From positions 186,001 to 250,000 of the forward strand of contig NZ_JAAIKO010000001.1 in assembly GCF_016107395.1 (NCBI RefSeq): a DNA stretch of 64,000 nt, written 5' to 3'. The notes under the pieces were generated by a model. It was not told the origin of the DNA. It did no database searches and saw only the letters and a program-made list of their open reading frames with translations. Position numbers and translations under genes: made by a program. Positions 1-64,000 of this stretch are shown piece after piece (positions within the stretch are counted from its first letter, which is position 1; each line of letters starts with the position of its first letter). This DNA comes from Streptomyces fildesensis (GTDB lineage Bacteria; Actinomycetota; Actinomycetes; Streptomycetales; Streptomycetaceae).

Positions 1-2156
1 GCGGGATCACCGACCCCGTGCACGGCTATCTGGCACCGGTCATCGCCTATATGACGGCCGTCGGCATGGCCCGGCGCCCGCGCTGGCGGGTGCTGCTGTG
101 GTTCGTGCTGCTGCTGGACGCGTTCGCGGTGCTGGTCGGCGGCTACACGACGCCGTTCTCGATCATCGTGACGGTGCTCATCGGCTGGACCGTCGCCTAC
201 GGCACCCTGTACTCGGTCGGCTCGCCGAACGTCCGGCCGACCGGCCAGAACCTGCTCGCCGGCCTGCGGCGCGTCGGCTTCGCGCCGCTGACCACCCGCC
301 GCGCGGACGACGAGGTCCCCGAGACCCCCGACTCCGAACGCGGCCGCGGCTATCTCGTCACCCTGGAGGACGGACCGCCGCTCGACGTCACCGTCGTGGA
401 CCGCGAGCAGCAGGCGCACGGCTTCTTCTACCGGGTGTGGCGCCGCATCTCGCTGCGCGGCATCAACCAGCGCCGCAGCCTGCAGTCGCTGCGCCAGACC
501 CTGGAGCAGGAGGCGCTGCTCGCGTACGCGGCCATCGCCGCCGGGGCCAACGCGCCGAAGCTGATCGCCACCTCCGAGCTGGGCCCGGACGCCGTCATGC
601 TCGTCTACGAGCACATCGGCGGCCGCCGGCTGAACTCGCTGCCGGACGAGGAGCTCACCGACGCGCTGCTGTACAACGCCTGGCAGCAGGTCAAGGCGCT
701 CCAGTCGCGGCGGATCGCCCATCGGCGGCTGGTCGGCGAATCCCTTCTGGTGGATCGTTCCGGCAAGGTCTTTCTGACGGATCTGCGCGGCGGCGAGATC
801 GCGGCCGGCGACATCGTGCTGCGGATGGACATCGCCCAGCTGCTGACCACCGTCGCGCTGCGCGTCGGCCCGGAACCGGCGGTCAAGTCGGCCGTCGCCG
901 TCCTCGGCCCCGACGCGGTCGCGAACTCCCTGCCGCTGCTCCAGCCGATCGCGCTGAGCCGCTCCACCCGCGCGGAGCTCAAGCAGCTGAACCGCGCGCG
1001 GGCGCAGCGCGAGCGGGACGCCGTGCTCGCCGCGTCCGCGGCCGACAAGGAGGCGCGGGCCGCGGCGGCCGCGGCCGCCCCCTCGCGCGGCTCGGCCAAG
1101 GCCGAGAAACGGGCCGAGAAACGCGCCATCGAAGTGGCCCAGGACGAGGCCCGCGAGGAGGATCTGCTCTCCAGGATCCGCCAGCAGGTGCTGCTCATCC
1201 GGCCGCAGGCCCCGGTGGAGCCGGTCCGTCTGGAGCGGATCAAGCCGCGCACCCTCGTCACGGTCATCGCGGGCGCCTTCGCCGCGTACTTCCTGCTGTC
1301 GCAGATCAGCTCGGTGCCGATCGCCGACACGATCTCCCGAGCGAACTACGGCTGGGCGGCCGTCGCCGTGGTCGGCTCCGCGCTCAGTTATGTGGCGGCG
1401 GCCTGCGCGCTGGCCGGCTTCGTCCCGGAGCGGCTGTCGCTGTTCAGGACGGTCATGGCGCAGATCGCCGGATCGTTCGTGAAGCTCGTCGCCCCGGCGG
1501 CGGTCGGCGGCGTCGCCCTCAACACCCGGTATCTGCAGAAGACGGGCGTACGGCCGGGCCTCGCGGTGGCGAGTGTCGGCGCGTCCCAGCTGGTCGGTCT
1601 CGGCTCGCACATCCTGCTGCTGCTGACCTTCGGCTACATCACCGGCACCGAGAAGACGCCGTCGCTGTCACCGTCCCGCACGGTCATGGCCGGGCTCCTC
1701 ACCGCGGGTGTGCTGGTGCTGGTCGGGACGGCGATCCCGACCCTGCGCAAGTTCGTCTCCACCCGGGTACGGGCGCTGTTCGCGGGCGTCATCCCACGCA
1801 TGCTCGACGTGCTGCAGCGCCCGGCGAAGCTGGTGACGGGCATCGGCGGCACGCTGATGGTCACCGTCACCTTCGTGATCTGTCTCGACGCCTGCGTACG
1901 CTCCTTCGGCGGCAGCCTCAGCTACTCGACGATCGCGGTCGTCTTCCTCGCGGGCAACGCCCTCGGCTCCGCGGCGCCGACCCCCGGCGGTGTCGGCGCG
2001 GTCGAGTTCGCCCTCACCGGTGGTCTGATCGCGGCCGGCCTGCCGGGCACGATCGCCACGCCGGCGGTGCTGCTCTTCCGGCTCCTGACCTTCTGGCTCC
2101 CCGTCCTGCCGGGCTGGCTCTCCTTCAACTACCTCAGCCGCAAGGGCGATCTCTGA
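1..2156 (+). CDS. Flippase-like / lysylphosphatidylglycerol synthase TM-domain protein, 5' end missing
   Basis: The frame is open from the first bases of the window, so the true start lies upstream and the GTG at 18 is only the first internal start. At least 712 residues are visible. Two or three hydrophobic helices come first, followed by a soluble region of about residues 100-300 that looks like a decayed kinase fold (HRRLVGESLLVDRSG, then LTDLRGG near residue 253). An Ala/Lys-rich linker follows, then a multi-helix membrane domain from about residue 411. The last domain matches the UPF0104/TIGR00374 flippase-like family related to the MprF membrane part, including the C-terminal PTPGGVGAVEFALTGG motif. 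Lipid flipping or glycolipid transport is inferred from the family; the substrate is unknown. Confidence 0.85.
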   Translation, partial: GITDPVHGYLAPVIAYMTAVGMARRPRWRVLLWFVLLLDAFAVLVGGYTTPFSIIVTVLIGWTVAYGTLYSVGSPNVRPTGQNLLAGLRRVGFAPLTTRRADDEVPETPDSERGRGYLVTLEDGPPLDVTVVDREQQAHGFFYRVWRRISLRGINQRRSLQSLRQTLEQEALLAYAAIAAGANAPKLIATSELGPDAVMLVYEHIGGRRLNSLPDEELTDALLYNAWQQVKALQSRRIAHRRLVGESLLVDRSGKVFLTDLRGGEIAAGDIVLRMDIAQLLTTVALRVGPEPAVKSAVAVLGPDAVANSLPLLQPIALSRSTRAELKQLNRARAQRERDAVLAASAADKEARAAAAAAAPSRGSAKAEKRAEKRAIEVAQDEAREEDLLSRIRQQVLLIRPQAPVEPVRLERIKPRTLVTVIAGAFAAYFLLSQISSVPIADTISRANYGWAAVAVVGSALSYVAAACALAGFVPERLSLFRTVMAQIAGSFVKLVAPAAVGGVALNTRYLQKTGVRPGLAVASVGASQLVGLGSHILLLLTFGYITGTEKTPSLSPSRTVMAGLLTAGVLVLVGTAIPTLRKFVSTRVRALFAGVIPRMLDVLQRPAKLVTGIGGTLMVTVTFVICLDACVRSFGGSLSYSTIAVVFLAGNALGSAAPTPGGVGAVEFALTGGLIAAGLPGTIATPAVLLFRLLTFWLPVLPGWLSFNYLSRKGDL

Positions 2157-2340
2157 GCGACCGCCGCCGGCGGACGATGCCCGTCGCCTCCAGGTCGGGG
2201 CAGCTTTGATCGACTGACAGGTTCTCGTCAAAATTTGCCCAAGTTCCCTCCTTTCAGCATCTCTTCCTCCCCCTCCCGTGGTCGGGTCTGGCGTGCACAC
2301 CTTCGCACCGGCCCATCCGGGCTCCACCGGGGAGGAACTG

Positions 2341-4944
2341 ATGTCGGCACCAACCCGCAAGAGGCGATGGCTCACGATCTGCGCCATCACCGCGACAGCC
2401 GCGCTCATCGCGGTACCCGCCGGAGCCGCACCCGGCCACGGCAGCCCCAGACCGCACTCCGTCACCAGCACCCTCGCACGTGCCGCCACGGCCGCCACCG
2501 ACGGCGACGAGGGCGGTGAGGCCGACGAGATAGCCGAGGGTGCGGATCAGTTCGCCGAGGCCCGCACCTCCCCCGGCGTCATCCAGCCCGGCGCGTACGG
2601 TGCCGCCTGGGCGGCCCTCAACGCCCTCCCGAACACGGGCGGGACCTGGCGGCACGACACCGGTCTCGTCTACAACGCCGACGATCCGCGCTACCGCGAC
2701 ATCGACTCCAACTCCAGTGGCGGCGCCGGCAACGTCACCGGCCGCACCGCGGCCCTGGTCGCCGACAACGCCGGCTATGTCTACGAGGGCAGTGCGGGCG
2801 GCGGGGTGTGGAGATCCCGTACCGGCGGCGGCAACTGGCAGGCCATCAGCGACGCCCTGCCCGCCCAGGCCACCGGGGCACTCGCGCTGGACAGCGCGGG
2901 CAGGCTCTGGCTGGGCACCGGCGAGGCGACGACCAACGCGGACGCCTACCTCGGCAGCGGTGTGTACCTGCTGTCCGATCCGCGGCACGGCACGTTCTCG
3001 GCGTACAGCCGGGTCGGCGGCAAGGAACTGGACAACACCACCGTCCACACCCTGCGCTTCGGCGGCGACACGGTGTGGGCGTCGACGAGCCGCGGCGTGT
3101 GGAGCCACTCCGTCAGCCACACCGGCGGCCCCTGGAAACTGGAGTTCGCCCCCAATCCGGACTTCCTGCCCGGAGGTTCGCAGGCGAACGACCCGTCCGC
3201 GCCGTACAAGAACATCGCCAACGACGTCGCGATCGACCCGAAGCATCCCTCGCGGGTGGTCCTCGCCGTCGGCTGGCGCAGCGGCGACACGTACAACGGC
3301 TTCTACGCGAAGACCGGCGGGAGCTGGCAACGCGTCACGTCACTCGGCGATCTGCCGACCGCCGCGACCGACGTCGGCAACGTCACCTTCGCCCGCTCGG
3401 CCGACGGTTCGCGCTACTACGCCATCGACCAGTCCCCCGCTCAGCAGGCCGCCAATCCGGACAGCTCGCTGGCGGGGATCTACACCTCCAAGTCCGGCTC
3501 TCCGCTGGGTCCGTGGACCCGGATCGCGGACTATCCGACCCTCAGCGCCGCCGGATCGGCGCTGAACAGCAGTGGCTTCATGCCGGGCGTGCAGGCCTGG
3601 TACAACCAGTTTCTGCAGGTGGACCCCCACAACGCGGACCACCTCTACGCCGGTCTGGAAGAGGTCTTCGAGACGACGAACGCCGGTGCGACCTGGTCGG
3701 CCGTCGGACCGTACTGGAACTTCAACTTCCCCTGCTGGAGCATTGATCCGTCCCGGCAGACCGGCGCCTGCAGCCAGACCGTCCACCCGGACCAGCACGC
3801 GGCCGCCATCGGCAGCTACCACGGCAGAACGTACTTCTACGCGGGCAACGACGGTGGCGTCTACCGCCGCCCGGTGAACGGCGCGCAGGACTCGTCCGGT
3901 CATGCCACGGACTGGGCCTCGCTCAATGACGGCACCATCGACACCCTGCAGTACTACTCGGTGGGCATCGGCAAGGACCCGGCCTTCCGCGGGGTGGCGG
4001 TCAACGGCGGCCTGCAGGACAACGGGCAGTCCGTTCTGCGTCCGCACGACACCGTCATGGGCTCCAACTTCGGCGGCGACGGCGCCGACACGATCACCGA
4101 CCCGGCCAACGGCTGCAACATCGCCCAGGAATACGTCTATCTGGCGGTTCAGGTCACCCAGAACTGTGCCGTGAACGACGGCTCATGGACCACCGACCCG
4201 ACGAAGGCCACCTCGTACTCCGTCGCCCCGGCCGACAACGCCACCGGGGAGGCCCGCTTCATCGCCCCGCTCGCGGCGGACATCAGGAACAGCAACGCCT
4301 GGGTGGCCGGCGGCCGGCACGTCTGGACGCAGAGCCACGGCTACGCGATCCGCAGCTCCGGCGAGTGGACCAACGCCTTCGACCTCGGAGAGGGCCACAC
4401 CGCCACCGCGGTGGCCGCTTCCGGCGGCAAGGTCTACGCGGCGTGGTGCGGCCCCTGCAACAACCAGGGTTTCACGCGCGGCATCGCCGTCGGCAACGCG
4501 GACGGCACCGGCTGGCACCAGATCGACCTCCCCGCGACCGGGGCGGACGGCACCGTACCCAACCGATACCTTTCCGGCTTCGCCATCGACCCGAGGAACG
4601 CCGACCACGTGTACCTCGCGGTCAATGGCTTCTCCCGGCACTGGACCGAAGGTCCCGGTGCCGGTGTCGGCCATGTCTTCGAGTCCACGGACGGCGGCAC
4701 CACGTGGAAGGACATCTCGTCGAACATGCCCGACGTGCCGTCCGACTCCATCGTCGCCCTCCCGGGCGGCGGCCTGGTACTCGCGACCGACCTGGGCGTC
4801 ATCTACCGGGCACCCGGCGGCACCGGCTGGAAGCGCGTGGGGCACCTTCCCGCCGTGGCCGTCCTGCAGATCAGGACGGGCCCCGACGGGCGCCTGTACG
4901 CGGCGACGCACGGCCGCGGCATCTTCTCGATCGATCTGAGGTGA
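2341..4944 (+). CDS. Secreted beta-propeller (BNR/sortilin-like) protein
   Basis: The start is ATG 2341, preceded by GGAGG five bases upstream; the frame is open further upstream from 2278 but without a ribosome site. The 867-residue product begins with a classic Sec signal peptide (KRRWLTICAITATAALIAVPAGAA). The rest is rich in Gly, Thr, Trp and Asp with repeated Asp-box-like units such as TTNAGATWS (about residue 445) and STDGGTTWK (about 781), typical of multi-bladed VPS10/BNR propellers often annotated as exo-sialidase or xyloglucanase-like. No sialidase catalytic Arg triad was assigned, so enzymatic activity is open; carbohydrate binding outside the cell is plausible. A strong hairpin terminator follows. 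Confidence 0.85.
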   Translation: MSAPTRKRRWLTICAITATAALIAVPAGAAPGHGSPRPHSVTSTLARAATAATDGDEGGEADEIAEGADQFAEARTSPGVIQPGAYGAAWAALNALPNTGGTWRHDTGLVYNADDPRYRDIDSNSSGGAGNVTGRTAALVADNAGYVYEGSAGGGVWRSRTGGGNWQAISDALPAQATGALALDSAGRLWLGTGEATTNADAYLGSGVYLLSDPRHGTFSAYSRVGGKELDNTTVHTLRFGGDTVWASTSRGVWSHSVSHTGGPWKLEFAPNPDFLPGGSQANDPSAPYKNIANDVAIDPKHPSRVVLAVGWRSGDTYNGFYAKTGGSWQRVTSLGDLPTAATDVGNVTFARSADGSRYYAIDQSPAQQAANPDSSLAGIYTSKSGSPLGPWTRIADYPTLSAAGSALNSSGFMPGVQAWYNQFLQVDPHNADHLYAGLEEVFETTNAGATWSAVGPYWNFNFPCWSIDPSRQTGACSQTVHPDQHAAAIGSYHGRTYFYAGNDGGVYRRPVNGAQDSSGHATDWASLNDGTIDTLQYYSVGIGKDPAFRGVAVNGGLQDNGQSVLRPHDTVMGSNFGGDGADTITDPANGCNIAQEYVYLAVQVTQNCAVNDGSWTTDPTKATSYSVAPADNATGEARFIAPLAADIRNSNAWVAGGRHVWTQSHGYAIRSSGEWTNAFDLGEGHTATAVAASGGKVYAAWCGPCNNQGFTRGIAVGNADGTGWHQIDLPATGADGTVPNRYLSGFAIDPRNADHVYLAVNGFSRHWTEGPGAGVGHVFESTDGGTTWKDISSNMPDVPSDSIVALPGGGLVLATDLGVIYRAPGGTGWKRVGHLPAVAVLQIRTGPDGRLYAATHGRGIFSIDLR

Positions 4945-4995
4945 CGGTGCGGCCCGCGCATCCGACGGCGCGGCCGTCTCCACGGAAGTAACGGA

Positions 4996-5030
4996 TGTCC
5001 TGGCCGGATCGCCGCGATCCGGCCAGGACA
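4996..5030 (+). terminator. Hairpin terminator after the propeller gene
   Basis: A perfect 16-bp stem pairs 4996-5011 with 5015-5030 around a three-base loop. It ends with a short TTTG run. It lies 51 bases after the stop codon and just before the ribosome site of the next gene. Confidence 0.85.
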
Positions 5031-5126
5031 TTTGTACTGCCGAAGCCTGGAGATCCAGCTCTGCCGAGCGCACCACCCTCCGCGCGAAGCTCTTCCTACC
5101 AGAAGTTCTCACGGAGGAGCCCGGAC

Positions 5127-5891
5127 ATGACGCAGGTCCAGCAGGTGCAGCAGGAGACGCGGACGCAGACGCAGAGCAAGGCCGCTGAGACCGAGCAGGA
5201 GTCCAACCCGCTGGTCACGATGCTGAAGCCGCTCGTCCTCGACATCGCCGTGCCGCTCGGTTCGTACTACCTGCTGCACAACGGCTTCGGCGTCGGCCTG
5301 GTCGCGTCGCTCATGCTGAGCAGCATCGTCCCCGCTGTCCGCACCGTCGTCGCGGCGGCCCGGGACCGGTCGTTCAACGGGCTCGCCGGCATCATGCTGG
5401 TGGTCAACCTGGTGGGAATCGTCCTCAGCTTCGTCACCGGCGACGCACGGCTGATGATCGTCAAGGACTCGGCGCTCAGCAGCGTGGTGGGGATCTCCGT
5501 ACTGATCGCGGCCGCCACCGGGAAGCGGCTGATGTCGGTCGGCCTGAAGCCGTTCATGACGAAGGGCAAGGCCGCCAACATCCTCGCCTGGGACCGGCTG
5601 TCGGCCGGAAGCGCCCGCTTCCGGCGGGCGGAGCTGCTGTTCAGCACGATCTGGGGCGTCTCCATGCTGAGCGAGTGCGTCGCGCGGATCGTGCTGGCCT
5701 TCATCCTCCCGGTCTCCACCATGGTCTGGCTGTCGACCGTCCTGCTGATCGCGTCCGTCCTCCTCGCCGCGGTGGTCGGCGGCATCGCCACCAACCCGAT
5801 CGAGCGGATGATCGCGGGCGAGGTGAAGGCGGCCGACGAAGGCGCCGCGTCGGAGGCGAGTGCCATGGCGACGGAGACCGTCGCGGCCTGA
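5127..5891 (+). CDS. VC0807-family integral membrane protein
   Basis: ATG 5127 is chosen because GGAGGA lies eight bases upstream; the frame runs open from 4995, but that extension would read through the terminator hairpin. The 254-residue product starts with a Gln/Thr-rich cytosolic tail of about 35 residues. Six or so membrane helices follow (for example PLGSYYLLHNGFGVGL and a pair in IVLAFILPVSTMVWLSTVL). The arrangement and the SLMLSSIVPAVRT region resemble the VC0807 family seen across Streptomyces, whose function is not established. Confidence 0.8.
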   Translation: MTQVQQVQQETRTQTQSKAAETEQESNPLVTMLKPLVLDIAVPLGSYYLLHNGFGVGLVASLMLSSIVPAVRTVVAAARDRSFNGLAGIMLVVNLVGIVLSFVTGDARLMIVKDSALSSVVGISVLIAAATGKRLMSVGLKPFMTKGKAANILAWDRLSAGSARFRRAELLFSTIWGVSMLSECVARIVLAFILPVSTMVWLSTVLLIASVLLAAVVGGIATNPIERMIAGEVKAADEGAASEASAMATETVAA

Positions 5892-5930
5892 CACACGTCG
5901 CTCCCCCTCTCGCCTCCGGAAGGAACTCCC

Positions 5931-6131
5931 CTGCGCGCCAAGGGCATCAACTACGACACGGGCTTCTCCCCCGCCGCCTCCCCCGGCCCGCGCCATGACC
6001 TCGATCCGGCCGCGTACGGCGTGGTCAGGATGCTGCCGTCGGGCCGTGGAACGGCCCATCCGGACCTGGCGTGGGAGCCGAAGGAGTCGTTCGCCGCGCT
6101 CGCCGCCGCGTACGGCCCGAAATCCGAGTGA
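5931..6131 (+). pseudogene. Internally deleted remnant of a TIM-barrel/'abortive infection'-annotated protein
   Basis: Reading from CTG 5931, six bases after a good GGAAGGA ribosome site, gives RAKGINYDTGFSP and then, without interruption, PAAYGVVRML and WEPKESFAALAAAYG before TGA 6129-6131. From memory of Streptomyces proteins, the first motif is the start and the last two are the far C-terminus of a conserved family of about 350 residues. Only 66 codons separate start and stop, so the barrel core has been lost in frame. The start codon is also CTG rather than ATG or GTG. The reading frame itself is intact, so a short product is possible but probably non-functional. Confidence 0.6.
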
Positions 6132-6163
6132 TACGTGCACGGATCTAGGCCCGGCCTCCATAA

Positions 6164-6178
6164 CTGACGTACCGTCAG
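6164..6178. promoter_or_regulatory. Candidate operator, CTGACG-N3-CGTCAG
   Basis: A perfect 6-bp inverted repeat with a three-base centre lies 43 bases before the start of the following gene. Its form and location fit a TetR-family operator controlling the 6221-8616 pair. The regulator is not identified. Confidence 0.45.
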
Positions 6179-6220
6179 GGAATTCTCGACACCGAGGAGA
6201 CCGAGGAGGAGGAGACGGCC

Positions 6221-7381
6221 GTGCCCCAACGCCCCGTTCCGCTGGACGAGTACCCCGTGCACCAGATCGCCCGATCCATGCGCCATGTCGCCAGCGGTGA
6301 CCGCAACGCCTACGACCGGTCGATCTTCCAGGTCTTCGACCACGAGGGCCGGGCGCTGCTCATCACCGGCCTCGGCGTCTACCCGAACCTCGGCGTCACC
6401 GACGCCTACGCGACGCTGCTCCAGGGCGACCGGCTCATCGCCGTCAGAGCCTCGGACGCGCTCGGCGAGGACCGGATGCGGCAGCAGGTCGGACCGCTGC
6501 GGATCGAGGTCCAGGAACCGCTCAAACGGCTGCGGCTGGTGTGCGAACCGCAGGAACCGGACCCGGACGGCGCGGACCCGGACGGCGACGAGGCTTCGAG
6601 CCTCTCCTTCGACCTGGTCTGGGAGGCGGACTTCCCGGCCGTCGAGGAGCCGCACCACATCCAGTACACCGGCGACCGGCTCTTCCTCGAAGCCAACCGG
6701 TTCTGCCAGGCCGGCAGCTGCCACGGCGTGATCCGCGCCGGCGGCCAGGAGATCACCGTGGAACGCGGCCGCTTCACCGCCACCCGCGACCGCAGCTGGG
6801 GCGTCCGCCCCATCCCCGGCGAGGCGCCCGGCCGGGCCGCCGAGGAGTTCCGTGCCGAGGGCTTCCACTGGCTGTGGATCCCGATCCGCTTCGAGGACCG
6901 CTTCGTCATGGTGATCCTCCAGGAGGACGCCGACGGCTACCGCACCCTCGACAGCGCCGTCCTCGTACACCCCGCGGACGCCGGCCGCCCCGACGAGCAA
7001 CTCGGGCGCGCCCACGTCGACATCACGTACCGCTCCGGCAGCCGGCACCCCGAGTCGGCCGTCATCCACCTCACCGGAGCCGACCGCAAGCCGATCGAGA
7101 TCCACGTCGAACTGCTGGGCGGCAGCCCGCTCGCGGTCGGCGCCGGCTACCCGCCGGCCGACGACTGGCAGCACGGCGAGTGGAAGGGCCGCGGCTGGCT
7201 GGACCGCCGCACGTACGACCTGGCGGACCCGGCGGGCCTGGGCCTGGCGGCGTACGGCGTCATCGACCACGCGGCCCGCTTCACCTGGGACGGCGCCACC
7301 GGCTACGGCATCTTCGAGCACGGCAGCTTCGGGCGGCACGACCCGAGCGGGTTCACCGGCTTCGACTCGGTGGCGCCGTAA
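6221..7381 (+). CDS. Conserved AttH/CrtC lipocalin-like protein (DUF7064/7065 type)
   Basis: The GTG start at 6221 follows an extended GAGGAGGAGGAG purine run. The 386-residue product has no signal peptide or membrane segment. It contains two beta-rich halves with Trp/Gly/Asp-rich stretches (RDRSWGVRPIP about residue 190, HGEWKGRGWLDRRTYDL near 325) reminiscent of the hydroxyneurosporene-synthase/AttH fold. In actinobacteria such proteins occur beside acyl-CoA and steroid catabolic genes and APH-like phosphotransferases, as here. No reaction can be assigned. The upstream inverted repeat suggests TetR-type control with the next gene. Confidence 0.75.
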   Translation: MPQRPVPLDEYPVHQIARSMRHVASGDRNAYDRSIFQVFDHEGRALLITGLGVYPNLGVTDAYATLLQGDRLIAVRASDALGEDRMRQQVGPLRIEVQEPLKRLRLVCEPQEPDPDGADPDGDEASSLSFDLVWEADFPAVEEPHHIQYTGDRLFLEANRFCQAGSCHGVIRAGGQEITVERGRFTATRDRSWGVRPIPGEAPGRAAEEFRAEGFHWLWIPIRFEDRFVMVILQEDADGYRTLDSAVLVHPADAGRPDEQLGRAHVDITYRSGSRHPESAVIHLTGADRKPIEIHVELLGGSPLAVGAGYPPADDWQHGEWKGRGWLDRRTYDLADPAGLGLAAYGVIDHAARFTWDGATGYGIFEHGSFGRHDPSGFTGFDSVAP

Positions 7382-7497
7382 CCCTGTCAGCCCACGGCTC
7401 GTAGCCCTTTGGAGCAGCCCCGCGTACTCCCCGCCGATTCCGGCAAGGAATGGGGAGTAGCCGAAGCCCTGTCCGGCAAGGCCCGCAAGGAGGACCC

Positions 7498-8616
7498 GTG
7501 TCGAGCCCGACCCCACCCCCCGCACCGCACATGACCACCAGCACCCGCGATCCCCAGCTCCTCCGGCAGCGGCTCGACGCCTGGCTGCACGCCCGCGAAC
7601 CCGGCGCGCACACCCGCACCTTCCACGTCCCGTCCTCCAACGGCATGTCCAGCGAGACCGTTCTGTTCGACCTCGCGGTGCCGCACCGGGCCGGCACCGC
7701 CCGCCAGCAGCTGCGCCCCTGCGTCCTGCGGCTGGCCGCGGACCCCGACGCGTACGCGGCCTTCCCCGTGTACGACATGGAGCGCCAGTACCGCACCATC
7801 CAGGCCGTCGCCCAGCACAGCAAGACCCCGCTCCCGGCCCTGCTGTGGCTGGAGACCGACCCGGACCCGCTCGGCGCGCCGTTCTTCGTCATGGAACGCG
7901 TCGAGGGCCGCGTACCGCCCGACGTCATGCCGTACACCTACGGCGACAATTGGCTCTACGAAGCCGAACCCGCCGACCGCGAGCACCTCCAGCGCTCCAC
8001 CGTCGACGTCCTGGCCGAGCTGCACACCGTCCCGGTGGAACCGGTCGCGTTCCTGGCCGGGCCCTCCGGCGACGCCCTGCGCGACCATGTGACGGCCCAA
8101 CGCGAGTACTACCACTGGGTCGTCGACGGCCGCCCCCGCTCCCCGCTCATCGAGCGCGCCTTCGACCGGCTCGACGAACTGTGGCCGGACGACCCCGGCC
8201 CCACCGTCCTGAGCTGGGGCGACGCCCGCATCGGCAACATCCTCTACGCGGGCTTCGACCCTGTCGCCGTCCTCGACTGGGAGATGGCCGCCCTCGGCCC
8301 CCGTGAGCTCGACCTCGGCTGGATGATCTACCTCCACCGCTTCTTCCAGGACCTGACGGAACAGACCGGCTACCCGGGCCTCCCCGGCTTCATGACCCGC
8401 GACGCCATCGCCGACCGCTACCGCGACGCCACCGGCCACACCCCCCGCGACCTGGACTTCCACACCCTGTACGCGGCCCTCCGGCACGCCAACGTCATGC
8501 TCCGCATCGGCTACCGCCAGATCCACTTCGGCGAACGCCCCCTCCCCAGCGACCCGGACGACCTGATCATGCACCGCACCTCCCTGGAGGCGATGATCGA
8601 GAACCGCTACTGGTGA
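7498..8616 (+). CDS. APH-type phosphotransferase family protein (ACAD10/11 N-terminal-like)
   Basis: GTG 7498 follows AAGGAGG at ideal spacing; a longer frame from 7450 lacks a ribosome site. The product is 372 residues. Kinase-fold motifs are clear: the catalytic loop LSWGDARIGNIL (about residues 238-249, with Trp in place of the usual His) and the DFG-equivalent VLDWEMAALG (about 258-267). This subgroup resembles the phosphotransferase domain that accompanies acyl-CoA dehydrogenases and acts on hydroxyacyl or other small alcohol substrates, rather than a true aminoglycoside-resistance enzyme. It probably forms an operon with the lipocalin-like gene 117 bases upstream. A 10-bp hairpin terminator follows. 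Confidence 0.85.
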   Translation: MSSPTPPPAPHMTTSTRDPQLLRQRLDAWLHAREPGAHTRTFHVPSSNGMSSETVLFDLAVPHRAGTARQQLRPCVLRLAADPDAYAAFPVYDMERQYRTIQAVAQHSKTPLPALLWLETDPDPLGAPFFVMERVEGRVPPDVMPYTYGDNWLYEAEPADREHLQRSTVDVLAELHTVPVEPVAFLAGPSGDALRDHVTAQREYYHWVVDGRPRSPLIERAFDRLDELWPDDPGPTVLSWGDARIGNILYAGFDPVAVLDWEMAALGPRELDLGWMIYLHRFFQDLTEQTGYPGLPGFMTRDAIADRYRDATGHTPRDLDFHTLYAALRHANVMLRIGYRQIHFGERPLPSDPDDLIMHRTSLEAMIENRYW

Positions 8617-8622
8617 CGGTCA

Positions 8623-8648
8623 CGGGGGCCCGTCCGGCCGGGCCCCCG
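8623..8648 (+). terminator. Hairpin terminator after the phosphotransferase gene
   Basis: A perfect 10-bp GC stem pairs 8623-8632 with 8639-8648 around a six-base loop, starting seven bases after the stop codon. No U-tract is present, as is common in Streptomyces. Confidence 0.75.
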
Positions 8649-8731
8649 CGACCCGCTCGCCGGCAGTGACATGAACGTGACGTATTAGGCACAGACCCTC
8701 CCTCGATCCCCCCGCGTGACTTGGGTAACGT

Positions 8732-8748
8732 CGTACGTCCTACGTACG
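8732..8748. promoter_or_regulatory. Candidate operator, CGTACGT-N3-ACGTACG
   Basis: A perfect 7-bp inverted repeat with a three-base centre lies 70 bases before the lipoprotein start. Its symmetry and promoter-proximal position suggest a dimeric repressor site for the 8818-10550 pair. Confidence 0.35.
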
Positions 8749-8817
8749 GGGACCACGGGGACGTACAGCGAGCTGACCCGACGGTGCCCACCCACCGACC
8801 GGGAGCCCTTCACTTTT

Positions 8818-9483
8818 ATGCGAGCCCCCACAGCGCTCACCGCCGCCGCCCTCGCGACGGCGACCGCCCTGCTGCTCACCGCCTGCGGCGGGGGCGGATC
8901 CGACGGCACGTCCGACACGATCGACGGCGTCCCGACGACCGCACCGTCCACCGCCGCGACCACTGCCGCGCCGACCGCCGCCCCGTTGACGATCGACCCG
9001 AGCCTGGCACTACCCGCCGACCTGAAGCTGAATTTCGACTGGCCGAGGCCGTCGGACCACACGCAGGCGGTCGCATTGGCCGCCACGGCGAACTTCATGC
9101 AGTCACTGGTGCACGGAGTCGTGAAGCAGAGCGTGACGAAGAGCGGCCTGGCCAATTACGCGACGGACAGCGCGCTCGTGTACGGCAAGAGCTATGTCCA
9201 GCGCCATGTGGACGCCAAGAGCACGCTCACCGGCACCGACCACTACTACCGTCCCGTCATCAAGGTCGCGGCCAACAAGACTTCCGCCGAGGTCACCTTC
9301 TGCAACAACCAGGCCAAGCTGTACAGCAAGGCGATCCCGACCGGAAAGGTCGCCGTCACCCCGGAGAACAATGAGAGCTACAGGTTCTACGACATCGTCC
9401 TGATCAAGTTCAGGCCCAACGTCGATCTGTGGCAGGCGGCATCCATCGAAGTGAAGGAGAGTGCCCTGCAGTGCAAGCAATAG
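8818..9483 (+). CDS. Lipoprotein of unknown function
   Basis: ATG 8818 gives a 221-residue protein with a lipoprotein signal peptide ending LLLTAC (lipidated Cys23). A Ser/Thr/Ala-rich linker of about 30 residues follows. The globular part of about 150 residues has a pattern of short helix plus beta strands (FMQSLVHGVVKQS, then YYRPVIKVAANKTSAEVTFCNN) that is NTF2-like in appearance. The C-terminal Cys could pair with the Cys of the TFCNN segment. The frame upstream to 8716 is open, but only the ATG yields the signal sequence. It overlaps the next secreted protein gene by 13 bases, so the two are probably translated together and act outside the membrane. Confidence 0.75.
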   Translation: MRAPTALTAAALATATALLLTACGGGGSDGTSDTIDGVPTTAPSTAATTAAPTAAPLTIDPSLALPADLKLNFDWPRPSDHTQAVALAATANFMQSLVHGVVKQSVTKSGLANYATDSALVYGKSYVQRHVDAKSTLTGTDHYYRPVIKVAANKTSAEVTFCNNQAKLYSKAIPTGKVAVTPENNESYRFYDIVLIKFRPNVDLWQAASIEVKESALQCKQ

Positions 9484-10550
9484 GTGGCTCGATACCGCTG
9501 CGCCGGGCGCTGGCCCTCGCTGCCGTCACCGTCGTTTCCGCGGCGGGAACGAGCTACGCCAACGACACGATTCCCATTCCGCCGAAGACACATGTGTCGG
9601 GTGGCAACGACACCCGCAACCTCAACGCCGCCGCCGGATACTCGGTGGTTCCCGTGACACCCGGCGCCACCGACCCCGGCCGCAAGCGGATCGCCTCGGT
9701 CGATACGTCCTGGACGCCGCCGCCTTGCTGGTTCGGGCCCAAGTACAGCGCCCAGCAGTTCAAGGACGAGTACACCAAGAGCTACAAGGAGCAGTCCCCC
9801 AACGTCCACGGCAGCTTCTCCACCGCCATGGGCATGGACCTCGCGCACTACCAGGACGGCTACGACTACCCCGGCGTCAAGGGCTACAAGGACTTCAACA
9901 TCGAGCAGGAGGGCAAGGGCCAGTGGTGGGCCGTGTCCACCAACCCCGCCGCCAGCGCGTTCGACCAGATGTCGTGCAACGACCAGAATCCGCTGTGGGT
10001 GCCGAACGGCGAGCGGCCGCCGGGCGCGACGAGGCACGTCATCACCCCGGAGATGCTCTCCAAACTCGCCTTCGCGAGCACGCGTCTCCCGGGCGTGACC
10101 ATCACCATGAGCCCGACGACAACGCAGACGGTCAACCTGCCGACGTGGGTGTGGCTGCGGGAGAAGTACACGCCGGTGAAGGTCCGCGCGTCCGTGAACC
10201 TCGGCGGCGGCCAGGAGATCTGGGCGGAGACCACCGCGCAGGCGAGCAGTGTGCGGATCGAGCCCGGTACGTCCGATGCCACCGTGTTCCCCGCTTCGGG
10301 TGAGTGCCCGATCGCCCCGGACGGCAAGGTGGGCGCCGCGTACGCCAGGGGAGCGACCGGCAATCCGCCCTGCGGCGTCACGTATCTCCGTTCGACGGAG
10401 CACTCCGGGGCGTACCAGCTCAATGTCACCGCGACGTGGAAGGTCAGTTGGGTCGGCTCCGACGGCGGTGTGCCGACCGGGCTGCCCAACGGCGTCATCA
10501 ACGAGCCGAAGGCCGTCACCGTCCGCGAGATCCAGAGCGTCGTCCGCTGA
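9471..10550 (+). CDS. Secreted protein of unknown function, coupled to the lipoprotein
   Basis: GTG 9471 lies inside the end of the preceding gene and follows AAGGAGA by ten bases, giving a 359-residue product. The N-terminus is a Sec signal peptide (RRALALAAVTVVSAAGTSYA). The mature part contains PPPCWFGPKYS, several Trp-rich stretches (KGQWWAVSTN, LPTWVWLREKYTP) and four or five Cys that may form disulfides. No catalytic motif was recognised. The tight overlap with the lipoprotein gene suggests an extracellular two-protein unit. Confidence 0.75.
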   Translation: MQAIGGSIPLRRALALAAVTVVSAAGTSYANDTIPIPPKTHVSGGNDTRNLNAAAGYSVVPVTPGATDPGRKRIASVDTSWTPPPCWFGPKYSAQQFKDEYTKSYKEQSPNVHGSFSTAMGMDLAHYQDGYDYPGVKGYKDFNIEQEGKGQWWAVSTNPAASAFDQMSCNDQNPLWVPNGERPPGATRHVITPEMLSKLAFASTRLPGVTITMSPTTTQTVNLPTWVWLREKYTPVKVRASVNLGGGQEIWAETTAQASSVRIEPGTSDATVFPASGECPIAPDGKVGAAYARGATGNPPCGVTYLRSTEHSGAYQLNVTATWKVSWVGSDGGVPTGLPNGVINEPKAVTVREIQSVVR

Positions 10551-10651
10551 TCGTCCGCCCCGCCGCCACCCACCGCCGTGCCGCAACCGCAAGCAGACCT
10601 ATCCGCCTGTATGGGATCATCCGCGCATTGGGAACGACGGGTGGGAGATCC

Positions 10652-12256
10652 ATGAGCAACGTACGGGTGCGGCGGGACGCGGTGGTGGGTGTCGCGTTGG
10701 TCATCGCGCTGGGGGCGGCGGGGTGCGGGGGCGGGGACTCGAAGGCCGCGGACGACAAGCCCGCGGCTACGGCCTCCGTGACAGGCAGCACGCCGCCGGC
10801 CGGCGCGCCGGGCGCGCTGCCCGGGTCGCTGACCGGGCAGAAGCTGAGCTGGCGGCGGTGCCCGGCGCCGAGTGTGGCGCAGGGCACGGACGGCAAGGCG
10901 CCCGGGAGCGAATGGCAGTGCTCGACGCTCAAGGCGCCGCTGGACTACGCGAAGCCGGACGGGCCGACCATCGGTCTCGCGATGATCCGCGCCAAGGCCA
11001 CCGGCAGCGGCCGGATCGGGTCGCTGGTGTTCAACTTCGGCGGCCCCGGCGGGTCGGGCGTGGCCGCGCTGCCGTCGTTCGGGAAGGACTACGAGAAGCT
11101 GCGGTCGCGCTACGACCTGGTGAGCTTCGATCCGCGCGGCGTCGGCGAGAGCCAGGGCGTGAAGTGCCTGGACGACCGGGCCACGGACGTCTCGCGGCAG
11201 ATCGACGGGACCCCGGACACACCCGACGAGGTACAGGCGCAGCAGGCAGATCTGCGGAAGCTGGTCGCGGCCTGCGTGCAGAACTCGGGCGACGTGCTGC
11301 CGCACGTCGACACGATCAGTGCCGCCCGCGACATGGATCTGATGCGCCAGGTGCTGGGTGACAAACAGTTGCACTACTTCGGCATCTCATACGGCACGGA
11401 GCTCGGCGGCGTCTACGCCCATCTGTTCCCGGGCACGGTGGGCCGCGCGGTCCTCGACGGGGTGGTCGACCCGACGCTCGACCCGGAGCAGGCCGGCATC
11501 GGCCAGGCGAAGGGCTTCCAGCTCGCGCTGGACAACTACCTGACGGACTGCGCGAAGAACACCGCCAACTGCCCGGCCGGCCGCAGCCGGCAGGCCGGCG
11601 ACCAGTGGATCTCCGCGTTCCTGGCGAAGCTCGACGGGAAGCCGCTGCCGACCGACGACGGCCGCAAGGTCACCCAGACCATCGCGACGAACGGGATCGC
11701 CGCCACGCTGTACTCCAAGGACGACTGGAAGTACCTGACCATGGCGCTCAAGGAGGCCAAGGCGACGGGCAGCGGCAATCTGCTGCTCGCCTTCGCCGAC
11801 TCGTTCGCCGGCCGGGACCAGAACGGCCGGTACAACAACCTGATGCCGGCCAACACGGCGGTCAACTGCGCCGACGCCAAGCAGCGTTACACCCAGGAGC
11901 AGGTGCGCGAGAAGCTGCCCGCGTTCCGTCAGGCCTCCGCCATCTTCGGCGAGTTCCTGGCCTGGAGCCTCCCGGCCTGCACCGGCTGGCCGGTACCGGG
12001 CAACTGGCAGACGCCTGACGTCAGCGCCCCGGGCGCGGCGCCGATGCTCGTCATCGGCAACACCGGCGACCCGGCCACGCCGTACGAGGGCGCCGGGAAG
12101 ATGGCAGCCGGGCTCGGCCCGGACGTCGGGATCGAGATCACCTACAAGGGCGAGGGCCACGGCGCGTACAACAGCGGCAACACCTGCATGACGGAGACCG
12201 TCAACGCCTACCTGCTGGAGGGAACGGTCCCCGCGAAGGGCACGACCTGCTCCTGA
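10652..12256 (+). CDS. Lipid-anchored S33-family tripeptidyl aminopeptidase-like hydrolase
   Basis: ATG 10652 gives 534 residues; an upstream in-frame extension from 10304 lacks secretion logic and overlaps the previous gene. The signal peptide ends LGAAGC (Cys25), so the enzyme is probably membrane tethered. The alpha/beta-hydrolase signatures are an oxyanion motif GGPGGSG near residue 130, nucleophile elbow GISYG with Ser246, acid in GNTGDPATP (about Asp472) and His503 in GEGHGAYN. The C-terminal Cys-containing cap matches the Streptomyces Slp/Tap peptidase group, which trims N-terminal tripeptides from secreted proteins. A very stable bidirectional terminator follows. Confidence 0.9.
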   Translation: MSNVRVRRDAVVGVALVIALGAAGCGGGDSKAADDKPAATASVTGSTPPAGAPGALPGSLTGQKLSWRRCPAPSVAQGTDGKAPGSEWQCSTLKAPLDYAKPDGPTIGLAMIRAKATGSGRIGSLVFNFGGPGGSGVAALPSFGKDYEKLRSRYDLVSFDPRGVGESQGVKCLDDRATDVSRQIDGTPDTPDEVQAQQADLRKLVAACVQNSGDVLPHVDTISAARDMDLMRQVLGDKQLHYFGISYGTELGGVYAHLFPGTVGRAVLDGVVDPTLDPEQAGIGQAKGFQLALDNYLTDCAKNTANCPAGRSRQAGDQWISAFLAKLDGKPLPTDDGRKVTQTIATNGIAATLYSKDDWKYLTMALKEAKATGSGNLLLAFADSFAGRDQNGRYNNLMPANTAVNCADAKQRYTQEQVREKLPAFRQASAIFGEFLAWSLPACTGWPVPGNWQTPDVSAPGAAPMLVIGNTGDPATPYEGAGKMAAGLGPDVGIEITYKGEGHGAYNSGNTCMTETVNAYLLEGTVPAKGTTCS

Positions 12257-12265
12257 TCACGCACG

Positions 12266-12303
12266 TGAGGGCCCGCACACCGTTTCCGGTGTGCGGGCCC
12301 TCA
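12266..12303. terminator. Bidirectional hairpin terminator between convergent genes
   Basis: A perfect 17-bp stem pairs 12266-12282 with 12287-12303 around the loop TTTC. It serves the S33 hydrolase gene from the left and moeZ from the right. Confidence 0.9.
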
Positions 12304-12327
12304 ACATATGCGCGACCAGCGATACCG

Positions 12328-13506
12328 CTAGTAGACCGGCTTGTGCGGCTCGACCGTGTGTACCCAGCCGATGACGCCGCCACCGACGTGCACCGCGTCC
12401 GAGAAGCCCGCGGACTTCAGGACGGCGAGGACTTCCGCGGAGCGGACGCCCGTCTTGCAGTGCAGGACGATGCGCTTGTCCTGGGGCAGGTTCTGCAGGG
12501 CGGTGCCCATCAGGAACTCGCCCTTGGGGATGAGCTTGGCGCCCGGGATGGAGACGATCTCGTACTCGTTCGGCTCGCGGACATCGATGATCTCGATGTT
12601 CTCGCCGTCGTCGATCCACTCCTTGAGCTGCTTCGGCGTGATCGTCGAACCCGCGGCGGCCTCCTGGGCCTCCTCGGAGACGACGCCGCAGAAGGCCTCG
12701 TAGTCGATCAGCTCGGTGACGGTCGGGTTCTCACCGCAGACCGCGCACTCCGGGTCCTTGCGGACCTTGACCTGGCGGTAGGTCATCTCCAGCGCGTCGT
12801 AGATCATCAGACGGCCGACCAGCGGGTCGCCGATACCGGCGAGCAGCTTGATCGCCTCGGTGACCTGGATCGACCCGATGGACGCGCAGAGCACGCCCAG
12901 CACGCCGCCCTCGGCGCAGGAGGGGACCATGCCGGGGGGCGGGGGCTCCGGGTAGAGGCAGCGGTAGCACGGGCCGTGCTCGCTCCAGAAGACGGACGCC
13001 TGCCCGTCGAAGCGGTAGATCGAGCCCCAGACGTAGGGCTTGTCCAGAAGCACGCACGCGTCGTTGACCAGGTAGCGGGTCGCGAAGTTGTCCGTGCCGT
13101 CGACGATCAGGTCGTACTGGGAGAAGATCTCCATGACGTTCTCGGCCTCGAGGCGCTCCTCGTGGAGAACGACATTCACGTACGGGTTGATGCCGAGGAC
13201 GGAATCGCGCGCGGACTGGGCCTTGGAACGGCCGATGTCCGCCTGGCTGTGGATGATCTGGCGCTGCAGGTTCGACTCGTCGACCTCGTCGAACTCCACG
13301 ATGCCGAGCGTGCCGACACCGGCGGCGGCCAGGTACATCAGGGCCGGCGAGCCGAGGCCGCCGGCGCCGACACACAGCACCTTGGCGTTCTTCAGCCGCT
13401 TCTGTCCGTCCATCCCCACATCGGGGATGATCAGGTGGCGCGAGTACCTGCGGACCTCGTCGACGGTGAGCTCGGCAGCCGGCTCGACCAGGGGTGGCAG
13501 CGACAC
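12328..13506 (-). CDS. moeZ: MoeZ/MoeB-type adenylyltransferase-sulfurtransferase
   Basis: GTG 13506 with GGAG five bases upstream gives the usual 392-residue product; the longer frame to 13839 is not conserved-looking. The N-terminal ThiF/MoeB domain has the ATP-binding GAGGLGSP loop at about residue 47 and zinc Cys pairs in CYRCLYP (about 178) and CAVCGENP (about 252). The rhodanese domain carries the sulfur-bearing Cys in HCKTGVRS (about 348). The enzyme activates ubiquitin-like sulfur carriers (MoaD, ThiS, CysO-type and secondary-metabolite carriers) by adenylation and thiocarboxylation. It is transcribed toward the shared terminator at 12266-12303. Confidence 0.95.
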   Translation of the reverse strand: MSLPPLVEPAAELTVDEVRRYSRHLIIPDVGMDGQKRLKNAKVLCVGAGGLGSPALMYLAAAGVGTLGIVEFDEVDESNLQRQIIHSQADIGRSKAQSARDSVLGINPYVNVVLHEERLEAENVMEIFSQYDLIVDGTDNFATRYLVNDACVLLDKPYVWGSIYRFDGQASVFWSEHGPCYRCLYPEPPPPGMVPSCAEGGVLGVLCASIGSIQVTEAIKLLAGIGDPLVGRLMIYDALEMTYRQVKVRKDPECAVCGENPTVTELIDYEAFCGVVSEEAQEAAAGSTITPKQLKEWIDDGENIEIIDVREPNEYEIVSIPGAKLIPKGEFLMGTALQNLPQDKRIVLHCKTGVRSAEVLAVLKSAGFSDAVHVGGGVIGWVHTVEPHKPVY

Positions 13507-13616
13507 GGGGACTCCGGATCGGTAGGCATACGGGTGTACGGGTGGTTCTCTCCGTAACACTGCCACGCCGGTCTTCATTCCGAGACACCCGGTCCGAGGA
13601 GCGAGACCGAAGGGGA

Positions 13617-14462
13617 TCAGATACTGGGCGGCGGCTGCTTTCGTAACGTTCGCACCGATTCGTCCCAGTAGCCGGCCAGCCCCTCCCACGGGTCGGTGCC
13701 GTCCCGGTCGGTGCGGTCCGTGAAGCAGACGGTGGCGGCGCCCTGCCAGCGGGCGATCCGCATCGCCGTCACCAGATGCGACCGCGGCACTCCGTGGACG
13801 AGGTGCGCGAAGCGCTCCGGCGGGTACGCGGCCGTCCACTGCGGGGCCTCGGACCAGCGGTACCGGGTCCAGGGGCCGGAGAACGTCACCAGCTGGTCGG
13901 CGATCTCGGCGTACCCGGGATACGGATGCATGCCGTGCCCCAGCACGATGTGCCCGTCACCACCGTCGCCACTATCACTGTCAGCGCTGTCCCCGTCGTC
14001 CCCCGCCAGCAGTGCCCGCAGCGTCGTCGTCACCCGGCGGCACTCGTTCAGCGCGGAACGCTCCGTCGGCGCGCGGTCCAGGTAGAAGCCGTCCACCCGG
14101 TACCAGTCCAGGTAGTGGGAGGCGTCCGAGACGAGCGCGCCGAACGGCCGGGCGCCGAGCCCGGCGTCCAGATGACCGAGGACCGGCACCCCGCTCTCCC
14201 GGAGCCGCGCCACCGCCTCCGTGTACAGCGGGTCGGGCCGGGTGCCGGGGCCGCGCGCCACGTTCAGCACCACCCAGTGCAACGGGGTTCCCGGGCGGGC
14301 GAGTTCACCCCACTCGGCCGGTGCGACCAGCGGGTGCGCGTTCACCGGGACGCCGAAGCCGAGCCGGTCGGAACGGGCCTGGCCGCCCGCTCCCGGGCCG
14401 GCCCCGCCGGAGCGGTCGCGCAGCCCCGCACCCCAGAAGTGCGGCGGCGTCAGACGCGACAT
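13617..14462 (-). CDS. Spherulation-specific family 4 / PelA-like TIM-barrel glycosidase
   Basis: ATG 14462 overlaps the end of the epimerase gene by 13 bases. The 281-residue protein has the spherulin-4 pattern: an early barrel strand (GFGVPVNAHPL), LHWVVLNVARGPG, VLGHLDAGLGARP and the acidic core YRVDGFYLDRAP at about residues 121-132. This family is related to GH114/GH166 endo-alpha-1,4-galactosaminidases such as fungal Ega3 and the PelA hydrolase domain. No signal peptide is visible, so it may act in the cytosol or leave by another route. An acidic low-complexity insert (DDGDSADSDSGDGGDG) interrupts the barrel near residue 160. It is the last gene of the Pel-like operon. Confidence 0.8.
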   Translation of the reverse strand: MSRLTPPHFWGAGLRDRSGGAGPGAGGQARSDRLGFGVPVNAHPLVAPAEWGELARPGTPLHWVVLNVARGPGTRPDPLYTEAVARLRESGVPVLGHLDAGLGARPFGALVSDASHYLDWYRVDGFYLDRAPTERSALNECRRVTTTLRALLAGDDGDSADSDSGDGGDGHIVLGHGMHPYPGYAEIADQLVTFSGPWTRYRWSEAPQWTAAYPPERFAHLVHGVPRSHLVTAMRIARWQGAATVCFTDRTDRDGTDPWEGLAGYWDESVRTLRKQPPPSI

Positions 14463-15361
14463 GCCGCCTCCATCCAGACGTCGGCCAGCGATTCCTCGAG
14501 GCCGATGCGGGGCCGCCAGCCCAGCCGGTCACGGGCCGTCCGCACATCCGCCTGCTGCCAGATGCCGCAGCCGTCGGGGTACGGGGGCGGGCCGGGCGCG
14601 ACCTGCGGCTCGTCCAGCTCGTGGAGGGTGCCGTCGTAGCCCGCGACATGCGCGAGCCCGGCCGCCATGTCGCGCATCCGTACGGCCCGGCCGGAGCCGA
14701 TGTTCACCAGGCCCTGCGCGGCCGACAGCGACGCCGCGTGCACCGCCCGCGAGACGTCACGGACGTCGATGAAGTCGCGCTGCACGGCGAGCCCGCCGAG
14801 CTTCAGCTCGCCGTCCCCGCTCTGCATCGCCCGGCGCAGCGCCTCGGCCACCCGCCCCAGCGGTGAACTCGTCGGCGTGCCGGGGCCGACCGGGCTGAAC
14901 ACCCGCAGCACCACCGCGTCGAGACCCGAGCCCAGCACCAGCTCGGACGCGGCGAGCTTGCTCACCCCGTACGGGCCGCCCGGCCGCGGCACCGCGTCCT
15001 CGGCGGTGGACGCGCCGACCGGCGAAGGACCGTATTCGGCGGCGCAGCCCACCTGGACCAGGCGCGCGCCGGTGCTGCTGCGCCGCATCGCCTCGCACAC
15101 GGTCGCCACCGCCACCGTGTTGTGCCGGGTCAGGTCCCGGGCCCCGCCGCGGGTCGCGCCCGCGCAGTTGACGACGACGCCCGGGTGCACGGCGTCCAGG
15201 AACCGCGCCAGCGCTCCCGGCGCCCCGCTCGCCAGGTCGAACCGCACATCGGCGTCGTCGCTGCGCCCCAGCGCGGTCAGCTGTACGGCGGGGTCGGCGA
15301 GCAGCCGTTCGGCCACGTGCCGGCCGAGGAATCCATCGGCTCCGAGCAGCAGCACTCTCAT
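14450..15361 (-). CDS. NAD-dependent nucleotide-sugar epimerase/dehydratase (SDR)
   Basis: ATG 15361 gives 303 residues. The extended-SDR signatures are the N-terminal dinucleotide loop LLGADGFLG, CAAEYGP (in place of the classical S-x-YG region) and catalytic Tyr/Lys in GGPYGVSKLAAS (about residue 133). RDFIDVRDVS follows, a motif typical of UDP-sugar 4-epimerases and dTDP-sugar reductases. In its operon with a PelF-like transferase a role like PelX/Gne, interconverting UDP-GlcNAc and UDP-GalNAc, is an attractive inference but the substrate cannot be read from sequence. It lies 79 bases after the membrane-protein gene and overlaps the spherulin-4 gene. Confidence 0.85.
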   Translation of the reverse strand: MRVLLLGADGFLGRHVAERLLADPAVQLTALGRSDDADVRFDLASGAPGALARFLDAVHPGVVVNCAGATRGGARDLTRHNTVAVATVCEAMRRSSTGARLVQVGCAAEYGPSPVGASTAEDAVPRPGGPYGVSKLAASELVLGSGLDAVVLRVFSPVGPGTPTSSPLGRVAEALRRAMQSGDGELKLGGLAVQRDFIDVRDVSRAVHAASLSAAQGLVNIGSGRAVRMRDMAAGLAHVAGYDGTLHELDEPQVAPGPPPYPDGCGIWQQADVRTARDRLGWRPRIGLEESLADVWMEAACRV

Positions 15362-15440
15362 CGGCCGACACCCCCCACCCGGTGTCCTTGCCGGTGCGCT
15401 GTCCCGCGCGGTGGGCGGAGCGAGGTCGTTCGGTGCGTGA

Positions 15441-17438
15441 TCAACGTTTCTCCTGGTTGGTGTTGCGGAGGTCTGTCGTACGGGGGTGGGTGGCGGCGGG
15501 GGTGCCCGTGCGGGCACCGGTGCCGTGCGCCGAGGCCCGGGTGAGGGCGCGGAAGGCATGCACTACGAGGACTGTGGCGGCGCAGCCGCAGGCCAGGACG
15601 GGTATCGCCGCCGGGCCGAGCCACTCGACCGGGGCCGAGACGGCGGCCAGGCCCGGCACGTGGTGCAGTACGGCTGCGCCGAGCGCGGCTCCCTCGGCCG
15701 CGGCCGGCGCGCCGGTCCCCCACGCGGCCGCCCTCGTGAAGCCGTGCACCGCGAGCAGCCGGGCGGTGAACAGCAGCATCCCGAGGGCGCCCGCCCCGGC
15801 GACACCGGCGGGACCGGCCAGCGCGGCGGCGGCCCACAGGAGGGCGAGCAACACCGCGAGATACAGCACGAGGGTGCCGGCGAGCAGCGGGCGCACCCGG
15901 GCGGCGAACTCCCCGAGCCCGCGGCTCGGCGTGAGTTCGGCCCGCGCCCGCAGCGCGAACCGGTGGGCGCACCACGCGGCGGGCGCCAGGGTGAGGGCCA
16001 GCGCCACGAACGGGCCGCCGGCGGGCGGGTCGAACGGCGCGCCGAGCAGGCTCGTCAGCAGCGGACCACCGCACAGCGCGAACGCCAGCAGCCACCCGCC
16101 CGAGAGCGCCCCGCCGGCGCTCGCGGTACGCAGCGGGCCGCGTCGCAGCGCCGCCCAGGTGGCCAGCGCGACGAGCAGGGCGATCACCGCGCCGACGGCG
16201 GGCGACCGCACCACGAACGCGGCCGCCGCGGCGCAGCCCGCGCCGGGCACCACATGCAGCAGCCCGACCCGTACCGGTCCGACCCGCGCCGCCACCCGCT
16301 GCCCGCCGGCCCGCTCCCCCGCGGCGCCGTGCGGGACGCGGGCGTACAACTCGTCCGCGAGCGAGAACACGTCCCGGTGCCGGAACCGTCCCGCCACCCG
16401 GTCGGTGACACCGTGCGCCTCCAGCCCTGCGGCGATCTCCAGCACATCCACCGCCCCGGCGCACAACTCCTCATGCCGGTGCATCACCCCACGCACCGGA
16501 TCAGCAGGCCCCCGCCGCCGCGCCACCGAGGCCCTCCCGGCGGGTTCGGAGTCGCGATCCGGCAGGACACCATCCCGGGCGCCCGGACCCGCCGCCGAGG
16601 CGAGACCCCCGCCCTCACCGACCGGCAGGATCAGCTCGGGCTGCAACTCCGACAGCAGGACCCGGTCGTCCGCAGCCGCCTCCACCGGGCGGTACGAACC
16701 CCCGCCAACGACGGGCAACTCCGGCGCGTGCGACCCACCGGTATCCCGGCCACTCGGACCCGCCGCCGAGGCGGGAACCCCACCGCCACCGACCGCCAGA
16801 ACCGGCCCCGGCCGCGCCCCCGAGAACAACACCCCGCCCTCCACAGCCGGCTCCGCCAGAGGCGTGCGGCCGTCCGTTCCCGGGCCGTAGCCCAGGGCCG
16901 CCACGACCCGCGCACGGATGTCGCCCGCCGCGTCGAGTCCGCGGCTGGGCGCCTCCATGAGCGGCTCCGCCCCGGAGGCGGCTTCGGCGGCGGCTTCGTG
17001 TTCCGGCCACGCGATGGTGTCGTCCGCGTTCACGCGGTCCGGGGCCGCGGCGGGATCCGCCTCGTCGGAAGGACCCACGCAGCCGCTCAGGCCCTCGGCT
17101 GCGGCTTCGGCCGTCGCGATGCCGTCCTCCTGCTCCGGCTCCGGTTCGCGCTCCGGCTCGGACTCCGGGGCCGGAGCCGGGTCACCGGCCCGACCGCCGG
17201 CCGGGCGGTCGACGCCGTCGGTGCCGTCGGTGCCGTCGGTGCCGTCGGTGCCGTCGGTCAGGACCTCTTCCGCGGCGGTCGCGGAATCATCCACCGGGCC
17301 GGAGGCCGCCCGGCGGAAGGCCGGGGGGAGGAGGTCGGCGCCTGGGAAGGTCTCGTTGGGCGGGGTCGGGTCGGTGGGGACGTCGGAGAGGATGCGGGCG
17401 AGGAGGGCGGCCTGCGCGGAGCCTCGGGTCGCGGTCAT
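15441..17438 (-). CDS. Large membrane protein with disordered acidic N-terminal half, Pel-like operon
   Basis: ATG 17438 overlaps the stop of the glycosyltransferase gene by four bases (ATGA), so translation is coupled. Of 665 residues, about 1-315 are low-complexity acidic and Pro/Gly/Ala rich, with a TDG repeat near residue 60-75, Glu-Pro runs and repeats of a VGGGG-x-ASAAGP type. A conserved-looking helical segment follows (HRHEELCAGAVDVLEIAAGLEA is split here as HRHEELCAGAVDVLE and IAAGLEAHGVTD, about 318-345; then RHRDVFSLADELYARVP). About eight predicted membrane helices occupy 395-640. No family was recognised. It is too small and too poor in helices to be a clear PelG flippase, but it occupies the exporter position. 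Confidence 0.75.
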   Translation of the reverse strand: MTATRGSAQAALLARILSDVPTDPTPPNETFPGADLLPPAFRRAASGPVDDSATAAEEVLTDGTDGTDGTDGTDGVDRPAGGRAGDPAPAPESEPEREPEPEQEDGIATAEAAAEGLSGCVGPSDEADPAAAPDRVNADDTIAWPEHEAAAEAASGAEPLMEAPSRGLDAAGDIRARVVAALGYGPGTDGRTPLAEPAVEGGVLFSGARPGPVLAVGGGGVPASAAGPSGRDTGGSHAPELPVVGGGSYRPVEAAADDRVLLSELQPELILPVGEGGGLASAAGPGARDGVLPDRDSEPAGRASVARRRGPADPVRGVMHRHEELCAGAVDVLEIAAGLEAHGVTDRVAGRFRHRDVFSLADELYARVPHGAAGERAGGQRVAARVGPVRVGLLHVVPGAGCAAAAAFVVRSPAVGAVIALLVALATWAALRRGPLRTASAGGALSGGWLLAFALCGGPLLTSLLGAPFDPPAGGPFVALALTLAPAAWCAHRFALRARAELTPSRGLGEFAARVRPLLAGTLVLYLAVLLALLWAAAALAGPAGVAGAGALGMLLFTARLLAVHGFTRAAAWGTGAPAAAEGAALGAAVLHHVPGLAAVSAPVEWLGPAAIPVLACGCAATVLVVHAFRALTRASAHGTGARTGTPAATHPRTTDLRNTNQEKR
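17214..17258. repeat. Five tandem copies of GCCGTCGGT within the membrane-protein gene
   Basis: Five exact 9-bp units run head to tail and encode the Thr-Asp-Gly repeats of the disordered N-terminus on the minus strand. Because the unit is a multiple of three, copy-number change would alter length without breaking the frame. Confidence 0.9.
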
Positions 17439-19198
17439 GCGAGGTCACCTCCCGGGAACGGGAAGCCCGCGGGTTGCGGGCGGCGGGCCCAGGTGGGGGC
17501 GGGCAGCACGGGCGTGAGGCGGCCGGGGACATGGGCCTCGGCGGGCTCGGAGAACGGGCGCGGCACGCCGTCGGTGTCGAGCAGCGGCTCGCGGCGCACC
17601 GGACAGTGCGCGACGAGCTCCAGATAGATCTCGCGGAACGCGCCCACGCACCGCTCGACGGTGAAGAGTTCGAGCGCCCGCTCGCGCGCGGCGGCGCCGA
17701 GCCGGGCGGCGCGCTCGGGCTCGCGCAGCAGCGCGAGGCAGGCGTCGGCGAGCGCCTTGGGGTTGCGGGGCGGTACGACGAGCCCCGTGCCGCCGATGAC
17801 CTCGCGGACGGCGCCCACGTCGGTGGAGACCGTCGCGCGGCCGCAGAACATCGCCTCGACGAGGCTCAGCGGGAAGCCCTCGACGATGCTGGACAGCACG
17901 ACGACGTCACCGGAGGCGTACGCGTCGGCGAGCTGTGGTGCGCCGGGTGAGCCGATCTCCTCGAAGGTGACGGGGCTCTCGCCGACCGTCACCGCGTCCT
18001 GGGCCTCGTCGGGGAAGAGCTGGGCGGCCAGCGTGCGGCAGCCCGCCAGGTAGGAGTCGACGCCGCCGCGGACGTGCAGGATCCGGAGCCGTGCGCCCGG
18101 TTCCGCCGTGCGTATCGCGTCGAAGGCGTGCAGGAGCGCGATGAGGTCCTTGGCCGGGTCCGGGCGGCCGACCCAGGTGAGCGTGGGGTCGGTGTGCCCG
18201 CCCTGGACGTCCGCGCCGGCCGCTTCCGCGGCTTCGCCGGCGCGGGCGAAGCGGGCGGCCTCCATGCCCGGGTAGACGGTCCGCAGCCGGGAGCGGTCGG
18301 CGCCGCAGCGTTCCTGCCAGCGGCGGGCATGGGTGCTGCCCGGGGTGATCAGGGCCGCCTCGCGGTAGGACTCACCGGCGAGCAGCCGGTGGAACGCGGT
18401 GAGGAGCGCGCGGACTTCGGCGGAGAGGCCGGAGGCGCGGTGCGCGAGGAGCGCCTCGCGCAGCCGGACGCCGTACTCGGTGACCAGGAGCGGCGTTCCG
18501 AAGAACCGTTTGGCCAGCAGGCCGGGAAGGGTCGCGGGACCGCCGGAGACGGCGTGGCACAGATCGGCGGCGCCGAGCTCGTCCGGTTCGTACCAGGGCG
18601 CGGACAGCGGTCTCAGGGCGCGTTCCAGAAGTTCGGCGGCGGTGAGCAGGTCCGCCACGCCGACGGTGGCCAGCAGGGGTCGTACGCCGGGAGCGCGGCA
18701 GGCGTCCTCCAGGGCGCGCAGCGCGTGCTCGGACCGGAGCAACCCGGGCAGTCCGCCGTCCTCGTGGGCGAGTTCGGCCAGCCCGTACAGACCGGAGGCG
18801 AAACGGTCCGCCCGGGCACCTCCGTAGCCGTCGGCTCCCGCACCGGACACGCCGATGACGTCATCGGTGCGGCCCGCGGCGGATCCCTCGTCGCCGCCCG
18901 CCAGCGCGGCGGCCAGCTCCCGGTAGTGGTGCAGGAACCGGTGGCGGCGCGCCCGGCTGGCCGCCCGGCCGCGGCTGCCGTCGTCCTCCGGCGGCGCGCC
19001 CCACAGGCGCTCGCTGCGCACCCGCCGTACCTGCGACGGCAGTTCGACCCGTCCCCCGGCCTCCGTCCGCTCGGACCTGCTGAGCGCGTACACCTCGAAT
19101 TCGTGGCCCGGAAGCCCGCGCACGAGCCGGTCGCACCAGGCGCCACCTTCACCTCGTGCGTACGGGTAGCCACCCTCGGTGAGCAACGCGATGCGCAT
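17435..19198 (-). CDS. PelF-like GT4 glycosyltransferase (DUF3492 N-terminal domain)
   Basis: ATG 19198, preceded by the purine run GGAAGGGGGG, gives 587 residues; the frame is open back to 19402 but without a ribosome site. The N-terminus MRIALLTEGGYPYARGEGG, WCDRLVRGLPGHEF and the internal VTEYGVRLRE (about residue 237) are hallmarks of the DUF3492/PelF group. The GT4 donor-binding region shows the EX7E motif in SSIVEGFPLSLVEAM (about 430-444) and a final GTGLVVPP segment. PelF uses UDP-GalNAc to polymerise the Pel polysaccharide in Pseudomonas; here the same role is inferred from family and operon. It is the first gene of a four-gene operon. Confidence 0.88.
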   Translation of the reverse strand: MRIALLTEGGYPYARGEGGAWCDRLVRGLPGHEFEVYALSRSERTEAGGRVELPSQVRRVRSERLWGAPPEDDGSRGRAASRARRHRFLHHYRELAAALAGGDEGSAAGRTDDVIGVSGAGADGYGGARADRFASGLYGLAELAHEDGGLPGLLRSEHALRALEDACRAPGVRPLLATVGVADLLTAAELLERALRPLSAPWYEPDELGAADLCHAVSGGPATLPGLLAKRFFGTPLLVTEYGVRLREALLAHRASGLSAEVRALLTAFHRLLAGESYREAALITPGSTHARRWQERCGADRSRLRTVYPGMEAARFARAGEAAEAAGADVQGGHTDPTLTWVGRPDPAKDLIALLHAFDAIRTAEPGARLRILHVRGGVDSYLAGCRTLAAQLFPDEAQDAVTVGESPVTFEEIGSPGAPQLADAYASGDVVVLSSIVEGFPLSLVEAMFCGRATVSTDVGAVREVIGGTGLVVPPRNPKALADACLALLREPERAARLGAAARERALELFTVERCVGAFREIYLELVAHCPVRREPLLDTDGVPRPFSEPAEAHVPGRLTPVLPAPTWARRPQPAGFPFPGGDLA

Positions 19199-19356
19199 GT
19201 GTACGCCCCCCTTCCTTCGCCGGTCCGCCGGATGCATGGCCGGGAGGGCGGATACGTCTGCCCGGCGCGACGACGGTATGCCGGTACGACAGTGGCGCGA
19301 CGGACGGTTGTCCGCCGCGCCACCAGAAGGGGTGAACGGTCGTAACTTCTCGCACC

Positions 19357-19368
19357 ACAACGCGTTGT
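19357..19368. promoter_or_regulatory. Candidate operator, 12-bp palindrome ACAACGCGTTGT
   Basis: A perfect palindrome lies 159 bases upstream of the pelF-like start in the 270-base gap before the ABC operon. Its CG-centred symmetry resembles LacI-family operators. No other gene starts in this gap, so any control would be of the Pel-like operon. Confidence 0.35.
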
Positions 19369-19468
19369 CGTCGCTTAGGGTGCGCGGAACAACACACTCC
19401 ACTCACCCTGTCCGCGACCGTGCCGCGCTCCGGCAGGAAGCGTTCCCCGGACTCCCGGGAAGCGTTTC

Positions 19469-21184
19469 TCAGACTTCGGCGAGCCCCTTCCGGCTCGCGC
19501 GCCGCACCGCGGACTCGACCGGGTCGAGCACCGGCACGGCCGCCAGCAGGCCCTTGGTGTACGCGTGCTGGGGCGAGTCGTACACCGCGTCCGCCGGCCC
19601 CTCCTCGACGATCTTCCCGGCGCGCATGACCGCGACCCGGTCGCTGACCTGCCGCACCACCGCCAGGTCGTGCGCGATGAAGACCAGCGAGAGCCCCAGG
19701 TCACGCTGCAGTTCACCGAGCAGCGCGACGACCTGGGCCTGGGTCGTCACGTCGAGCGCCGAGACCGGCTCGTCGCAGACGATCAGCTTCGGGGCCGGTG
19801 CCAGCGCCCGCGCGATCCCGACCCGCTGCCGCTGGCCGCCGCTGAACTCGTGCGGGTACCGGTGGTACCAGTCCGGTTCCAGACCGACCCGCTCCAGCAG
19901 TTCCCGCACCCGCTCGACGACCGCCTTGTCCGAAAGCTCTCCCGCCGCCCGCAGCGGGTCGGCGATCGACTCGCCGATGCTGCGCCGCGGGTTCAGCGAC
20001 GAGACCGGGTCCTGGAAGACCATCTGCAGCTCGCGGCGCAACGGTCGCAGCGCCTTGTCGCCGAGCTTGCCGATGTCCCGGCCGTCGTAACGGAGTTCAC
20101 CGGCCGTGGGGTCGAGCAGCCGCACCAGCATCCGGCCGAGGGTGGTCTTCCCGCTGCCGCTCTCCCCGACGATGCCGAGCGTCTCGCCGCGCCGGACGGT
20201 CAGCGACACGCCGTCCACGGCGGTCACGGTGTCCTGGCGCTTGCCGAACTCCCGCCGCAGACCGACCGCTTCGAGAAGCGGCGCTTCCACGGCAGCCTTC
20301 CGTTCGTCGCCCGTCCGCTGCTTCACGAGGACGACCGGCCGCGCCGCGTCCACCTGCGGCACCGCCGCGAGCAGTGCCCGCGTGTAGGGCTCGCGCGGGT
20401 CGTCCAGGACGGCGCTCACCGCGCCGCGTTCGACGGCGGTGCCGTTCCGCATGACGAGTACGTCGTCGACGCTGCCGGCCACGACACCCAGGTCGTGGGT
20501 GACGAGCAGCAGCCCCATGCCGGTCTCGGCCCGCAGTTCGTGCAGCAGGTCGAGGATCTGGGCCTGGACGGTGACGTCGAGTGCGGTGGTCGGCTCGTCG
20601 GCGATCAGCAGCCGTGGTTCGCAGGCCAGCGCCATGGCGATGAGCGCGCGCTGCCGCATGCCGCCGCTGAACTCGTGCGGCCGGGCGCGCGAGCGCCGGG
20701 CCGCGTCCGGGATGCCGACCCGGTCCAGCACCTGGACGGCCCGCTCGCGGGCCGCCCGCCGGGTGGCCTTCACATGGACGCGGTAGACCTCGGCGATCTG
20801 GTCGCCGATCGCGTAGTACGGGTCGAGCGAGGAGAGCGGGTCCTGGAAGACCATCGCCGCCCGGCCGCCGCGCAGCCGCCGCAGTTCGGTGTCGTCGGCG
20901 CCGAGGACGTCCGTCCCGGCGACCCGTACGGTGCCGCCGGTCCGCGCGCCGGTCCCCCGGTGCAGGTCCAGCAGGGCGTACGCGGTGGCGCTCTTGCCGG
21001 ATCCCGACTCACCGACGATGCCGAGGGCGCCGCCCGCTTCGAGCCGGAAGCTGAGACCGTCGACGGCCCGTACGGTGCCGGACGCGGTCGGGAAGTCGAT
21101 GACGAGGTCCCTGACCTCCACCAGCGGCTCGGCGAGGCCGGCCGTGGCGGCGGGATCCACTGCGGAATCGGTGGCCGCGCTCAT
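19469..21184 (-). CDS. Fused oligopeptide ABC transporter ATP-binding protein (DppD-DppF type)
   Basis: ATG 21184 overlaps the stop of the dppB-like gene by four bases. The 571-residue protein carries two complete nucleotide-binding domains. The first has Walker [13 protein letters not shown], signature FSGGMRQRA and Walker [13 protein letters not shown]. The second has [21 protein letters not shown] and [12 protein letters not shown]. Each domain continues into the C-terminal extension found in peptide/nickel importers. Fusion of the two ATPases in one chain is a frequent actinobacterial variant of separate DppD and DppF. It energises the permeases encoded just upstream. Confidence 0.95.
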
Positions 21185-22170
21185 GCCAGCACCACCCTTC
21201 GGTCGGCCAGCGCGTAGAGCACGTCCGCGGCGGCGTTGGCGATGACGACGGCGAAGCCCATGACGAGCACGATGCCCACCACGACCGGCAGGTCCTTGAG
21301 CTCGACGGACTGCACGAGCTTCTGGCCGAGCCCTGGCACGTTGAACAGCGACTCGGTCAGCAGGGCGCCGCCGAACATCGTCCCCAGGTCGAGCGCCGAC
21401 AGCGCGATCACCGGGGTGAGGGCGGCCCGCAGCGCGTGCCGTCCGATGATCGCGCGCTCGCTGACGCCGTAGGCGCGGAAGGTGCGGATGTGGTCCTCCG
21501 CGAGCGTCTCCAGCATGGAACTGCGGGTCAGCCGCGCGTACTTGGCGGACTCGACGAGGGCGAGCGCCAGCCAGGGCAGCAGCAGGTTCCAGGCCCACTG
21601 CTGCGGGTCGTCGGTGAACGGCACGTAGGAGGGGTAGGGCAGCCACTGCAGCACCGAGCAGAAGAGCATCAGCAGCAGGATGCCGATGATGAACACCGGG
21701 GTGGCGGTGCCCGCGAGGGTGAGCCCGGTGAGCAGCCGTTCGGTGGGCCGGCCGCGGCGCAGCGCGGACAGCACGCCGGTGCCGATGCCGAGCAGCAGCC
21801 ACAGCACCATCGCGCCGATGGCGAGGGAGGCGGTGGCGGGCAGCTTGGCGACGAGGATGTCGCTGACGAGTTCGCCGGTGCGGTACGACTGGCCGAAGCA
21901 GGGCGCGGAGCAGTGCACCGTACCGGTGCCGGTGCTGTAGTCGTGACCGGTGACGATGCCCTGCAGGAAGTGCCAGAACTGTACGTACACCGAGTCGTTC
22001 AGGCCCATCTGCTCGCGGATCTGCACGAGTTGGGCGGGCGAGCACTTGGGCCCGCAGGACAGTTGCGCGGGGTCGCCGGGCGCCAGGTAGAACACGGCGT
22101 ACAGCACGACGGCCAGCACCAGCAGAACCACCGCGGCGGAGACCGTGCGGCGCAGCAGGAAGCGGATCAT
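21181..22170 (-). CDS. Peptide ABC transporter permease, DppB type
   Basis: ATG 22170 gives 329 residues with six membrane helices. The N-terminal LLVLAVVLYAVFYLAPGDPAQ is typical of DppB/OppB. The EAA loop lies near AYGVSERAIIGRHALR-AALTP and the end carries a VQSVELKDLPVVVG segment. An unusual periplasmic loop contains four Cys (CGPKC and HCSAPC). The gene overlaps its neighbours by four bases on both sides, so it is translated in a coupled operon. Confidence 0.95.
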   Translation of the reverse strand: MIRFLLRRTVSAAVVLLVLAVVLYAVFYLAPGDPAQLSCGPKCSPAQLVQIREQMGLNDSVYVQFWHFLQGIVTGHDYSTGTGTVHCSAPCFGQSYRTGELVSDILVAKLPATASLAIGAMVLWLLLGIGTGVLSALRRGRPTERLLTGLTLAGTATPVFIIGILLLMLFCSVLQWLPYPSYVPFTDDPQQWAWNLLLPWLALALVESAKYARLTRSSMLETLAEDHIRTFRAYGVSERAIIGRHALRAALTPVIALSALDLGTMFGGALLTESLFNVPGLGQKLVQSVELKDLPVVVGIVLVMGFAVVIANAAADVLYALADRRVVLA

Positions 22171-23165
22171 GACGCGGCCTCCTCGCGCTTGCGGCCGGTG
22201 CCGATGCGGAGCCGGCTGGCGGCGCGGGGGTCGAGGGCGGTCCTGATGCCGTCGGCGAGCACGGTGAAGGCGAGCACGCTGATGAACAGCATCGCGGCGG
22301 GCAGCAGCACGTACGCGGGATCGGCCTCGTACCAGGTGTTGGCGCTGGAGAGCATCTGGCCCCAGGACGGGGTGGGGGGCTTCACGCCGATGCCGAGGAA
22401 CGAGAGCCCGGACTCGATGACCATGTTCGCCGGGATGAGGAGGGCGGCGTACGTGATGACCGGTGCGACGAGTGACGGCAGCAGTTCACGGCGGGCGATC
22501 CGCCAGGTGCCGGAGCCGGCGAGCCGGGAGGCCGCCACGTAGTCCAGGGACTTGAGGCTGAGCACCTGGGCCCTGACGAGCTTGGAGATGCTGCCCCACG
22601 CGACGAAGCCGATGATGAGCGCCAGCAGCAGCGGGCGCGGGAAGCTGTCGGGCACCACGGCCATCAGCGCGATGGCGAAGACCAGCGCGGGCATGGTGAT
22701 CATGACGTCGGTGACGCGGCTGAGCAGGTTGTCCACGAAGCGGTTGCCGAGCCCCGCGGCGAGGCCGGTGCCGACGCCGACGAGGATCTGCACGAGGGTG
22801 GCGCCGAGTGCGACGGCCAGCGAGATCTGGGCGCCGTGCACGAGCCGGGAGAACATGTCGCGCCCGGTGCCGGGTTCGACACCGAGCCAGTGGTCGCCGC
22901 TGATCCCGCCGAAGGAGCCGAGCGGTACGCCGCCGGAGGCGGAGTCGACCAGCTCGGGGTGGTAGGCCGTGGTGTTCTGGCCCTCGATGGCGCTCAGCAG
23001 GGGTGCGGCGAGCGCCACCAGGACGAGGAGTGCGATGACGGCGGTCCCGGCGACGGCCGCGCGCTGGGCGCGCAGCCGCCGCCAGACCTGCCGGGCCCCC
23101 GGGGCGGGGGCGGCCGGGTTGCCGGCCGCCCCCGCCTCGACGGCCGTCAGGTCCTGGGTGGTCAC
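22167..23165 (-). CDS. Peptide ABC transporter permease, DppC type
   Basis: GTG 23165 overlaps the TGA of the binding-protein gene (GTGA). The 332-residue product has an N-terminal cytosolic tail, the DppC-type first helix (AVAGTAVIALLVLVALAAPLL), an external domain with GSFGGISGDHWLGVE, and an EAA-type loop in AASRLAGSGTWRIARRELLP. It pairs with the DppB-like permease to form the import channel. The C-terminus (RIGTGRKREEAAS) is basic and cytosolic. Confidence 0.95.
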   Translation of the reverse strand: MTTQDLTAVEAGAAGNPAAPAPGARQVWRRLRAQRAAVAGTAVIALLVLVALAAPLLSAIEGQNTTAYHPELVDSASGGVPLGSFGGISGDHWLGVEPGTGRDMFSRLVHGAQISLAVALGATLVQILVGVGTGLAAGLGNRFVDNLLSRVTDVMITMPALVFAIALMAVVPDSFPRPLLLALIIGFVAWGSISKLVRAQVLSLKSLDYVAASRLAGSGTWRIARRELLPSLVAPVITYAALLIPANMVIESGLSFLGIGVKPPTPSWGQMLSSANTWYEADPAYVLLPAAMLFISVLAFTVLADGIRTALDPRAASRLRIGTGRKREEAAS

Positions 23166-24880
23166 TTGACCGAGACCTGCGAGATGTCCAGGACGCCGGT
23201 CCAGTCGCTGATCACGACGTTCTTGATGTCCTTGCCGAACAGCCGCTTGTAGACCGGGTGGAAGAGCGGCACGGTGACGGCCTGCTCGCCGATCTTCTTG
23301 TCCAGCGCGCCCCAGCGGACCGCCGCGGCCTTGAGGTCGGTCAGCTTGTTGATCTCGTCGATCTCCTTGTTGACCGCCGGGTCGTCGAGCTGCGCGTTGT
23401 TGAAGTTGGAGCCGTCCTTGACGATCTGCCGGCCGTCGAAGATCGGGCCGAGGAACGGGCCGCCGGACGGCCAGTCCGCACCCCAGCCGGTGAGGAAGAA
23501 GCCCGGCTCGGTCGACACGTTGTGGATCTTTTCGCTGAACGCCTTGTGCTCCTGGCCGTCGAGCTTGACGGTGATGCCCGCCGCCTTCAGCGCGTCCTGG
23601 ACGGCCGTGGCGACCTCGGGGCCCTGCTCGTCGGCCTTGGTGACGTCATGGGTGAGCGAGACGGTGATCCCGTTCGGGTAGCCGGCCTCCGCCAGCACCT
23701 GCTTGGCCTTGACCGGGTCCCCGGTCTTGCCGGCCGGGAACGGGTCGTACGGCGTGTAGCCGAAGGACGCCTGCTCCGGCAGGTACGTGGTGGCCTGGTC
23801 GGCGAGCGAGGAGCCGCCGACCGCGTTGACCACGGTGGTGCGGTTGACCGCGTACGCGATGGCCTGGCGCACCTTCGGGTTGTCGAACGGCTTCACCTTC
23901 GGGTTGAAGGCGATGTAGTCGGTGTAGCCGAAGTGGCCGGTGCCGACCCGGCTCGCGAGCGCCTTGTCACCGTTGACCTTGGCCAGCTCGGCCGGGCCGA
24001 GGTTGGTGTCGGTGGTGACGGCCGCCGCGTCCTTGCCCGTGCCGGTGGACAGCCGCTGGTTGATCACAGCCTGGTCGAGACCCGACTGGACGTCGATGCT
24101 GTCCGGGTACGCCTTGCGCTGGTCGTCGGTGGCCTCCGACCAGTTGGGGTTGCGCTCCAGCACCAGGTGCTCACCGTTGTTCTCGTTTTTGATCACCTTG
24201 TACGGGCCCGAGGAGACCGGGTGCTCGGCGTACTTGGTGCCGGTGTCCTTCGCCTTCGGCACCGGGGCGAACGAGGTCTGCGTGGCCAGGAACGGGAACT
24301 CGCCCTCGGGCTTGTTCAGGTGGAACACGATCGTCCTGGCGTCCGGCGTCTCCACCGAGGCCAGTCCGTTCTTGTCCTTGTACGGGCCCTGGTACGCGGC
24401 GCCGCCGATCAGCCAGTCGCGCAGGTAGGGCGCGCCGCCGGACAGCTCGGCCGCGAAGGCGCGCTCGATGCCGTACTTGATGTCGGCGGTGGTGATGGGC
24501 GAGCCGTCCTCGTACTTCAGGCCGTCCTTGAGGTGGTACGTCCAGACGGTGGCGTCCTTGCTCGGCTCGCCGGTGTTGGTGGCCAGGTCCGCGGCGACCT
24601 TCGAGCCCTCGGCGCCGTTGGCCCGGGTGCGGGTGGTGAGCGTGCGGTAGACCAGCGAGGGAACGTTTCCGCCGCCCGAGGTGTACAGGCGGGCCGGGTC
24701 GAAGTCCTCCTGCGCCTGGTTGTTCAGCACGTAGAGGGTGCCGCCCTTGGCGGGCTTGGCGTCGGTGGAGGCCTTGGCGCCGCCGCTGTCCTTCGGGCCG
24801 CAGGCGGCGGCCCCTCCGGCGAGGGCCAGACCAACGGCTACCGCTGCCACGCGGCGGGATATGAGGGACAGTTGACGCAT
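23162..24880 (-). CDS. Peptide ABC transporter substrate-binding lipoprotein (family 5)
   Basis: ATG 24880 gives 572 residues. The lipoprotein signal ends GGAAAC with Cys27. The body is a family-5 solute-binding protein: YVLNNQAQEDFDPARLYTS opens domain I, WTYHLKDGLKYEDGSPIT is the conserved early motif, and VRQAIAYAVNR lies near residue 325. The ligand is not predictable; oligopeptides are the usual substrates of such operons. It is the first gene of the dpp-like operon (binding protein, C, B, fused ATPase), all joined by 4-base overlaps. Confidence 0.95.
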   Translation of the reverse strand: MRQLSLISRRVAAVAVGLALAGGAAACGPKDSGGAKASTDAKPAKGGTLYVLNNQAQEDFDPARLYTSGGGNVPSLVYRTLTTRTRANGAEGSKVAADLATNTGEPSKDATVWTYHLKDGLKYEDGSPITTADIKYGIERAFAAELSGGAPYLRDWLIGGAAYQGPYKDKNGLASVETPDARTIVFHLNKPEGEFPFLATQTSFAPVPKAKDTGTKYAEHPVSSGPYKVIKNENNGEHLVLERNPNWSEATDDQRKAYPDSIDVQSGLDQAVINQRLSTGTGKDAAAVTTDTNLGPAELAKVNGDKALASRVGTGHFGYTDYIAFNPKVKPFDNPKVRQAIAYAVNRTTVVNAVGGSSLADQATTYLPEQASFGYTPYDPFPAGKTGDPVKAKQVLAEAGYPNGITVSLTHDVTKADEQGPEVATAVQDALKAAGITVKLDGQEHKAFSEKIHNVSTEPGFFLTGWGADWPSGGPFLGPIFDGRQIVKDGSNFNNAQLDDPAVNKEIDEINKLTDLKAAAVRWGALDKKIGEQAVTVPLFHPVYKRLFGKDIKNVVISDWTGVLDISQVSVK

Positions 24881-25231
24881 GAGAGATCGGCCTTTCGCGG
24901 CTGCGAGGTATGACGGCAGGATTCAACGAATACCCGCGGGCAGCAGCAGCCGCTTCCCCTCAACGGAGAAATGGCTCGAACTCAGGGGGGTGCGTCTGCC
25001 CACGGATGGACAGCTCGGGGCGGAGGCGGAAAGCCTCTACGCGACCGAACCGTGGGTCACCGACAGAGAATGTCGGCTACGCAGATTTCGGCCACGCCGA
25101 TGAGCACCAGCTTGATGCTGGCGTCCTCGGGTGCGTGGCGGTGCGACATGGGAGAAGAGTGAACGACGATCCCGCCGATGTCAAAATCCGGTCGGCGGGA
25201 TCATTCGTGCTCAGGCGGTCGAAACCGCTGG
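24881..25231. other. Intergenic region upstream of the peptide-transporter operon
   Basis: The 351 bases between the binding-protein start and the DUF3152 stop contain no convincing gene. Short open frames here lack ribosome sites and recognisable content. The promoter of the transporter operon should lie at the left end; I could not assign -10/-35 boxes. The only clear structure is the hairpin at 25168-25202. Confidence 0.6.
25168..25202 (-). terminator. Hairpin terminator after the DUF3152 gene
   Basis: A perfect 11-bp stem pairs 25168-25178 with 25192-25202 around a 13-base loop, 29 bases beyond the minus-strand stop codon. Confidence 0.65.
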
Positions 25232-26662
25232 TCAGGCCTTCGGGAACGGCCAGGCGTTGGGCTTGCAGGTGGGGCCGCCGTCGAGCGACAGGAACTTCGT
25301 CTGCTGCATCATGACCGGCGCGAGCTCGCCCGCCTTCGGGCAGCCGACGTGGCCGTGCCCGAGCCGGTGGCCGACCTCGTGGTTGATGAGCATCTGCCGG
25401 TACTCGTGCATCCGGTCGGGGCCGAACGTGACGGCGCCCTGTGCCCAGCGGAACGCGTTGATCATGGTGCGCTCGGTGGACGCGGCGTCACATGACACAT
25501 TGTCAACGGTGATGTCCAGGCCGGATTTCGCACACCACTTAGCAGTGGTGCCGGGGCTGGCGAGCGTGACGACGATGTCGACGGGGCCCGATGACACCCG
25601 CTCGAACGTCTTGGTCCCGCCGTGCCCCCAACTCCGGTCGTCGTTCAGGGTGGTGAAGACCGTCCGGGTGAAGAGCGCGGAATCGAGCGGCAGGCCCTTC
25701 TCCACGTCCACCCGGAAGCGCAGCACCTTCCCCTTGCCCGGCGCCGGGTCGTGTCCCGGCATCGTCTGGAACTGGCCGCTCAGGGCCAGCTTGGCGTCGA
25801 GCGGGTACTGCCTGGCCATCAGCTGGTCGTAGCCGGCGACGGCCACGGCGGGTGCGTTGGAGGGTGCGACGCCGGGCGTCGGACGGTCCTTCGACCGTGA
25901 GGCCGCGTCGCTGCCGTCGCGGGTCGCGCCGTCGGAGGCCCCGGCCTCGCTGTGTCCGGCGCCACCGCTGCCGACCTGCCCGGCGACGACCACGGCGAGC
26001 ACGGTCACCACCGCGGCGGCGGCGATCCCGGTGAACGTACGGCCCTTGCCACCGCTCTTCCGGCCGGTGTCGGCGGCCGTGGCCTCCGGCAGGTCGGAGT
26101 CCAGGACGGGCTCCGGCTCCGGCTCCGGAACCGTCTCCTGCTCGATGCGCTGCCGGGGTATCCGGCGGCCGGGCGGGGCCTCGAAGGACTGCGGCGGGAG
26201 GACCGGCTCGTCGAACGTCTGCCACTGGCCGGTGTCGTACGGGTCCTGGACGGGGTGGACGGACTGCTGGAACGTCTGCCACTGACCGGTGTCGTACGGA
26301 TCCGGGACGGGGAGGACGGGCTCGTCGAACGTCTGCCACTGACCCGTGTCGTACGGGTCCGGGAGCTCGTCCGGCCGGTAGCCGGTGCTCCGGCCACGGC
26401 CGCTCTCCGCCGCCCAGCCGTCCTGGGCGCCCCAGGCGGCGTGCTCACGGTGCTCGGGGTGCGGGCGGGAGTCCGGGTGGTCGCCGACGACGTAACCGCC
26501 GTCGTAGCGGGCGCCCGGCGCCGGAGCCTGGGACGGGACGGAGACGGGAACGCCGACGTCACCCCGGCGTCTGCGGCCCTGGCCTGCACGACCGCCACCG
26601 AGGGTGCTCGATATGTCGTTGTCGCGGCTCTGCCGGCCGCCGCCCGCGCTGTGTTTCCCCAC
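25232..26662 (-). CDS. Membrane-anchored DUF3152 metalloprotease-like protein
   Basis: GTG 26662 lies nine bases past the stop of the upstream hydrolase gene, so the two are likely an operon. Of 476 residues, 1-200 are basic then acidic and disordered, including three exact-length 19-residue repeats at 102-158. One membrane helix follows at about 211-230, then a Ser/Asp-rich linker. The DUF3152 domain (about 275-476) contains the metzincin-like zinc motif HEVGHRLGHGH at 428-438 and a Cys-rich end. The topology is cytosolic N-terminus with the putative protease domain outside. The M. tuberculosis homologue appears to be Rv3207c; no substrate is known. Confidence 0.88.
   Translation of the reverse strand: MGKHSAGGGRQSRDNDISSTLGGGRAGQGRRRRGDVGVPVSVPSQAPAPGARYDGGYVVGDHPDSRPHPEHREHAAWGAQDGWAAESGRGRSTGYRPDELPDPYDTGQWQTFDEPVLPVPDPYDTGQWQTFQQSVHPVQDPYDTGQWQTFDEPVLPPQSFEAPPGRRIPRQRIEQETVPEPEPEPVLDSDLPEATAADTGRKSGGKGRTFTGIAAAAVVTVLAVVVAGQVGSGGAGHSEAGASDGATRDGSDAASRSKDRPTPGVAPSNAPAVAVAGYDQLMARQYPLDAKLALSGQFQTMPGHDPAPGKGKVLRFRVDVEKGLPLDSALFTRTVFTTLNDDRSWGHGGTKTFERVSSGPVDIVVTLASPGTTAKWCAKSGLDITVDNVSCDAASTERTMINAFRWAQGAVTFGPDRMHEYRQMLINHEVGHRLGHGHVGCPKAGELAPVMMQQTKFLSLDGGPTCKPNAWPFPKA
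26189..26359 (-). repeat. Three 57-bp (19-residue) repeats in the DUF3152 gene
   Basis: Three head-to-tail units each begin DPYDTGQWQTF and differ mainly in the last eight residues (DEPVLPVP, QQSVHPVQ, DEPVLPPQ). They lie in the predicted cytosolic tail. Confidence 0.9.
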
Positions 26663-26670
26663 GCCCTCAA

Positions 26671-27696
26671 TCAGCTCCTGCTCGCCGCGTCGCTCGTCGT
26701 GTCGTTCATTACGCGAGCGCCCGTCTTTTCGTTCACCGCGTGACCGTCCGTCTGATCGAGCAGGTCCCGGAAGGCCCGTGCCACCACGTCAGGGTGCTCC
26801 ATCATCGCGACGTGCCCGCTGTCGGGCAGCGTCACCAGCCGGGAGTCGCGGAACGCCTGGGACGCCTTCCGCGCCATCCGGAAGGAGACCAGCTTGTCGC
26901 GCCCCCCGTAGACCAGCAGCGTCGGCGCGAGTACCCGCTCCGCCTGCCGCCACAGAGAGTGTTGTCCACCCAAGGTGTACGCGTTGACGATGCCCCGTGT
27001 CGAACGGACCATCGCATCCCAGAAGTACGGGAGTGCGATCCGCCGTTCGTACTCCTCGACCGCCTCCGCCCGCGCCCGGTCACCGACCGACGAGGCGTCG
27101 CCGTAACACAGCGTGAGCAGTTCCTGGGTCCGCCGCTCGGCCGGCCAGTCCTTGGTCGCCCGCAGATAGAGCGCCGGGATCCCCGGCATCGAGACGAACG
27201 CCGTCGGCCACGCGGTGCGCTGCGGCGGAAGCTCCGGCAGCGCGGGCGAGACCAGTGTCAGCGTCCTGACCAGGTCGGGACGGGCCGCCGCGACCTTCGT
27301 CGCCACCGCGCCGCCCATCGAGTTGCCGAACAGATGGACCGGACCCCGCTCGCCGGACTCGATCAGCCGGACCACCGCCCGGGCGTGTCCGGCGATCGAG
27401 TAGTCACCGTCGTCCGGCGGCGGCGAGAAGCCGAAGCCGGGCAGATCCGGTGCCTGACTGTCGAGCCGGTCGGCCAGCCGGTCCATCAGTTGTGTCCAGT
27501 TCTGCGACGAACCGCCCAGTCCGTGCACAAGAACGGCCGGTTCGAGTCCGTCGCGCTCCGAGGTCCGCTCGCGGACCACCAGAGAGAGACCGGGCAGGCT
27601 CACATTTCGCTGCGTTTCCCCTGGTCCGAGCCGCGGCCCCTGCGGGGGGACGGCTGCGGGAGCGATCGCAGCTTGAGGAGACTCCGTCGAGGACAT
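26671..27696 (-). CDS. Alpha/beta-hydrolase
   Basis: ATG 27696 gives 341 residues with no signal peptide. The hydrolase core is complete: VHGLGGSSQNW (oxyanion region), nucleophile elbow GNSMGGAVA with Ser at about residue 129, acid in VYGGRDKLVS and His in PDSGHVAMMEHP. A helical cap lies between about 175 and 250. Substrate is unknown; esterase or C-C bond hydrolase activity is possible. It precedes the DUF3152 gene by eight bases on the same strand. Confidence 0.9.
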   Translation of the reverse strand: MSSTESPQAAIAPAAVPPQGPRLGPGETQRNVSLPGLSLVVRERTSERDGLEPAVLVHGLGGSSQNWTQLMDRLADRLDSQAPDLPGFGFSPPPDDGDYSIAGHARAVVRLIESGERGPVHLFGNSMGGAVATKVAAARPDLVRTLTLVSPALPELPPQRTAWPTAFVSMPGIPALYLRATKDWPAERRTQELLTLCYGDASSVGDRARAEAVEEYERRIALPYFWDAMVRSTRGIVNAYTLGGQHSLWRQAERVLAPTLLVYGGRDKLVSFRMARKASQAFRDSRLVTLPDSGHVAMMEHPDVVARAFRDLLDQTDGHAVNEKTGARVMNDTTSDAASRS

Positions 27697-27801
27697 GGGG
27701 CAATGTTACGAGACGATCACGCATGCGCCTGTGTGTTCGCCCTCACAGGCTGCGCTCAGGACCCCGCGCTCCTACGCTCGACAGTAAGGAAGGGAGTCAC
27801 C

Positions 27802-28038
27802 GTGTCCGACGAAGTCCAGATTTCCGAGGATGAATTCGAGGCCGCCGCCGACGATCCGGCCATCGAGATGGACATCGAAACCCCCGAAGCCGATGCCGCC
27901 GAGCAGCACACCGATGTCGTCCACCGCGACGACGTCCCGGCCGGGGAGGACTCCGATTCGCCCGTCGCGTCCGCCGATCCCGCGGACGTCGCGGAACAAC
28001 GTCGTGTCGTCAACCTGGACGAGGAGGACTATCGCTGA
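27802..28038 (+). CDS. Small acidic conserved protein, 78 residues
   Basis: GTG 27802 follows the strong ribosome site AAGGAAGGGAG. The product is highly acidic, lacks membrane segments, and contains two related stretches, DAAEQHTDVVHRDD and DVAEQRRVVNLDEEDYR. The same ending is familiar from small Streptomyces proteins next to this TetR gene, but no function is known. Its charge and lack of hydrophobic core suggest a disordered protein. Confidence 0.75.
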   Translation: MSDEVQISEDEFEAAADDPAIEMDIETPEADAAEQHTDVVHRDDVPAGEDSDSPVASADPADVAEQRRVVNLDEEDYR

Positions 28039-28140
28039 AAGGTTCCAGGTAGTGAGAATGTGCTCTCGCACCGCGCACAGCCCCGTTACCGAAAAGTACG
28101 ATGGCACCCGCAGTGTTCCTTCAACAGATTGGGAGGCGGC

Positions 28141-28782
28141 GTGACAGCCATCGAGCACACTCAGGCACGCCCGCGCGGCACCCGCCTGCCCCGCCGGGCC
28201 CGCCGCGAACAACTCCTGGGCGCGGCCCAGGAAGTGTTCGTCGCCCAGGGCTACCACGCCGCCGCGATGGACGACATCGCCGAGCGGGCCGGCGTCAGCA
28301 AGCCGGTGCTCTACCAGCACTTCCCGGGCAAGCTGGAGCTGTATCTGGCGCTGCTCGACCAGCACTGCGAGTCACTGCTGCAAGCGGTGCGTACCGCACT
28401 GGCCTCCACCTCCGACAACAAACTGCGCGTCGAGGCGACCATGGACGCCTATTTCGCGTACGTGGAGGACGAGGGCGGCGCCTTCCGGCTGGTCTTCGAA
28501 TCGGACCTGACGAACGAGCCCGCGGTCCGCGAGCGCGTCGACAAGGTCTCGCTGGAGTGCGCCGAGGCGATCTGCGAGGTCATCGCGGAGGACACCGGGC
28601 TGCCCCGCGAACAGTCGATGCTGCTGGCCGTCGGCCTCGGCGGCGTCTCCCAGGTCGTGGCCCGCTACTGGCTCTCCAGCAACAGCCAGATCCCCCGGGA
28701 CACCGCCGTCAACCTGCTGACGTCGCTGGCCTGGCGCGGTATCGCCGGTTTCCCGCTGCACGGCACGGACGGCCACCACTGA
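28141..28782 (+). CDS. TetR/AcrR-family transcriptional regulator
   Basis: GTG 28141 follows GGGAGG; an upstream frame to 28060 has no site. The 213-residue product has a typical N-terminal helix-turn-helix: RREQLLGAAQEVFVAQGYHA then DDIAERAGVSKPVLYQHFPGK (split here as DDIAERAGVSK and PVLYQHFPGK), about residues 20-65. The C-terminal ligand domain is all-helical. It sits between the small acidic gene and the DUF3107 gene, the order of the Rv3208 region of M. tuberculosis. Ligand and targets are not known. Confidence 0.93.
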   Translation: MTAIEHTQARPRGTRLPRRARREQLLGAAQEVFVAQGYHAAAMDDIAERAGVSKPVLYQHFPGKLELYLALLDQHCESLLQAVRTALASTSDNKLRVEATMDAYFAYVEDEGGAFRLVFESDLTNEPAVRERVDKVSLECAEAICEVIAEDTGLPREQSMLLAVGLGGVSQVVARYWLSSNSQIPRDTAVNLLTSLAWRGIAGFPLHGTDGHH

Positions 28783-28810
28783 CGGCCGCCGGCCACCACT
28801 GACGGCTGCC
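28771..28810. repeat. 20-bp tandem duplication across the TetR stop codon
   Basis: Units 28771-28790 and 28791-28810 differ at one base. The first contains the last codons and TGA of the TetR gene, so the second is a fossil copy of the gene end. Confidence 0.9.
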
Positions 28811-28953
28811 GCGGACGGCCACCGCCGGTTATTCCCCGTCGCTGTTCGCTACCGGCGTTCATCATCTTCGGATTCCACCCCTCCGAGCCCGGCTAGTGTT
28901 TCCTGCGTACGGCGCGAAGACGCGCACACCGCCAGACCTGGAGGTACAGAGCC

Positions 28954-29184
28954 GTGGAGGTCAAGATCGGCGTGCAGCACGCGCCGCGCGAGATCAGCAT
29001 CGAGAGCGTGCAGTCGGCCGAGGAGGTCGAGAAGGCCGTCGCTGACGCCCTCTCCGGCGCGTCGCCGCTCCTGAGCCTGGTGGACGAGAAGGGCCACAAG
29101 GTCCTCATCCCCGCAGCCAAGATCGCGTACGTGGAGATCGGCCAGCCCGCCAGCCGGAAGGTCGGCTTCGGCGCGTCGATGTGA
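28954..29184 (+). CDS. DUF3107 protein, 76 residues
   Basis: GTG 28954 is preceded by GGAGG. The compact sequence (VEVKIGVQHAPREISIES at the start, KVLIPAAKIAYVEIG near the end) is the DUF3107 family; the mycobacterial homologue is the TB9.4 antigen Rv3208A. It is probably a small soluble beta-rich protein of unknown role. A strong terminator with a T-run follows directly. Confidence 0.9.
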   Translation: MEVKIGVQHAPREISIESVQSAEEVEKAVADALSGASPLLSLVDEKGHKVLIPAAKIAYVEIGQPASRKVGFGASM

Positions 29185-29190
29185 CGACGG

Positions 29191-29227
29191 CGGAGGGCTC
29201 GCACCGTAATCGGGTGCGAGCCCTCCG
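29191..29227 (+). terminator. Rho-independent terminator after DUF3107 gene
   Basis: A perfect 15-bp stem pairs 29191-29205 with 29213-29227 around a seven-base loop, followed by TTTT. It begins six bases after the stop codon. Confidence 0.92.
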
Positions 29228-29296
29228 TTTTGTCCGGCTCCCCGAAGGGGTAGGACCGTTATGCAACGGTCGGCCCCCTCGGGAAGGACCCCGTAC

Positions 29297-29575
29297 ATGT
29301 GGGAAGCAGTCGCATTCGCCGCGCTCGGTCTGGGCATCGCCTACGCCGCCACGCACTTCTTGCCCGAACGCTTCCCGTCCCGCGTCCTCGTCCTCGCCAC
29401 CGGTCCGATCGCGGCCCTGGTCGGAGGTCTGATCACCCGTACGGTTCTCGGCGCCGGCCACGCGGCCGTGACGCTCCCGGTGTCGGCGCTCGTCGCGGCG
29501 GCGCTGCTCAGCCTGCTCCTCCGCCCCGCTGACGACCGGCGCTTTCTCCGCCACTCGGTCGCGGGGCGGGCCTGA
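29297..29575 (+). CDS. Small integral membrane protein, 92 residues
   Basis: ATG 29297 follows GGAAGGA; an upstream frame to 29261 lacks a site. The product is almost entirely three membrane helices (WEAVAFAALGLGIAYAATHF, VLVLATGPIAALVGGLIT, TLPVSALVAAALLSLLL) with a short Arg-rich cytosolic tail. It may be a homologue of the Rv3209-region small membrane proteins. No function can be assigned. Confidence 0.75.
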   Translation: MWEAVAFAALGLGIAYAATHFLPERFPSRVLVLATGPIAALVGGLITRTVLGAGHAAVTLPVSALVAAALLSLLLRPADDRRFLRHSVAGRA

Positions 29576-29609
29576 GGACCACAGCTGAGGACCACAGCTG
29601 AGGACCAGG
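29572..29609. repeat. 13-bp tandem repeat across a stop codon
   Basis: CTGAGGACCACAG occurs at 29572-29584 and 29585-29597, with a partial third unit at 29598-29609. The first unit contains the stop codon of the small membrane protein gene. Confidence 0.9.
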
Positions 29610-29621
29610 CCTGAGCGAGGG

Positions 29622-30350
29622 TCAGGCAGCCAGCCCGAGTGCCGCCATCCGCTTGGTGTGCGCTTCGGTGATCCGGGTGAACATCCGGCCGGCCTCGGCC
29701 AGGTCGAAACCGCCGGCCACTCCCCCGACGAGCATCGTGGACAGCGCGTCCCGGTCGGCGACGACGCGCTGCGCCTGTGACAGCGCCTCACCCATCAGCC
29801 GCCGCGCCCACAGCGCGAGCCGGCCGCCGACCCGCGGGTCCGCCTCGATGGCGGCGCGGACCTTCTCGACGGCGAAGCTGGCGTGGCCGGTGTCGTCCAG
29901 TACGGCCAGCACGAGCGTGCGGGTGTCGGTGTCGAGCCGCGCCGCGACCTCGCGGTAGAAGTCCGAGGCGATCGAGTCGCCGACGTAGGCCTTGACCAGA
30001 CCCTCCAGCCAGTCCGACGGAGCGGTCTGCCGGTGGAACTCGTCCAGCGCGGCGCCGAAGGGTTCCATGGCTTCCTTCGCGGAGGCCCCGATCTCGGAAA
30101 GCCGGTCCCGCAGCCGCTCGAAGTGGTGGAATTCAGCCGCCGCCATGGCGGCCAGCTGAGCTTTGTCCTCAAGCTCCGGCGCGAGCTTCGCGTCGTCCGC
30201 GAGGCGTTCGAACGCGGCCAGTTCGCCGTAGGCCAGCGCACCCAGCAGATCCACCACCGCGGCCCGGTAGTGGGGGTCCGCGGAAGCTCCGGCCCAGTCC
30301 AGGGCAGCGATTCCGGTGGCAGGTGCGGTCGTCTCGTCAGGCGTCTCCAT
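29622..30350 (-). CDS. Ferritin-like / MiaE-like diiron-fold protein
   Basis: ATG 30350 gives 242 residues; a longer frame to 30629 would run into the helicase leader. The sequence is almost all helix, with carboxylate and His pairs of a ferritin-like bundle: ALAYGELAAFERL, AAMAAAEFHHFERL and VLDDTGHASFAVEKV. This matches the Rv3210c-type 'ferritin-like fold domain' proteins, distantly similar to tRNA hydroxylase MiaE. Metal binding is inferred from the EFHH pattern. The gene is divergent from the DEAD-box helicase. Confidence 0.85.
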   Translation of the reverse strand: METPDETTAPATGIAALDWAGASADPHYRAAVVDLLGALAYGELAAFERLADDAKLAPELEDKAQLAAMAAAEFHHFERLRDRLSEIGASAKEAMEPFGAALDEFHRQTAPSDWLEGLVKAYVGDSIASDFYREVAARLDTDTRTLVLAVLDDTGHASFAVEKVRAAIEADPRVGGRLALWARRLMGEALSQAQRVVADRDALSTMLVGGVAGGFDLAEAGRMFTRITEAHTKRMAALGLAA

Positions 30351-30691
30351 GCTGCGCACAATAGCCAAGTCCGGGTCCCGCCGGACCACCCCCGTAGCCC
30401 CCGCCGAAACATTTGATCGGGTGCAGCTGCGTGTTTCCGGGGTAGAGTGGTAATGCACTCCGCCGATTTTCGGCAATTTCCTGTGCACTGTACGCAGTAT
30501 CTGGATGCCCGGTCGGTGGCCCGATCGGCTCCTACACCGACCGCCCTCCTGACAGCAGGAGGGGCCCACTCGCGGCATGTGCGAGGGCAGCGGTCCCGCG
30601 CTTCTCAGCCACCCACGGCTGGACGACACCTGCGCGGTCAGCGCCCGGCGTTCCTTTCCGGACGCGGACGCTCGACCCCCCTCACAGCCCA
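30351..30691 (+). other. Long leader region of the DEAD-box helicase gene
   Basis: The gap between divergent genes holds the helicase leader. A hairpin with an 8-bp stem (30544-30551 with 30556-30563, loop ACAG) buries an AGGAGGG element, and a second small stem follows (CTCGC about 30568 with GCGAG about 30580). An ATG at 30577 opens a 67-codon frame overlapping the helicase start. I found no confident promoter. Cold-shock helicases often have long structured leaders, so regulation by RNA folding is possible. Confidence 0.45.
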
Positions 30692-32416
30692 GTGCCGCGT
30701 CTCACAGAAGAGGCAAGCATCCTGACCACCACGACTTTCCGCAGCCTCGGAATCCTTTCCGAGACCGCCGAAGCCCTTGAGGCTGTCGGCATCATCAATC
30801 CGTTCCCGATCCAGGAGATGACCCTTCCGGTCGCCCTGGCGGGCAATGACATCATCGGCCAGGCCAAGACCGGCACCGGCAAGACGCTGGGCTTCGGCCT
30901 GCCGCTGCTGGAGCGCGTCACGGTCGCCGCCGACGTCGAGGCCGGCCGCGCCAAGGCCGAGGACCTCCCCGACGGGCCGCAGGCCCTGATCGTCGTCCCC
31001 ACCCGTGAGCTGTGCCAGCAGGTCACCAACGACCTGCTGACCGCCGGCAAGGTGCGCAATGTGCGCGTCCTGGCCATCTACGGCGGCCGCGCCTACGAGC
31101 CGCAGGTCGAGGCCCTCAAGAAGGGCATCGACATCGTCGTCGGCACCCCGGGCCGGCTGCTGGACCTCGCGGGCCAGAAGAAGCTGAACCTGAAGTCGGT
31201 GCGCGCCCTCGTCCTGGACGAGGCCGACGAGATGCTGGACCTGGGCTTCCTGCCCGACGTCGAGCGGATCATGGCCATGCTGCCGCCGAAGCGCCAGACG
31301 ATGCTGTTCTCGGCCACCATGCCGGGCGCGGTCATCAACCTGGCCCGCCGCTACATGTCGCAGCCCACGCACATCCGCGCCACCTCGCCGGACGACGAGG
31401 GCGCGACTGTCGCGAACATCACGCAGCACATCTTCCGCGCGCACTCCATGGACAAGCCGGAGCTCGTCTCCCGCATCCTGCAGGCCGACGGCCGTGGCCT
31501 CGCGATGATCTTCTGCCGCACCAAGCGCACCGCGGCCGACATCGCCGACCAGCTCGCCCAGCGCGGCTTCGCCTCCGGCGCGGTCCACGGCGACCTGGGC
31601 CAGGGTGCTCGTGAGCAGGCCCTGCGCGCGTTCCGCAACGGCAAGGTGGACGTGCTGGTCTGCACCGACGTCGCCGCCCGCGGTATCGACGTCGACGGTG
31701 TGACGCACGTCATCAACTACCAGTCGCCGGAGGACGAGAAGACGTACCTCCACCGCGTCGGCCGCACCGGCCGCGCCGGCAAGACCGGTATCGCGATCAC
31801 GCTGGTCGACTGGGACGACATCCCGCGCTGGAAGCTCATCAACAAGGCGCTGGACCTGCCGTTCGACGAGCCGGAGGAGACGTACTCCACCTCCGCGCAC
31901 CTGTACGAGCTGCTCAACATCCCGGCCGGCACCAAGGGCATACTGCCCCGGGCCGATCGGACCCGTGCCGGCCTCGGCGCGGAGACCGTCGAGGACCTCG
32001 GCGAGACCGGTGGCCGCGGCAGGACCGGTGGGCGCAAGCCCGCCGTCGCCGCAGCGGCGACCGTGACCGAGGAGCGTCCGCCGCGGACCCGCACCCCGCG
32101 TCAGCGCACCCGCACCCGTGCCGGTGAGACCGTCGCCGGTGAGACCGCCGTCGTCGCGGTGGATGCGGCCGCGGCCGTGACCCCGGTCATCGACGTGGCG
32201 GACACCGAGGGCGAGGCGAAGGCGGCCCCGCGCCGCCGTCGCCGTACCCGCGCCGCCGCTCCGGCAGCGGAGGGCGCTCCGGCCGCGGAGGGCGCTCCGG
32301 CGACCATGGTCGAGGCCGCTCCGGCCGAGGCTCCCACCGCCGAGGGTGACGAGGCCAAGCCGGCCCGCCGCCGTCGTCGTACCCGTCCCGCGAAGGCCGA
32401 GCCGGCCGACAGCTGA
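30692..32416 (+). CDS. DEAD-box ATP-dependent RNA helicase (RhlE-like)
   Basis: The longest frame starts at GTG 30692 (574 residues), which has no ribosome site; CTG 30722 is better placed after AGAGG and would give 564 residues. All motifs are present: Q-motif region NPFPIQ, Walker A AKTGTGKT (about residue 58), PTREL, DEAD (about 176), SAT (about 208) and HRVGRTGRAG (about 354). The C-terminal 150 residues are disordered, with Ala/Glu-rich repeats (AAEGAPAAEGAPA) and two Arg clusters (PRRRRRTRA, ARRRRRTRP) likely to bind RNA. It probably acts in ribosome assembly or mRNA turnover, especially in the cold. Confidence 0.95.
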   Translation: MPRLTEEASILTTTTFRSLGILSETAEALEAVGIINPFPIQEMTLPVALAGNDIIGQAKTGTGKTLGFGLPLLERVTVAADVEAGRAKAEDLPDGPQALIVVPTRELCQQVTNDLLTAGKVRNVRVLAIYGGRAYEPQVEALKKGIDIVVGTPGRLLDLAGQKKLNLKSVRALVLDEADEMLDLGFLPDVERIMAMLPPKRQTMLFSATMPGAVINLARRYMSQPTHIRATSPDDEGATVANITQHIFRAHSMDKPELVSRILQADGRGLAMIFCRTKRTAADIADQLAQRGFASGAVHGDLGQGAREQALRAFRNGKVDVLVCTDVAARGIDVDGVTHVINYQSPEDEKTYLHRVGRTGRAGKTGIAITLVDWDDIPRWKLINKALDLPFDEPEETYSTSAHLYELLNIPAGTKGILPRADRTRAGLGAETVEDLGETGGRGRTGGRKPAVAAAATVTEERPPRTRTPRQRTRTRAGETVAGETAVVAVDAAAAVTPVIDVADTEGEAKAAPRRRRRTRAAAPAAEGAPAAEGAPATMVEAAPAEAPTAEGDEAKPARRRRRTRPAKAEPADS

Positions 32417-32456
32417 CCGACCCGCGGAACAGCACAGCGGAACAGCACCACCAGCA

Positions 32457-32495
32457 ACGCCGACGCCCCCGGTTCTCCACCGGGGGCGTCGGCGT
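32457..32495 (+). terminator. Hairpin terminator after the helicase gene
   Basis: A perfect 17-bp stem pairs 32457-32473 with 32479-32495 around the loop TCTCC, followed by a TCTGT stretch. Confidence 0.92.
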
Positions 32496-32546
32496 TCTGT
32501 CGCTGTCCGCAACCTGTCGTACACACGCGTCGCGTAATCTCACGGC

Positions 32547-33404
32547 ATGAGCAGACCGCCGACACTGGAGCTGCCCGAAGGGGCCCGTGCGTACCGCCTC
32601 GCCACCGCGAGGGGCGACTTCGCGGTGCTGGACGCCGGAACGGCGGTCCTGGGCACCGCCCTGCTGGTGCCCGGGTTCACCGGGAGCAAAGAGGACTTCA
32701 TCGCGCTGCTCGAACCGCTGGCACTGGCCGGCTACCGGGTGGTCGCGGTCGACGGCAGAGGGCAGCACGAGACGGGCGGCCCGCCCGAGGAGATCGCGTA
32801 CACCCAGGCCGAACTGGCCGCCGACGTCCTCGCGCAGACCGAGGCGCTGGGCGGTTCGGGTCCGGTGCACGTACTGGGCCACTCGCTGGGCGGGCTGATC
32901 GTGCGGGCGGCGGCGATCGACGCGGCACCGCCGTGGACGTCTCTGACGATCATGAGTTCCGGGCCGGCCGCCATCGACGCCGAGCAGCAGGCCAGGACGC
33001 GGATGCTCGTCGAGGCGCTGCCCGCGATGGGGATGGAGGCGGTCTGGCAGGCGATGCGCGACATGGACGCGGAGAACGCCGACGCGCCGGACGTCCCGCC
33101 CGCCATCGCGGAGTTCCTGTACCGGCGCTGGATGGGCAATGTCCCCGAGCAGCTGATCGCGACCGGCAAGCAGCTGATCGCGGAGCCCGACCGGGTCGCC
33201 GAGCTGGCCGCCGTACCGATCCGCACGCTGGTGCTCTCCGGCGACGTCGACTACGCGTGGCCGCCGGAGTGGCTCGACGAGATGGCGCTGCGGCTGGGCG
33301 CGCGGCGGGTGGTCATCAAGGGCGCCGAGCACTCACCGAATGTGGACCAGCCGGAGGCGACGGCCGAGGCGCTGATCGATTTCTGGAGCCCGAAGGGCGA
33401 GTGA
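32547..33404 (+). CDS. Alpha/beta-hydrolase
   Basis: ATG 32547 gives 285 residues without a signal peptide. Catalytic features are LLVPGFTGSKEDF (oxyanion region), nucleophile GHSLGGLIVR with Ser at about residue 114, acid in LSGDVDYAWPP and His in KGAEHSPNVDQP. A helical cap lies between. The substrate is unknown. It converges on the NYN-domain gene with only four bases between stops. Confidence 0.9.
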   Translation: MSRPPTLELPEGARAYRLATARGDFAVLDAGTAVLGTALLVPGFTGSKEDFIALLEPLALAGYRVVAVDGRGQHETGGPPEEIAYTQAELAADVLAQTEALGGSGPVHVLGHSLGGLIVRAAAIDAAPPWTSLTIMSSGPAAIDAEQQARTRMLVEALPAMGMEAVWQAMRDMDAENADAPDVPPAIAEFLYRRWMGNVPEQLIATGKQLIAEPDRVAELAAVPIRTLVLSGDVDYAWPPEWLDEMALRLGARRVVIKGAEHSPNVDQPEATAEALIDFWSPKGE

Positions 33405-33408
33405 GGAG

Positions 33409-34305
33409 TCAGAGCTGGGCGGTGAGGTGGTCCCAGAAGCCGTCGCGCAGCGAACGTCGCAGGTCGGCGTGGGCGCGCAGCGAGATGCCGAGCAATCCCT
33501 CGGCTTCGACGAGCAGTTCCTGGTCGTAGGCCGGCGGCAGATAGGGCCGGCCGGGCAGCAGTTCCGCGAGGGTGTCGCGGCCCCGGACGGCGAGCCACTG
33601 GCCGGCCACCCGGGCGCCCACGAAGTGCACGTCCGCCCGCGAGGGCACCGGCGCGTCACCGTACTCGGGCACGGGTCGCCGGGTCAGATACGGCTTGCAG
33701 AACTCGAGGTCGAAGGTGCGCTGGCTGTCGACCTCCCAGAGCAGGGGGTCCGCCTGGTTGCGTCCTTCGGTGGCCTCGATGCCCCACAGGTGCACCCGCG
33801 CGCCGTAGCCCTGGGCCGCCTCGACGGCGGACACCAGGTCCTCGTCACCGCCGATGAGGACCGCGTCGCTGATGGCGCGGTGCCGGGCGAGCGATTCGAG
33901 GTCGGTGCGGATGAGGGAGTCGACGCCCTTCTGCTGGCGGCTGGCGTTGAGGTTGCCGAGCCGGACCTTGACGTCGGGGAGTTCGGCGATGCGCTCCTGC
34001 TCGCGGGTGTGGATCCGGCGGCGGGCGCCGTCGTACCAGTAGACGCGGAGCAGCCGGCTGTCCGGGAAGAGCGAGCGCGCCTTGTCGATGAACGCCTCGA
34101 TGATGCCCTCGGCGTCCAGGTCGAAGGTCTGCCGGTCCTCGGTGCCCGCGACGAGGCGGCCCGCGGCGGCGTAGACGTAGCCGGCGTCCACGAACACGGC
34201 GTGGGTGGCGGGGGTGGTGGCGACTTCGGCCAGGACCCGCTGCAGGAGCTCGTTGGTGCGCTCGATACCGGCGGCCATGGCGGCCAGCGCGTTGTCGTTG
34301 TCCAT
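33409..34305 (-). CDS. NYN-domain (PIN-like) putative ribonuclease
   Basis: ATG 34305 gives 298 residues. The NYN/LabA-like domain is recognised by acidic motifs AVFVDAGYVYAA (about 39-50), QKGVDSLIRTDL (about 123) and IGGDEDLVSAVE (about 150), which would coordinate the metal for RNA cleavage. An additional C-terminal domain of about 100 residues (RDTLAELLPGRPYLPPAYDQ onward) resembles an OST-HTH/LOTUS-like or winged-helix RNA-binding module, inferred only from position. Likely cytosolic RNA processing enzyme. Confidence 0.85.
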   Translation of the reverse strand: MDNDNALAAMAAGIERTNELLQRVLAEVATTPATHAVFVDAGYVYAAAGRLVAGTEDRQTFDLDAEGIIEAFIDKARSLFPDSRLLRVYWYDGARRRIHTREQERIAELPDVKVRLGNLNASRQQKGVDSLIRTDLESLARHRAISDAVLIGGDEDLVSAVEAAQGYGARVHLWGIEATEGRNQADPLLWEVDSQRTFDLEFCKPYLTRRPVPEYGDAPVPSRADVHFVGARVAGQWLAVRGRDTLAELLPGRPYLPPAYDQELLVEAEGLLGISLRAHADLRRSLRDGFWDHLTAQL

Positions 34306-34429
34306 AGGTCCGCCATTGTCCCGTACTCGTGAGTACTTAGGCTCGGAAAAGTTTTCATTAGCGTAGGGAATGTTTTAGTGAGGGGGTTCGTTGACTACTC
34401 ATGGACAGTGCGACGAAGGGAGAAGCACC

Positions 34430-34570
34430 ATGCGCTTCGAGATCATGCGACTCGACGACCGGAACGGCACCGCTGTGGACAGCACAGTCGTGGACGCCGC
34501 CGCCGTCAACAAGATCGTCCAACAGGCCGCGGCCATCGGCCAGCGGATCTACATCCGACCGGCGATCTGA
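34430..34570 (+). CDS. Conserved 46-residue protein
   Basis: ATG 34430 follows AAGGGAG at good spacing. The product begins MRFEIMRLDDRNG and ends IGQRIYIRPAI, with a VVDAAAVNKIVQQAAA helix between. It is a compact beta-helix-beta sequence that I recall as conserved beside the NYN and MarC genes in Streptomyces. A 13-bp terminator follows within 18 bases of the stop, supporting an independent transcript. Function unknown. Confidence 0.8.
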   Translation: MRFEIMRLDDRNGTAVDSTVVDAAAVNKIVQQAAAIGQRIYIRPAI

Positions 34571-34587
34571 GACAGCATTCGACGACG

Positions 34588-34618
34588 GCGCCCCTGTACG
34601 CAAGACGTACAGGGGCGC
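34588..34618. terminator. Hairpin terminator after the 46-residue gene
   Basis: A perfect 13-bp stem pairs 34588-34600 with 34606-34618 around CAAGA, followed by TTCT. It also lies past the end of the convergent marC-like gene. Confidence 0.9.
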
Positions 34619-34654
34619 TTCTGCGTCCGGTGGGCGCCACGGGGGCCGTCCGGG

Positions 34655-35263
34655 TCAGCCCTCGCCGTGCACGAACCCCAGCACCCCGTTGGCCACCTGC
34701 TGAACGGCGATGGCCGAGAGCAGCATCCCGGACAGCCGGGTCACCAGCACCACACCGCCCTCCTTGATGAGCCGGATGATCGCCAGCGAGTAGCGCATGA
34801 CCAGCCACAGCACGACGTGCATGGCGGCGATCGCCAGCCACACCGACGCCTGCTCGCCGAAGCCGTGGGCGTTCTGCACCGCCAGGATCACGGTCACGAT
34901 CGCACCGGGCCCGGCCAGCAGCGGCATCCCCAGCGGCACCAGCGCGACGTTCACGTCCTTGGTCTGGGTCGGCTCGTCCATCTTGCCGGTGAGCAGGTCG
35001 AGCGCGATGAGCAGCAGCAGCAGACCGCCGGCGATCCGCAGCGCGGGGACCGAGACATGCAGGTAGTCGAGGATCTGATGGCCGAAGAGGCCGAAGACGG
35101 TGATGACGCCGAAGGCGACGGAGGCCGCCTGCCAGGCCATCCGGCGCTGCACCTTGGTGGCGCGCCCGGAGGTCAGCGCGAGGAAGATCGGGGTGATCCC
35201 GGGCGGGTCCATGATCACGAAGAGCGTGACAAAGACCGACCCGAAGAGGGTGACGTCGAGCAT
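34655..35263 (-). CDS. MarC-family integral membrane protein
   Basis: ATG 35263 gives 202 residues with six membrane helices. The start FVTLFVIMDPPGITPIFLAL and the middle VALVPLGMPLLAGPGAIVTV are diagnostic of the MarC family (the second Pro/Gly motif is its re-entrant element). The name is historical; E. coli MarC is not a multidrug pump and the transported substrate is not known. It lies downstream of the PHP gene on the same strand. Confidence 0.93.
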   Translation of the reverse strand: MLDVTLFGSVFVTLFVIMDPPGITPIFLALTSGRATKVQRRMAWQAASVAFGVITVFGLFGHQILDYLHVSVPALRIAGGLLLLLIALDLLTGKMDEPTQTKDVNVALVPLGMPLLAGPGAIVTVILAVQNAHGFGEQASVWLAIAAMHVVLWLVMRYSLAIIRLIKEGGVVLVTRLSGMLLSAIAVQQVANGVLGFVHGEG

Positions 35264-35408
35264 TTCAGTGGGGGCTTTCCGCGGTGGGCCGGCAAAACGG
35301 GCGGGGCGCCGGCGTCTGAGGCCGGGGCATCAGGACGCACGGCGGGAACGAGCGGCGAGGAGGCGGCGGGACGCGGGGCGCCGGGGCCGCCGGGGGGCGG
35401 GAGGAGCG

Positions 35409-36266
35409 CTAGACGGCGCTGATCGGGACCGCGCCGGTCGCCCTGCGCGCGATCTCCCGGTACACCTCGGGGTCGGTGACGAACTCCCCGAGCCGACAGG
35501 CCTTGCGGCTGCCGTGGTAGTCGCTGGAGCCGGTGGCGAGCAGCCCCGTCTCGGCGGCGAAGCCGCGCAGCCGGGCCCGGCTGGCCTCGTCGTGGTCCAT
35601 GTGGTCCACCTCGATGCCGTCGAGTCCGGCCGCCGCCAGAGCGGCTATGACGCGCTCCGGAACGGTCTCGCCGCGCTTGTGGGCGCCCGGGTGCGCGAAG
35701 ACGGTGACCCCGCCGGCCGCCTTCACCAGGCGTACGGCGTCGAAGGGGTCGAACTCGTGCTTCCCGACGTACGCGCGGCCGTCGTTGGCCAGCCACCGGT
35801 CCGTGAACGCGTCCGAGACGGTGTCCACGACGCCGAGGTCGACGAGCGCGGTCGCGATGTGCGGCCGGCCCACGGAGCCGTCACCGGCGATCGCGGCGAC
35901 CTGCTCCCAAGTGACCGGGACGCCGAGCTCCTGGAGCTTGCCGACCATGGCCCGCGCACGCGGCACCCGGTCGTCCCGTACGAGCTCGCGCTCCCGGAAC
36001 AGCTCGGGCTCCACGGGGTCGAAGAGGTACGCCAGCATGTGCATGCTGATGCCGTCGACCTTGCAGGACAGCTCCGCGCCGGTCACCAGCGTCAGCGGCG
36101 ACCCGAGGTCGTACAGCGCCTTGGCGGCCTCGTCATGGCCGCCGACCGTGTCGTGGTCGGTGATCGCCACGACGTCGAGACCCTCGGCGGCGGCGTTGCG
36201 CACCAGCTCGGCGGGGGTGTCCGTACCGTCCGAGGCCGTGGAGTGGGTGTGCAGGTCGATGCGCAC
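35409..36266 (-). CDS. PHP-domain phosphoesterase (RNase AM/TrpH-like)
   Basis: GTG 36266 gives 285 residues beginning RIDLHTHSTASDGTD, the first PHP metal motif. Other metal ligands follow in AITDHDTVGG, GAELSC, RPHIA, FAHPGA and GSSDYHG. The complete set matches the YciV/TrpH group, which hydrolyses 3',5'-nucleoside bisphosphates and trims 5' RNA ends in E. coli. A similar nucleotide-recycling or RNA-maturation role is inferred. The frame is open to 36377, but only this start gives the family N-terminus. Confidence 0.9.
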   Translation of the reverse strand: MRIDLHTHSTASDGTDTPAELVRNAAAEGLDVVAITDHDTVGGHDEAAKALYDLGSPLTLVTGAELSCKVDGISMHMLAYLFDPVEPELFRERELVRDDRVPRARAMVGKLQELGVPVTWEQVAAIAGDGSVGRPHIATALVDLGVVDTVSDAFTDRWLANDGRAYVGKHEFDPFDAVRLVKAAGGVTVFAHPGAHKRGETVPERVIAALAAAGLDGIEVDHMDHDEASRARLRGFAAETGLLATGSSDYHGSRKACRLGEFVTDPEVYREIARRATGAVPISAV

Positions 36267-36348
36267 GGCACGGCTCCCAACGGCGCTAGGCGGTATACGG
36301 CACAGGCTTTCGGAAAATAAGGATAGCGGGCCGGGGAACCTGCGAATC

Positions 36349-36996
36349 TCAGGAGAGCAGCCGGGGAGACAGCGCACCGCACGACAGCAGGTCGACTTCC
36401 GCCCCCGCGTCCCGCAGATCGGTGAGCACCAGCTCGTCGTACATCATCAGCCCGGACTGCTCGGGCCACACGATCGCCCAGAGCCACAGCCCGAGCGCCT
36501 CGCCCGCGAAGACCGCCCGGTCACCGGGCGCGTCCTCCACATGCCACAGCGGGGTGGGCCGGCCCGCGGCCAGCACCTTGGTGTGCGGGGACCGGTCCAC
36601 ACACATCGAGGGGCCGGGATCGGGTCCCTGGATGCCCGCGTAGCGCGCTCCGAGGCCCACACCCAGTTCCTCGGCGATCAGCAGCAGCTCACCGGGGCCG
36701 CCGAGCGGCCCGGGACCGGAGCAGGCCACGGCGGTCGCCCGCCCGCCGCTGCGGTCGTCGCCCGCGGAGGCCACCCCGGAGAACAGCCAGCCGACCGGCA
36801 GCGGCCAGGGCATCCACACCGGTACCTTCGCGCGGTGCACCACCACCCCGAGCGCCTCGACGCTCGGCGGGACGACCGGCTGGAGCGGATACACGGTCCC
36901 GTGCACGCCGCACTGCCAGGCATCGGCGAAGAGGCCGGGCGCTCGCACCCGGCCACCACACTTCGGGCAACTGGGTTCGCCCCTCATAGAGCCCAA
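36349..36996 (-). CDS. DUF6758 zinc-ribbon protein
   Basis: The TTG at 36996 is placed four bases after GGAGG, whereas ATG 36987 is 13 bases away; either gives a product of about 212-215 residues. The N-terminus carries a zinc ribbon-like Cys pattern (CPKCGGRVRAP then WQCGVHG). Downstream is LPVGWLFSGVASAGDD and GPGPLGGPGELLLIAEELG. This matches the actinobacterial DUF6758 family; no function is known. It is transcribed toward the PHP gene and may share a transcript with the SUFU gene upstream. Confidence 0.85.
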   Translation of the reverse strand: MGSMRGEPSCPKCGGRVRAPGLFADAWQCGVHGTVYPLQPVVPPSVEALGVVVHRAKVPVWMPWPLPVGWLFSGVASAGDDRSGGRATAVACSGPGPLGGPGELLLIAEELGVGLGARYAGIQGPDPGPSMCVDRSPHTKVLAAGRPTPLWHVEDAPGDRAVFAGEALGLWLWAIVWPEQSGLMMYDELVLTDLRDAGAEVDLLSCGALSPRLLS

Positions 36997-37152
36997 CGGT
37001 CCTCCCGCGACGTGCCCGCGTCAAGGACGATCACCCGTCCGGCGTCGAGGGATCAGCCGTACGCACGGCGGGACGGGCTCCAGGGGCGGGACTTGTGGGG
37101 ACGGAACGTGCGGCGGGACGTACGACGGGCGGGTCCGGACGGGTCGGCCGGG

Positions 37153-37740
37153 TCAGTCGGTGAGCGGTACCGACGCCCGCAGCGGGTCGCGCAGATCCGT
37201 GCCGTACTTCAGCCAGCGTTCCTGCAGCGCGGCGCCGCCGTGGACGCGCTTCCAGGCCGCCTCGTTCGGTGTCATCGGCAGCACGGGGAAGAACCGGACC
37301 GGGTCCAGCGGTTCGTCCAGGCCGAGGTCCTCGACCAGGCCGCCGGGCTCCGCGACCAGCACGGCGGAGAACGGCGCGCCGGTCCACAGCGGTCCGCCGA
37401 CGTCCAGCGAGGCGCCGGGAGCCACCACGACGCCCTCGACCTGGGGCGAGGCGGCGAGCACGGCGAGCGGCCGCAGCACCTGGTCCACGGGGGCGAGCCC
37501 GGCCCGTACGGACAGCACCAGTTCGGCGCGCGGGCCGCGCAGCGGGTCGGCGACGGTGGCGAGGGGATCGCTCATCGGCTGCCGCGACATGCCGAGCGTC
37601 GCGTAGCGCAGCACATCGCCGTCGACGAAGCGCAGCACCTCGATACGGTCGGTGCCGAGGAAGGTCACCGCCGCCCTGCTGTGCCGCTCACCGAACGCCG
37701 AGTGCAGTCGCGCCTCGACCAGCTGAAGAAGATCGCCCAT
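37153..37740 (-). CDS. Suppressor-of-fused (SUFU) domain protein
   Basis: ATG 37740 gives 195 residues; an ATG four codons earlier is also possible and both lack a strong ribosome site. The sequence (RIEVLRFVDGDVLRYATLGMS, RAELVLSVRAG, VRFFPVLPMTPNEAAWKR) matches bacterial SUFU-fold proteins. These are widespread, often linked to immunity or toxin clusters, but in Streptomyces this copy sits among housekeeping genes. Biochemical role unknown. Confidence 0.85.
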   Translation of the reverse strand: MGDLLQLVEARLHSAFGERHSRAAVTFLGTDRIEVLRFVDGDVLRYATLGMSRQPMSDPLATVADPLRGPRAELVLSVRAGLAPVDQVLRPLAVLAASPQVEGVVVAPGASLDVGGPLWTGAPFSAVLVAEPGGLVEDLGLDEPLDPVRFFPVLPMTPNEAAWKRVHGGAALQERWLKYGTDLRDPLRASVPLTD

Positions 37741-38165
37741 ACCGCGGAGCATAGGTCCGCCGTGCCCGCGACAGGTAGGGGAACCGTATGGAACAGGCAA
37801 AGCCGGGCAGGAGCGCTCCGGGCGCTTGCTAAGGTGGGGCGTTGGCCCGCCGTGAAGTCCGGCGCTGCCATGGGTATACGTCATCCCTCAGCGGGGATCG
37901 GCCGGAGGAGGTGGGGTTGACATGGATCATAGTCGACCTTGCAGTCCTGCCCGCTCTTCCTTCCGCCGCCTCGCCGGCTGAGTCTTCGCGTTCCATACCC
38001 AGCACCGTCGCCGGGAAACACGGAAGTTCTCACTTCCCCATGGATCCGCGCCCGCCGCGGGCATCGCGCCGGAAGAGCGCCCTGAACTGCCTTGTGATCA
38101 CCCTGCCTTGATCAGCATTTCAGTGCGGCTTCCGTGCCGTCGGCCAGTCCGTGAAGGAGCTTGCC
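37741..38165 (+). other. Leader/intergenic region upstream of the CorA gene with a short candidate uORF
   Basis: These 425 bases hold no full gene. An ATG at 37922 with GGAGG ten bases upstream encodes a 19-residue peptide, MDHSRPCSPARSSFRRLAG, ending at 37981. Other frames such as 37842-38111 have no supporting features. If transcription starts near 37830, the CorA mRNA has an unusually long leader; Mg2+-responsive control by a Pro-containing leader peptide is only a hypothesis. Confidence 0.35.
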
Positions 38166-39281
38166 ATGTCGATGATCCGTGACCTGCGTGCAGTGGTCCG
38201 TCCCTCCCTGCGCAAGAGCGCCGTTTCATACGACTACGGCGCGACCCGTACGCCGAGCGCGACGAGCGCGGTCGTGGACTGCGCCGTCTACCGCGACGGC
38301 GCGCGCTGCAGCGACCACATCGACCCGGCCGTCGCGCTGGAGAAGGTGCGCACCGGCAGCCGCAGCGAGGGCTTCGTCTGGATCGGTCTGCACGAGCCCA
38401 CGGAGCAGGAGTTCGCCGGCATCGCCGAGGTGTTCGGGCTGCACCCGCTGGCCGTCGAGGACGCCGTGCACGCCCACCAGCGCCCCAAGCTGGAGCGCTA
38501 CGACGACATCCTGTTCACCGTCTTCAAGACCATCAGGTACGTCGAGCACACCGAACTCACCGCGACCAGCGAGGTCGTGGAGAGCGGCGAGGTCATGGTC
38601 TTCACCGGCCGGCACTTCGTCATCACCGTCCGGCACGGCGGCCACGGCTCGCTGCGCGCGCTGCGGCACCGGCTGGAGGAGGACCCCGAGCTGCTCGCCA
38701 AGGGCCCCTCGGCCGTGCTGCACGCCATCGCCGACCAGGTGGTCGACGACTATCTCGCCGTCACCGAGGCCGTGCAGGACGACATCGACGACGTGGAGAT
38801 CGACGTCTTCTCCGCCGCGCAGGGCAAGTCCGCGCGCGGTGGCGACGCCGGCCGGATCTACCAGCTCAAGCGCGAGGTACTGGAGTTCAAGCGCGCCGTC
38901 TCACCGCTGCTGCGGCCGATGCAGCTGCTCAGCGAGCGGCCGATGCGGCTGATCGACCCCGAGATCCAGAAGTACTTCCGCGATGTCGCCGACCACGTGG
39001 CGCGGGTCCACGAGCAGGTGGTCGGCTTCGACGATCTGCTCAACTCGATCCTGCAGGCGAACCTGGCGCAGGCGACCGTCGCGCAGAACGAGGACATGCG
39101 CAAGATCACCGCATGGGCGGCCATCCTCGCCGTCCCGACGATGATCACCGGGGTGTACGGCATGAACTTCGACCACATGCCGGAGCTGCACTGGCGCTAC
39201 GGCTACCCGATGGTCCTGTGCGCGACAGTCGCCATCTGCTTCAGCATCCACCGCGGATTCCGCCGGAACGGCTGGCTGTAG
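38166..39281 (+). CDS. CorA-family magnesium/cobalt transporter
   Basis: ATG 38166 follows AAGGAG; GTG 38151 is the ribosome-site region itself. The 371-residue product has a long acidic cytosolic domain with the stalk helix, then two C-terminal membrane helices. The signature YGMNF lies at about residues 331-335 at the end of the first helix, with an MPEL-type periplasmic loop after it. CorA forms pentameric divalent-cation channels. A homologue (Rv1239c) occurs in the corresponding M. tuberculosis region. Confidence 0.95.
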   Translation: MSMIRDLRAVVRPSLRKSAVSYDYGATRTPSATSAVVDCAVYRDGARCSDHIDPAVALEKVRTGSRSEGFVWIGLHEPTEQEFAGIAEVFGLHPLAVEDAVHAHQRPKLERYDDILFTVFKTIRYVEHTELTATSEVVESGEVMVFTGRHFVITVRHGGHGSLRALRHRLEEDPELLAKGPSAVLHAIADQVVDDYLAVTEAVQDDIDDVEIDVFSAAQGKSARGGDAGRIYQLKREVLEFKRAVSPLLRPMQLLSERPMRLIDPEIQKYFRDVADHVARVHEQVVGFDDLLNSILQANLAQATVAQNEDMRKITAWAAILAVPTMITGVYGMNFDHMPELHWRYGYPMVLCATVAICFSIHRGFRRNGWL

Positions 39282-39307
39282 GTGGCCGCTGCCGGCAGTG
39301 GTGGTGG

Positions 39308-40276
39308 TCAGGCTCCCCCGGGCGTCGCCGGCAGGTCTGCCGGCACCGGGCCGGCCTTCCGGTCCGCCAGGATCACCAGTGCCAGGCCGGCGAGGATCAC
39401 TCCGAGCGCCGGGTAGGCCATCGCCGGCGGGGTCTGGCCGAGCCAGAGTGCCGCGATGAGGGCCGCGCCCGGTGTCTCCAGCAGGATCGCGGTCGAGGTG
39501 GTGGACGGGCCGAGCCCGTGCACCACCCGGTTCAGCAGCGAGTGGCCCAGCAGCTGCGCGGCGACGGTGAGCGCGACGAGCTTCAGCCAGGTCTCACCGC
39601 TGTACCCGCCCAGCGAGGCGCCGGAGACCAGGCACGCGACGAGCAGCGCGACCGCGGTCGTCGAGTAGCAGATGTAGGTGTACGCGGTGGTGCTGGCGGT
39701 CCTGCGGACCTCGGCGCCCAGCAGGACGTACGCGGCCGCCGCCATGCCCGCGCCCAGCGCGAGCGCGTCACCGGCCAGCGCGCGGGTGTCGGTCGACATG
39801 TCGATACCGGTCAGGATGATGACGCCGACCACGGCCAGCAGGGTGCCCGCCCACACCATGCGGGGCGGCCGGTGGCCGCGTATCCGCAGGATGATCGTGG
39901 TCCAGATCGGGGTCGTGGTGCACAGCGCGGTCGAGGTCGCGACCGACGTCATCGACAGACTCGGCAGCCACAGGCCGAAGTGCAGTGCGAGCGTCGCGCC
40001 CGCCGCCACCGACAGCAGCAGCGAGCGGCGGCCCATCCGGCGCAGCTCGCCGAGGTTGCTGCGCAGCACGAACGGGGTGAGCACCCCGATCGCCATGGCG
40101 TTCCGCCAGAACGCGATGGCCAGCGCCGGGGCGGCGGTCGCCGCGATCAGCGGCGCGGAGAACGAGACGCCGGCGATGGCGACGGCCAGCAGCGTCAGGT
40201 CCAGCGGCCGGTGCGCGACCGCTGCCGCGGGGGGCACGGCGACTGGCGGGGCGACGGTGCGCGGCTCGGCGGACAC
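39308..40276 (-). CDS. EamA/DMT-family transporter
   Basis: GTG 40276 follows GAGGAGA and gives 322 residues with ten membrane helices in two EamA repeats. Recognisable features are IAFWRNAMAIGVLTPF in the first repeat and LLETPGAALIAALWLGQ in the second. The family exports amino acids or other metabolites. The frame is open upstream to 40537 without a ribosome site. The gene converges on corA with 26 bases between stops. Confidence 0.92.
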   Translation of the reverse strand: MSAEPRTVAPPVAVPPAAAVAHRPLDLTLLAVAIAGVSFSAPLIAATAAPALAIAFWRNAMAIGVLTPFVLRSNLGELRRMGRRSLLLSVAAGATLALHFGLWLPSLSMTSVATSTALCTTTPIWTTIILRIRGHRPPRMVWAGTLLAVVGVIILTGIDMSTDTRALAGDALALGAGMAAAAYVLLGAEVRRTASTTAYTYICYSTTAVALLVACLVSGASLGGYSGETWLKLVALTVAAQLLGHSLLNRVVHGLGPSTTSTAILLETPGAALIAALWLGQTPPAMAYPALGVILAGLALVILADRKAGPVPADLPATPGGA

Positions 40277-40429
40277 GGGTTCTCCTCGGTCGGAACAGGG
40301 TCTCCGACCAGCGTAAGGGCCGTGACAAGAGCATGCTCCTGTCGTCCAGCGCTTGGACCCGCCTGGAGGGCCGCAGGGAACGCCGCGGAGCACGCCGCGG
40401 GGAAGGGCGCACCGAATAAGGTGAGCCCC

Positions 40430-40957
40430 ATGACGGAAACCGCCGAACAGACCGCCCTCGTCGAGGAGGCCACCAAGAAGTCCGGCCTGGTCTGGGTCCA
40501 GGCCCCGACCGGCCGCCCGCCGCAGGCGGTGTGGCACGCCTGGGTGGACGGCGCGATGTGCGTGGTCGGCGGCGGCCCCGGGGAGCAGCCGCTCGGCGGG
40601 CTGACCGACGGCGGCACCGCGGTCGTGACGGTGCGCAGCAAGGACAAGGGCGGCCGGCTGGTCGCGTGGCCCGCCACCGTCTCCGCGCTCGTCCCCGACA
40701 GCGACGGGTGGACCGCCGCCGTCGAGGAGCTCAAGGGCAAGCGGCTGAACGCACCGGACGCCGAGACGATGACCGTGCGCTGGGCGCGTGAGTGCCAGGT
40801 GCTGCGGCTCGTACCGTCAGGACCGCCGAGCGAGCAGCCCGGCACCATGCCGGACGGCTCGGGTGCGGCCGGCCCCGTTCCGTCGCCCGCCACGACCCGG
40901 CAGCCGATGCCGGAGGCGCTGCCGCGGCTGCTGGCCCGCCGCAGGAAGCGCGGCTGA
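40430..40957 (+). CDS. Conserved actinobacterial protein, possible split-barrel fold
   Basis: ATG 40430 gives 175 residues. The first 120 are beta-rich (LVWVQAPTGRPPQAVWHAW, AVVTVRSKDKGGRLVAWPA) and could be a flavin-reductase-like split barrel, a guess from pattern alone. The rest is Pro/Gly-rich with an Arg tail. It is divergent from the EamA gene. I cannot name a function. Confidence 0.75.
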   Translation: MTETAEQTALVEEATKKSGLVWVQAPTGRPPQAVWHAWVDGAMCVVGGGPGEQPLGGLTDGGTAVVTVRSKDKGGRLVAWPATVSALVPDSDGWTAAVEELKGKRLNAPDAETMTVRWARECQVLRLVPSGPPSEQPGTMPDGSGAAGPVPSPATTRQPMPEALPRLLARRRKRG

Positions 40958-40998
40958 CGGTAGTACCCGGATCGTACGGCCGGGGCGGCGTCAGCCGC
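40950..40998. terminator. Possible bidirectional terminator spanning two stop codons
   Basis: GCGGCTGACG (40950-40959) pairs with CGTCAGCCGC (40989-40998). The 29-base loop contains a smaller CCCGG/CCGGG stem. Both convergent genes end inside the arms. Confidence 0.5.
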
Positions 40999-41716
40999 CC
41001 GAGGTGCCCGTCACGGACTTGCCGTAGTCGACGACATGGGCGGCGTCCGGCGCCGCGAGGGCGAAGTCCTTGCCCCAGTCGGCGAGCGTGAGGGTGCCGG
41101 AGCCGCCCGCGCGTTCGTACCGCAGCGGGTAGGGGCTGCCCTCCAGGGAGACGTCGAGGGTGCCGCCTCCGCCGCCGTCCGCGGCGAGGGCGATGGTGCG
41201 GGTGCCGTTGACCTTGCGGTGGTCGCCGGTGGACAGCTCGCCGTTGAGCGCGAAGAGCGCGTCGAGCAGCACCTTCTTGTCCGTGAAGCCACTGAACTGC
41301 TGGTAGGCGGGGTCGCCCGCCGGCACCTTGACGTACTTGTCCTTCAGCTTCGCCGCGGCGGCCTGGCTGTTCTTGTCGGAGCCGGCGTCACCGTAGAAGT
41401 CGGCGCCCGCCTTCAAATACAGGTCGTCGTCGACCCGCAGCAGCTGGAACGTGCTGCTCTGCGTCGAGACGTCGCCGACGCCGCCGTTGCCGCGCAGCCG
41501 CATGTCGAGCTTGTACGTCTTCCCCTTGCTGACCACGGTGCCGGACAGCCGGACGGTCTGTGCCGCGGCGGCGGCGTCGCGGGCTCGCTGCTCGATCGTC
41601 TTGGGGGGCAGTTTGGCGACCCCGTTGGTCCCGGCGTCCGGGTCGCCGCAGCCGGCGAGGGTCAGTCCGGCGCACAGCGCCCCGACTAGAACAACGGATC
41701 GGCGGCCGGGAAACAC
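40991..41716 (-). CDS. LppX/LprAFG-like lipoprotein
   Basis: GTG 41716 follows GGAGGAA at good spacing and gives 241 residues. The signal peptide ends LTLAGC (Cys23). The mature domain has the beta-sheet pattern of the LppX/LprG (DUF1396) group: VRLSGTVVSKGKTYKLDMRL, QLLRVDDDLYLKAGADFY and YVKVPAGDPAYQQ. Mycobacterial relatives carry lipids across the cell wall. Ligand in this organism is unknown. It is divergent from the MgtE-N/CBS gene, across a tandem-repeat array. Confidence 0.85.
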   Translation of the reverse strand: MFPGRRSVVLVGALCAGLTLAGCGDPDAGTNGVAKLPPKTIEQRARDAAAAAQTVRLSGTVVSKGKTYKLDMRLRGNGGVGDVSTQSSTFQLLRVDDDLYLKAGADFYGDAGSDKNSQAAAAKLKDKYVKVPAGDPAYQQFSGFTDKKVLLDALFALNGELSTGDHRKVNGTRTIALAADGGGGGTLDVSLEGSPYPLRYERAGGSGTLTLADWGKDFALAAPDAAHVVDYGKSVTGTSGG

Positions 41717-41843
41717 GTGTTCTCTTCCTCCAGCGGCAGGGGAACGGTGGTGGGGAGACCCGAAGCTACCGCAGCGTACAGCTCCCTGCCGAGACCCGGA
41801 CCGCACCATTCCACGGGCGACCTGGAGCCTGTGGCCTGCCAGG

Positions 41844-41898
41844 GCCTGCCCGGTGCCTGCCTGGTGCCTGCCCGGTGCCTGCCCGGTGCCTGCCCGGG
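41844..41898. repeat. Five 11-bp tandem repeats between divergent genes
   Basis: Five head-to-tail units of GCCTGCCCGGT run from 41844 to 41898; the second unit has one T for C and the last ends GGG. They lie in the 285-base gap between the lipoprotein and MgtE-N/CBS genes. An 11-bp period places each unit on the same DNA face. Confidence 0.92.
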
Positions 41899-42001
41899 GT
41901 CGCCCGCCGCCCCGCGGAGCAGCACCGTGCGGCAGCCAAGATCCGAGCGGGTTAGCCTGACAGCGACGAACCGTGACCCGCACGACGCCAGGAGGCACCG
42001 C

Positions 42002-43315
42002 ATGGCCGCAGGTGCCCCGCGCGTGTTCATCTCCCACATCTCCGGTGTCGCGGTCTTCGACCCGGGCGGCGACCAGGTCGGCCGGGTCCGGGACCTTGTC
42101 GTCATGCTGCGGGTCGGCGGGAAGCCGCCGCGGGTGCTCGGGCTGGTCGTCGAGGTGGTCAGCCGGCGGCGGATCTTCCTGCCGATGACCCGGGTGACCG
42201 GCGTCGAGTCCGGCCAGGTGATCACCACCGGCGTCGTCAACATGCGGCGCTTCGAGCAGCGGCCGACCGAGACCCTGGTCCTCGGCGAACTGCTCGACCG
42301 GCGGGTCAGGATCGTCGCGACCGGCGAGGAGGTGACGGTGCTGGACATCTCGATGGTGCAGCTGCCAGCCCGCCGCGACTGGGAGATCGACAAGGTCTTC
42401 GTCCGCCGGGGCAAGGGCGGTGCGCTGCGCAGGCGCGGCGAGACGCTGACCCTGGACTGGTCCGCCGTGACCGGCTTCTCCCTGGAGGAGCACGGACAGG
42501 GCGCCGAGAACCTGCTCGCCACGTTCGAGCGGCTGCGCCCCGCCGACCTCGCGAACGTGCTGCACCACCTGTCGCCCAAGCGCCGCGGCGAGGTCGCCGC
42601 CGCCCTGGACGACGACCGGCTCGCCGACGTCCTGGAGGAGCTGCCGGACGACGACCAGGTGGAGATCCTCGGCAAGCTCAAGGAGGAGCGCGCGGCCGAC
42701 GTCCTGGAGGCGATGGACCCGGACGACGCGGCCGACCTGCTCTCCGAGCTGCCCGAGGTCGACCAGGAGCGCCTGCTCACGCTGATGCAGCCGCAGGACG
42801 CGGCCGATGTGCGCCGGCTGCTCTCCTACGAGGAGCGCACGGCCGGCGGCCTGATGACCACCGAGCCCATCGTGCTGCGGCCCGACGCGACGATCGCCGA
42901 CGCGCTCGCCCGGGTCCGCAACCCCGACCTGTCCCCCGCGCTCGCCGCCCAGGTCTATGTCTGCCGGCCGCCCGACGAGACCCCGACCGGCAAGTACCTG
43001 GGTCTGGTGCACTTCCAGCGGCTGCTGCGCGACCCGCCCTTCACCCTGGTCGGCTCCATCGTCGACACCGACCTGCTGCCGCTGCCGCCCGGCACCCCGC
43101 TGTCCGCGGTGACCAGCTACCTCGCCACGTACAACCTGATCTCGGCACCCGTCGTGGACGAGAGCGGATCGCTGCTCGGCGCGGTGACGGTCGACGACGT
43201 GCTGGACCACCTGCTGCCCGACGACTGGCGCGAGACCGAGCTGCACGGCGCGGCCGGCGCGTACCACGTCGGTGAGGCCCGCCCGGACGAGAACAGGCCC
43301 GCCGATGCCCGCTGA
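42002..43315 (+). CDS. PRC-barrel, MgtE-N and CBS-domain protein without transport domain
   Basis: ATG 42002 follows GGAGG. Of 437 residues, about 8-95 form a PRC-barrel-like beta domain (GVAVFDPGGDQVGRVRDLV). About 170-275 is a MgtE N-domain with its superhelical repeats (RPADLANVLHHLSPKRRGEV, MDPDDAADLLSELP). About 285-410 is a tandem CBS region starting GGLMTTEPI. MgtE's five membrane helices are missing, so it cannot be a channel alone; it may sense Mg2+ or nucleotide and act on CorA or another partner. The mycobacterial counterpart is Rv1232c. Its end overlaps the DUF1003 gene. Confidence 0.9.
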   Translation: MAAGAPRVFISHISGVAVFDPGGDQVGRVRDLVVMLRVGGKPPRVLGLVVEVVSRRRIFLPMTRVTGVESGQVITTGVVNMRRFEQRPTETLVLGELLDRRVRIVATGEEVTVLDISMVQLPARRDWEIDKVFVRRGKGGALRRRGETLTLDWSAVTGFSLEEHGQGAENLLATFERLRPADLANVLHHLSPKRRGEVAAALDDDRLADVLEELPDDDQVEILGKLKEERAADVLEAMDPDDAADLLSELPEVDQERLLTLMQPQDAADVRRLLSYEERTAGGLMTTEPIVLRPDATIADALARVRNPDLSPALAAQVYVCRPPDETPTGKYLGLVHFQRLLRDPPFTLVGSIVDTDLLPLPPGTPLSAVTSYLATYNLISAPVVDESGSLLGAVTVDDVLDHLLPDDWRETELHGAAGAYHVGEARPDENRPADAR

Positions 43316-43859
43316 CGTGGAGCGCGAGCGCGCGAAGACACCGGGCGGCTCCACCGCCGCGCCGCGGCACCGGGTCCGCCTGGACCAGCCCCGCCCGACC
43401 CGGCGGCGGCTGCTGCCGGCCTACGACCCGGAGGAGTTCGGCCGGTTCTCGGAGCGGATCGCGCGCTTCCTGGGCACCGGGCGCTTCATCGTCTGGATGA
43501 CGGTCCTCATCATCCTGTGGGTGCTGTGGAACGTCTTCGCTCCGGACTCGATGCGCTGGGACCAGTACCCCTTCATCTTCCTGACCCTGATGCTCTCGCT
43601 CCAGGCGTCGTACGCGGCCCCGCTGATCCTGCTCGCGCAGAACCGGCAGGACGACAGGGACCGCGTCACCCACGAGCAGGACCGCAAACAGAACGAGCGC
43701 AGCATCGCCGACACCGAATACCTGACGCGGGAGGTGGCGTCGCTGCGGATGAACCTCGGGGAGGTCGCCACCCGCGACTGGATCCGTTCCGAGCTCCAGG
43801 ATCTGCTGAAGGAACTGGAAGAGCGGCGTGACGAAGGCGACGCCGGAACCGACCGGTGA
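43305..43859 (+). CDS. DUF1003 membrane protein
   Basis: ATG 43305 overlaps the upstream gene by 11 bases; no strong ribosome site is visible, so translational coupling is likely. The 184 residues contain a basic N-terminus, two membrane helices (FIVWMTVLIILWVLWNVF and FIFLTLMLSLQASYAAPLIL) with a short loop, and the family motif AQNRQDDRDRV. A long Arg/Glu-rich helix follows and may form a coiled coil. Family function is unknown; its place between the CBS protein and Mrp is conserved in actinobacteria. Confidence 0.9.
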   Translation: MPADVERERAKTPGGSTAAPRHRVRLDQPRPTRRRLLPAYDPEEFGRFSERIARFLGTGRFIVWMTVLIILWVLWNVFAPDSMRWDQYPFIFLTLMLSLQASYAAPLILLAQNRQDDRDRVTHEQDRKQNERSIADTEYLTREVASLRMNLGEVATRDWIRSELQDLLKELEERRDEGDAGTDR

Positions 43860-43878
43860 GCGCCGTACCATCGACCGT

Positions 43879-45036
43879 ATGGCTACCGACATTCACGGAT
43901 CCGCTCCGACCGCCGACGCCGTGCGCGCGGCGCTCGCGACGGTGAACGACCCGGAGATCCACAAGCCGATCACTGATCTCGGCATGGTCAAATCCGTGGA
44001 CATCGCGGACGACGGCACCGTGAAGGTCGCCGTCTATCTGACGGTGTCGGGCTGCCCGATGCGCGAGACGATCACCACGAATGTCACCACGGCAGTCGAA
44101 GGGGTACCGGGCGTCACCGGTGTCACCGTCGAGCTGGACGTCATGAGCGACGAGCAGCGCAAGGAGCTCGCCGGCAATCTGCGCGGCGGCACCGCCGAGC
44201 GCGAGGTGCCCTTCGCCCAGCCCGGCTCGCTGACCCGGGTCTACGCGGTCGCCTCCGGCAAGGGCGGCGTCGGCAAGTCCTCGGTGACGGTGAACCTGGC
44301 GGCGGCGATGGCCGCCGACGGCCTCAAGGTCGGCGTCGTGGACGCGGACATCTACGGCCACTCGGTACCGCGCATGCTCGGTGTCGAGGGCCGGCCGACG
44401 CAGGTCGAGAACATGATCATGCCGCCGTCGTCGCACGGGGTGAAGGTCATCTCGATCGGCATGTTCACCCCGGGCAACGCGCCCGTGGTGTGGCGCGGCC
44501 CGATGCTGCACCGCGCGCTGCAGCAGTTCCTCGCCGATGTGTACTGGGGCGACCTGGACGTCCTGCTGCTGGACCTGCCGCCGGGCACCGGCGACATCGC
44601 GATCTCCGTCGCGCAGCTCGTCCCGAACGCCGAGATCCTCGTGGTGACGACGCCTCAGCAGGCGGCCGCCGAGGTCGCGGAGCGCGCCGGGTCCATCGCG
44701 GTGCAGACCCACCAGAAGATCGTCGGCGTCGTGGAGAACATGTCCGGGATGCCGTGCCCGCACTGCGACGAGATCGTCGACGTCTTCGGCAGCGGCGGCG
44801 GCGAGCGGGTCGCCGAGGGCCTGACCAGGACCACGGGCGCGACGGTGCCGGTGCTGGGCCAGATCCCGATCGACGTACGGCTGCGCGAGGGCGGCGACGA
44901 CGGCCGCCCGGTCGTCCTGAGCCACCCGGACTCCGCCGCGGCGCTCGCCCTCAAGGCGATCGCCGGCAAGCTCGGCGGTCGGGCCCGCGGCCTGGCGGGT
45001 ATGTCGCTGGGGATCACCCCGCGGAACAAGTTCTGA
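43879..45036 (+). CDS. mrp: Mrp/NBP35-type P-loop ATPase, iron-sulfur carrier
   Basis: ATG 43879 gives 385 residues. The N-terminal DUF59/MIP18-like domain (about 1-95; TVNDPEIHKPITDLGMVK, SGCPMRETI) precedes the Mrp ATPase with deviant Walker A SGKGGVGKSS (about 125-134), LLDLPPGTGD and the cluster-binding CPHC (about 293-296). Mrp proteins bind and deliver Fe-S clusters to apo-enzymes. It is the last gene of the CBS, DUF1003, Mrp set, ended by a very long hairpin. Confidence 0.95.
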   Translation: MATDIHGSAPTADAVRAALATVNDPEIHKPITDLGMVKSVDIADDGTVKVAVYLTVSGCPMRETITTNVTTAVEGVPGVTGVTVELDVMSDEQRKELAGNLRGGTAEREVPFAQPGSLTRVYAVASGKGGVGKSSVTVNLAAAMAADGLKVGVVDADIYGHSVPRMLGVEGRPTQVENMIMPPSSHGVKVISIGMFTPGNAPVVWRGPMLHRALQQFLADVYWGDLDVLLLDLPPGTGDIAISVAQLVPNAEILVVTTPQQAAAEVAERAGSIAVQTHQKIVGVVENMSGMPCPHCDEIVDVFGSGGGERVAEGLTRTTGATVPVLGQIPIDVRLREGGDDGRPVVLSHPDSAAALALKAIAGKLGGRARGLAGMSLGITPRNKF

Positions 45037-45040
45037 GTTC

Positions 45041-45083
45041 ATGACGGTGCCCCCGGCCGCAGTGCGGTCGGGGGCACCGTCAT
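45041..45083. terminator. Long bidirectional terminator between mrp and the next gene
   Basis: A near-perfect 21-bp inverted repeat (45041-45061 with 45063-45083, one G-U pair) lies between convergent genes. It begins four bases after mrp and ends nine bases before the stop on the other strand. Confidence 0.92.
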
Positions 45084-45091
45084 GCCGGCCG

Positions 45092-45706
45092 TCAGCCGTC
45101 GTACGAGGTGATGTCCTTCACCACGGCCAGTCCCAGCCCGTACGCGCTCATGCCGCGCCCGTACGCGCCCAGGTGGGCGCCGCGCGCGGAGCCCGCCAGG
45201 ACCCAGCCGTACGCGGACTCCCGGTAGTGGAACGTGGTGGGCTCGCCGTCCACCGGGAGCGTCAGGGTCGACCAGTGGGGGCCGGCCAGATCGTCGGCGA
45301 GGTCCCAGGCGGTCGCGATCTGCTGGTCGAGCCAGTCCTGGCGCAGTGCGCGTTCCATATGGCTGGGCCAGGTGCAGGACAGCAGGCCGGAGCCCGCCAG
45401 CCAGGCCGCCGAGGACACCGAGGTGGCCTCCAGTACGCCGGTGCCGTCCGAGCTGCGCCGGCCGGGACGCCGGGCGACCGTCACGACCACGGCGAACCGC
45501 TGGGCCTGGGGGTCGGTGGTCTCCGCCTTGATGGACGGTTCGTCGCCATGCCCTATCGAGCCGTGCTCCACGGTTCCGTCCGCGCTGGTGCCGACCGCGG
45601 TCAGCCAGCGGCGTCCGGTGAACGCCTCGTCCAGCCCGTACCACGGGAAGTCGGCCATCAAGTAGCCGTCGACCGCTCGATCCGCTGTGCCGGTCTTCGT
45701 CTCCAT
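45092..45706 (-). CDS. Conserved protein of unknown function, 204 residues
   Basis: ATG 45706 gives METKTGTADRAVDGYLMADF at the start; the open frame to 45823 reads unlike coding sequence. The protein is soluble-looking, Trp and Tyr rich (FPWYGLDEAFTGRRWLTAV, WSTLTLPVDGEPTTFHYRE, AYGRGMSAYGLGLAVV) and lacks known motifs. The ending VVKDITSYDG and general make-up recur in Streptomyces proteins at this place, between tatB and mrp. I do not recognise a function. Confidence 0.8.
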   Translation of the reverse strand: METKTGTADRAVDGYLMADFPWYGLDEAFTGRRWLTAVGTSADGTVEHGSIGHGDEPSIKAETTDPQAQRFAVVVTVARRPGRRSSDGTGVLEATSVSSAAWLAGSGLLSCTWPSHMERALRQDWLDQQIATAWDLADDLAGPHWSTLTLPVDGEPTTFHYRESAYGWVLAGSARGAHLGAYGRGMSAYGLGLAVVKDITSYDG

Positions 45707-45850
45707 CGGGGTGGCGCCTCCTCCATGCCCTTTTGGGCTCCGCCATCTTGCCGGACCGGAGCCGGGCCCGGAGGCCAAAACGGCGCACGGTGATGGCGGA
45801 CACATGGAGAATAGCCACCCCAAGGGGTGGAACGGGACAAACAGGTTGAC

Positions 45851-46297
45851 TCAGGTCGCGTCGGAATCGAACGGCGGGGGCTCGTCCTTGTCCAGCGTCT
45901 CGCGCTTGCGGAGCCGGTCCGGGGTGCTCGTGGCGGCACCCGCGGCGCCGGCGGCGGCCGCGGCCGTGGTGTCGGTGCCGTTCACGGCATCCGTGACCTC
46001 GGCCATCTCCTTGCGGAAGTCGAAACCGTTGCGCAGATCCTGCAGACCGAGCTCTTCGTTCTCCAGGATGTTCTTGCGGATGTACGTCTTGGGGTTCAGA
46101 TCCTCGAACTCGAAGTCCTTGAACTCGGGCCCCAGCTCCTTGCGGATGTCCTCCTTGGCGCTGTCCGAGAAGGCCCGCACCTTTCGGATGAACGACATCG
46201 TGTCCTGGATGACCTTCGGCAGCTTGTCCGGGCCGAAGACGAGCACCGCAAGGATGACAAGCGCGATCATCTCCATCGGGCCTATGTCGAAGAACAC
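45851..46297 (-). CDS. tatB: Sec-independent protein translocase TatB
   Basis: GTG 46297 follows AAGGAG at seven bases and gives the family start VFFDIGPMEMIALVILAVLV; the frame to 46321 includes the ribosome site itself. The single N-terminal helix ends in FGPDKLP, the hinge motif of TatA/B (Asp for the usual Glu). An amphipathic helix follows (VIQDTMSFIRKVRAFSDSAK) and then a charged tail. At 148 residues it fits TatB, which forms the substrate-receptor complex with TatC; tatA and tatC are not in the window. It lies downstream of the HtrA gene. Confidence 0.93.
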   Translation of the reverse strand: MFFDIGPMEMIALVILAVLVFGPDKLPKVIQDTMSFIRKVRAFSDSAKEDIRKELGPEFKDFEFEDLNPKTYIRKNILENEELGLQDLRNGFDFRKEMAEVTDAVNGTDTTAAAAAGAAGAATSTPDRLRKRETLDKDEPPPFDSDAT

Positions 46298-46419
46298 CTT
46301 GCAGCTCCTTGGGACGTCCACAGCCGGGTGGGCAGGGTCCGGGTCGACTTACCGTACCTGGCCGCGCGGGCAGCGCGGGAGTGGCTTGGGCCAACACTAC
46401 GTCGACACCGGGTAAAGGG

Positions 46420-47715
46420 TCAGCCCCCGGTGGCCGAACCCAAGGTCAGCTCGACCGTACGCTCCGTTCCGGCGCGCACCAGGGTGAGTGTGAGGTGGTC
46501 ACCCGGTCGGTGGCTGCGGATCTTGACGATCAGCTCCTCGCCGCGGTGCACCCGCTCGCCGTCGACCGCCGTGATGACGTCACCGGCCTCGATGCCGGCC
46601 TGGTCGCCGGGACCGCCGGGGGTCACCGCGGTGGTGCCCGCCTTGCCGCCGACCCGGGCGCCGTCCCCCTCGTAGGTCATGTCGACGGTCACCCCGATCA
46701 CCGGGTGGGTGGCCTTACCGGTGTTGATCAGCTCCTCTGCGACCCGTTTCGCCTGGTTGGCCGGGATGGCGAAGCCGAGGCCGATGCTGCCGCCCTGGCC
46801 GCCGGCCGGGCCGCCGTCGTCGGCCGCCCGGATCGCGCTGTTGATCCCGATCACCCTCCCCTGCCCGTCGACGAGCGGGCCGCCGGAGTTGCCGGGGTTG
46901 ATCGGTGCGTCGGTCTGCAGCGCGTCCACATAGCTGACGTCGGTGCCGTCGGTGGCGCCGCCGGCGGTGATCGGCCTGCGGGTGGCGCTGATGATGCCCG
47001 CGGTGACGGTGCCTTCGAGGCCGTACGGGGCGCCGATGGCGACCACCGGATCGCCGACCCGCACCGAATCGGAGTTGCCGAGGGTGAGCGGCCGCAGCCC
47101 GGACACCCCGCTGACCTCGATGACGGCGAGGTCGTAGCCGCTGTCCACCCCGACCACCTTCGCCTTGCTCAGCTGGCCGCCGTTGAAGGTGACCTGGATG
47201 TCGGCACCCTTGCCGGCGGCGCCGACCACATGGTTGTTGGTGAGGATGTGGCCCTTGGCGTCCAGCACGAACCCGGTGCCGGTGTCCTCGCCCGCGGCGC
47301 CCTTCACATGGATGTAGACGACGCCCGGCAGGGTCCTGGCCGCGATCCCCGCGACGCTGTCGCCCGCCCGGTCGGCGCTGCCCTCGGAGACCTGGGGCAG
47401 TGTCACCTGATCGCCGTCCTGGGCACTGTGCCGTTCGGCGTAGACGCCGGCCGCTCCGCCGATCCCGCCGGCGAGCAGCGCCACCAGCGCGGCGCCCGCG
47501 ATCAGCGGGGCCGCCCGTCCGCGACGGGCGCGGGCCGGGGTGCCGGGACCGTGCCAGGGAGCGGGCTCGGCGGCGCCGCCGGACATGCGGTTGAGCAGGT
47601 ACGGGTCGGGGAACGCCTCGTCCGGGGCGGGTCCTGCCGCCTCCGCGCCGCCCGCGCCGGGCACCGGGCCCGACGGGCGACTCCACCACTGCGGCCGGTC
47701 CGCCTCATCGCTCAT
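46420..47715 (-). CDS. Membrane-anchored HtrA-family serine protease with PDZ domain
   Basis: ATG 47715 gives 431 residues. A Pro/Gly/Ala-rich cytosolic tail is followed by one membrane helix (AAPLIAGAALVALLAGGIGG, about 68-88). The trypsin-like domain has the triad in NNHVV (His about 160), YDLAV (Asp about 194) and APINPGNSGGP (Ser about 277). One PDZ domain closes the protein (about 335-425). It would degrade or regulate misfolded envelope proteins. Its position next to the sigma/anti-sigma pair matches M. tuberculosis Rv1223. Confidence 0.95.
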   Translation of the reverse strand: MSDEADRPQWWSRPSGPVPGAGGAEAAGPAPDEAFPDPYLLNRMSGGAAEPAPWHGPGTPARARRGRAAPLIAGAALVALLAGGIGGAAGVYAERHSAQDGDQVTLPQVSEGSADRAGDSVAGIAARTLPGVVYIHVKGAAGEDTGTGFVLDAKGHILTNNHVVGAAGKGADIQVTFNGGQLSKAKVVGVDSGYDLAVIEVSGVSGLRPLTLGNSDSVRVGDPVVAIGAPYGLEGTVTAGIISATRRPITAGGATDGTDVSYVDALQTDAPINPGNSGGPLVDGQGRVIGINSAIRAADDGGPAGGQGGSIGLGFAIPANQAKRVAEELINTGKATHPVIGVTVDMTYEGDGARVGGKAGTTAVTPGGPGDQAGIEAGDVITAVDGERVHRGEELIVKIRSHRPGDHLTLTLVRAGTERTVELTLGSATGG

Positions 47716-47785
47716 TCTTCGAGCCTGCGGGCGGTATGCGGAAGTCCGCAAGTGCCACACGGCCGGATGGCCTCAGCCGTGCGGG

Positions 47786-48577
47786 TCAGCGGTGTACGGC
47801 AGGTCCTGGAGTGGCCGCCGGGGTCAGCGAGGCGGTCGGTGCGGGCTTGGTGACCGGCACGGACGCCATCAGCGGACGGGTCACCGAGGCCGGCGTGGCG
47901 CCCGCCAGCGGGGGATGCCGCAGATAGCGGTCCTCCGCCGAGTTCACCAGGTCGTTGCGGAGCGGTTTGAGGTCGGAGACCGAGTTGACGCCGCTGAGCG
48001 GGGCGACCGCGGGGCCCTGTTCCTCGGGGCGCGGGGCGCCGCTGTCGATCGACGCGTCCATCGGGAGCGCACCGCCGAGCGCGATGGCCGCCATCGAGAA
48101 CGCGCCGGCCGCCGCGAAGGCGAACCGCCGGCCGCGCGAGGCCGAACCGGGCGAGGACGCCGAACGCTCGACCTCATGGATCCGGAAACCGCGGGACCGC
48201 ACATCGGTCGGTGCGGCGAGATCGGGACCAGGGGACAGGAAGGAGAACTCCTCCGCCGCGCTCTGCCCGAACACATCAGCACTGAAGAGGCCGCCGTCGA
48301 ACGGGCCTCTTCCCTCGTCGTCGCCACCGCCCGGCAGTCCCTGGAGCCGGGCCAGCAGGCCCGCGGACAGGGTCGGCGGCGCCGTGGTCGCCACGACGTT
48401 CTTCAGCCGGCGCTGCTCATCGGCGGCTGTCTTGCACTGGGGACACGTCACCAGATGCGCGAGCACCCGGTCCCGGGTGTCATCGGGCAACTCGCCGTCG
48501 ACGAACGCGGCGAGCCGATCGCCGAGATGCTGCTCGGCAGATGCGACGTGTTGCCGGCCGGTACCGCTACTGCTCAC
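47786..48577 (-). CDS. Zinc-finger anti-sigma factor (RseA-like)
   Basis: GTG 48577 overlaps the sigma gene stop by four bases. The 263-residue protein starts with a ZAS anti-sigma domain: [17 protein letters not shown] and the zinc motif HLVTCPQC (His41, Cys45, Cys48). A linker leads to one predicted membrane helix (about 152-171), so the C-terminal Ala/Pro/Thr-rich part should be extracytoplasmic. It presumably holds the sigma factor at the membrane until an envelope or redox signal releases it. The mycobacterial RseA is shorter. Confidence 0.92.
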
Positions 48578-49341
48578 GCTCTCCCGCCCTCCAGGCCCGG
48601 TTTCGGTACGGCGGCGGCCAGCGCACGGCCCGGTCGGGCCGCGGGGGAACGGTGCTCAAGAGCCTTGCGCAGGTGGGAACGGCCGCGGTGGATCCGGCTC
48701 CGGACCGTGCCGAGCTTCACGCCGAGGGTGGCGGCGATCTCCTCGTACGACAGCCCCTCGATGTCACAGAGCACGACGGCGGCGCGGAACTCCGGCGCGA
48801 GGGTGTCCAGCGCCTGCTGGACGTCCGCGTCGAAGTGCGTGTCGTTGAAGTGCTGTGCGGGGGACGGCTCACGGCTCGGGAGCCGCTCCGCCGCGTCGTC
48901 GCCGAGCGCGTCGAACCTGATCCGCTGACGTCTCCGCACCATGTCCAGGAAGAGATTGGTGGTGATGCGGTGCAGCCAGCCCTCGAAGGTGCCGGGCGTG
49001 TACGTGGACAGGGAACGGAAGACACGGACGAAGACTTCTTGTGTGAGGTCCTCGGCATCGTGCTGGTTGCCCGTCAGGCGGTACGCCAGGCGGTAGACGC
49101 GGGCACTGTGCGTGCTGACGATCTCCTCCCAGGAAGGAGGCGTCCACGCCTGGTTCTCCCCGTCGGTGGCGAAAGTCGCGTTGGCGGGTACGTCGTTGCG
49201 TGAACGGTCAGCAGTGTTGGTCACGGATTTCGGCTGTCCGGAGGACCTGAGAATATGCCGGAGCACTCCCCGATCACCGGCCGCAGCCGCACCTCCCCTG
49301 TCGGCTCTGGTGGTCTCCAGTAGAGCCACTACCATATCCAC
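48574..49341 (-). CDS. ECF RNA polymerase sigma factor (M. tuberculosis SigE-like)
   Basis: The frame opens at GTG 49341 (255 residues); ATG 49335 and GTG 49224 are other in-frame starts, and the first 65 residues are not part of the conserved core. Region 2 lies at about 75-140 ([40 protein letters not shown]) and region 4 at about 172-228 ([20 protein letters not shown]). Overlap with the anti-sigma gene and the HtrA and TatB genes downstream reproduce the sigE-rseA-htrA-tatB order of M. tuberculosis. It should direct an envelope-stress regulon. In Streptomyces the name sigE belongs to another gene, so none is assigned. Confidence 0.93.
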
Positions 49342-49559
49342 CTCGCCCGTTAGCTCCGGATAAGTGCGCTGTCTCGCCGGGGACCTGGTCGGGGCGGCTG
49401 CACGGAGGCACTTCCCGCGTACCGCACGTTCTCGGTCCCGCCCTACTAACGCGCAGTCCCATCAGCAGGTTCCCGGCTCGGGGGTCCCACCCAGCGGTAG
49501 CTGGGGGAGGATACAGTCGCCGGGCGGGCCGCAACACCGACGGGGACAGGGAGAGGGCC

Positions 49560-50198
49560 ATTACCGGCAACCGGCAGGCGAGCTGGGCGTTCGCCGACGC
49601 CTTCGTCGCCGAAGACGACGCGCTGATACGAGCCCGGCGGCGCGCCCACGAGTCCGGTCTGCGCCCTGTGTCCCCCGGAACCGGCGCGACGCTGCGGCTG
49701 CTCGCCGCCGCCTCCGACGCCAAGGCCGTCGTCGAGATCGGCACCGGCACCGGTGTGTCCGGCATCCATCTGCTGCTCGGGATGCGGCCGGACGGCGTGC
49801 TGACCACCGTCGATTCGGAACCCGACCGCCAGCAACTGGCCCGCGAGGCCTACCGGGACGCCGGCTTCGCCGCCAACCGCGCCCGGTTCATCCCCGGCCG
49901 CGCGCTGGAGGTCCTGCCGCGGCTGGCGGACGGCGGGTACGACCTCGTCTTCTGCGACGGGGACCGTCTCGAGTACCTGGACTACCTCGGCGAATCGTTG
50001 CGCCTGCTGCGTCCGGGCGGGCTGGTCTGCTTCGAGGGGACCTTCGCCCAGGGCCGCACGCTCGACGCGGCCCATCAGGACACCGAGGCCGTGCGGCTGC
50101 GCGAGCTGATGCGCGCGGTCCGCGAGAGCAAGGCGTTCGCGCCCGTCCTGCTGCCCACCGACGACGGGCTGCTCTGCGCGGTCCGCCGAGGCCCGTAG
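49560..50198 (+). CDS. SAM-dependent O-methyltransferase, apparent ATT start
   Basis: The methyltransferase frame extends upstream of GTG 49668 through clear family sequence (ASWAFADAFVAEDDALIRAR), yet no ATG, GTG, TTG or CTG occurs in frame before it. ATT 49560, six bases after GGGAG, is the best start and gives 212 residues. The SAM-binding loop is EIGTGTGVSG (about residue 59), followed by FCDGDRLEYLDY and LLRPGGLVCFEG. It resembles catechol/caffeoyl-type class I O-methyltransferases; the mycobacterial neighbour of sigE is Rv1220c. It is divergent from the sigma gene. Confidence 0.85.
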   Translation: MTGNRQASWAFADAFVAEDDALIRARRRAHESGLRPVSPGTGATLRLLAAASDAKAVVEIGTGTGVSGIHLLLGMRPDGVLTTVDSEPDRQQLAREAYRDAGFAANRARFIPGRALEVLPRLADGGYDLVFCDGDRLEYLDYLGESLRLLRPGGLVCFEGTFAQGRTLDAAHQDTEAVRLRELMRAVRESKAFAPVLLPTDDGLLCAVRRGP

Positions 50199-50218
50199 CC
50201 GGGTCCCGGACACGGCAG

Positions 50219-50260
50219 CGGCCCCGGTTCCGGACCTGGAACGGTCAGGAATCGGGGCCG
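50219..50260. terminator. Hairpin terminator between methyltransferase and DUF3117 genes
   Basis: A 13-bp stem with one G-U pair joins 50219-50231 to 50248-50260, followed on the plus strand by a short T-rich run (TTTAT). Confidence 0.8.
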
Positions 50261-50286
50261 TGACGTTTATTGGGAACGCGCTCGTG

Positions 50287-50454
50287 TCAGGCGATGGCCT
50301 TCTTCAGCGCGTCGCCGAGGGCATCCGCCTCGTCAGGAGTCAGCTCGACAACAAGCCGTCCGCCGCCCTCGAGCGGAACGCGCATGATGATGCTCCGCCC
50401 CTCCTTGGTGACCTCGAGCGGGCCATCACCCGTCCGCGGCTTCATGGCCGCCAT
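50287..50454 (-). CDS. DUF3117 small protein, 55 residues
   Basis: ATG 50454 follows AGGAAGGGG. The product (MAAMKPRTGDGPLEVTKEGR at the start, RLVVELTPDEADALGDALK near the end) is nearly invariant in actinobacteria (M. tuberculosis Rv1211). It has a beta-beta-alpha look and no known function. The open frame to 50493 includes the ribosome site. Confidence 0.95.
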   Translation of the reverse strand: MAAMKPRTGDGPLEVTKEGRSIIMRVPLEGGGRLVVELTPDEADALGDALKKAIA

Positions 50455-50655
50455 GCTCGTTCCCCTTCCTGAAACCAGCTCGGACTCGAACACATTGGTT
50501 CTCGACCATTATCCCGCATGTGCCGACCCGATGACCAACATCGGTTCCCATCCGTTCGAGAAACCCCTCCCACAAAACCGGCCAATTCGGTGATGAGACT
50601 GCGATACTTCGCCGCCGCACTCCCGTTCCGTGCCGCATTCGCCCCGTTGAATGTT

Positions 50656-50667
50656 TGACGTACGTCA
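50656..50667. promoter_or_regulatory. Candidate operator, palindrome TGACGTACGTCA
   Basis: A perfect 12-bp palindrome lies 67 bases before the enoyl-CoA hydratase start. It shares TGACGTAC with the inverted repeat at 6164-6178, which suggests related TetR-type control of acyl-CoA genes. Confidence 0.45.
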
Positions 50668-50733
50668 CATGTTCGCCTGTGGCGATGTCCGGCATGCTGG
50701 CCAGGACCGGAGCCGCGACGAAGGGGATCATCC

Positions 50734-51534
50734 ATGTCCGACAGCGTGCTGTACGAGGTGAGCGACGGGCTCGCGACCATCACCTTGAACCGTCCCGATG
50801 CCATGAACGCCCTGAACGTCGAGACCAAGGTCGCGCTCCGCGAGGCCGTCCGGGGCGCGGCGGCGGATTCCCAGGTCAGGGCCGTTCTGCTGACCGGAAC
50901 CGGGCGCGCCTTCTGCGTCGGCCAGGACCTCAAGGAGCATGTCGGCCTGCTGATGGAGGACCGCGAGTCCGGCACGGGCGCCACGATGTCGACGGTCCGG
51001 GAGCACTACAACCCCATCGTCACCGCCCTCGCGACGATGCCGAAGCCGGTGGTCGCGGGAATCAACGGGGTCGCCGCGGGCGCCGGCGCGGGTCTGGCGT
51101 TCGCCTCGGACTACCGGGTGGTCGCCGACACGGCGAGTTTCAACACGTCCTTCGCGAAGGTGGCACTGACCGCGGACTCGGGCGCGTCGTGGACCCTCCC
51201 CCGGCTGATCGGCCACGGCCGCGCCGCCGATCTGCTGCTCTTCCCCCGCAACGTGACCGCCCAGGAGGCCCTGGAGCTCGGAATCGCCAACAAGGTCGTC
51301 CCGGCCGCGGACCTGGCCGCTGAGGCCCTGGCGGTGGCACGGAGCCTCGCGGCGGGGCCGACGGTGGCCTACGCGGCGATCAAGGCGTCGCTGGCGTACG
51401 GGACGGACCACTCGCTCCTGGAGACGCTGGAGAAGGAGGACGAGCTCCAGACCATCGCGGGCGCGTCGGAGGACCACCGGATCGCCGTGGAGGCGTTCCT
51501 CAAGAAGGAGCCGCCGCGCTACCTGGGCCGGTAG
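50734..51534 (+). CDS. Enoyl-CoA hydratase/isomerase family protein
   Basis: ATG 50734 follows AAGGGG. The 266-residue crotonase-fold protein begins ATITLNRPDAMNALNVETK and has oxyanion-hole segments AFCVGQDLKEH (about 62) and AAGAGAGLAFASDYRV (about 110-125). The usual catalytic Glu positions are replaced around FAKVALTADSGASW, which has Asp at the second site, a pattern seen in PaaG-type isomerases. Either beta-oxidation or phenylacetate catabolism is possible. A palindromic operator candidate lies upstream. Confidence 0.92.
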   Translation: MSDSVLYEVSDGLATITLNRPDAMNALNVETKVALREAVRGAAADSQVRAVLLTGTGRAFCVGQDLKEHVGLLMEDRESGTGATMSTVREHYNPIVTALATMPKPVVAGINGVAAGAGAGLAFASDYRVVADTASFNTSFAKVALTADSGASWTLPRLIGHGRAADLLLFPRNVTAQEALELGIANKVVPAADLAAEALAVARSLAAGPTVAYAAIKASLAYGTDHSLLETLEKEDELQTIAGASEDHRIAVEAFLKKEPPRYLGR

Positions 51535-51547
51535 CGGCGCAACAGGT

Positions 51548-52138
51548 CTACGACCTGGTGGTCCGCACGTGGCAGCCGGCCAGGTGGTCGTCGACCAGGC
51601 CGCAGGCCTGCATCATCGCGTAGGCCGTGGTCGGCCCGACGAAGCGGAAGCCCTGCTTCTTGAGGTCCTTGGCCAGCGCAACCGACTCGGGCGTGGTCGC
51701 CGGTACGTCGTCGAGCGTGCGCGGCACCGGCCGGCCCGCCGGGTCCGGCGCGTGCGACCAGATGAGCTCGTCGAGGCCGCCGGCGCCCAGCCCGGCGGCC
51801 ACGTGGGCGTTACCGAGGGACGCGTCGATCTTGGCGCGGTTGCGGATGATGCCGGGGTCGGCGAGCAGCCTTTCCCGGTCCTCGTCGGTGAACGCCGCGA
51901 CCGCCTTGATGGAGAAGTCCGCGAAGGCGGCGCGGAAGCCCTCGCGGCGGCGCAGGATCGTGATCCAGGAGAGCCCGGACTGGAACGCCTCCAGGCACAG
52001 CCGCTCGTAGAGCGCGTCGTCGCCGTGCACCGGACGGCCCCACTCGCCGTCGTGGTACGCCACGTACTCCGGCGCCGACAGCCCCCAGGGGCAGCGGGCC
52101 AGGCCGTCCTCGCCGGTGACCGTGCCGCGCTCACTCAT
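51548..52138 (-). CDS. tag: DNA-3-methyladenine glycosylase I
   Basis: ATG 52138 overlaps the DivIVA-like gene end by eight bases. The 196-residue product has the Tag signatures RCPWG, YHDGEWGRPVHGDDALYERL and FQSGLSWITILRRREGFR with the purine-binding Glu/Trp region, plus the zinc-linked C-terminal CGLVDDHLAGCHVR. It removes 3-methyladenine from DNA. The neighbour order with DivIVA-like and FolP2-like genes equals Rv1207-Rv1210. Confidence 0.96.
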   Translation of the reverse strand: MSERGTVTGEDGLARCPWGLSAPEYVAYHDGEWGRPVHGDDALYERLCLEAFQSGLSWITILRRREGFRAAFADFSIKAVAAFTDEDRERLLADPGIIRNRAKIDASLGNAHVAAGLGAGGLDELIWSHAPDPAGRPVPRTLDDVPATTPESVALAKDLKKQGFRFVGPTTAYAMMQACGLVDDHLAGCHVRTTRS

Positions 52139-52559
52139 GGGGGCGGTCCTCCGGGTCCTTGCGCAGCGAGGGCGGGGTGTCCGACGGTGCGTCCGGCCGC
52201 ATGGGCGGCTGGTCGAGGACCGACAGCGAGAGCGGCGGGTCCAGCAGTGCCGGCGTGCCCAGGGCGGTCGCCTGGGCGCCGGCCAGGGCCGACTCCAGAT
52301 CCGCGATGCGCGCGTCCCGCTCGGCCAGCTCCGCCGCGAGGCGGTCCAGCACCTCGTCCGCGTCGAGCATCCGGTAGCCGCGTACGGCCACCGGCAGCCG
52401 CAGCCCGTCGATGTCGGCGCGGACCAGCGGGCGGTCGACGGGCAGCCGGTCGTCGATCCGGTCCGGGTCCGCGTCGCGGAGCGGGCCGCCGTCGCCGAGT
52501 ACGGCCAGTGCCACTGCGGCGACCACCGCGACCAGCGCGATGAGCATGAACCAGAACAA
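52131..52559 (-). CDS. Single-TM DivIVA-like domain protein
   Basis: TTG 52559 with GGGAG six bases upstream fits best; the frame is open to 52643 but that adds a non-membrane leader. The 142-residue product has one N-terminal membrane helix (FMLIALVAVVAAVALAVL), then the DivIVA-type element VAVRGYRMLDADEVLDRLA and a coiled coil ELAERDARIADLESALAG. Such proteins may mark curved membrane or act in cell-wall growth. The Rv1209 position in M. tuberculosis is equivalent. Coupled to tag by overlap. Confidence 0.88.
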   Translation of the reverse strand: MFWFMLIALVAVVAAVALAVLGDGGPLRDADPDRIDDRLPVDRPLVRADIDGLRLPVAVRGYRMLDADEVLDRLAAELAERDARIADLESALAGAQATALGTPALLDPPLSLSVLDQPPMRPDAPSDTPPSLRKDPEDRPHE

Positions 52560-52693
52560 GACCGTCTCCCGGGGCCGCGCGATGTGTTTGCACGATGGTG
52601 CCATGTCCGGCCCCCGCCGGACCCTCCTGTGGGGAGCCGGCACCCTCCTGCGGCTATCGTCGCCGGTGGGCGATCTACAGGAGGCACACGCAA

Positions 52694-53554
52694 ATGCTGC
52701 GGCTGGGCACGCGGGAGTTCGGCGACGACGAGCTGGTCATCATGGCGATCGTGAACCGGACACCCGATTCGTTCTACGACCAGGGCGCCACGTTCAGCGA
52801 TGAACCGGCCCTGCTGCGCGTGGAACGGGCGGTGTCCGAGGGCGCCGCGATCATCGACATCGGCGGGGTCAAGGCCGGTCCCGGAGAGGACGTCTCGGCC
52901 GAGGAGGAGATCCGCCGCACGGTCGCCTTCGTCGCCGAGGTCCGCCGGCGGCACCCGGACGTCGTGATCAGCGTCGACACCTGGCGGCACGAGGTGGGCG
53001 AGGCGGCCTGCGAGGCGGGCGCCGATCTGCTGAACGACGCCTGGGGCGGCGTCGACCCGAAGCTGGCCGAGGTCGCCGCCCGCTACGACGCCGGGCTGGT
53101 CTGCACGCACGCCGGCGGCGTCGAGCCGCGCACCCGCCCGCACCGGACCGGGTACGAGGACGTCATGGCGGACATCCTGCGGGTCACCGTGGGCCTCGCG
53201 GAGCGGGCCGTCGGGCTCGGTGTGCGGCGCGACGCCGTCCTCATCGACCCCGGGCACGACTTCGGCAAGAACACCCGGCACTCGCTGGAGGCGACCCGGC
53301 GGCTCCCGGAGATGACGGAGACCGGGTGGCCGGTGCTGGTGTCGCTGTCCAACAAGGACTTCGTGGGCGAGACGCTCGACCGCCCGGTCAAGGAACGGCT
53401 GATCGGGACGCTGGCGACCACCGCGGTCTCGGCCTGGCTCGGGGCCCGGGTGTACCGCGTCCACGAGGTCGCCGAGACCCGTCAGGTGCTGGACATGGTG
53501 GCCTCCATCGCGGGGCACCGGCCGCCCGCGGTCGCCCGCCGCGGGCTGGCGTAG
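52694..53554 (+). CDS. FolP2-like dihydropteroate synthase paralogue
   Basis: ATG 52694 follows GGAGG and gives 286 residues. The TIM-barrel shows the DHPS motifs in variant form: MAIVNRTPDSFYDQGATFSD where true DHPS has NVTPDSFSDGG, IIDIGGVKAGPGEDVS in place of DIGGESTRPG, and SVDTWRHEVGEAA. These match mycobacterial FolP2 (Rv1207), reported not to complement DHPS function. Assignment to folate synthesis is therefore doubtful; a related pterin or unknown ligand is possible. Confidence 0.9.
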   Translation: MLRLGTREFGDDELVIMAIVNRTPDSFYDQGATFSDEPALLRVERAVSEGAAIIDIGGVKAGPGEDVSAEEEIRRTVAFVAEVRRRHPDVVISVDTWRHEVGEAACEAGADLLNDAWGGVDPKLAEVAARYDAGLVCTHAGGVEPRTRPHRTGYEDVMADILRVTVGLAERAVGLGVRRDAVLIDPGHDFGKNTRHSLEATRRLPEMTETGWPVLVSLSNKDFVGETLDRPVKERLIGTLATTAVSAWLGARVYRVHEVAETRQVLDMVASIAGHRPPAVARRGLA

Positions 53555-53563
53555 GGGCGCGGC

Positions 53564-54379
53564 TCAGCCCTCGGTCTCCTTGGTCACCAGGGCCACGGCC
53601 TCGTCCACGTCGTCGGTCAGATGGAACAGCTCCAGATCGGCCGCGGAGGCCTTGCCGCCCTCGATCAGGGTGCCCCGGACCCAGTCGACGAGGCCGCTCC
53701 AGTACGCGGTGCCGAACAGGACGATCGGGAACCGGGTGACCTTCTTCGTCTGGACGAGGGTGATGGCCTCGAACAGCTCGTCCAGGGTGCCGAAACCGCC
53801 GGGGAGCACGACGAAGCCGCGCGCGTACTTCACGAACATCGTCTTGCGGACGAAGAAGTAGCGGAAGTTCACCCCGATGTCGACGTAGGGGTTGAGGCCC
53901 TGCTCGAAGGGCAGCTCGATGCCGAGCCCGACGGACACCCCGCCGGCCTCGCCCGCGCCCTTGTTGGCGGCCTCCATGGCACCGGGGCCGCCGCCGGTGA
54001 TCACCGCGAAGCCGGCCTCGGCCAGCGCGCGGCCGATCGAGATGCCCGCCGCGTACTCCGCGGAGTCGACCGGGGTGCGCGCGGAGCCGAACACGCTGAC
54101 CGCGGGGCCGAGTTCGGCCAGGGCGCCGAATCCCTCGACGAACTCGGACTGGATGCGCATGACCCGCCAGGGATCGCCGTGCACCCATTCCGAGGGGCCG
54201 CGGCTGTCCAGCAACCGCTGGTCGGTGGTGCCGGCCTGTACCTGGCCGCGCCTCCGGACCACCGGCCCGGTGTGCCGTTCCGGCCAGCCCTGTCCCTGCG
54301 GAGAAGAGTGCTCGGCCGCCTCGTTGGCCGCCGCTGCCGCCTCCTGCGCGTTGCTCGTGTCCCTGCGTGCGGTACTCAT
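53564..54379 (-). CDS. LOG-family protein (TIGR00730, cytokinin-type phosphoribohydrolase)
   Basis: ATG 54379 gives 271 residues with a disordered N-terminus of about 90 residues. The Rossmann-like lysine-decarboxylase-fold domain has GGGPGAMEAANKGA and the signature LPGGFGTLDELFE (PGGxGTxxE). The family hydrolyses N6-substituted AMP to release free base; M. tuberculosis Rv1205 is the likely counterpart. The long N-terminus belongs to the type II LOG group. It converges on the FolP2-like gene. Confidence 0.92.
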   Translation of the reverse strand: MSTARRDTSNAQEAAAAANEAAEHSSPQGQGWPERHTGPVVRRRGQVQAGTTDQRLLDSRGPSEWVHGDPWRVMRIQSEFVEGFGALAELGPAVSVFGSARTPVDSAEYAAGISIGRALAEAGFAVITGGGPGAMEAANKGAGEAGGVSVGLGIELPFEQGLNPYVDIGVNFRYFFVRKTMFVKYARGFVVLPGGFGTLDELFEAITLVQTKKVTRFPIVLFGTAYWSGLVDWVRGTLIEGGKASAADLELFHLTDDVDEAVALVTKETEG

Positions 54380-54398
54380 GCGAGCAGCGTACGACGCA

Positions 54399-55478
54399 TC
54401 ACGGCGCGTCCGGGCTGGCCAGCGGCACAACGCGCGGAGCCTCCAGGTGGCTGCTCACCCAGGTGAGCGCGTCGGGGAACATCCGTCCCCAGGTCTTCCA
54501 GTTGTGGCCGCCGGTGTCCAGCAGCATCGGGGTGACGGTCGTCGGCGCCTGCACCGCGTGGCCGAGCCACTCGGCGAACCGCGGCGGGCTCTCGGGGTCC
54601 TGGACGCTCGACCCCACCAGGAGGTCCACGTTCGGCTTGGTGTTGTGGGCCAGCCACAGCGGTGAACGGGGGCCCTCGGCGGGGTTGTCGGGGGCCAGCG
54701 CGGCGCCCGCCACGTACCGGGAGGGGTAGTCGAGGGCGAGCCGGGCGGCGCAGTAGCCGCCGGTCGATATGCCCATCACCGCCCAGCCGCTCGGGGCGGG
54801 CAGCGTACGGAAGTTGTGCGCGACCACGTCCGGCACGTCCTGGGCGAGCCAGGTGCCGCCCTTGCCCCGGCCCGGCGCGTCGGCGCAGCCGGCCTTGGCG
54901 CCCTTGGGCGTGATCGTCGGCAGGACGAGGATGGCCGGCTCGGCCTTGCCCTCGGTGATCTGCCGCTCCATGATCTGGCCGAGCCGCATGGCGCGCAGGA
55001 AGCTGCGCGGGCTCCCGGGCAGGCCGTGCAGCACCACGATCACCGGGAAGCGGGTGTTCGCGTACTCCTTCTTGTCGTACTGCGGCGGCGTCCAGACCAT
55101 GACGTCACCCGACGCGCCGGATTTGGCGCCGAGCACGTCCGCCTTGCGGAACCCCTGCGCGTACGGGGCGAACTTCACCGTCAGCTGCGCCGGTCCCGGC
55201 GGGGGCGCCTTGTGCTTCGCGGAGGTGTTCATGCTGCCGCCCCCGCTGCCGCCGCCGAGCAGGTCGTCCCAGGAGGCGTAGAAGCCGTACTGGTTGTTCA
55301 CCCCGGCCATCACCACGAAGACCGCCGTCAGCTGGCACACCACGATCATCCCGACGCGGGCGGGCAGCCGGACCAGCCGGGGGCCCGGCACACGCCCCCA
55401 CAGCAGCACGGCCCCCGCCACGGCCACGACGGCCGCGACGATGAGCACCACGAAGAACAGCGGACTGGTCAGTCCCAT
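54399..55478 (-). CDS. Membrane-anchored esterase (esterase D/antigen 85-like fold)
   Basis: ATG 55478 gives 359 residues. Two membrane helices open the protein (SPLFFVVLIVAAVVAVAGAV and ARVGMIVVCQLTAVFVVMAG), then a Gly/Ser linker. The esterase domain has VIVVLHGLPGSPRSFL, nucleophile AVMGISTGGYCA (Ser about residue 233) and His in DTGGHNWKTW. The fold resembles mycolyltransferases and tributyrin esterases, facing outside. Mycolic acid work is unlikely in Streptomyces; substrate unknown. Confidence 0.88.
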   Translation of the reverse strand: MGLTSPLFFVVLIVAAVVAVAGAVLLWGRVPGPRLVRLPARVGMIVVCQLTAVFVVMAGVNNQYGFYASWDDLLGGGSGGGSMNTSAKHKAPPPGPAQLTVKFAPYAQGFRKADVLGAKSGASGDVMVWTPPQYDKKEYANTRFPVIVVLHGLPGSPRSFLRAMRLGQIMERQITEGKAEPAILVLPTITPKGAKAGCADAPGRGKGGTWLAQDVPDVVAHNFRTLPAPSGWAVMGISTGGYCAARLALDYPSRYVAGAALAPDNPAEGPRSPLWLAHNTKPNVDLLVGSSVQDPESPPRFAEWLGHAVQAPTTVTPMLLDTGGHNWKTWGRMFPDALTWVSSHLEAPRVVPLASPDAP

Positions 55479-55595
55479 GGAACGGCCTTCTTTCCCCCCA
55501 CACGATCGGTTGCATCCGATCACACCATGGTGGGAACATCACGCGGATAACGGCCCGTGCGGTTCCCACCCAGCCCCCCCGCCGGGTCCTGGGCG

Positions 55596-56666
55596 TCAGG
55601 CGGTGAGCCAGGCCCGCAGCCGCTCCTCGGCCTCCAGGACGGCGGCCACCGACACATTCTCCTCGCGGGTGTGGGCCAGCTTGGGATTGCCGGGACCGTA
55701 GTTGACGGCCGGGATGCCGAGGGCGGAGAAACGGGCCACGTCGGTCCAGGATTCCTTGCCGAAAGGCTCAGTTCCGATGGCCGCGACGAACGCGGCGGCG
55801 GCCGGCTGGGACAGTCCGGGCAGCGCGCCGGGCGCGCTGTCGGTGGGCACGACCTCGAATCCCTCGAAGACCTCGGTGACGTGCGCGAGCGCCTCGGCCT
55901 CGGTCTGATCGGGCGAGAACCGGTAGTTGACGATCACGGCGCACGTGTCGGGAATCACATTCCCCGCGTGCCCGCCCTCGATCATCACCGCGTTCAGGCC
56001 CTCGGGGTAGACCAGCCCGTCGATGACGACCCGGCGGGGCTCGTAGGCGGCGAGCCGGGCGAGGATCGGCGCGGCCTTGTGGATGGCGTTCTCACCGAGC
56101 CAGCTGCGCGCGGAGTGGGCGCGGCGGCCGGTGGTCTGCACCCTGACCCGCAGGGTGCCCTGGCAACCGCCGTGCACCTGGGCGTCGGTGGGCTCCAGGA
56201 GCACCGCGAAGTCGCCCGCCAGCCACTCCGGGTGGTTCTCGACGAGCCGCTTGAGGCCGTTGAACTGGGCGGCGATCTCCTCGGCGTCGTAGAAGACGAA
56301 GGTGAGGTCGCGGTTGGGCTCGGGCACGGTCGCGGCGAGGCGCAGCTGTACGGCGAGGCCGGACTTCATGTCGGTGGTGCCGCAGCCCCACAGCAGTCCG
56401 TCGGCGTCGAGCCGGGACGGCAGGTTGTCCGCGATCGGCACCGTGTCGAGGTGTCCGGCGAGCACCACCCGCTCGGCGCGGCCCAGGTTCGTCCGTGCCA
56501 CGACCGCGTCCCCGTCCCGGTCCACGGTCAGGTGCGGAAGGGCGCGCAGCGCCTCCTCCACGATGTCGGCCAGCGCCTTCTCGGCGAGGCTGACAGAAGG
56601 GATGTCCACGAGCTGCGCCGTGACGGCGGCGGCATCCTGGCTGAGGTCGAGCGGGCTTGCGGTCAT
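55596..56666 (-). CDS. dapE: Succinyl-diaminopimelate desuccinylase
   Basis: ATG 56666 gives 356 residues. The M20 metallohydrolase motifs are GHLDTVP (metal His), [11 protein letters not shown] (bridging Asp), FVFYDAEEI (catalytic Glu and metal Glu) and the C-terminal metal His in LAHTREENV. The protein releases succinate from N-succinyl-LL-2,6-diaminopimelate in the lysine and peptidoglycan pathway. dapC lies 1.9 kb away in this window. The equivalent mycobacterial gene is Rv1202. Confidence 0.95.
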
Positions 56667-56768
56667 GCCCCCGACCCTACCGGCGGTGCCCGGAGGCCTC
56701 CCGCGACGTGCGCACGTCCGGCGTCGGCGTTCGGGCTCCGGGAGCGGTGTGTGGGTACGGTGGGCCTC

Positions 56769-57710
56769 ATGTCCCAGCCTTCGCCGACGCCGGAGCGGCG
56801 TCCTCGCCGGAACGGCCGCCGACTCCGGCTGACCGTGGCGGGCCTCGTCCTGCTCGGGATCGCCGGATACGGCGCCTACTACGTCGTCGAGAGCCGCTCC
56901 CAGCGCGCCGGGTGCACGGTCGCGGCGGACGGCAACACCATGGAGCTCGAATCGCAGCAGGCGGAGAACGCCTCGACGATCGCCGCGGTCGCGACGTCCA
57001 GGGGGCTGCCGGAGCGGGCGCTGACGATAGCGCTGGCCACCTCGATGCAGGAGTCGATGCTCCGCAATCTCGACCACGGCGACCGGGACTCGCTCGGCCT
57101 GTTCCAGCAGCGGCCCTCGCAGGGCTGGGGCACCCCGGCACAGATCATGGACCCGGTGCACGCCACGAACGAGTTCTTCGACGGCCTGGTGAAGATCGAG
57201 GGCTATGCGCGGCTGCCGCTGACCGTGGCCGCCCAGCGGGTGCAGAAGAGCGGCTTCCCCCAGGCGTACGCGAAGCACGAGGCGGACGCGACCCTGCTGA
57301 CCTCGGCGCTGACCGGCCGGCAGCCCGGCGCGCTCAGCTGCACCCTGAGCTCGGGCGAGACCGTTACGACGGGCGATCCCGCGCGGGTCCGCAAGCAGCT
57401 GGCCCGTGAGTTCGGACCGCAGGTCACCCCGCGCCCGGCCGAGGGCAGGGCCGGTGGCGGCACGGCGCGCGAGCGGACCGTCCAGGTGCCGTCGACCCCC
57501 GCCGGAGGCGCGGCGGAGGGGGACGGGAAGCGCCGCGGCTGGGAGCTGGCGCAGTGGGCGGTGGCCCATTCCGCGGAGCTGAAGGTCGAGAAGGTCTCGT
57601 TCCGGGACAAGCAGTGGCGGGCGGCCGATTCCGGCAAGGGCTGGCAGAAGTCCGACACCAGTGCGGCCGAGACCGCCGACGGCGACGTACGGATCACGGT
57701 CGCGCAATAG
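56769..57710 (+). CDS. Membrane-anchored extracytoplasmic protein with lysozyme-like pattern
   Basis: ATG 56769 gives 313 residues; the frame runs open from 55557 against dapE, which is only the shadow. An Arg-rich cytosolic start precedes one helix ([21 protein letters not shown]). The outer part has [19 protein letters not shown] followed by [13 protein letters not shown], a pattern seen in transglycosylase/lysozyme-fold 'heavy-metal transporter'-annotated proteins of Streptomyces; Glu in MQES could be catalytic. The C-terminal 100 residues resemble a separate helical domain ([20 protein letters not shown]). Confidence 0.8.
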
Positions 57711-57985
57711 TGCGGCGCATCACCCGCAGGCGCATAGCGGCTACGTCAAACTCCGGAAGCGGCCAATTCCCCCGACCGGCCGCCAACTCCCTTGTGACGC
57801 AAGCGATGTGACGTTTCCTCACTTCTTTGCGCCGTGACCGGAATGGACCATTTTGCCGGAGCACTATTATGCGACGCATTACCAACTCTTTACCTCGAAC
57901 GGCCGCAACCTTCGGGCTCCTGGAGCGGTAGTCAGCACGTCCGCCCGGCGGACATGTCCCGTCCCCCCTCCGTAAAAGGAGCACC

Positions 57986-58483
57986 ATGTCCCTCCCCCTT
58001 TCGCGTCGGATCGCCCGTGCTGCCCTGCTGATCGGTGCGGCCGCGGCTCCCCTGCTGGGCGCCGGCGCCGCGTCGGCCGCCGAGCTGCCGCAGACGGCTG
58101 ACCTGGGTGGACTGACCAACCTTGACGGCGCGAGCCTCGGCAACACCCTCGACGGCGCCTCCCAGCAGGCCAGCGGCCTGGCCACCGAGGCCGGCAGCAA
58201 GACCGTGCAGACGGCCGTCCCGGCCGCGGGCCGGACGGTCGGCACCACCGGCAAGACCGCCGCCCCGGCCGCCCAGAAGGCCGCAGGCGACGCCGCCGGC
58301 TCCACCGGCGATCTCCTCGGCTCGACCACCAAGTCCGTGGGCGCGGCCGGCCTGTCCGGCGCCGACACCCTCCCGGTCGCCGGCATGCCCGGCGGTTCCT
58401 CGCTCCCGTCGGCCGGCACCCTCCCGATCAGCACCCTCCCGACCGACGCACTGCCGCTCAGCAGCCTGCCGATCGGCGGCTAG
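57986..58483 (+). CDS. Secreted alanine/threonine-rich protein, 165 residues
   Basis: ATG 57986 follows AAAAGGAG. A Sec signal peptide (IARAALLIGAAAAPLLGAGAASAA) is followed by a low-complexity sequence of Ala, Gly, Thr and Ser with no Cys or Trp. Repeats such as AGSTGDLLGSTTKS and LPISTLPTDALPLSSLP give an unfolded or amyloid-like look. No family recognised; a surface or spore-associated role is conceivable. The preceding 275-base gap has no gene. A perfect 38-bp palindromic terminator follows. Confidence 0.8.
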   Translation: MSLPLSRRIARAALLIGAAAAPLLGAGAASAAELPQTADLGGLTNLDGASLGNTLDGASQQASGLATEAGSKTVQTAVPAAGRTVGTTGKTAAPAAQKAAGDAAGSTGDLLGSTTKSVGAAGLSGADTLPVAGMPGGSSLPSAGTLPISTLPTDALPLSSLPIGG

Positions 58484-58500
58484 GCACGGCGGACCCACGC

Positions 58501-58538
58501 GAAGGGGCCCGGAGAGCGCGCGCTCTCCGGGCCCCTTC
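58501..58538. terminator. Bidirectional palindromic terminator
   Basis: Bases 58501-58538 form one perfect inverted repeat (arms of about 18 bp with a CG centre) between the secreted-protein gene and the convergent dapC. Confidence 0.92.
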
Positions 58539-58564
58539 CGGCGTTGCGGGGACAACAGGGGACG

Positions 58565-59674
58565 TCAGGCCAGCCGGCGCACCGCGGCGTCCACCCGCTC
58601 GTCGAGCGCGGTGAACGCGACCCGTACGAAGTGCGCGCCCGTCGGACCGTAGAACTCGCCCGGCGCGACCAGGATGCCCTGCTTGGCCAGGTCACCGACG
58701 GTGTCCCAGCAGGACTCCCCACGCGTCGCCCACAGGTAGAGGCTGGCCTCGCTGTGCTCGATCCGGAATCCGGCGGCCTCGAAGGCGGTCCGCAGCACGG
58801 CCCGCCGCCGGGCGTAGCGCTCCTTCTGCACGACGGCGTGCTCGCGGTCGCCGAGCGCGGCGATCATCGCGGACTGCACGGGCGCCGGGACGATCATGCC
58901 GGTGTGCTTGCGCACCCCCAGCAGCTCCTTGACGACGGCCGCGTCGCCGGCCAGGAACGCGCCCCGGTACCCGGCGAAGTTGGAGCGCTTGGAGAGCGAG
59001 TGGACGGCGATCAGCCCGTCGTGGCTGTCACCGCACACGTCGGGGTGCAGCACGGAGACCGGTGCCGCGTCCCAGCCCAGCTCGATGTAGCACTCGTCGG
59101 AGACGACGAGGATGCCGTGCTCGCGCGCCCAGTCCACGATGCGGCGCAGCTCGGCGGCGTCCAGCACCCGGCCGGTCGGGTTCGACGGGGTGTTGAGCCA
59201 GAGCAGCCGGACCCGCGCCGGGTCGAGGTCGGCGACCGGGTCGGCGTACGTCACCGGCTCGGCGCGGGCGACGAGCGCCCCGATCTCGTACGTCGGGTAG
59301 GCCAGCTCCGGGTAGGCGACCTGATCGCCCTCGCGCAGCCCCAGCAGCGTCGGCAGCCAGCCGACCAGCTCCTTGGAGCCGATCAGCGGCAGCACGTTCG
59401 CCGGCTGGGCGCCCGCGATGCCGAGCCGGTCCCGCAGATAGTCCGCGACGGCGTCCCGCAGCGAGCCGGTGCCGTACGTCAGCGGATAGCCGGGGCTGTC
59501 CGCCGCGGCGGACAGTGCCTTGCGGATCACGGCCGGGACCGGGTCCACGGGGGTGCCCACCGACAGGTCGACGATGCCGTCGGCGTGTGCGGCCGCCGCG
59601 GCCTTGTACGGCTCTAGCCGGTCCCAGGGGAAGACGGGGAGACGGTCGGAGACTGGCGCCACGCTGGTGCTCAC
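58565..59674 (-). CDS. dapC: Succinyldiaminopimelate transaminase
   Basis: GTG 59674 follows AGGAAA and gives 369 residues. This fold-type I aminotransferase has the PLP-binding Lys in HSLSKRSNFAGYRGAF (about residue 230), the aromatic/Asn site NTPSNPTGRVLD and DECYIELGWD. The DapC-type N-terminus FPWDRLEPYKAAAAAHADG and adjacency to fdxA are conserved (Rv1178/Rv1177). It aminates N-succinyl-2-amino-6-ketopimelate. Confidence 0.93.
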   Translation of the reverse strand: MSTSVAPVSDRLPVFPWDRLEPYKAAAAAHADGIVDLSVGTPVDPVPAVIRKALSAAADSPGYPLTYGTGSLRDAVADYLRDRLGIAGAQPANVLPLIGSKELVGWLPTLLGLREGDQVAYPELAYPTYEIGALVARAEPVTYADPVADLDPARVRLLWLNTPSNPTGRVLDAAELRRIVDWAREHGILVVSDECYIELGWDAAPVSVLHPDVCGDSHDGLIAVHSLSKRSNFAGYRGAFLAGDAAVVKELLGVRKHTGMIVPAPVQSAMIAALGDREHAVVQKERYARRRAVLRTAFEAAGFRIEHSEASLYLWATRGESCWDTVGDLAKQGILVAPGEFYGPTGAHFVRVAFTALDERVDAAVRRLA

Positions 59675-59697
59675 TTTCCTGGACTGGAGAACGACAC

Positions 59698-59731
59698 CGG
59701 TCCCGTACGGAAGCCTCCCCGTACGGGACCG
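59698..59731 (-). terminator. Hairpin between fdxA and dapC
   Basis: A perfect 13-bp stem pairs 59698-59710 with 59719-59731 around an eight-base loop in the 76-base gap. It may end or attenuate transcription from fdxA into dapC. Confidence 0.8.
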
Positions 59732-59750
59732 ACGCGTCGTGCGGTCTTGA

Positions 59751-60077
59751 TCAGCCGGGCTGGTTCTGCGGTTCCAGCGCGGCGATGAAGGGGTGGTCCC
59801 GCTCGATCAGTCCGAGCTTCGAGGCGCCACCGGGCGATCCGAGCTCGTCGAAGAACTCCACATTCGCCTTGTAGTAGTCCTTCCACTCCTCCGGGGTGTC
59901 GTCCTCGTAGAAGATGGCCTCGACCGGGCAGACCGGCTCACAGGCGCCGCAGTCGACGCATTCGTCCGGGTGGATGTACAAGGACCTGGAGCCCTCGTAG
60001 ATGCAGTCGACCGGGCACTCTTCGATACACGCCTTGTCCTTGACGTCGACACAAGGCTGCGCGATGACGTAGGTCAC
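59751..60077 (-). CDS. fdxA: Seven-iron ferredoxin
   Basis: GTG 60077 follows GAGGAGGAA. The 108-residue protein has the Azotobacter FdI-type Cys layout: Cys9, Cys17, Cys21, Cys25 and CVDCGACEPVCP (Cys40, 43, 46, 50), for one 3Fe-4S and one 4Fe-4S cluster. The C-terminal extension DTPEEWKDYYKANVEFF is typical. It is an electron carrier for unidentified partners. Confidence 0.96.
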   Translation of the reverse strand: MTYVIAQPCVDVKDKACIEECPVDCIYEGSRSLYIHPDECVDCGACEPVCPVEAIFYEDDTPEEWKDYYKANVEFFDELGSPGGASKLGLIERDHPFIAALEPQNQPG

Positions 60078-60185
60078 GCTGTCGTTCCTCCTCGGTAGGG
60101 CTCATCTCGCGCGGGAGCGCGGCGTCGTCGATGCCCGCCTCTAGTATCTCCGTTCCTGGGCACGAGACGAACAAGAGGGGCACTG

Positions 60186-61199
60186 ATGACTATGGATTTT
60201 GCCGCCACAGGACGGCTAGTGGTCCGCATCAGCCCTGCTGACGTGGGGAAACGCGTTTCGGTACGGCGGGTACTGGAGATCGCTGACGGGCAGCCTACGT
60301 TCAGCGACACCCTCGGTGTTCTCGCATCGTGGGATCACGGCGTGGTGTGCGTCACCCGCCGGGACGGTGAAACCGTCCGGATCGCCGAATCTGCGCTGGT
60401 CGCGGGAAAGGTCGTGCCCCCCGCTCCGGTCCGCCGCAGCGCTCGGGTGAGCGCGGCGGAGCTCCAGGAAGCGGCCTCGCGCGCCTGGCCGGCCACGGAG
60501 AGCGAGCGGCTGGGCGAGTGGACGCTGCGGGCCACAGAAGGGGTGCGCGGAGCGCTCCCTCGGAAGGGTGGTGGTGGGCGACGGGAGGGCTTCACGCGGC
60601 GGGCCAACTCCGTTCTCGCGCACGGTGATCCGGAGATGCCGCTGGACGAGGCGCTGGAGTTCGTCGTGCGCTGGTACGGCGAACGCGGCACGACCCCGTA
60701 CCTCCAGGTCCCCGACGACGGGCCGCTCGCCGCCGAGCTCGACCGGCGCGGCTGGCTCCGGGAGGCCGACACCCTGGTCCGTACCGCACCCCTCGCGCCG
60801 CTCGCGGAACTGCCCGGCGCGGACGCCGTCACCCTGACCCGCGAGCCCGGGGATTCCTGGCTCGCGTCGTACCACCGCACGGGTGACCTGGCGGAACAGG
60901 CACTGAAGGTGGTGCTCGGCGGGCCGTCCGTCTGGTTCGCCACCGCGCCCGGGGCGATCGGGCGCGGCGTGGTGGACGGCCGGTGGGCGCTGTTCGGTGC
61001 CGTCGAGGTCGAACCGGCGTTCCGGCGGCGGGGGCTCGCCACCGCGGTGATGGCCGCGCTCGCCCGCCGGGCCGTCGAGGAGGGCGCGTCGTTCGCGTAT
61101 CTCCAGGTCGAGGCGGACAACGACGCCGCGCGGGCGCTGTACGACCGGATGGGCTTCACCACCCATCACGGCTACCACTACCGCCGGCCGTCGCCGTGA
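60186..61199 (+). CDS. GNAT-family N-acetyltransferase with N-terminal SH3-like domain
   Basis: ATG 60186 follows AGAGGGG. Of 337 residues, about 10-75 form a beta-barrel-like region (VVRISPADVGKRVSVRRVLE, VVCVTRRDGETVRIAESALV). The acetyl-CoA site is in RRRGLATAVMAALARRA (about 279-295), followed by YLQVEADNDAARALYDRMGF. Between them is a second GNAT-like half. This layout resembles mycobacterial Rv0428c. Substrate unknown. It is coupled to the SirB1-like gene by a 4-base overlap. Confidence 0.9.
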   Translation: MTMDFAATGRLVVRISPADVGKRVSVRRVLEIADGQPTFSDTLGVLASWDHGVVCVTRRDGETVRIAESALVAGKVVPPAPVRRSARVSAAELQEAASRAWPATESERLGEWTLRATEGVRGALPRKGGGGRREGFTRRANSVLAHGDPEMPLDEALEFVVRWYGERGTTPYLQVPDDGPLAAELDRRGWLREADTLVRTAPLAPLAELPGADAVTLTREPGDSWLASYHRTGDLAEQALKVVLGGPSVWFATAPGAIGRGVVDGRWALFGAVEVEPAFRRRGLATAVMAALARRAVEEGASFAYLQVEADNDAARALYDRMGFTTHHGYHYRRPSP

Positions 61200-62020
61200 C
61201 GGGCCCGTGGCGTGAGCGCTTCGCGGAGGCGGCCCGCGAGGAGCGGCCCGACCTCGCCGAGCTGTGCCTGCTGATCGGCGCGGAGGCCGACCCCGAGTTC
61301 GGCCGGACCGGTCCGGACACGGCGCAGATCGAGCTCGACCGGCTGGCCGGAATGCTGCCCTACGGCCTCACGACGCCCGACGACTGGGCCCGCGCGCTGT
61401 CCGCGCTCCTCGGCGGCACCTGCGGCTTCGCCGGGCTGCCCGCCGACTACGGGCGGCTGGAGTCCTCGCTGCTGCACGAGGTGCTGCGCCGCCGGCGCGG
61501 TCTGCCGATCCTGCTGTCGGTGGTCTGGATCGAGGTCGGCCGGCGGGCCGGCGCCCCGGTCTACGGGGTGGCCCTGCCCGGCCATTTCGTCGTCGGCCTG
61601 GGTGATCCCGCCGGGCACTTCGTGCTCGCCGACCCGTTCCACGGCGGCCGGGTGCTCGACTCCGACGACGCCGGGCTGCTCGTCGCGGGCGCGACCGGCG
61701 CCCCGCTGGCGCCGGACATGCTGGTGCCCGCCGACCCGCTCGACATCGTGCTGCGGGTGCTGAACAACATCCGCGCCTGGGCGGCCGCCCGGCCCGAGGA
61801 GATCGGCGTGCAGCTGTGGGCCGTCGAGCTCGCCCTGCTGCTCCCCCGGCACCCGGCCCGGCTGCGCTACGAACGCGCCCAGCTCCTCGTACGGCGCGGT
61901 GACTACCTGCAGGGCGCGGCCGAGATGGAGGCCTACGCGGAGATGCTGAAGATCATCGATCCGGAGGCCGCGAAGTCCATCCAGGGACAGGCCAGATCGG
62001 CGCGCGCGCTGCTGAACTGA
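61196..62020 (+). CDS. SirB1/transglutaminase-like TPR protein
   Basis: GTG 61196 overlaps the GNAT stop (GTGA). The 274-residue protein has the SirB1-type transglutaminase-like core: SSLLHEVLRRRRGLPILLSV, YGVALPGHFVVGLGDP and LADPFHGGRVLD, where His and Asp could form a catalytic pair. A TPR-like C-terminus (YERAQLLVRRGDYLQGAAEM) follows. In proteobacteria such genes flank heme and peptidoglycan functions; here the coupling with an acetyltransferase suggests a shared modification pathway, undefined. Confidence 0.88.
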   Translation: MTGPWRERFAEAAREERPDLAELCLLIGAEADPEFGRTGPDTAQIELDRLAGMLPYGLTTPDDWARALSALLGGTCGFAGLPADYGRLESSLLHEVLRRRRGLPILLSVVWIEVGRRAGAPVYGVALPGHFVVGLGDPAGHFVLADPFHGGRVLDSDDAGLLVAGATGAPLAPDMLVPADPLDIVLRVLNNIRAWAAARPEEIGVQLWAVELALLLPRHPARLRYERAQLLVRRGDYLQGAAEMEAYAEMLKIIDPEAAKSIQGQARSARALLN

Positions 62021-62035
62021 GCCGCCGGACAGACC

Positions 62036-62674
62036 CTAGAGCCAGCCCTTCTCGCGGGCGATCCGCACCGCTTCCGCCCGGTTGCGGGCGCCCGTCTTCT
62101 GGATCGCCGTCGAGAGGTAGTTGCGGACCGTGCCCTCGGACAGCAGCAGGCTCCGTGCGATCTCCGCGTTCACCGACCCGTCGGCCGCCGCCCGCAGTAC
62201 GTCCCGCTCGCGGGCGGTCAGCGGGTCCGCCCCGTCGGCCAGCGCCGCCGCCGCGAGCGTCGGGTCGATGACCCGCTCCCCGCGCAGCACCCGCCGTACC
62301 GCGTCGGCGAGCTGGGACGCCGGCGCGTCCTTGACGAGGAACGCCTCGGCGCCGGACTCCATCGCGCGCCGCAGGTACCCGGGGCGGCCGAACGTCGTGA
62401 CGATCACGATCCTGATGCCCGGCAGCGCCTTGCGGAGCTGCGCCGCCGCCTCGATCCCGGTCAGGCCGGGCATCTCGATGTCGAGCAGCGCCACGTCCGG
62501 TGCGTAGGCGCGGGCCGCCGCCAGCACCTCGTCGCCCCGGGCGACCTGGGCGACCACCTCTATGTCGTCCTCCAGGCCCAGCAGCGTGGCCAGCGCTTCC
62601 CGCACCATCGACTGGTCGTCGGCGAGGAGGACTCGTACGTTCCGTGCGGGTGGCCCGCCGCTGGCCTCAGTCAT
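62036..62674 (-). CDS. NarL/FixJ-family response regulator
   Basis: ATG 62674 gives 212 residues. The receiver domain has the acidic pair LADDQS (Asp19, Asp20) and phospho-acceptor Asp65 in VALLDIEMPG, with switch residues in IVTTFGRPG. The LuxR-type helix-turn-helix (about 148-205; LTARERDVLRAAADG, LLLSEGTVRNYLSTAIQK) binds DNA. No histidine kinase gene is in the window. It begins 26 bases after the end of the MMPL gene on the same strand. Confidence 0.94.
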   Translation of the reverse strand: MTEASGGPPARNVRVLLADDQSMVREALATLLGLEDDIEVVAQVARGDEVLAAARAYAPDVALLDIEMPGLTGIEAAAQLRKALPGIRIVIVTTFGRPGYLRRAMESGAEAFLVKDAPASQLADAVRRVLRGERVIDPTLAAAALADGADPLTARERDVLRAAADGSVNAEIARSLLLSEGTVRNYLSTAIQKTGARNRAEAVRIAREKGWL

Positions 62675-62700
62675 ACGGCCAGAGTAGGGCCGCCGCACCG

Positions 62701-64000
62701 TCAGGCCGTCGTACCCTCGGCGTCCACGTGCGGCAGCACCCGGTCGAGCCAGCGCGGCATCCACCACGCGTGCCGGCCGAGCAGCGTCATGACCGCGGGC
62801 ACCAGCAGGAGCCGGACGATGGTGGCGTCGATCAGGACGCTCACCGACAGGCCGAGACCCAGCATCTTGATGACGATGTTGTCGCTGAGGATGAACGCGG
62901 CGAAGACGCTCACCATGATCAGCGCGGCGCAGGTGATCACCCGTGCGGTGATCTCCAGACCGTGCGCCACGCTGCCCTTGCTGTCCCCGGTGCGCTCCCA
63001 GGCCTCGTGCACCCGCGAGAGCAGGAACACCTCGTAGTCCATGCTGAGCCCGAAGACGATGGCGAACATCATCATCGGCACATAGCTCTCGATCGGGACC
63101 GTGCCGTTGACGCCGAGTGCCGGGCCGCCCCAGCCCCACTGGAACACCGCGACCACCACCCCGTACGAGGCGGCGATCGACAGCAGGTTGAGCACGGCGG
63201 CCTTGAGCGCCACCAGCAGACCGCGGAAGACGGTCAGGATGATGATGAAGGCCAGCCCCACCACCACCGCGATGATCAGCGGCAGCCGTGCGGAGATCAG
63301 GTCCAGGAAGTCCACCTGGGCGGCGGTCGTCCCGGTCAGATAGGTGCGGGCGGCGGTGCCCGACACCGCCTTCGGCAGGACGTCGTCCTCGAGATGGTTG
63401 GTCAGATCCGTGGTGCCCGCGGCCTGCGGAACGACCTCGGAGATCGCGGTGGAGATCAGCACCTGGCCGTTGCTGGTGGGCTGCGGCGGGCTGATGCTCG
63501 CCGCGCCGGGTACGCCGGTGAGCGCCTTCTGCACCGAGGTGGCCAGCGCCGCCCGGTCGGCGGCCGGTACGTCGGTCTGGTCGACCACGATGGTCAGCGG
63601 ACCGTTGGCACCGGGCCCGAAGCCTTCGCTGATCAGGTCGAACGCCCGCCGGTCGGTGAAGCTGGTCGGATCGGCGCCGTCATCGATATGGCCGAGCCGG
63701 ATCGACAGCAGCGGGATCGCCAGGACCGCGATCACCACCACCCCGCCGAGCAGGAACCACCAGGGGCGGCGCTCCACCCGCTGGGCGTACCGGTGCCAGC
63801 CGCCCTGCGCCTCGCCCTCCAGGCCCTGGGTACCCTCCGCGACGGGCTTGCGGAAGGTGAAGCGGTCGATCCGGCGACCGATCAGTCCGAGCAGCGCGGG
63901 GACCAGGGTGAGCGCGCCCAGCACCGCCGTGACCACGGTGACGCCCGCCGCCACGCCCAGCTTGCCGATGAAGCTGACCCGCGACACGTACAGGCCGAGC
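62701..64000 (-). CDS. MMPL/RND-superfamily membrane transporter, 5' end beyond window
   Basis: The frame is open to the right edge, so the start is missing; at least 433 residues are visible. Membrane helices surround an extracellular loop (about residues 75-190 from 63987). The second sterol-sensing-like half carries FAIVFGLSMDYEVFLLSRV, the MMPL signature, and VLIDATIVRLLLVPAVMTLLG. The family exports lipids or drugs by proton motive force. The response regulator follows 26 bases downstream and may be co-transcribed. Confidence 0.93.
   Translation of the reverse strand, partial: LGLYVSRVSFIGKLGVAAGVTVVTAVLGALTLVPALLGLIGRRIDRFTFRKPVAEGTQGLEGEAQGGWHRYAQRVERRPWWFLLGGVVVIAVLAIPLLSIRLGHIDDGADPTSFTDRRAFDLISEGFGPGANGPLTIVVDQTDVPAADRAALATSVQKALTGVPGAASISPPQPTSNGQVLISTAISEVVPQAAGTTDLTNHLEDDVLPKAVSGTAARTYLTGTTAAQVDFLDLISARLPLIIAVVVGLAFIIILTVFRGLLVALKAAVLNLLSIAASYGVVVAVFQWGWGGPALGVNGTVPIESYVPMMMFAIVFGLSMDYEVFLLSRVHEAWERTGDSKGSVAHGLEITARVITCAALIMVSVFAAFILSDNIVIKMLGLGLSVSVLIDATIVRLLLVPAVMTLLGRHAWWMPRWLDRVLPHVDAEGTTA

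Follow-up and report, generated by a model that had tools for sequence, protein, structure and literature searches.

The closest described relatives of the locus considered here are the GAG cluster of Aspergillus (uge3, gtb3, sph3, ega3, agd3) and bacterial Agd3/spherulin-4 operons, which are already published (PMC7229062). They have in common with the window, by which we mean the whole 64,000-nucleotide stretch of Streptomyces fildesensis DNA that was analysed, a glycosyltransferase (GT), a multi-spanning membrane protein (MEM), an epimerase-type short-chain dehydrogenase (SDR) and a spherulin-4 protein (SPH4). Compared with the GAG cluster, the window locus has no deacetylase and no GH114 gene, its GH135 barrel lacks the acid/base Glu, and it adds an SDR with Cys at the presumed catalytic position, a linkage to moeZ and a leader element; Agd3-like and GH114 genes are found elsewhere in this genome, in a paralogous cluster on contig C419. 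The Gram-positive pelDEADAFG operon (PMC7112168) shares a PelF-type GT and an epimerase-type SDR with the window, but the window locus has no hydrolase/deacetylase PelA, its SDR is a separate protein, and no PelG is found by HMM in the genome. Sph3 (GH135; PDB 5c5g, 5d6t), an endo-alpha-1,4-N-acetylgalactosaminidase according to PMC7229062, has the fold and the nucleophile Asp in common with SPH4, whereas SPH4 has Ser at the Glu222 position and no signal peptide or anchor was found in it. In the open-licence literature searched we found no paper on this moeZ-linked branch, nothing on Streptomyces together with DUF3492 and, among the papers on SCO5178-SCO5183 that were examined, none that treats the GT, MEM, SDR or SPH4 genes.

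Layout and family membership

The four minus-strand ORFs follow each other in the tight order given by the initial annotation, whose spacing is correct to the base. GT (17435..19198, ATG at 19198) overlaps MEM (15441..17438) by 4 bases (17435-17438), a 79-base gap (15362-15440) lies between the stop of MEM and the start of SDR (14450..15361), and SDR overlaps SPH4 (13617..14462) by 13 bases (14450-14462). The constant downstream neighbour, moeZ (12328..13578, minus strand), encodes an adenylyltransferase/sulfurtransferase (NF005902 at 757.7 bits, cut-off 647) and is present after SDR in 49/49 compared loci. A conserved divergent upstream gene was rejected as a constant partner, since one recurring neighbour is seen in only 20/36 element-bearing loci; in the window this place is taken by a dpp-like ABC transporter.

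GT is a PelF-like DUF3492/GT4 glycosyltransferase, with PF11997 at 2.4e-33 plus GT4 domains, and it passes the NCBIfam PelF model NF038011 barely (104 bits, cut-off 100). Its EX7E motif is intact, and the Glu pair is kept in 67/67 named, 43/43 genus and 15/15 paralogue rows. SPH4 matches PF12138 at 9.1e-24, and its predicted fold is by far closest to Sph3 (Z 26.0, rmsd 2.2, 227 aligned residues; next Z 15.7); the related barrels of the GH191, GH114 and PelA/GH166 galactosaminidases are clearly farther away (GH191 entries Z 13.7-14.6, PelA 9cgy Z 13.0). The DUF3492 domain and this fold place the four genes within the Pel/galactosaminogalactan group, as had been proposed. SDR is an extended short-chain dehydrogenase/epimerase (PF01370 at 4.1e-35) which scores 36.9 bits against the galE model, far below the cut-off of 262.3; it is a candidate counterpart of Uge3, the UDP-Glc/UDP-GlcNAc 4-epimerase of the GAG cluster.

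In MEM a long acidic N-terminal part is accompanied by a helical domain that is conserved and by about 8 membrane helices. At E<=0.1 neither Pfam nor NCBIfam gave a family for it, and Pfam over 58 MEM members gave scattered weak matches, none of them to PelG or MOP families (alignment A2 was built from 51 of the 58 named MEM rows that were usable, together with the MEM of the window and 6 paralogues). PelG itself belongs to the MOP superfamily. With the predicted MEM fold the VIA list is headed by 16 MOP proteins, the best Z being 11.9 over 185 residues, a value in the chance range for helical models, and Foldseek with the same model returned no significant match (best E 0.43). The model is suggestive only of a fold nearest to MOP flippases. 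PF16933 found no PelG across the whole genome, while a Thermotoga control matched; it hit 10/296 class-sample genomes, 4 above cut-off, and among the hits examined two (L201 and L202) are generic MOP-type proteins of great length and L205 is a frame unlike a membrane protein. Membership in the pel operon proper was rejected because no PelG is found by HMM in the genome. The initial annotation's statement that no PelG is recognisable thus holds for the profile search, but as an argument it is weakened by the MOP-like predicted fold of MEM, which would leave room for remote kinship.

The paralogous cluster and the origin of the locus

The cluster on C419 has the order Agd3-like/GT/MEM/SDR/NTP/SDR/SPH4/GH114 and contains the sole PF03537 (GH114) match of the genome. 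Among 16 paralogous-cluster members the Agd3-like protein matches Agd3_CE in 12 and CBM87 in 7, all weakly, and no PDB relative of it was found (best E 0.12 for the single protein, none for the 16-row profile). The label "Pel-like" given at first fits the PelF-type GT, but on sequence comparison the nearest relative of the window locus is a GAG-type cluster, complete on C419, and not pelDEAFG. In the same way, none of the four proteins is a recognisable deacetylase, as had been stated, but an Agd3-like protein is encoded in the C419 cluster of the same genome.

In the GT tree the window-type sequences form a clade (100/100) that is sister to those of loci 2 and 3. Locus L288 has a full cluster with intact catalytic residues, followed by moeZ at a distance of 2.5 kb, and the L288 GT branches as sister to the 22 other sampled moeZ-linked GTs (SH-aLRT 99, quick tree). 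Apart from L288, the Agd3-like deacetylase is absent from all compared window-type loci, and the comparison shows that the window branch has lost the deacetylase and GH114. The window locus is very probably a vertically inherited descendant of a GAG/Pel-type cluster which stood next to moeZ in an ancestor within Streptomycetaceae. It would thereby be a readable history of a matrix-polymer cluster shared with fungi, dismantled yet retained in a family that is a major source of antibiotics, and living intermediates are seen: a full cluster near moeZ, an intact barrel, a barrel without Glu, and forms without GT. Strains with both loci would allow a canonical and a repurposed copy to be compared within one cell. 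For GAG synthesis, the paralogous cluster may offer a model in bacteria that are not pathogens.

Catalytic residues and constraint

For the barrel we take the nucleophile Asp of Sph3 to be residue 166. The Sph3 chain has 254 residues, the last of them number 304, which makes the VVFEATY Glu residue 222 and the GIFFDE Asp residue 166, and this Asp was used; the pair is printed as Asp196/Glu222 in PMC12054363. In the window protein the Asp is kept (Asp129) and Ser195 replaces the acid/base Glu. A Glu at this position is found in 0/80 named, 0/12 genus and 0/10 g9 copies, while the Asp is kept in 74/80, 11/12 and 6/10 (overlapping sets; the g9 copies do not count fragment two of the split L266 hit). 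The Glu is kept in the paralogues (14/14 locus-2, 3/3 further locus-2 and 8/8 locus-3 copies), in 4/4 outgroup copies, in L288 and in L274 of genus g8.

A change is also seen in SDR, for which the catalytic Ser/Thr position was assigned from what we take to be Ser124 of GalE. This position is Cys in the window (Cys106, with Tyr131 and Lys135) and in 79/80 named copies, which keep the three Gly of GxxGxxG in 80/80 and the Tyr and Lys of YxxxK in 79/80. Ser stands there in 15/15 paralogues and in genera g3, g4, g8, g10, g11, g14 and g15, with 5/19 genus rows gapped at this column. As read from the alignments, the SPH4 Glu and the SDR Ser are lost in almost every copy seen from element-bearing lineages, g8 being the exception.

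An active reduced Pel/GAG system has been considered, in which a galactosamine-rich matrix polymer would be polymerised by GT from UDP-GalNAc supplied by SDR, exported by MEM and cut by SPH4. The narrowly passed PelF model, the kept EX7E, the GH135 fold and the co-conserved genes are in line with it, but we regard it as improbable: the acid/base Glu is gone in 80/80 named copies, no PelG is found by HMM, SPH4 has no signal peptide (nor have most of the predicted active paralogues examined), and the locus has no deacetylase and therefore no GalN. Of the reduced galactosaminoglycan system suggested in the initial annotation, the GAG/Pel kinship stands, but a simple working system does not, with the SPH4 Glu and SDR Ser lost. 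The locus is probably a repurposed GAG-type remnant.

The dN/dS values are 0.13-0.25 for GT, 0.23-0.37 for MEM and 0.00-0.09 for SDR-1, the lowest of the four genes (paralogue SDR 0.26-0.34). SDR is the most constrained gene, and purifying selection on GT and MEM, with EX7E kept, leaves room for a working polymer system. The lost catalytic residues and repeated gene losses could also be those of a dying copy carried along next to moeZ; such decay is very unlikely, being disfavoured by dN/dS well below 1 in all four genes and by a low-scoring window-type GT, assigned by score class, in 27/27 sampled g9 genomes (moeZ adjacency was seen in the 12 of these that were fetched). In 15 of the 27 a second DUF3492 copy of high score is absent.

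Gene loss, present function and the leader element

The survey of neighbourhoods bears out the proposed co-conservation of the four genes. The order GT-MEM-SDR-SPH4-MoeZ is found in 12/14 fetched window-type loci of the genus (of the other two, L037 ends at a contig end and L049 has no SPH4) and in 66/80 named relatives, with one more in full order but with a split GT hit. The remaining 13 have no GT and/or MEM, 12 of them on loci of <11.5 kb and one (L149) on a full-length locus. Named and other genome sets overlap (contigs of 121586 and 37325 bases, for example, are in both), and rows L103, L120, L130 and L163 were dropped, the first of them because it has a stop close to its end.

In the 49 compared loci GT is absent from five, each of a different genus (L268, L273, L277, L285, L286), and SPH4 from 19, while SDR is present in all 49, partly by selection because the loci were picked by GT, element or SDR hits. 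A search free of that selection found SDR at 61% or more in 112/121 family genomes. In L277 an intact element is followed by no more than the first GT codons, a short ORF whose stop overlaps the start of SDR. GT, MEM and SPH4 are each lost somewhere while SDR stays, so the locus may be maintained for something other than polymer synthesis. These losses and the constraint on SDR suit a locus kept for SDR, which would be a Cys variant of an epimerase or of a related enzyme, serving another glycan or linked to MoeZ, with the other three genes dispensable and the leader acting as promoter or regulator of SDR or moeZ. We consider this rather unlikely, since GT-MEM-SDR are kept together in most genera with GT intact, the 49 loci were partly selected by SDR hits (the family-wide search was not), and the L273 SDR is lengthened by about 100 inserted residues close to the C-terminus.

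We favour, with moderate confidence for the explanation as a whole, a partly dismantled GAG-type descendant working as follows. One ECF-type promoter would drive the operon through the leader hairpin, and SDR would still act on a UDP-sugar. Where GT and MEM are kept, a GalNAc/Gal-type glycan, neutral and uncut, would be polymerised and flipped by them, and SPH4 may bind the chain or the synthase rather than cut; in lineages without GT and MEM, SDR would serve other glycans. As a description of present-day function this proposal is tentative, and we would put it somewhat below likely. Among the observations that count against the favoured explanation, L274 of g8 has the leader element together with intact SPH4 residues and the SDR Ser, and the Ser/Cys change takes two steps on the tree. 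From the locus one would predict that a GH135 protein without hydrolytic activity has been conserved, and a leader hairpin with it.

It is also conceivable, though rather unlikely, that in Streptomycetaceae the whole cluster has been turned into another system of the core genome, with an indispensable Cys-variant SDR, a non-cutting GH135 barrel in a chain-binding or regulatory role, a MEM reduced to about 8 helices and the single-copy leader hairpin as a cis-regulator of a new class. The product would be an undescribed glycan or a nucleotide sugar in modified form, and MoeZ sulfur transfer might have a part in it.

The leader element lies upstream of the operon on the minus strand and consists of promoter-like blocks and a covarying hairpin. 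The blocks (AACG-N16-GTTACG, 19341..19366), presumably of ECF type, are near-invariant in alignment A5 (87 sequences), and the TTCACCCCTT box (19327..19336), a conserved part of the element, is found in 90/92 upstream regions. The hairpin (19291..19324) has a 15-bp stem, an AACC loop and invariant GGAC/GTCC. Its stem is 94.4% paired with 55 double-sided cells, reached by 0/500 shuffles, while two of five covariation measures were matched by shuffles (76/500 and 171/500). That the leader extends the coding sequence of GT was rejected, since its spacing from the start of GT differs between loci by amounts that break the frame; the coding reading is also ruled out by invariant core third positions and a stop in 14/86 frames. 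Rfam gave no match in the window at gathering threshold, and for the leader none near the gathering score (four weak matches, E 5.3-9). The element is missing in L114, L143 and G070 and upstream of L285, despite the locus or parts of it there. It occurs in one copy each in 65/121 family genomes, the reversed-pattern control giving 0, and the hairpin is single-copy in its own genome.

A conserved four-gene operon beside moeZ

The four minus-strand genes of the initial annotation were recovered with positions and spacing matching base for base, and moeZ comes next on the same strand. In family searches the glycosyltransferase (GT) matched DUF3492 and GT4 domains and passed the PelF model by a small margin, the epimerase-like SDR matched PF01370 and the Spherulin4 barrel (SPH4) PF12138; the membrane protein (MEM) matched no family. 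The four genes are co-conserved, the order GT-MEM-SDR-SPH4-MoeZ being found in 12 of 14 fetched loci of the window's genus and in 66 of 80 named relatives (one more has a split GT hit), these being the best 80 of 439 SPH4 relatives confirmed in a scan of named genomes, a selection biased toward the window's own kind. Thirteen of these best 80 miss GT and/or MEM, and 12 of the 13 are loci under 11.5 kb. A GT ortholog of at least 68% identity occurs in 34 of 35 genomes of the genus, of which three are split or partial and one is a fragment of 65 residues where a contig ends; G017 is the sole miss.

The predicted model of the C-terminal half of MEM (pLDDT 84) has about eight membrane helices. It gave no significant Foldseek match, and the first 16 rows of a second search (VIA) were MOP transporters only (MATE, MurJ, WzxE; best Z 11.9). 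Such a Z may be chance for helical bundles, so that kinship with MOP transporters is at most suggestive. TM-like hydropathy peaks number 8 in MEM and 11 in its paralogue. A short tandem 9-base repeat (window 17218-17260) encodes a Thr-Asp-Gly run within MEM's acidic N-terminal region.

Relation to galactosaminogalactan-type clusters

The same genome carries a complete galactosaminogalactan (GAG)-type cluster on contig C419 (L035, G000:C419:26501-46500, at 6991-16931), where a second DUF3492 gene lies 5 kb from a second Spherulin4 gene. It reads Agd3-like secreted protein, GT, MEM, SDR, NTP transferase, SDR, SPH4 and a lipoprotein-like GH114. All 16 loci of this type (locus 2) share the first six genes, with SPH4 seen in 15 and GH114 in 15. 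A third, shorter type, Agd3-GT-MEM-SPH4 with intact SPH4 residues, was found in eight fetched loci of the large genus g9, presumably Streptomyces (L239, L242-L248), GH114 lying within the stretch in three. Among 16 Agd3-like members, Agd3_CE was matched by 12 (best E 0.0012) and CBM87 by seven (best E 0.0064), and no match was found in the PDB; the Agd3 identity is thus weak by sequence and consistent with the gene neighbourhood. PMC7229062 already describes agd3 operons of bacteria that include genes for a glycosyltransferase and a multi-spanning membrane protein, as well as spherulin-4 genes in some Actinobacteria, so that the canonical kind is known and the apparent novelty lies in the window's branch. 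A low-scoring, window-type DUF3492 gene is present in 27/27 sampled g9 genomes, against an additional high-scoring copy in 12 (none in 15), which makes the window-type locus commoner than the canonical kind and not merely its helper.

Altered catalytic residues and selection on the genes

The predicted SPH4 model (pLDDT 82) superposes best on Sph3 (Z 26.0; next 15.7; GH191 entries 13.7-14.6; PelA 13.0), but Glu222 of Sph3 is replaced in the window type. Glu stands there in none of the best 80 of 439 named copies (Ser 47, Ala 17, Thr 6, Cys 5, Arg 2, Asn 2, His 1), in 0/12 genus copies (one carries Asp) and in 0/10 further window-type g9 copies; the Asp nucleophile is present in 74/80, 11/12 and 6/10, respectively. 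Both residues are present in locus-2 (14/14, and 3/3 further copies), locus-3 (8/8) and outgroup (4/4) SPH4. No signal peptide was found in window-type SPH4, and one of 12 other-type genes examined has a hydrophobic N-terminus (the second copy in L249). Bacterial SPH4 with both catalytic residues intact (L035, L058, L239-L254) are mostly without a signal peptide, which is unexpected for a hydrolase of a secreted polymer.

Four positions ahead of the 'EYG' Tyr, at the presumed equivalent of GalE Ser124, 79/80 named SDR copies carry Cys and 15/15 paralogues carry Ser; the Tyr and Lys of YxxxK are retained. Both Glu of the GT EX7E motif are retained in all rows (67, 43 and 15). Pairwise dN/dS against four near relatives was 0.00-0.09 for SDR-1 (the window-type SDR) and for MoeZ, 0.13-0.25 for GT, 0.17-0.34 for SPH4 and 0.23-0.37 for MEM; against three relatives, the paralogues gave 0.26-0.34 (SDRb) and 0.27-0.46 (SPH4-2). 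The values for SDR-1, GT, SPH4 and MEM indicate that the locus is not decaying, and SDR-1 is under tighter constraint than its canonical-Ser paralogue. One SDR (L273, 6840-8048), from a genome that lacks GT, MEM and SPH4, carries Ser at the position of the Cys and, close to its C-terminus, an insert of about 100 residues.

The 22 window-type rows of a 47-row GT tree group as a single clade (100/100), which has a long stem and is sister to loci 2 and 3. Across the family (49 loci compared) the pattern is stepwise. L288 (g15) has the entire cluster with intact residues, moeZ lying 2.5 kb downstream; a quick tree places its GT as sister to the remaining 22 moeZ-linked GTs (SH-aLRT 99). Genera g3, g4, g11 and g14 have GT and Ser-SDR ahead of moeZ, without SPH4 or the leader element described below, and MEM was seen at all these loci except L283. 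The element is present in g8, where L274 combines an intact SPH4 with Ser-SDR; of the four genes L286 (g10) has just the SDR, in its Ser form, and an SPH4 in which Asp replaces Glu. The remaining element-bearing loci have Cys-SDR and, where SPH4 is kept, Glu in 0/27. On the SDR+MoeZ tree the Ser/Cys change takes two steps because L269 (Cys) clusters with g8, one step being allowed in only 4% of bootstrap trees; the SPH4 Glu change likewise takes two. Among the 49 loci SPH4 is missing at 19 and GT at L268, L273, L277, L285 and L286; at L277 an intact element is followed by a short ORF in which just the first GT codons are left and whose stop overlaps the start of the SDR gene. SDR-1 orthologs of at least 61% identity occur in 112 of 121 family genomes and were not found in g2 (3/3), g5 (4/4), one g3 genome (76% complete) and G032 (contig break inside the locus).

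Our data suggest that a moeZ-adjacent GAG-type cluster was reduced and re-tuned: deacetylation and GH114 were lost, the SPH4 barrel probably binds without cutting, and the SDR turned into the most constrained part. Since GT and MEM are retained under selection in most species, the most likely product would be a neutral GalNAc/Gal-type glycan.

The leader element

GT is preceded by the blocks AACG-N16-GTTACG, the box TTCACCCCTT and a 15-bp palindrome whose loop is AACC. This core is present in 90 of 92 upstream regions searched (not found at L114 and L143), and at 64 of 67 named loci having a GT hit as well as at the GT-less L149. With up to 3 mismatches allowed it is single-copy in its own genome. 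Exactly one copy occurs in each of 65 of the 121 family genomes (reversed-pattern control, 0 hits); G070 has the locus and no core match in this search. Stem pairing over 87 distinct sequences is 94.4%, and double-sided cells number 55 (at most 7 in slid versions); none of 500 shuffles reached its pairing, double-sided cells or covariation score; the number of pairs with double-sided change (5) was equalled in 76/500 and that of pair types in 171/500, and four inner pairs are invariant. The folding of the 212-nt leader (z -2.54) was equally low in 5/200 shuffles, and no Rfam family fitted it.

Judged from their sequence, the two blocks with their 16-base spacer resemble an ECF-type promoter in either orientation. 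Read forward, this putative promoter would place the hairpin near the mRNA 5' end. On the plus strand (window 19341-19366) the blocks read CGTAAC-N16-CGTT, directed away from the operon, which presumably resembles the sigma-BldN consensus.
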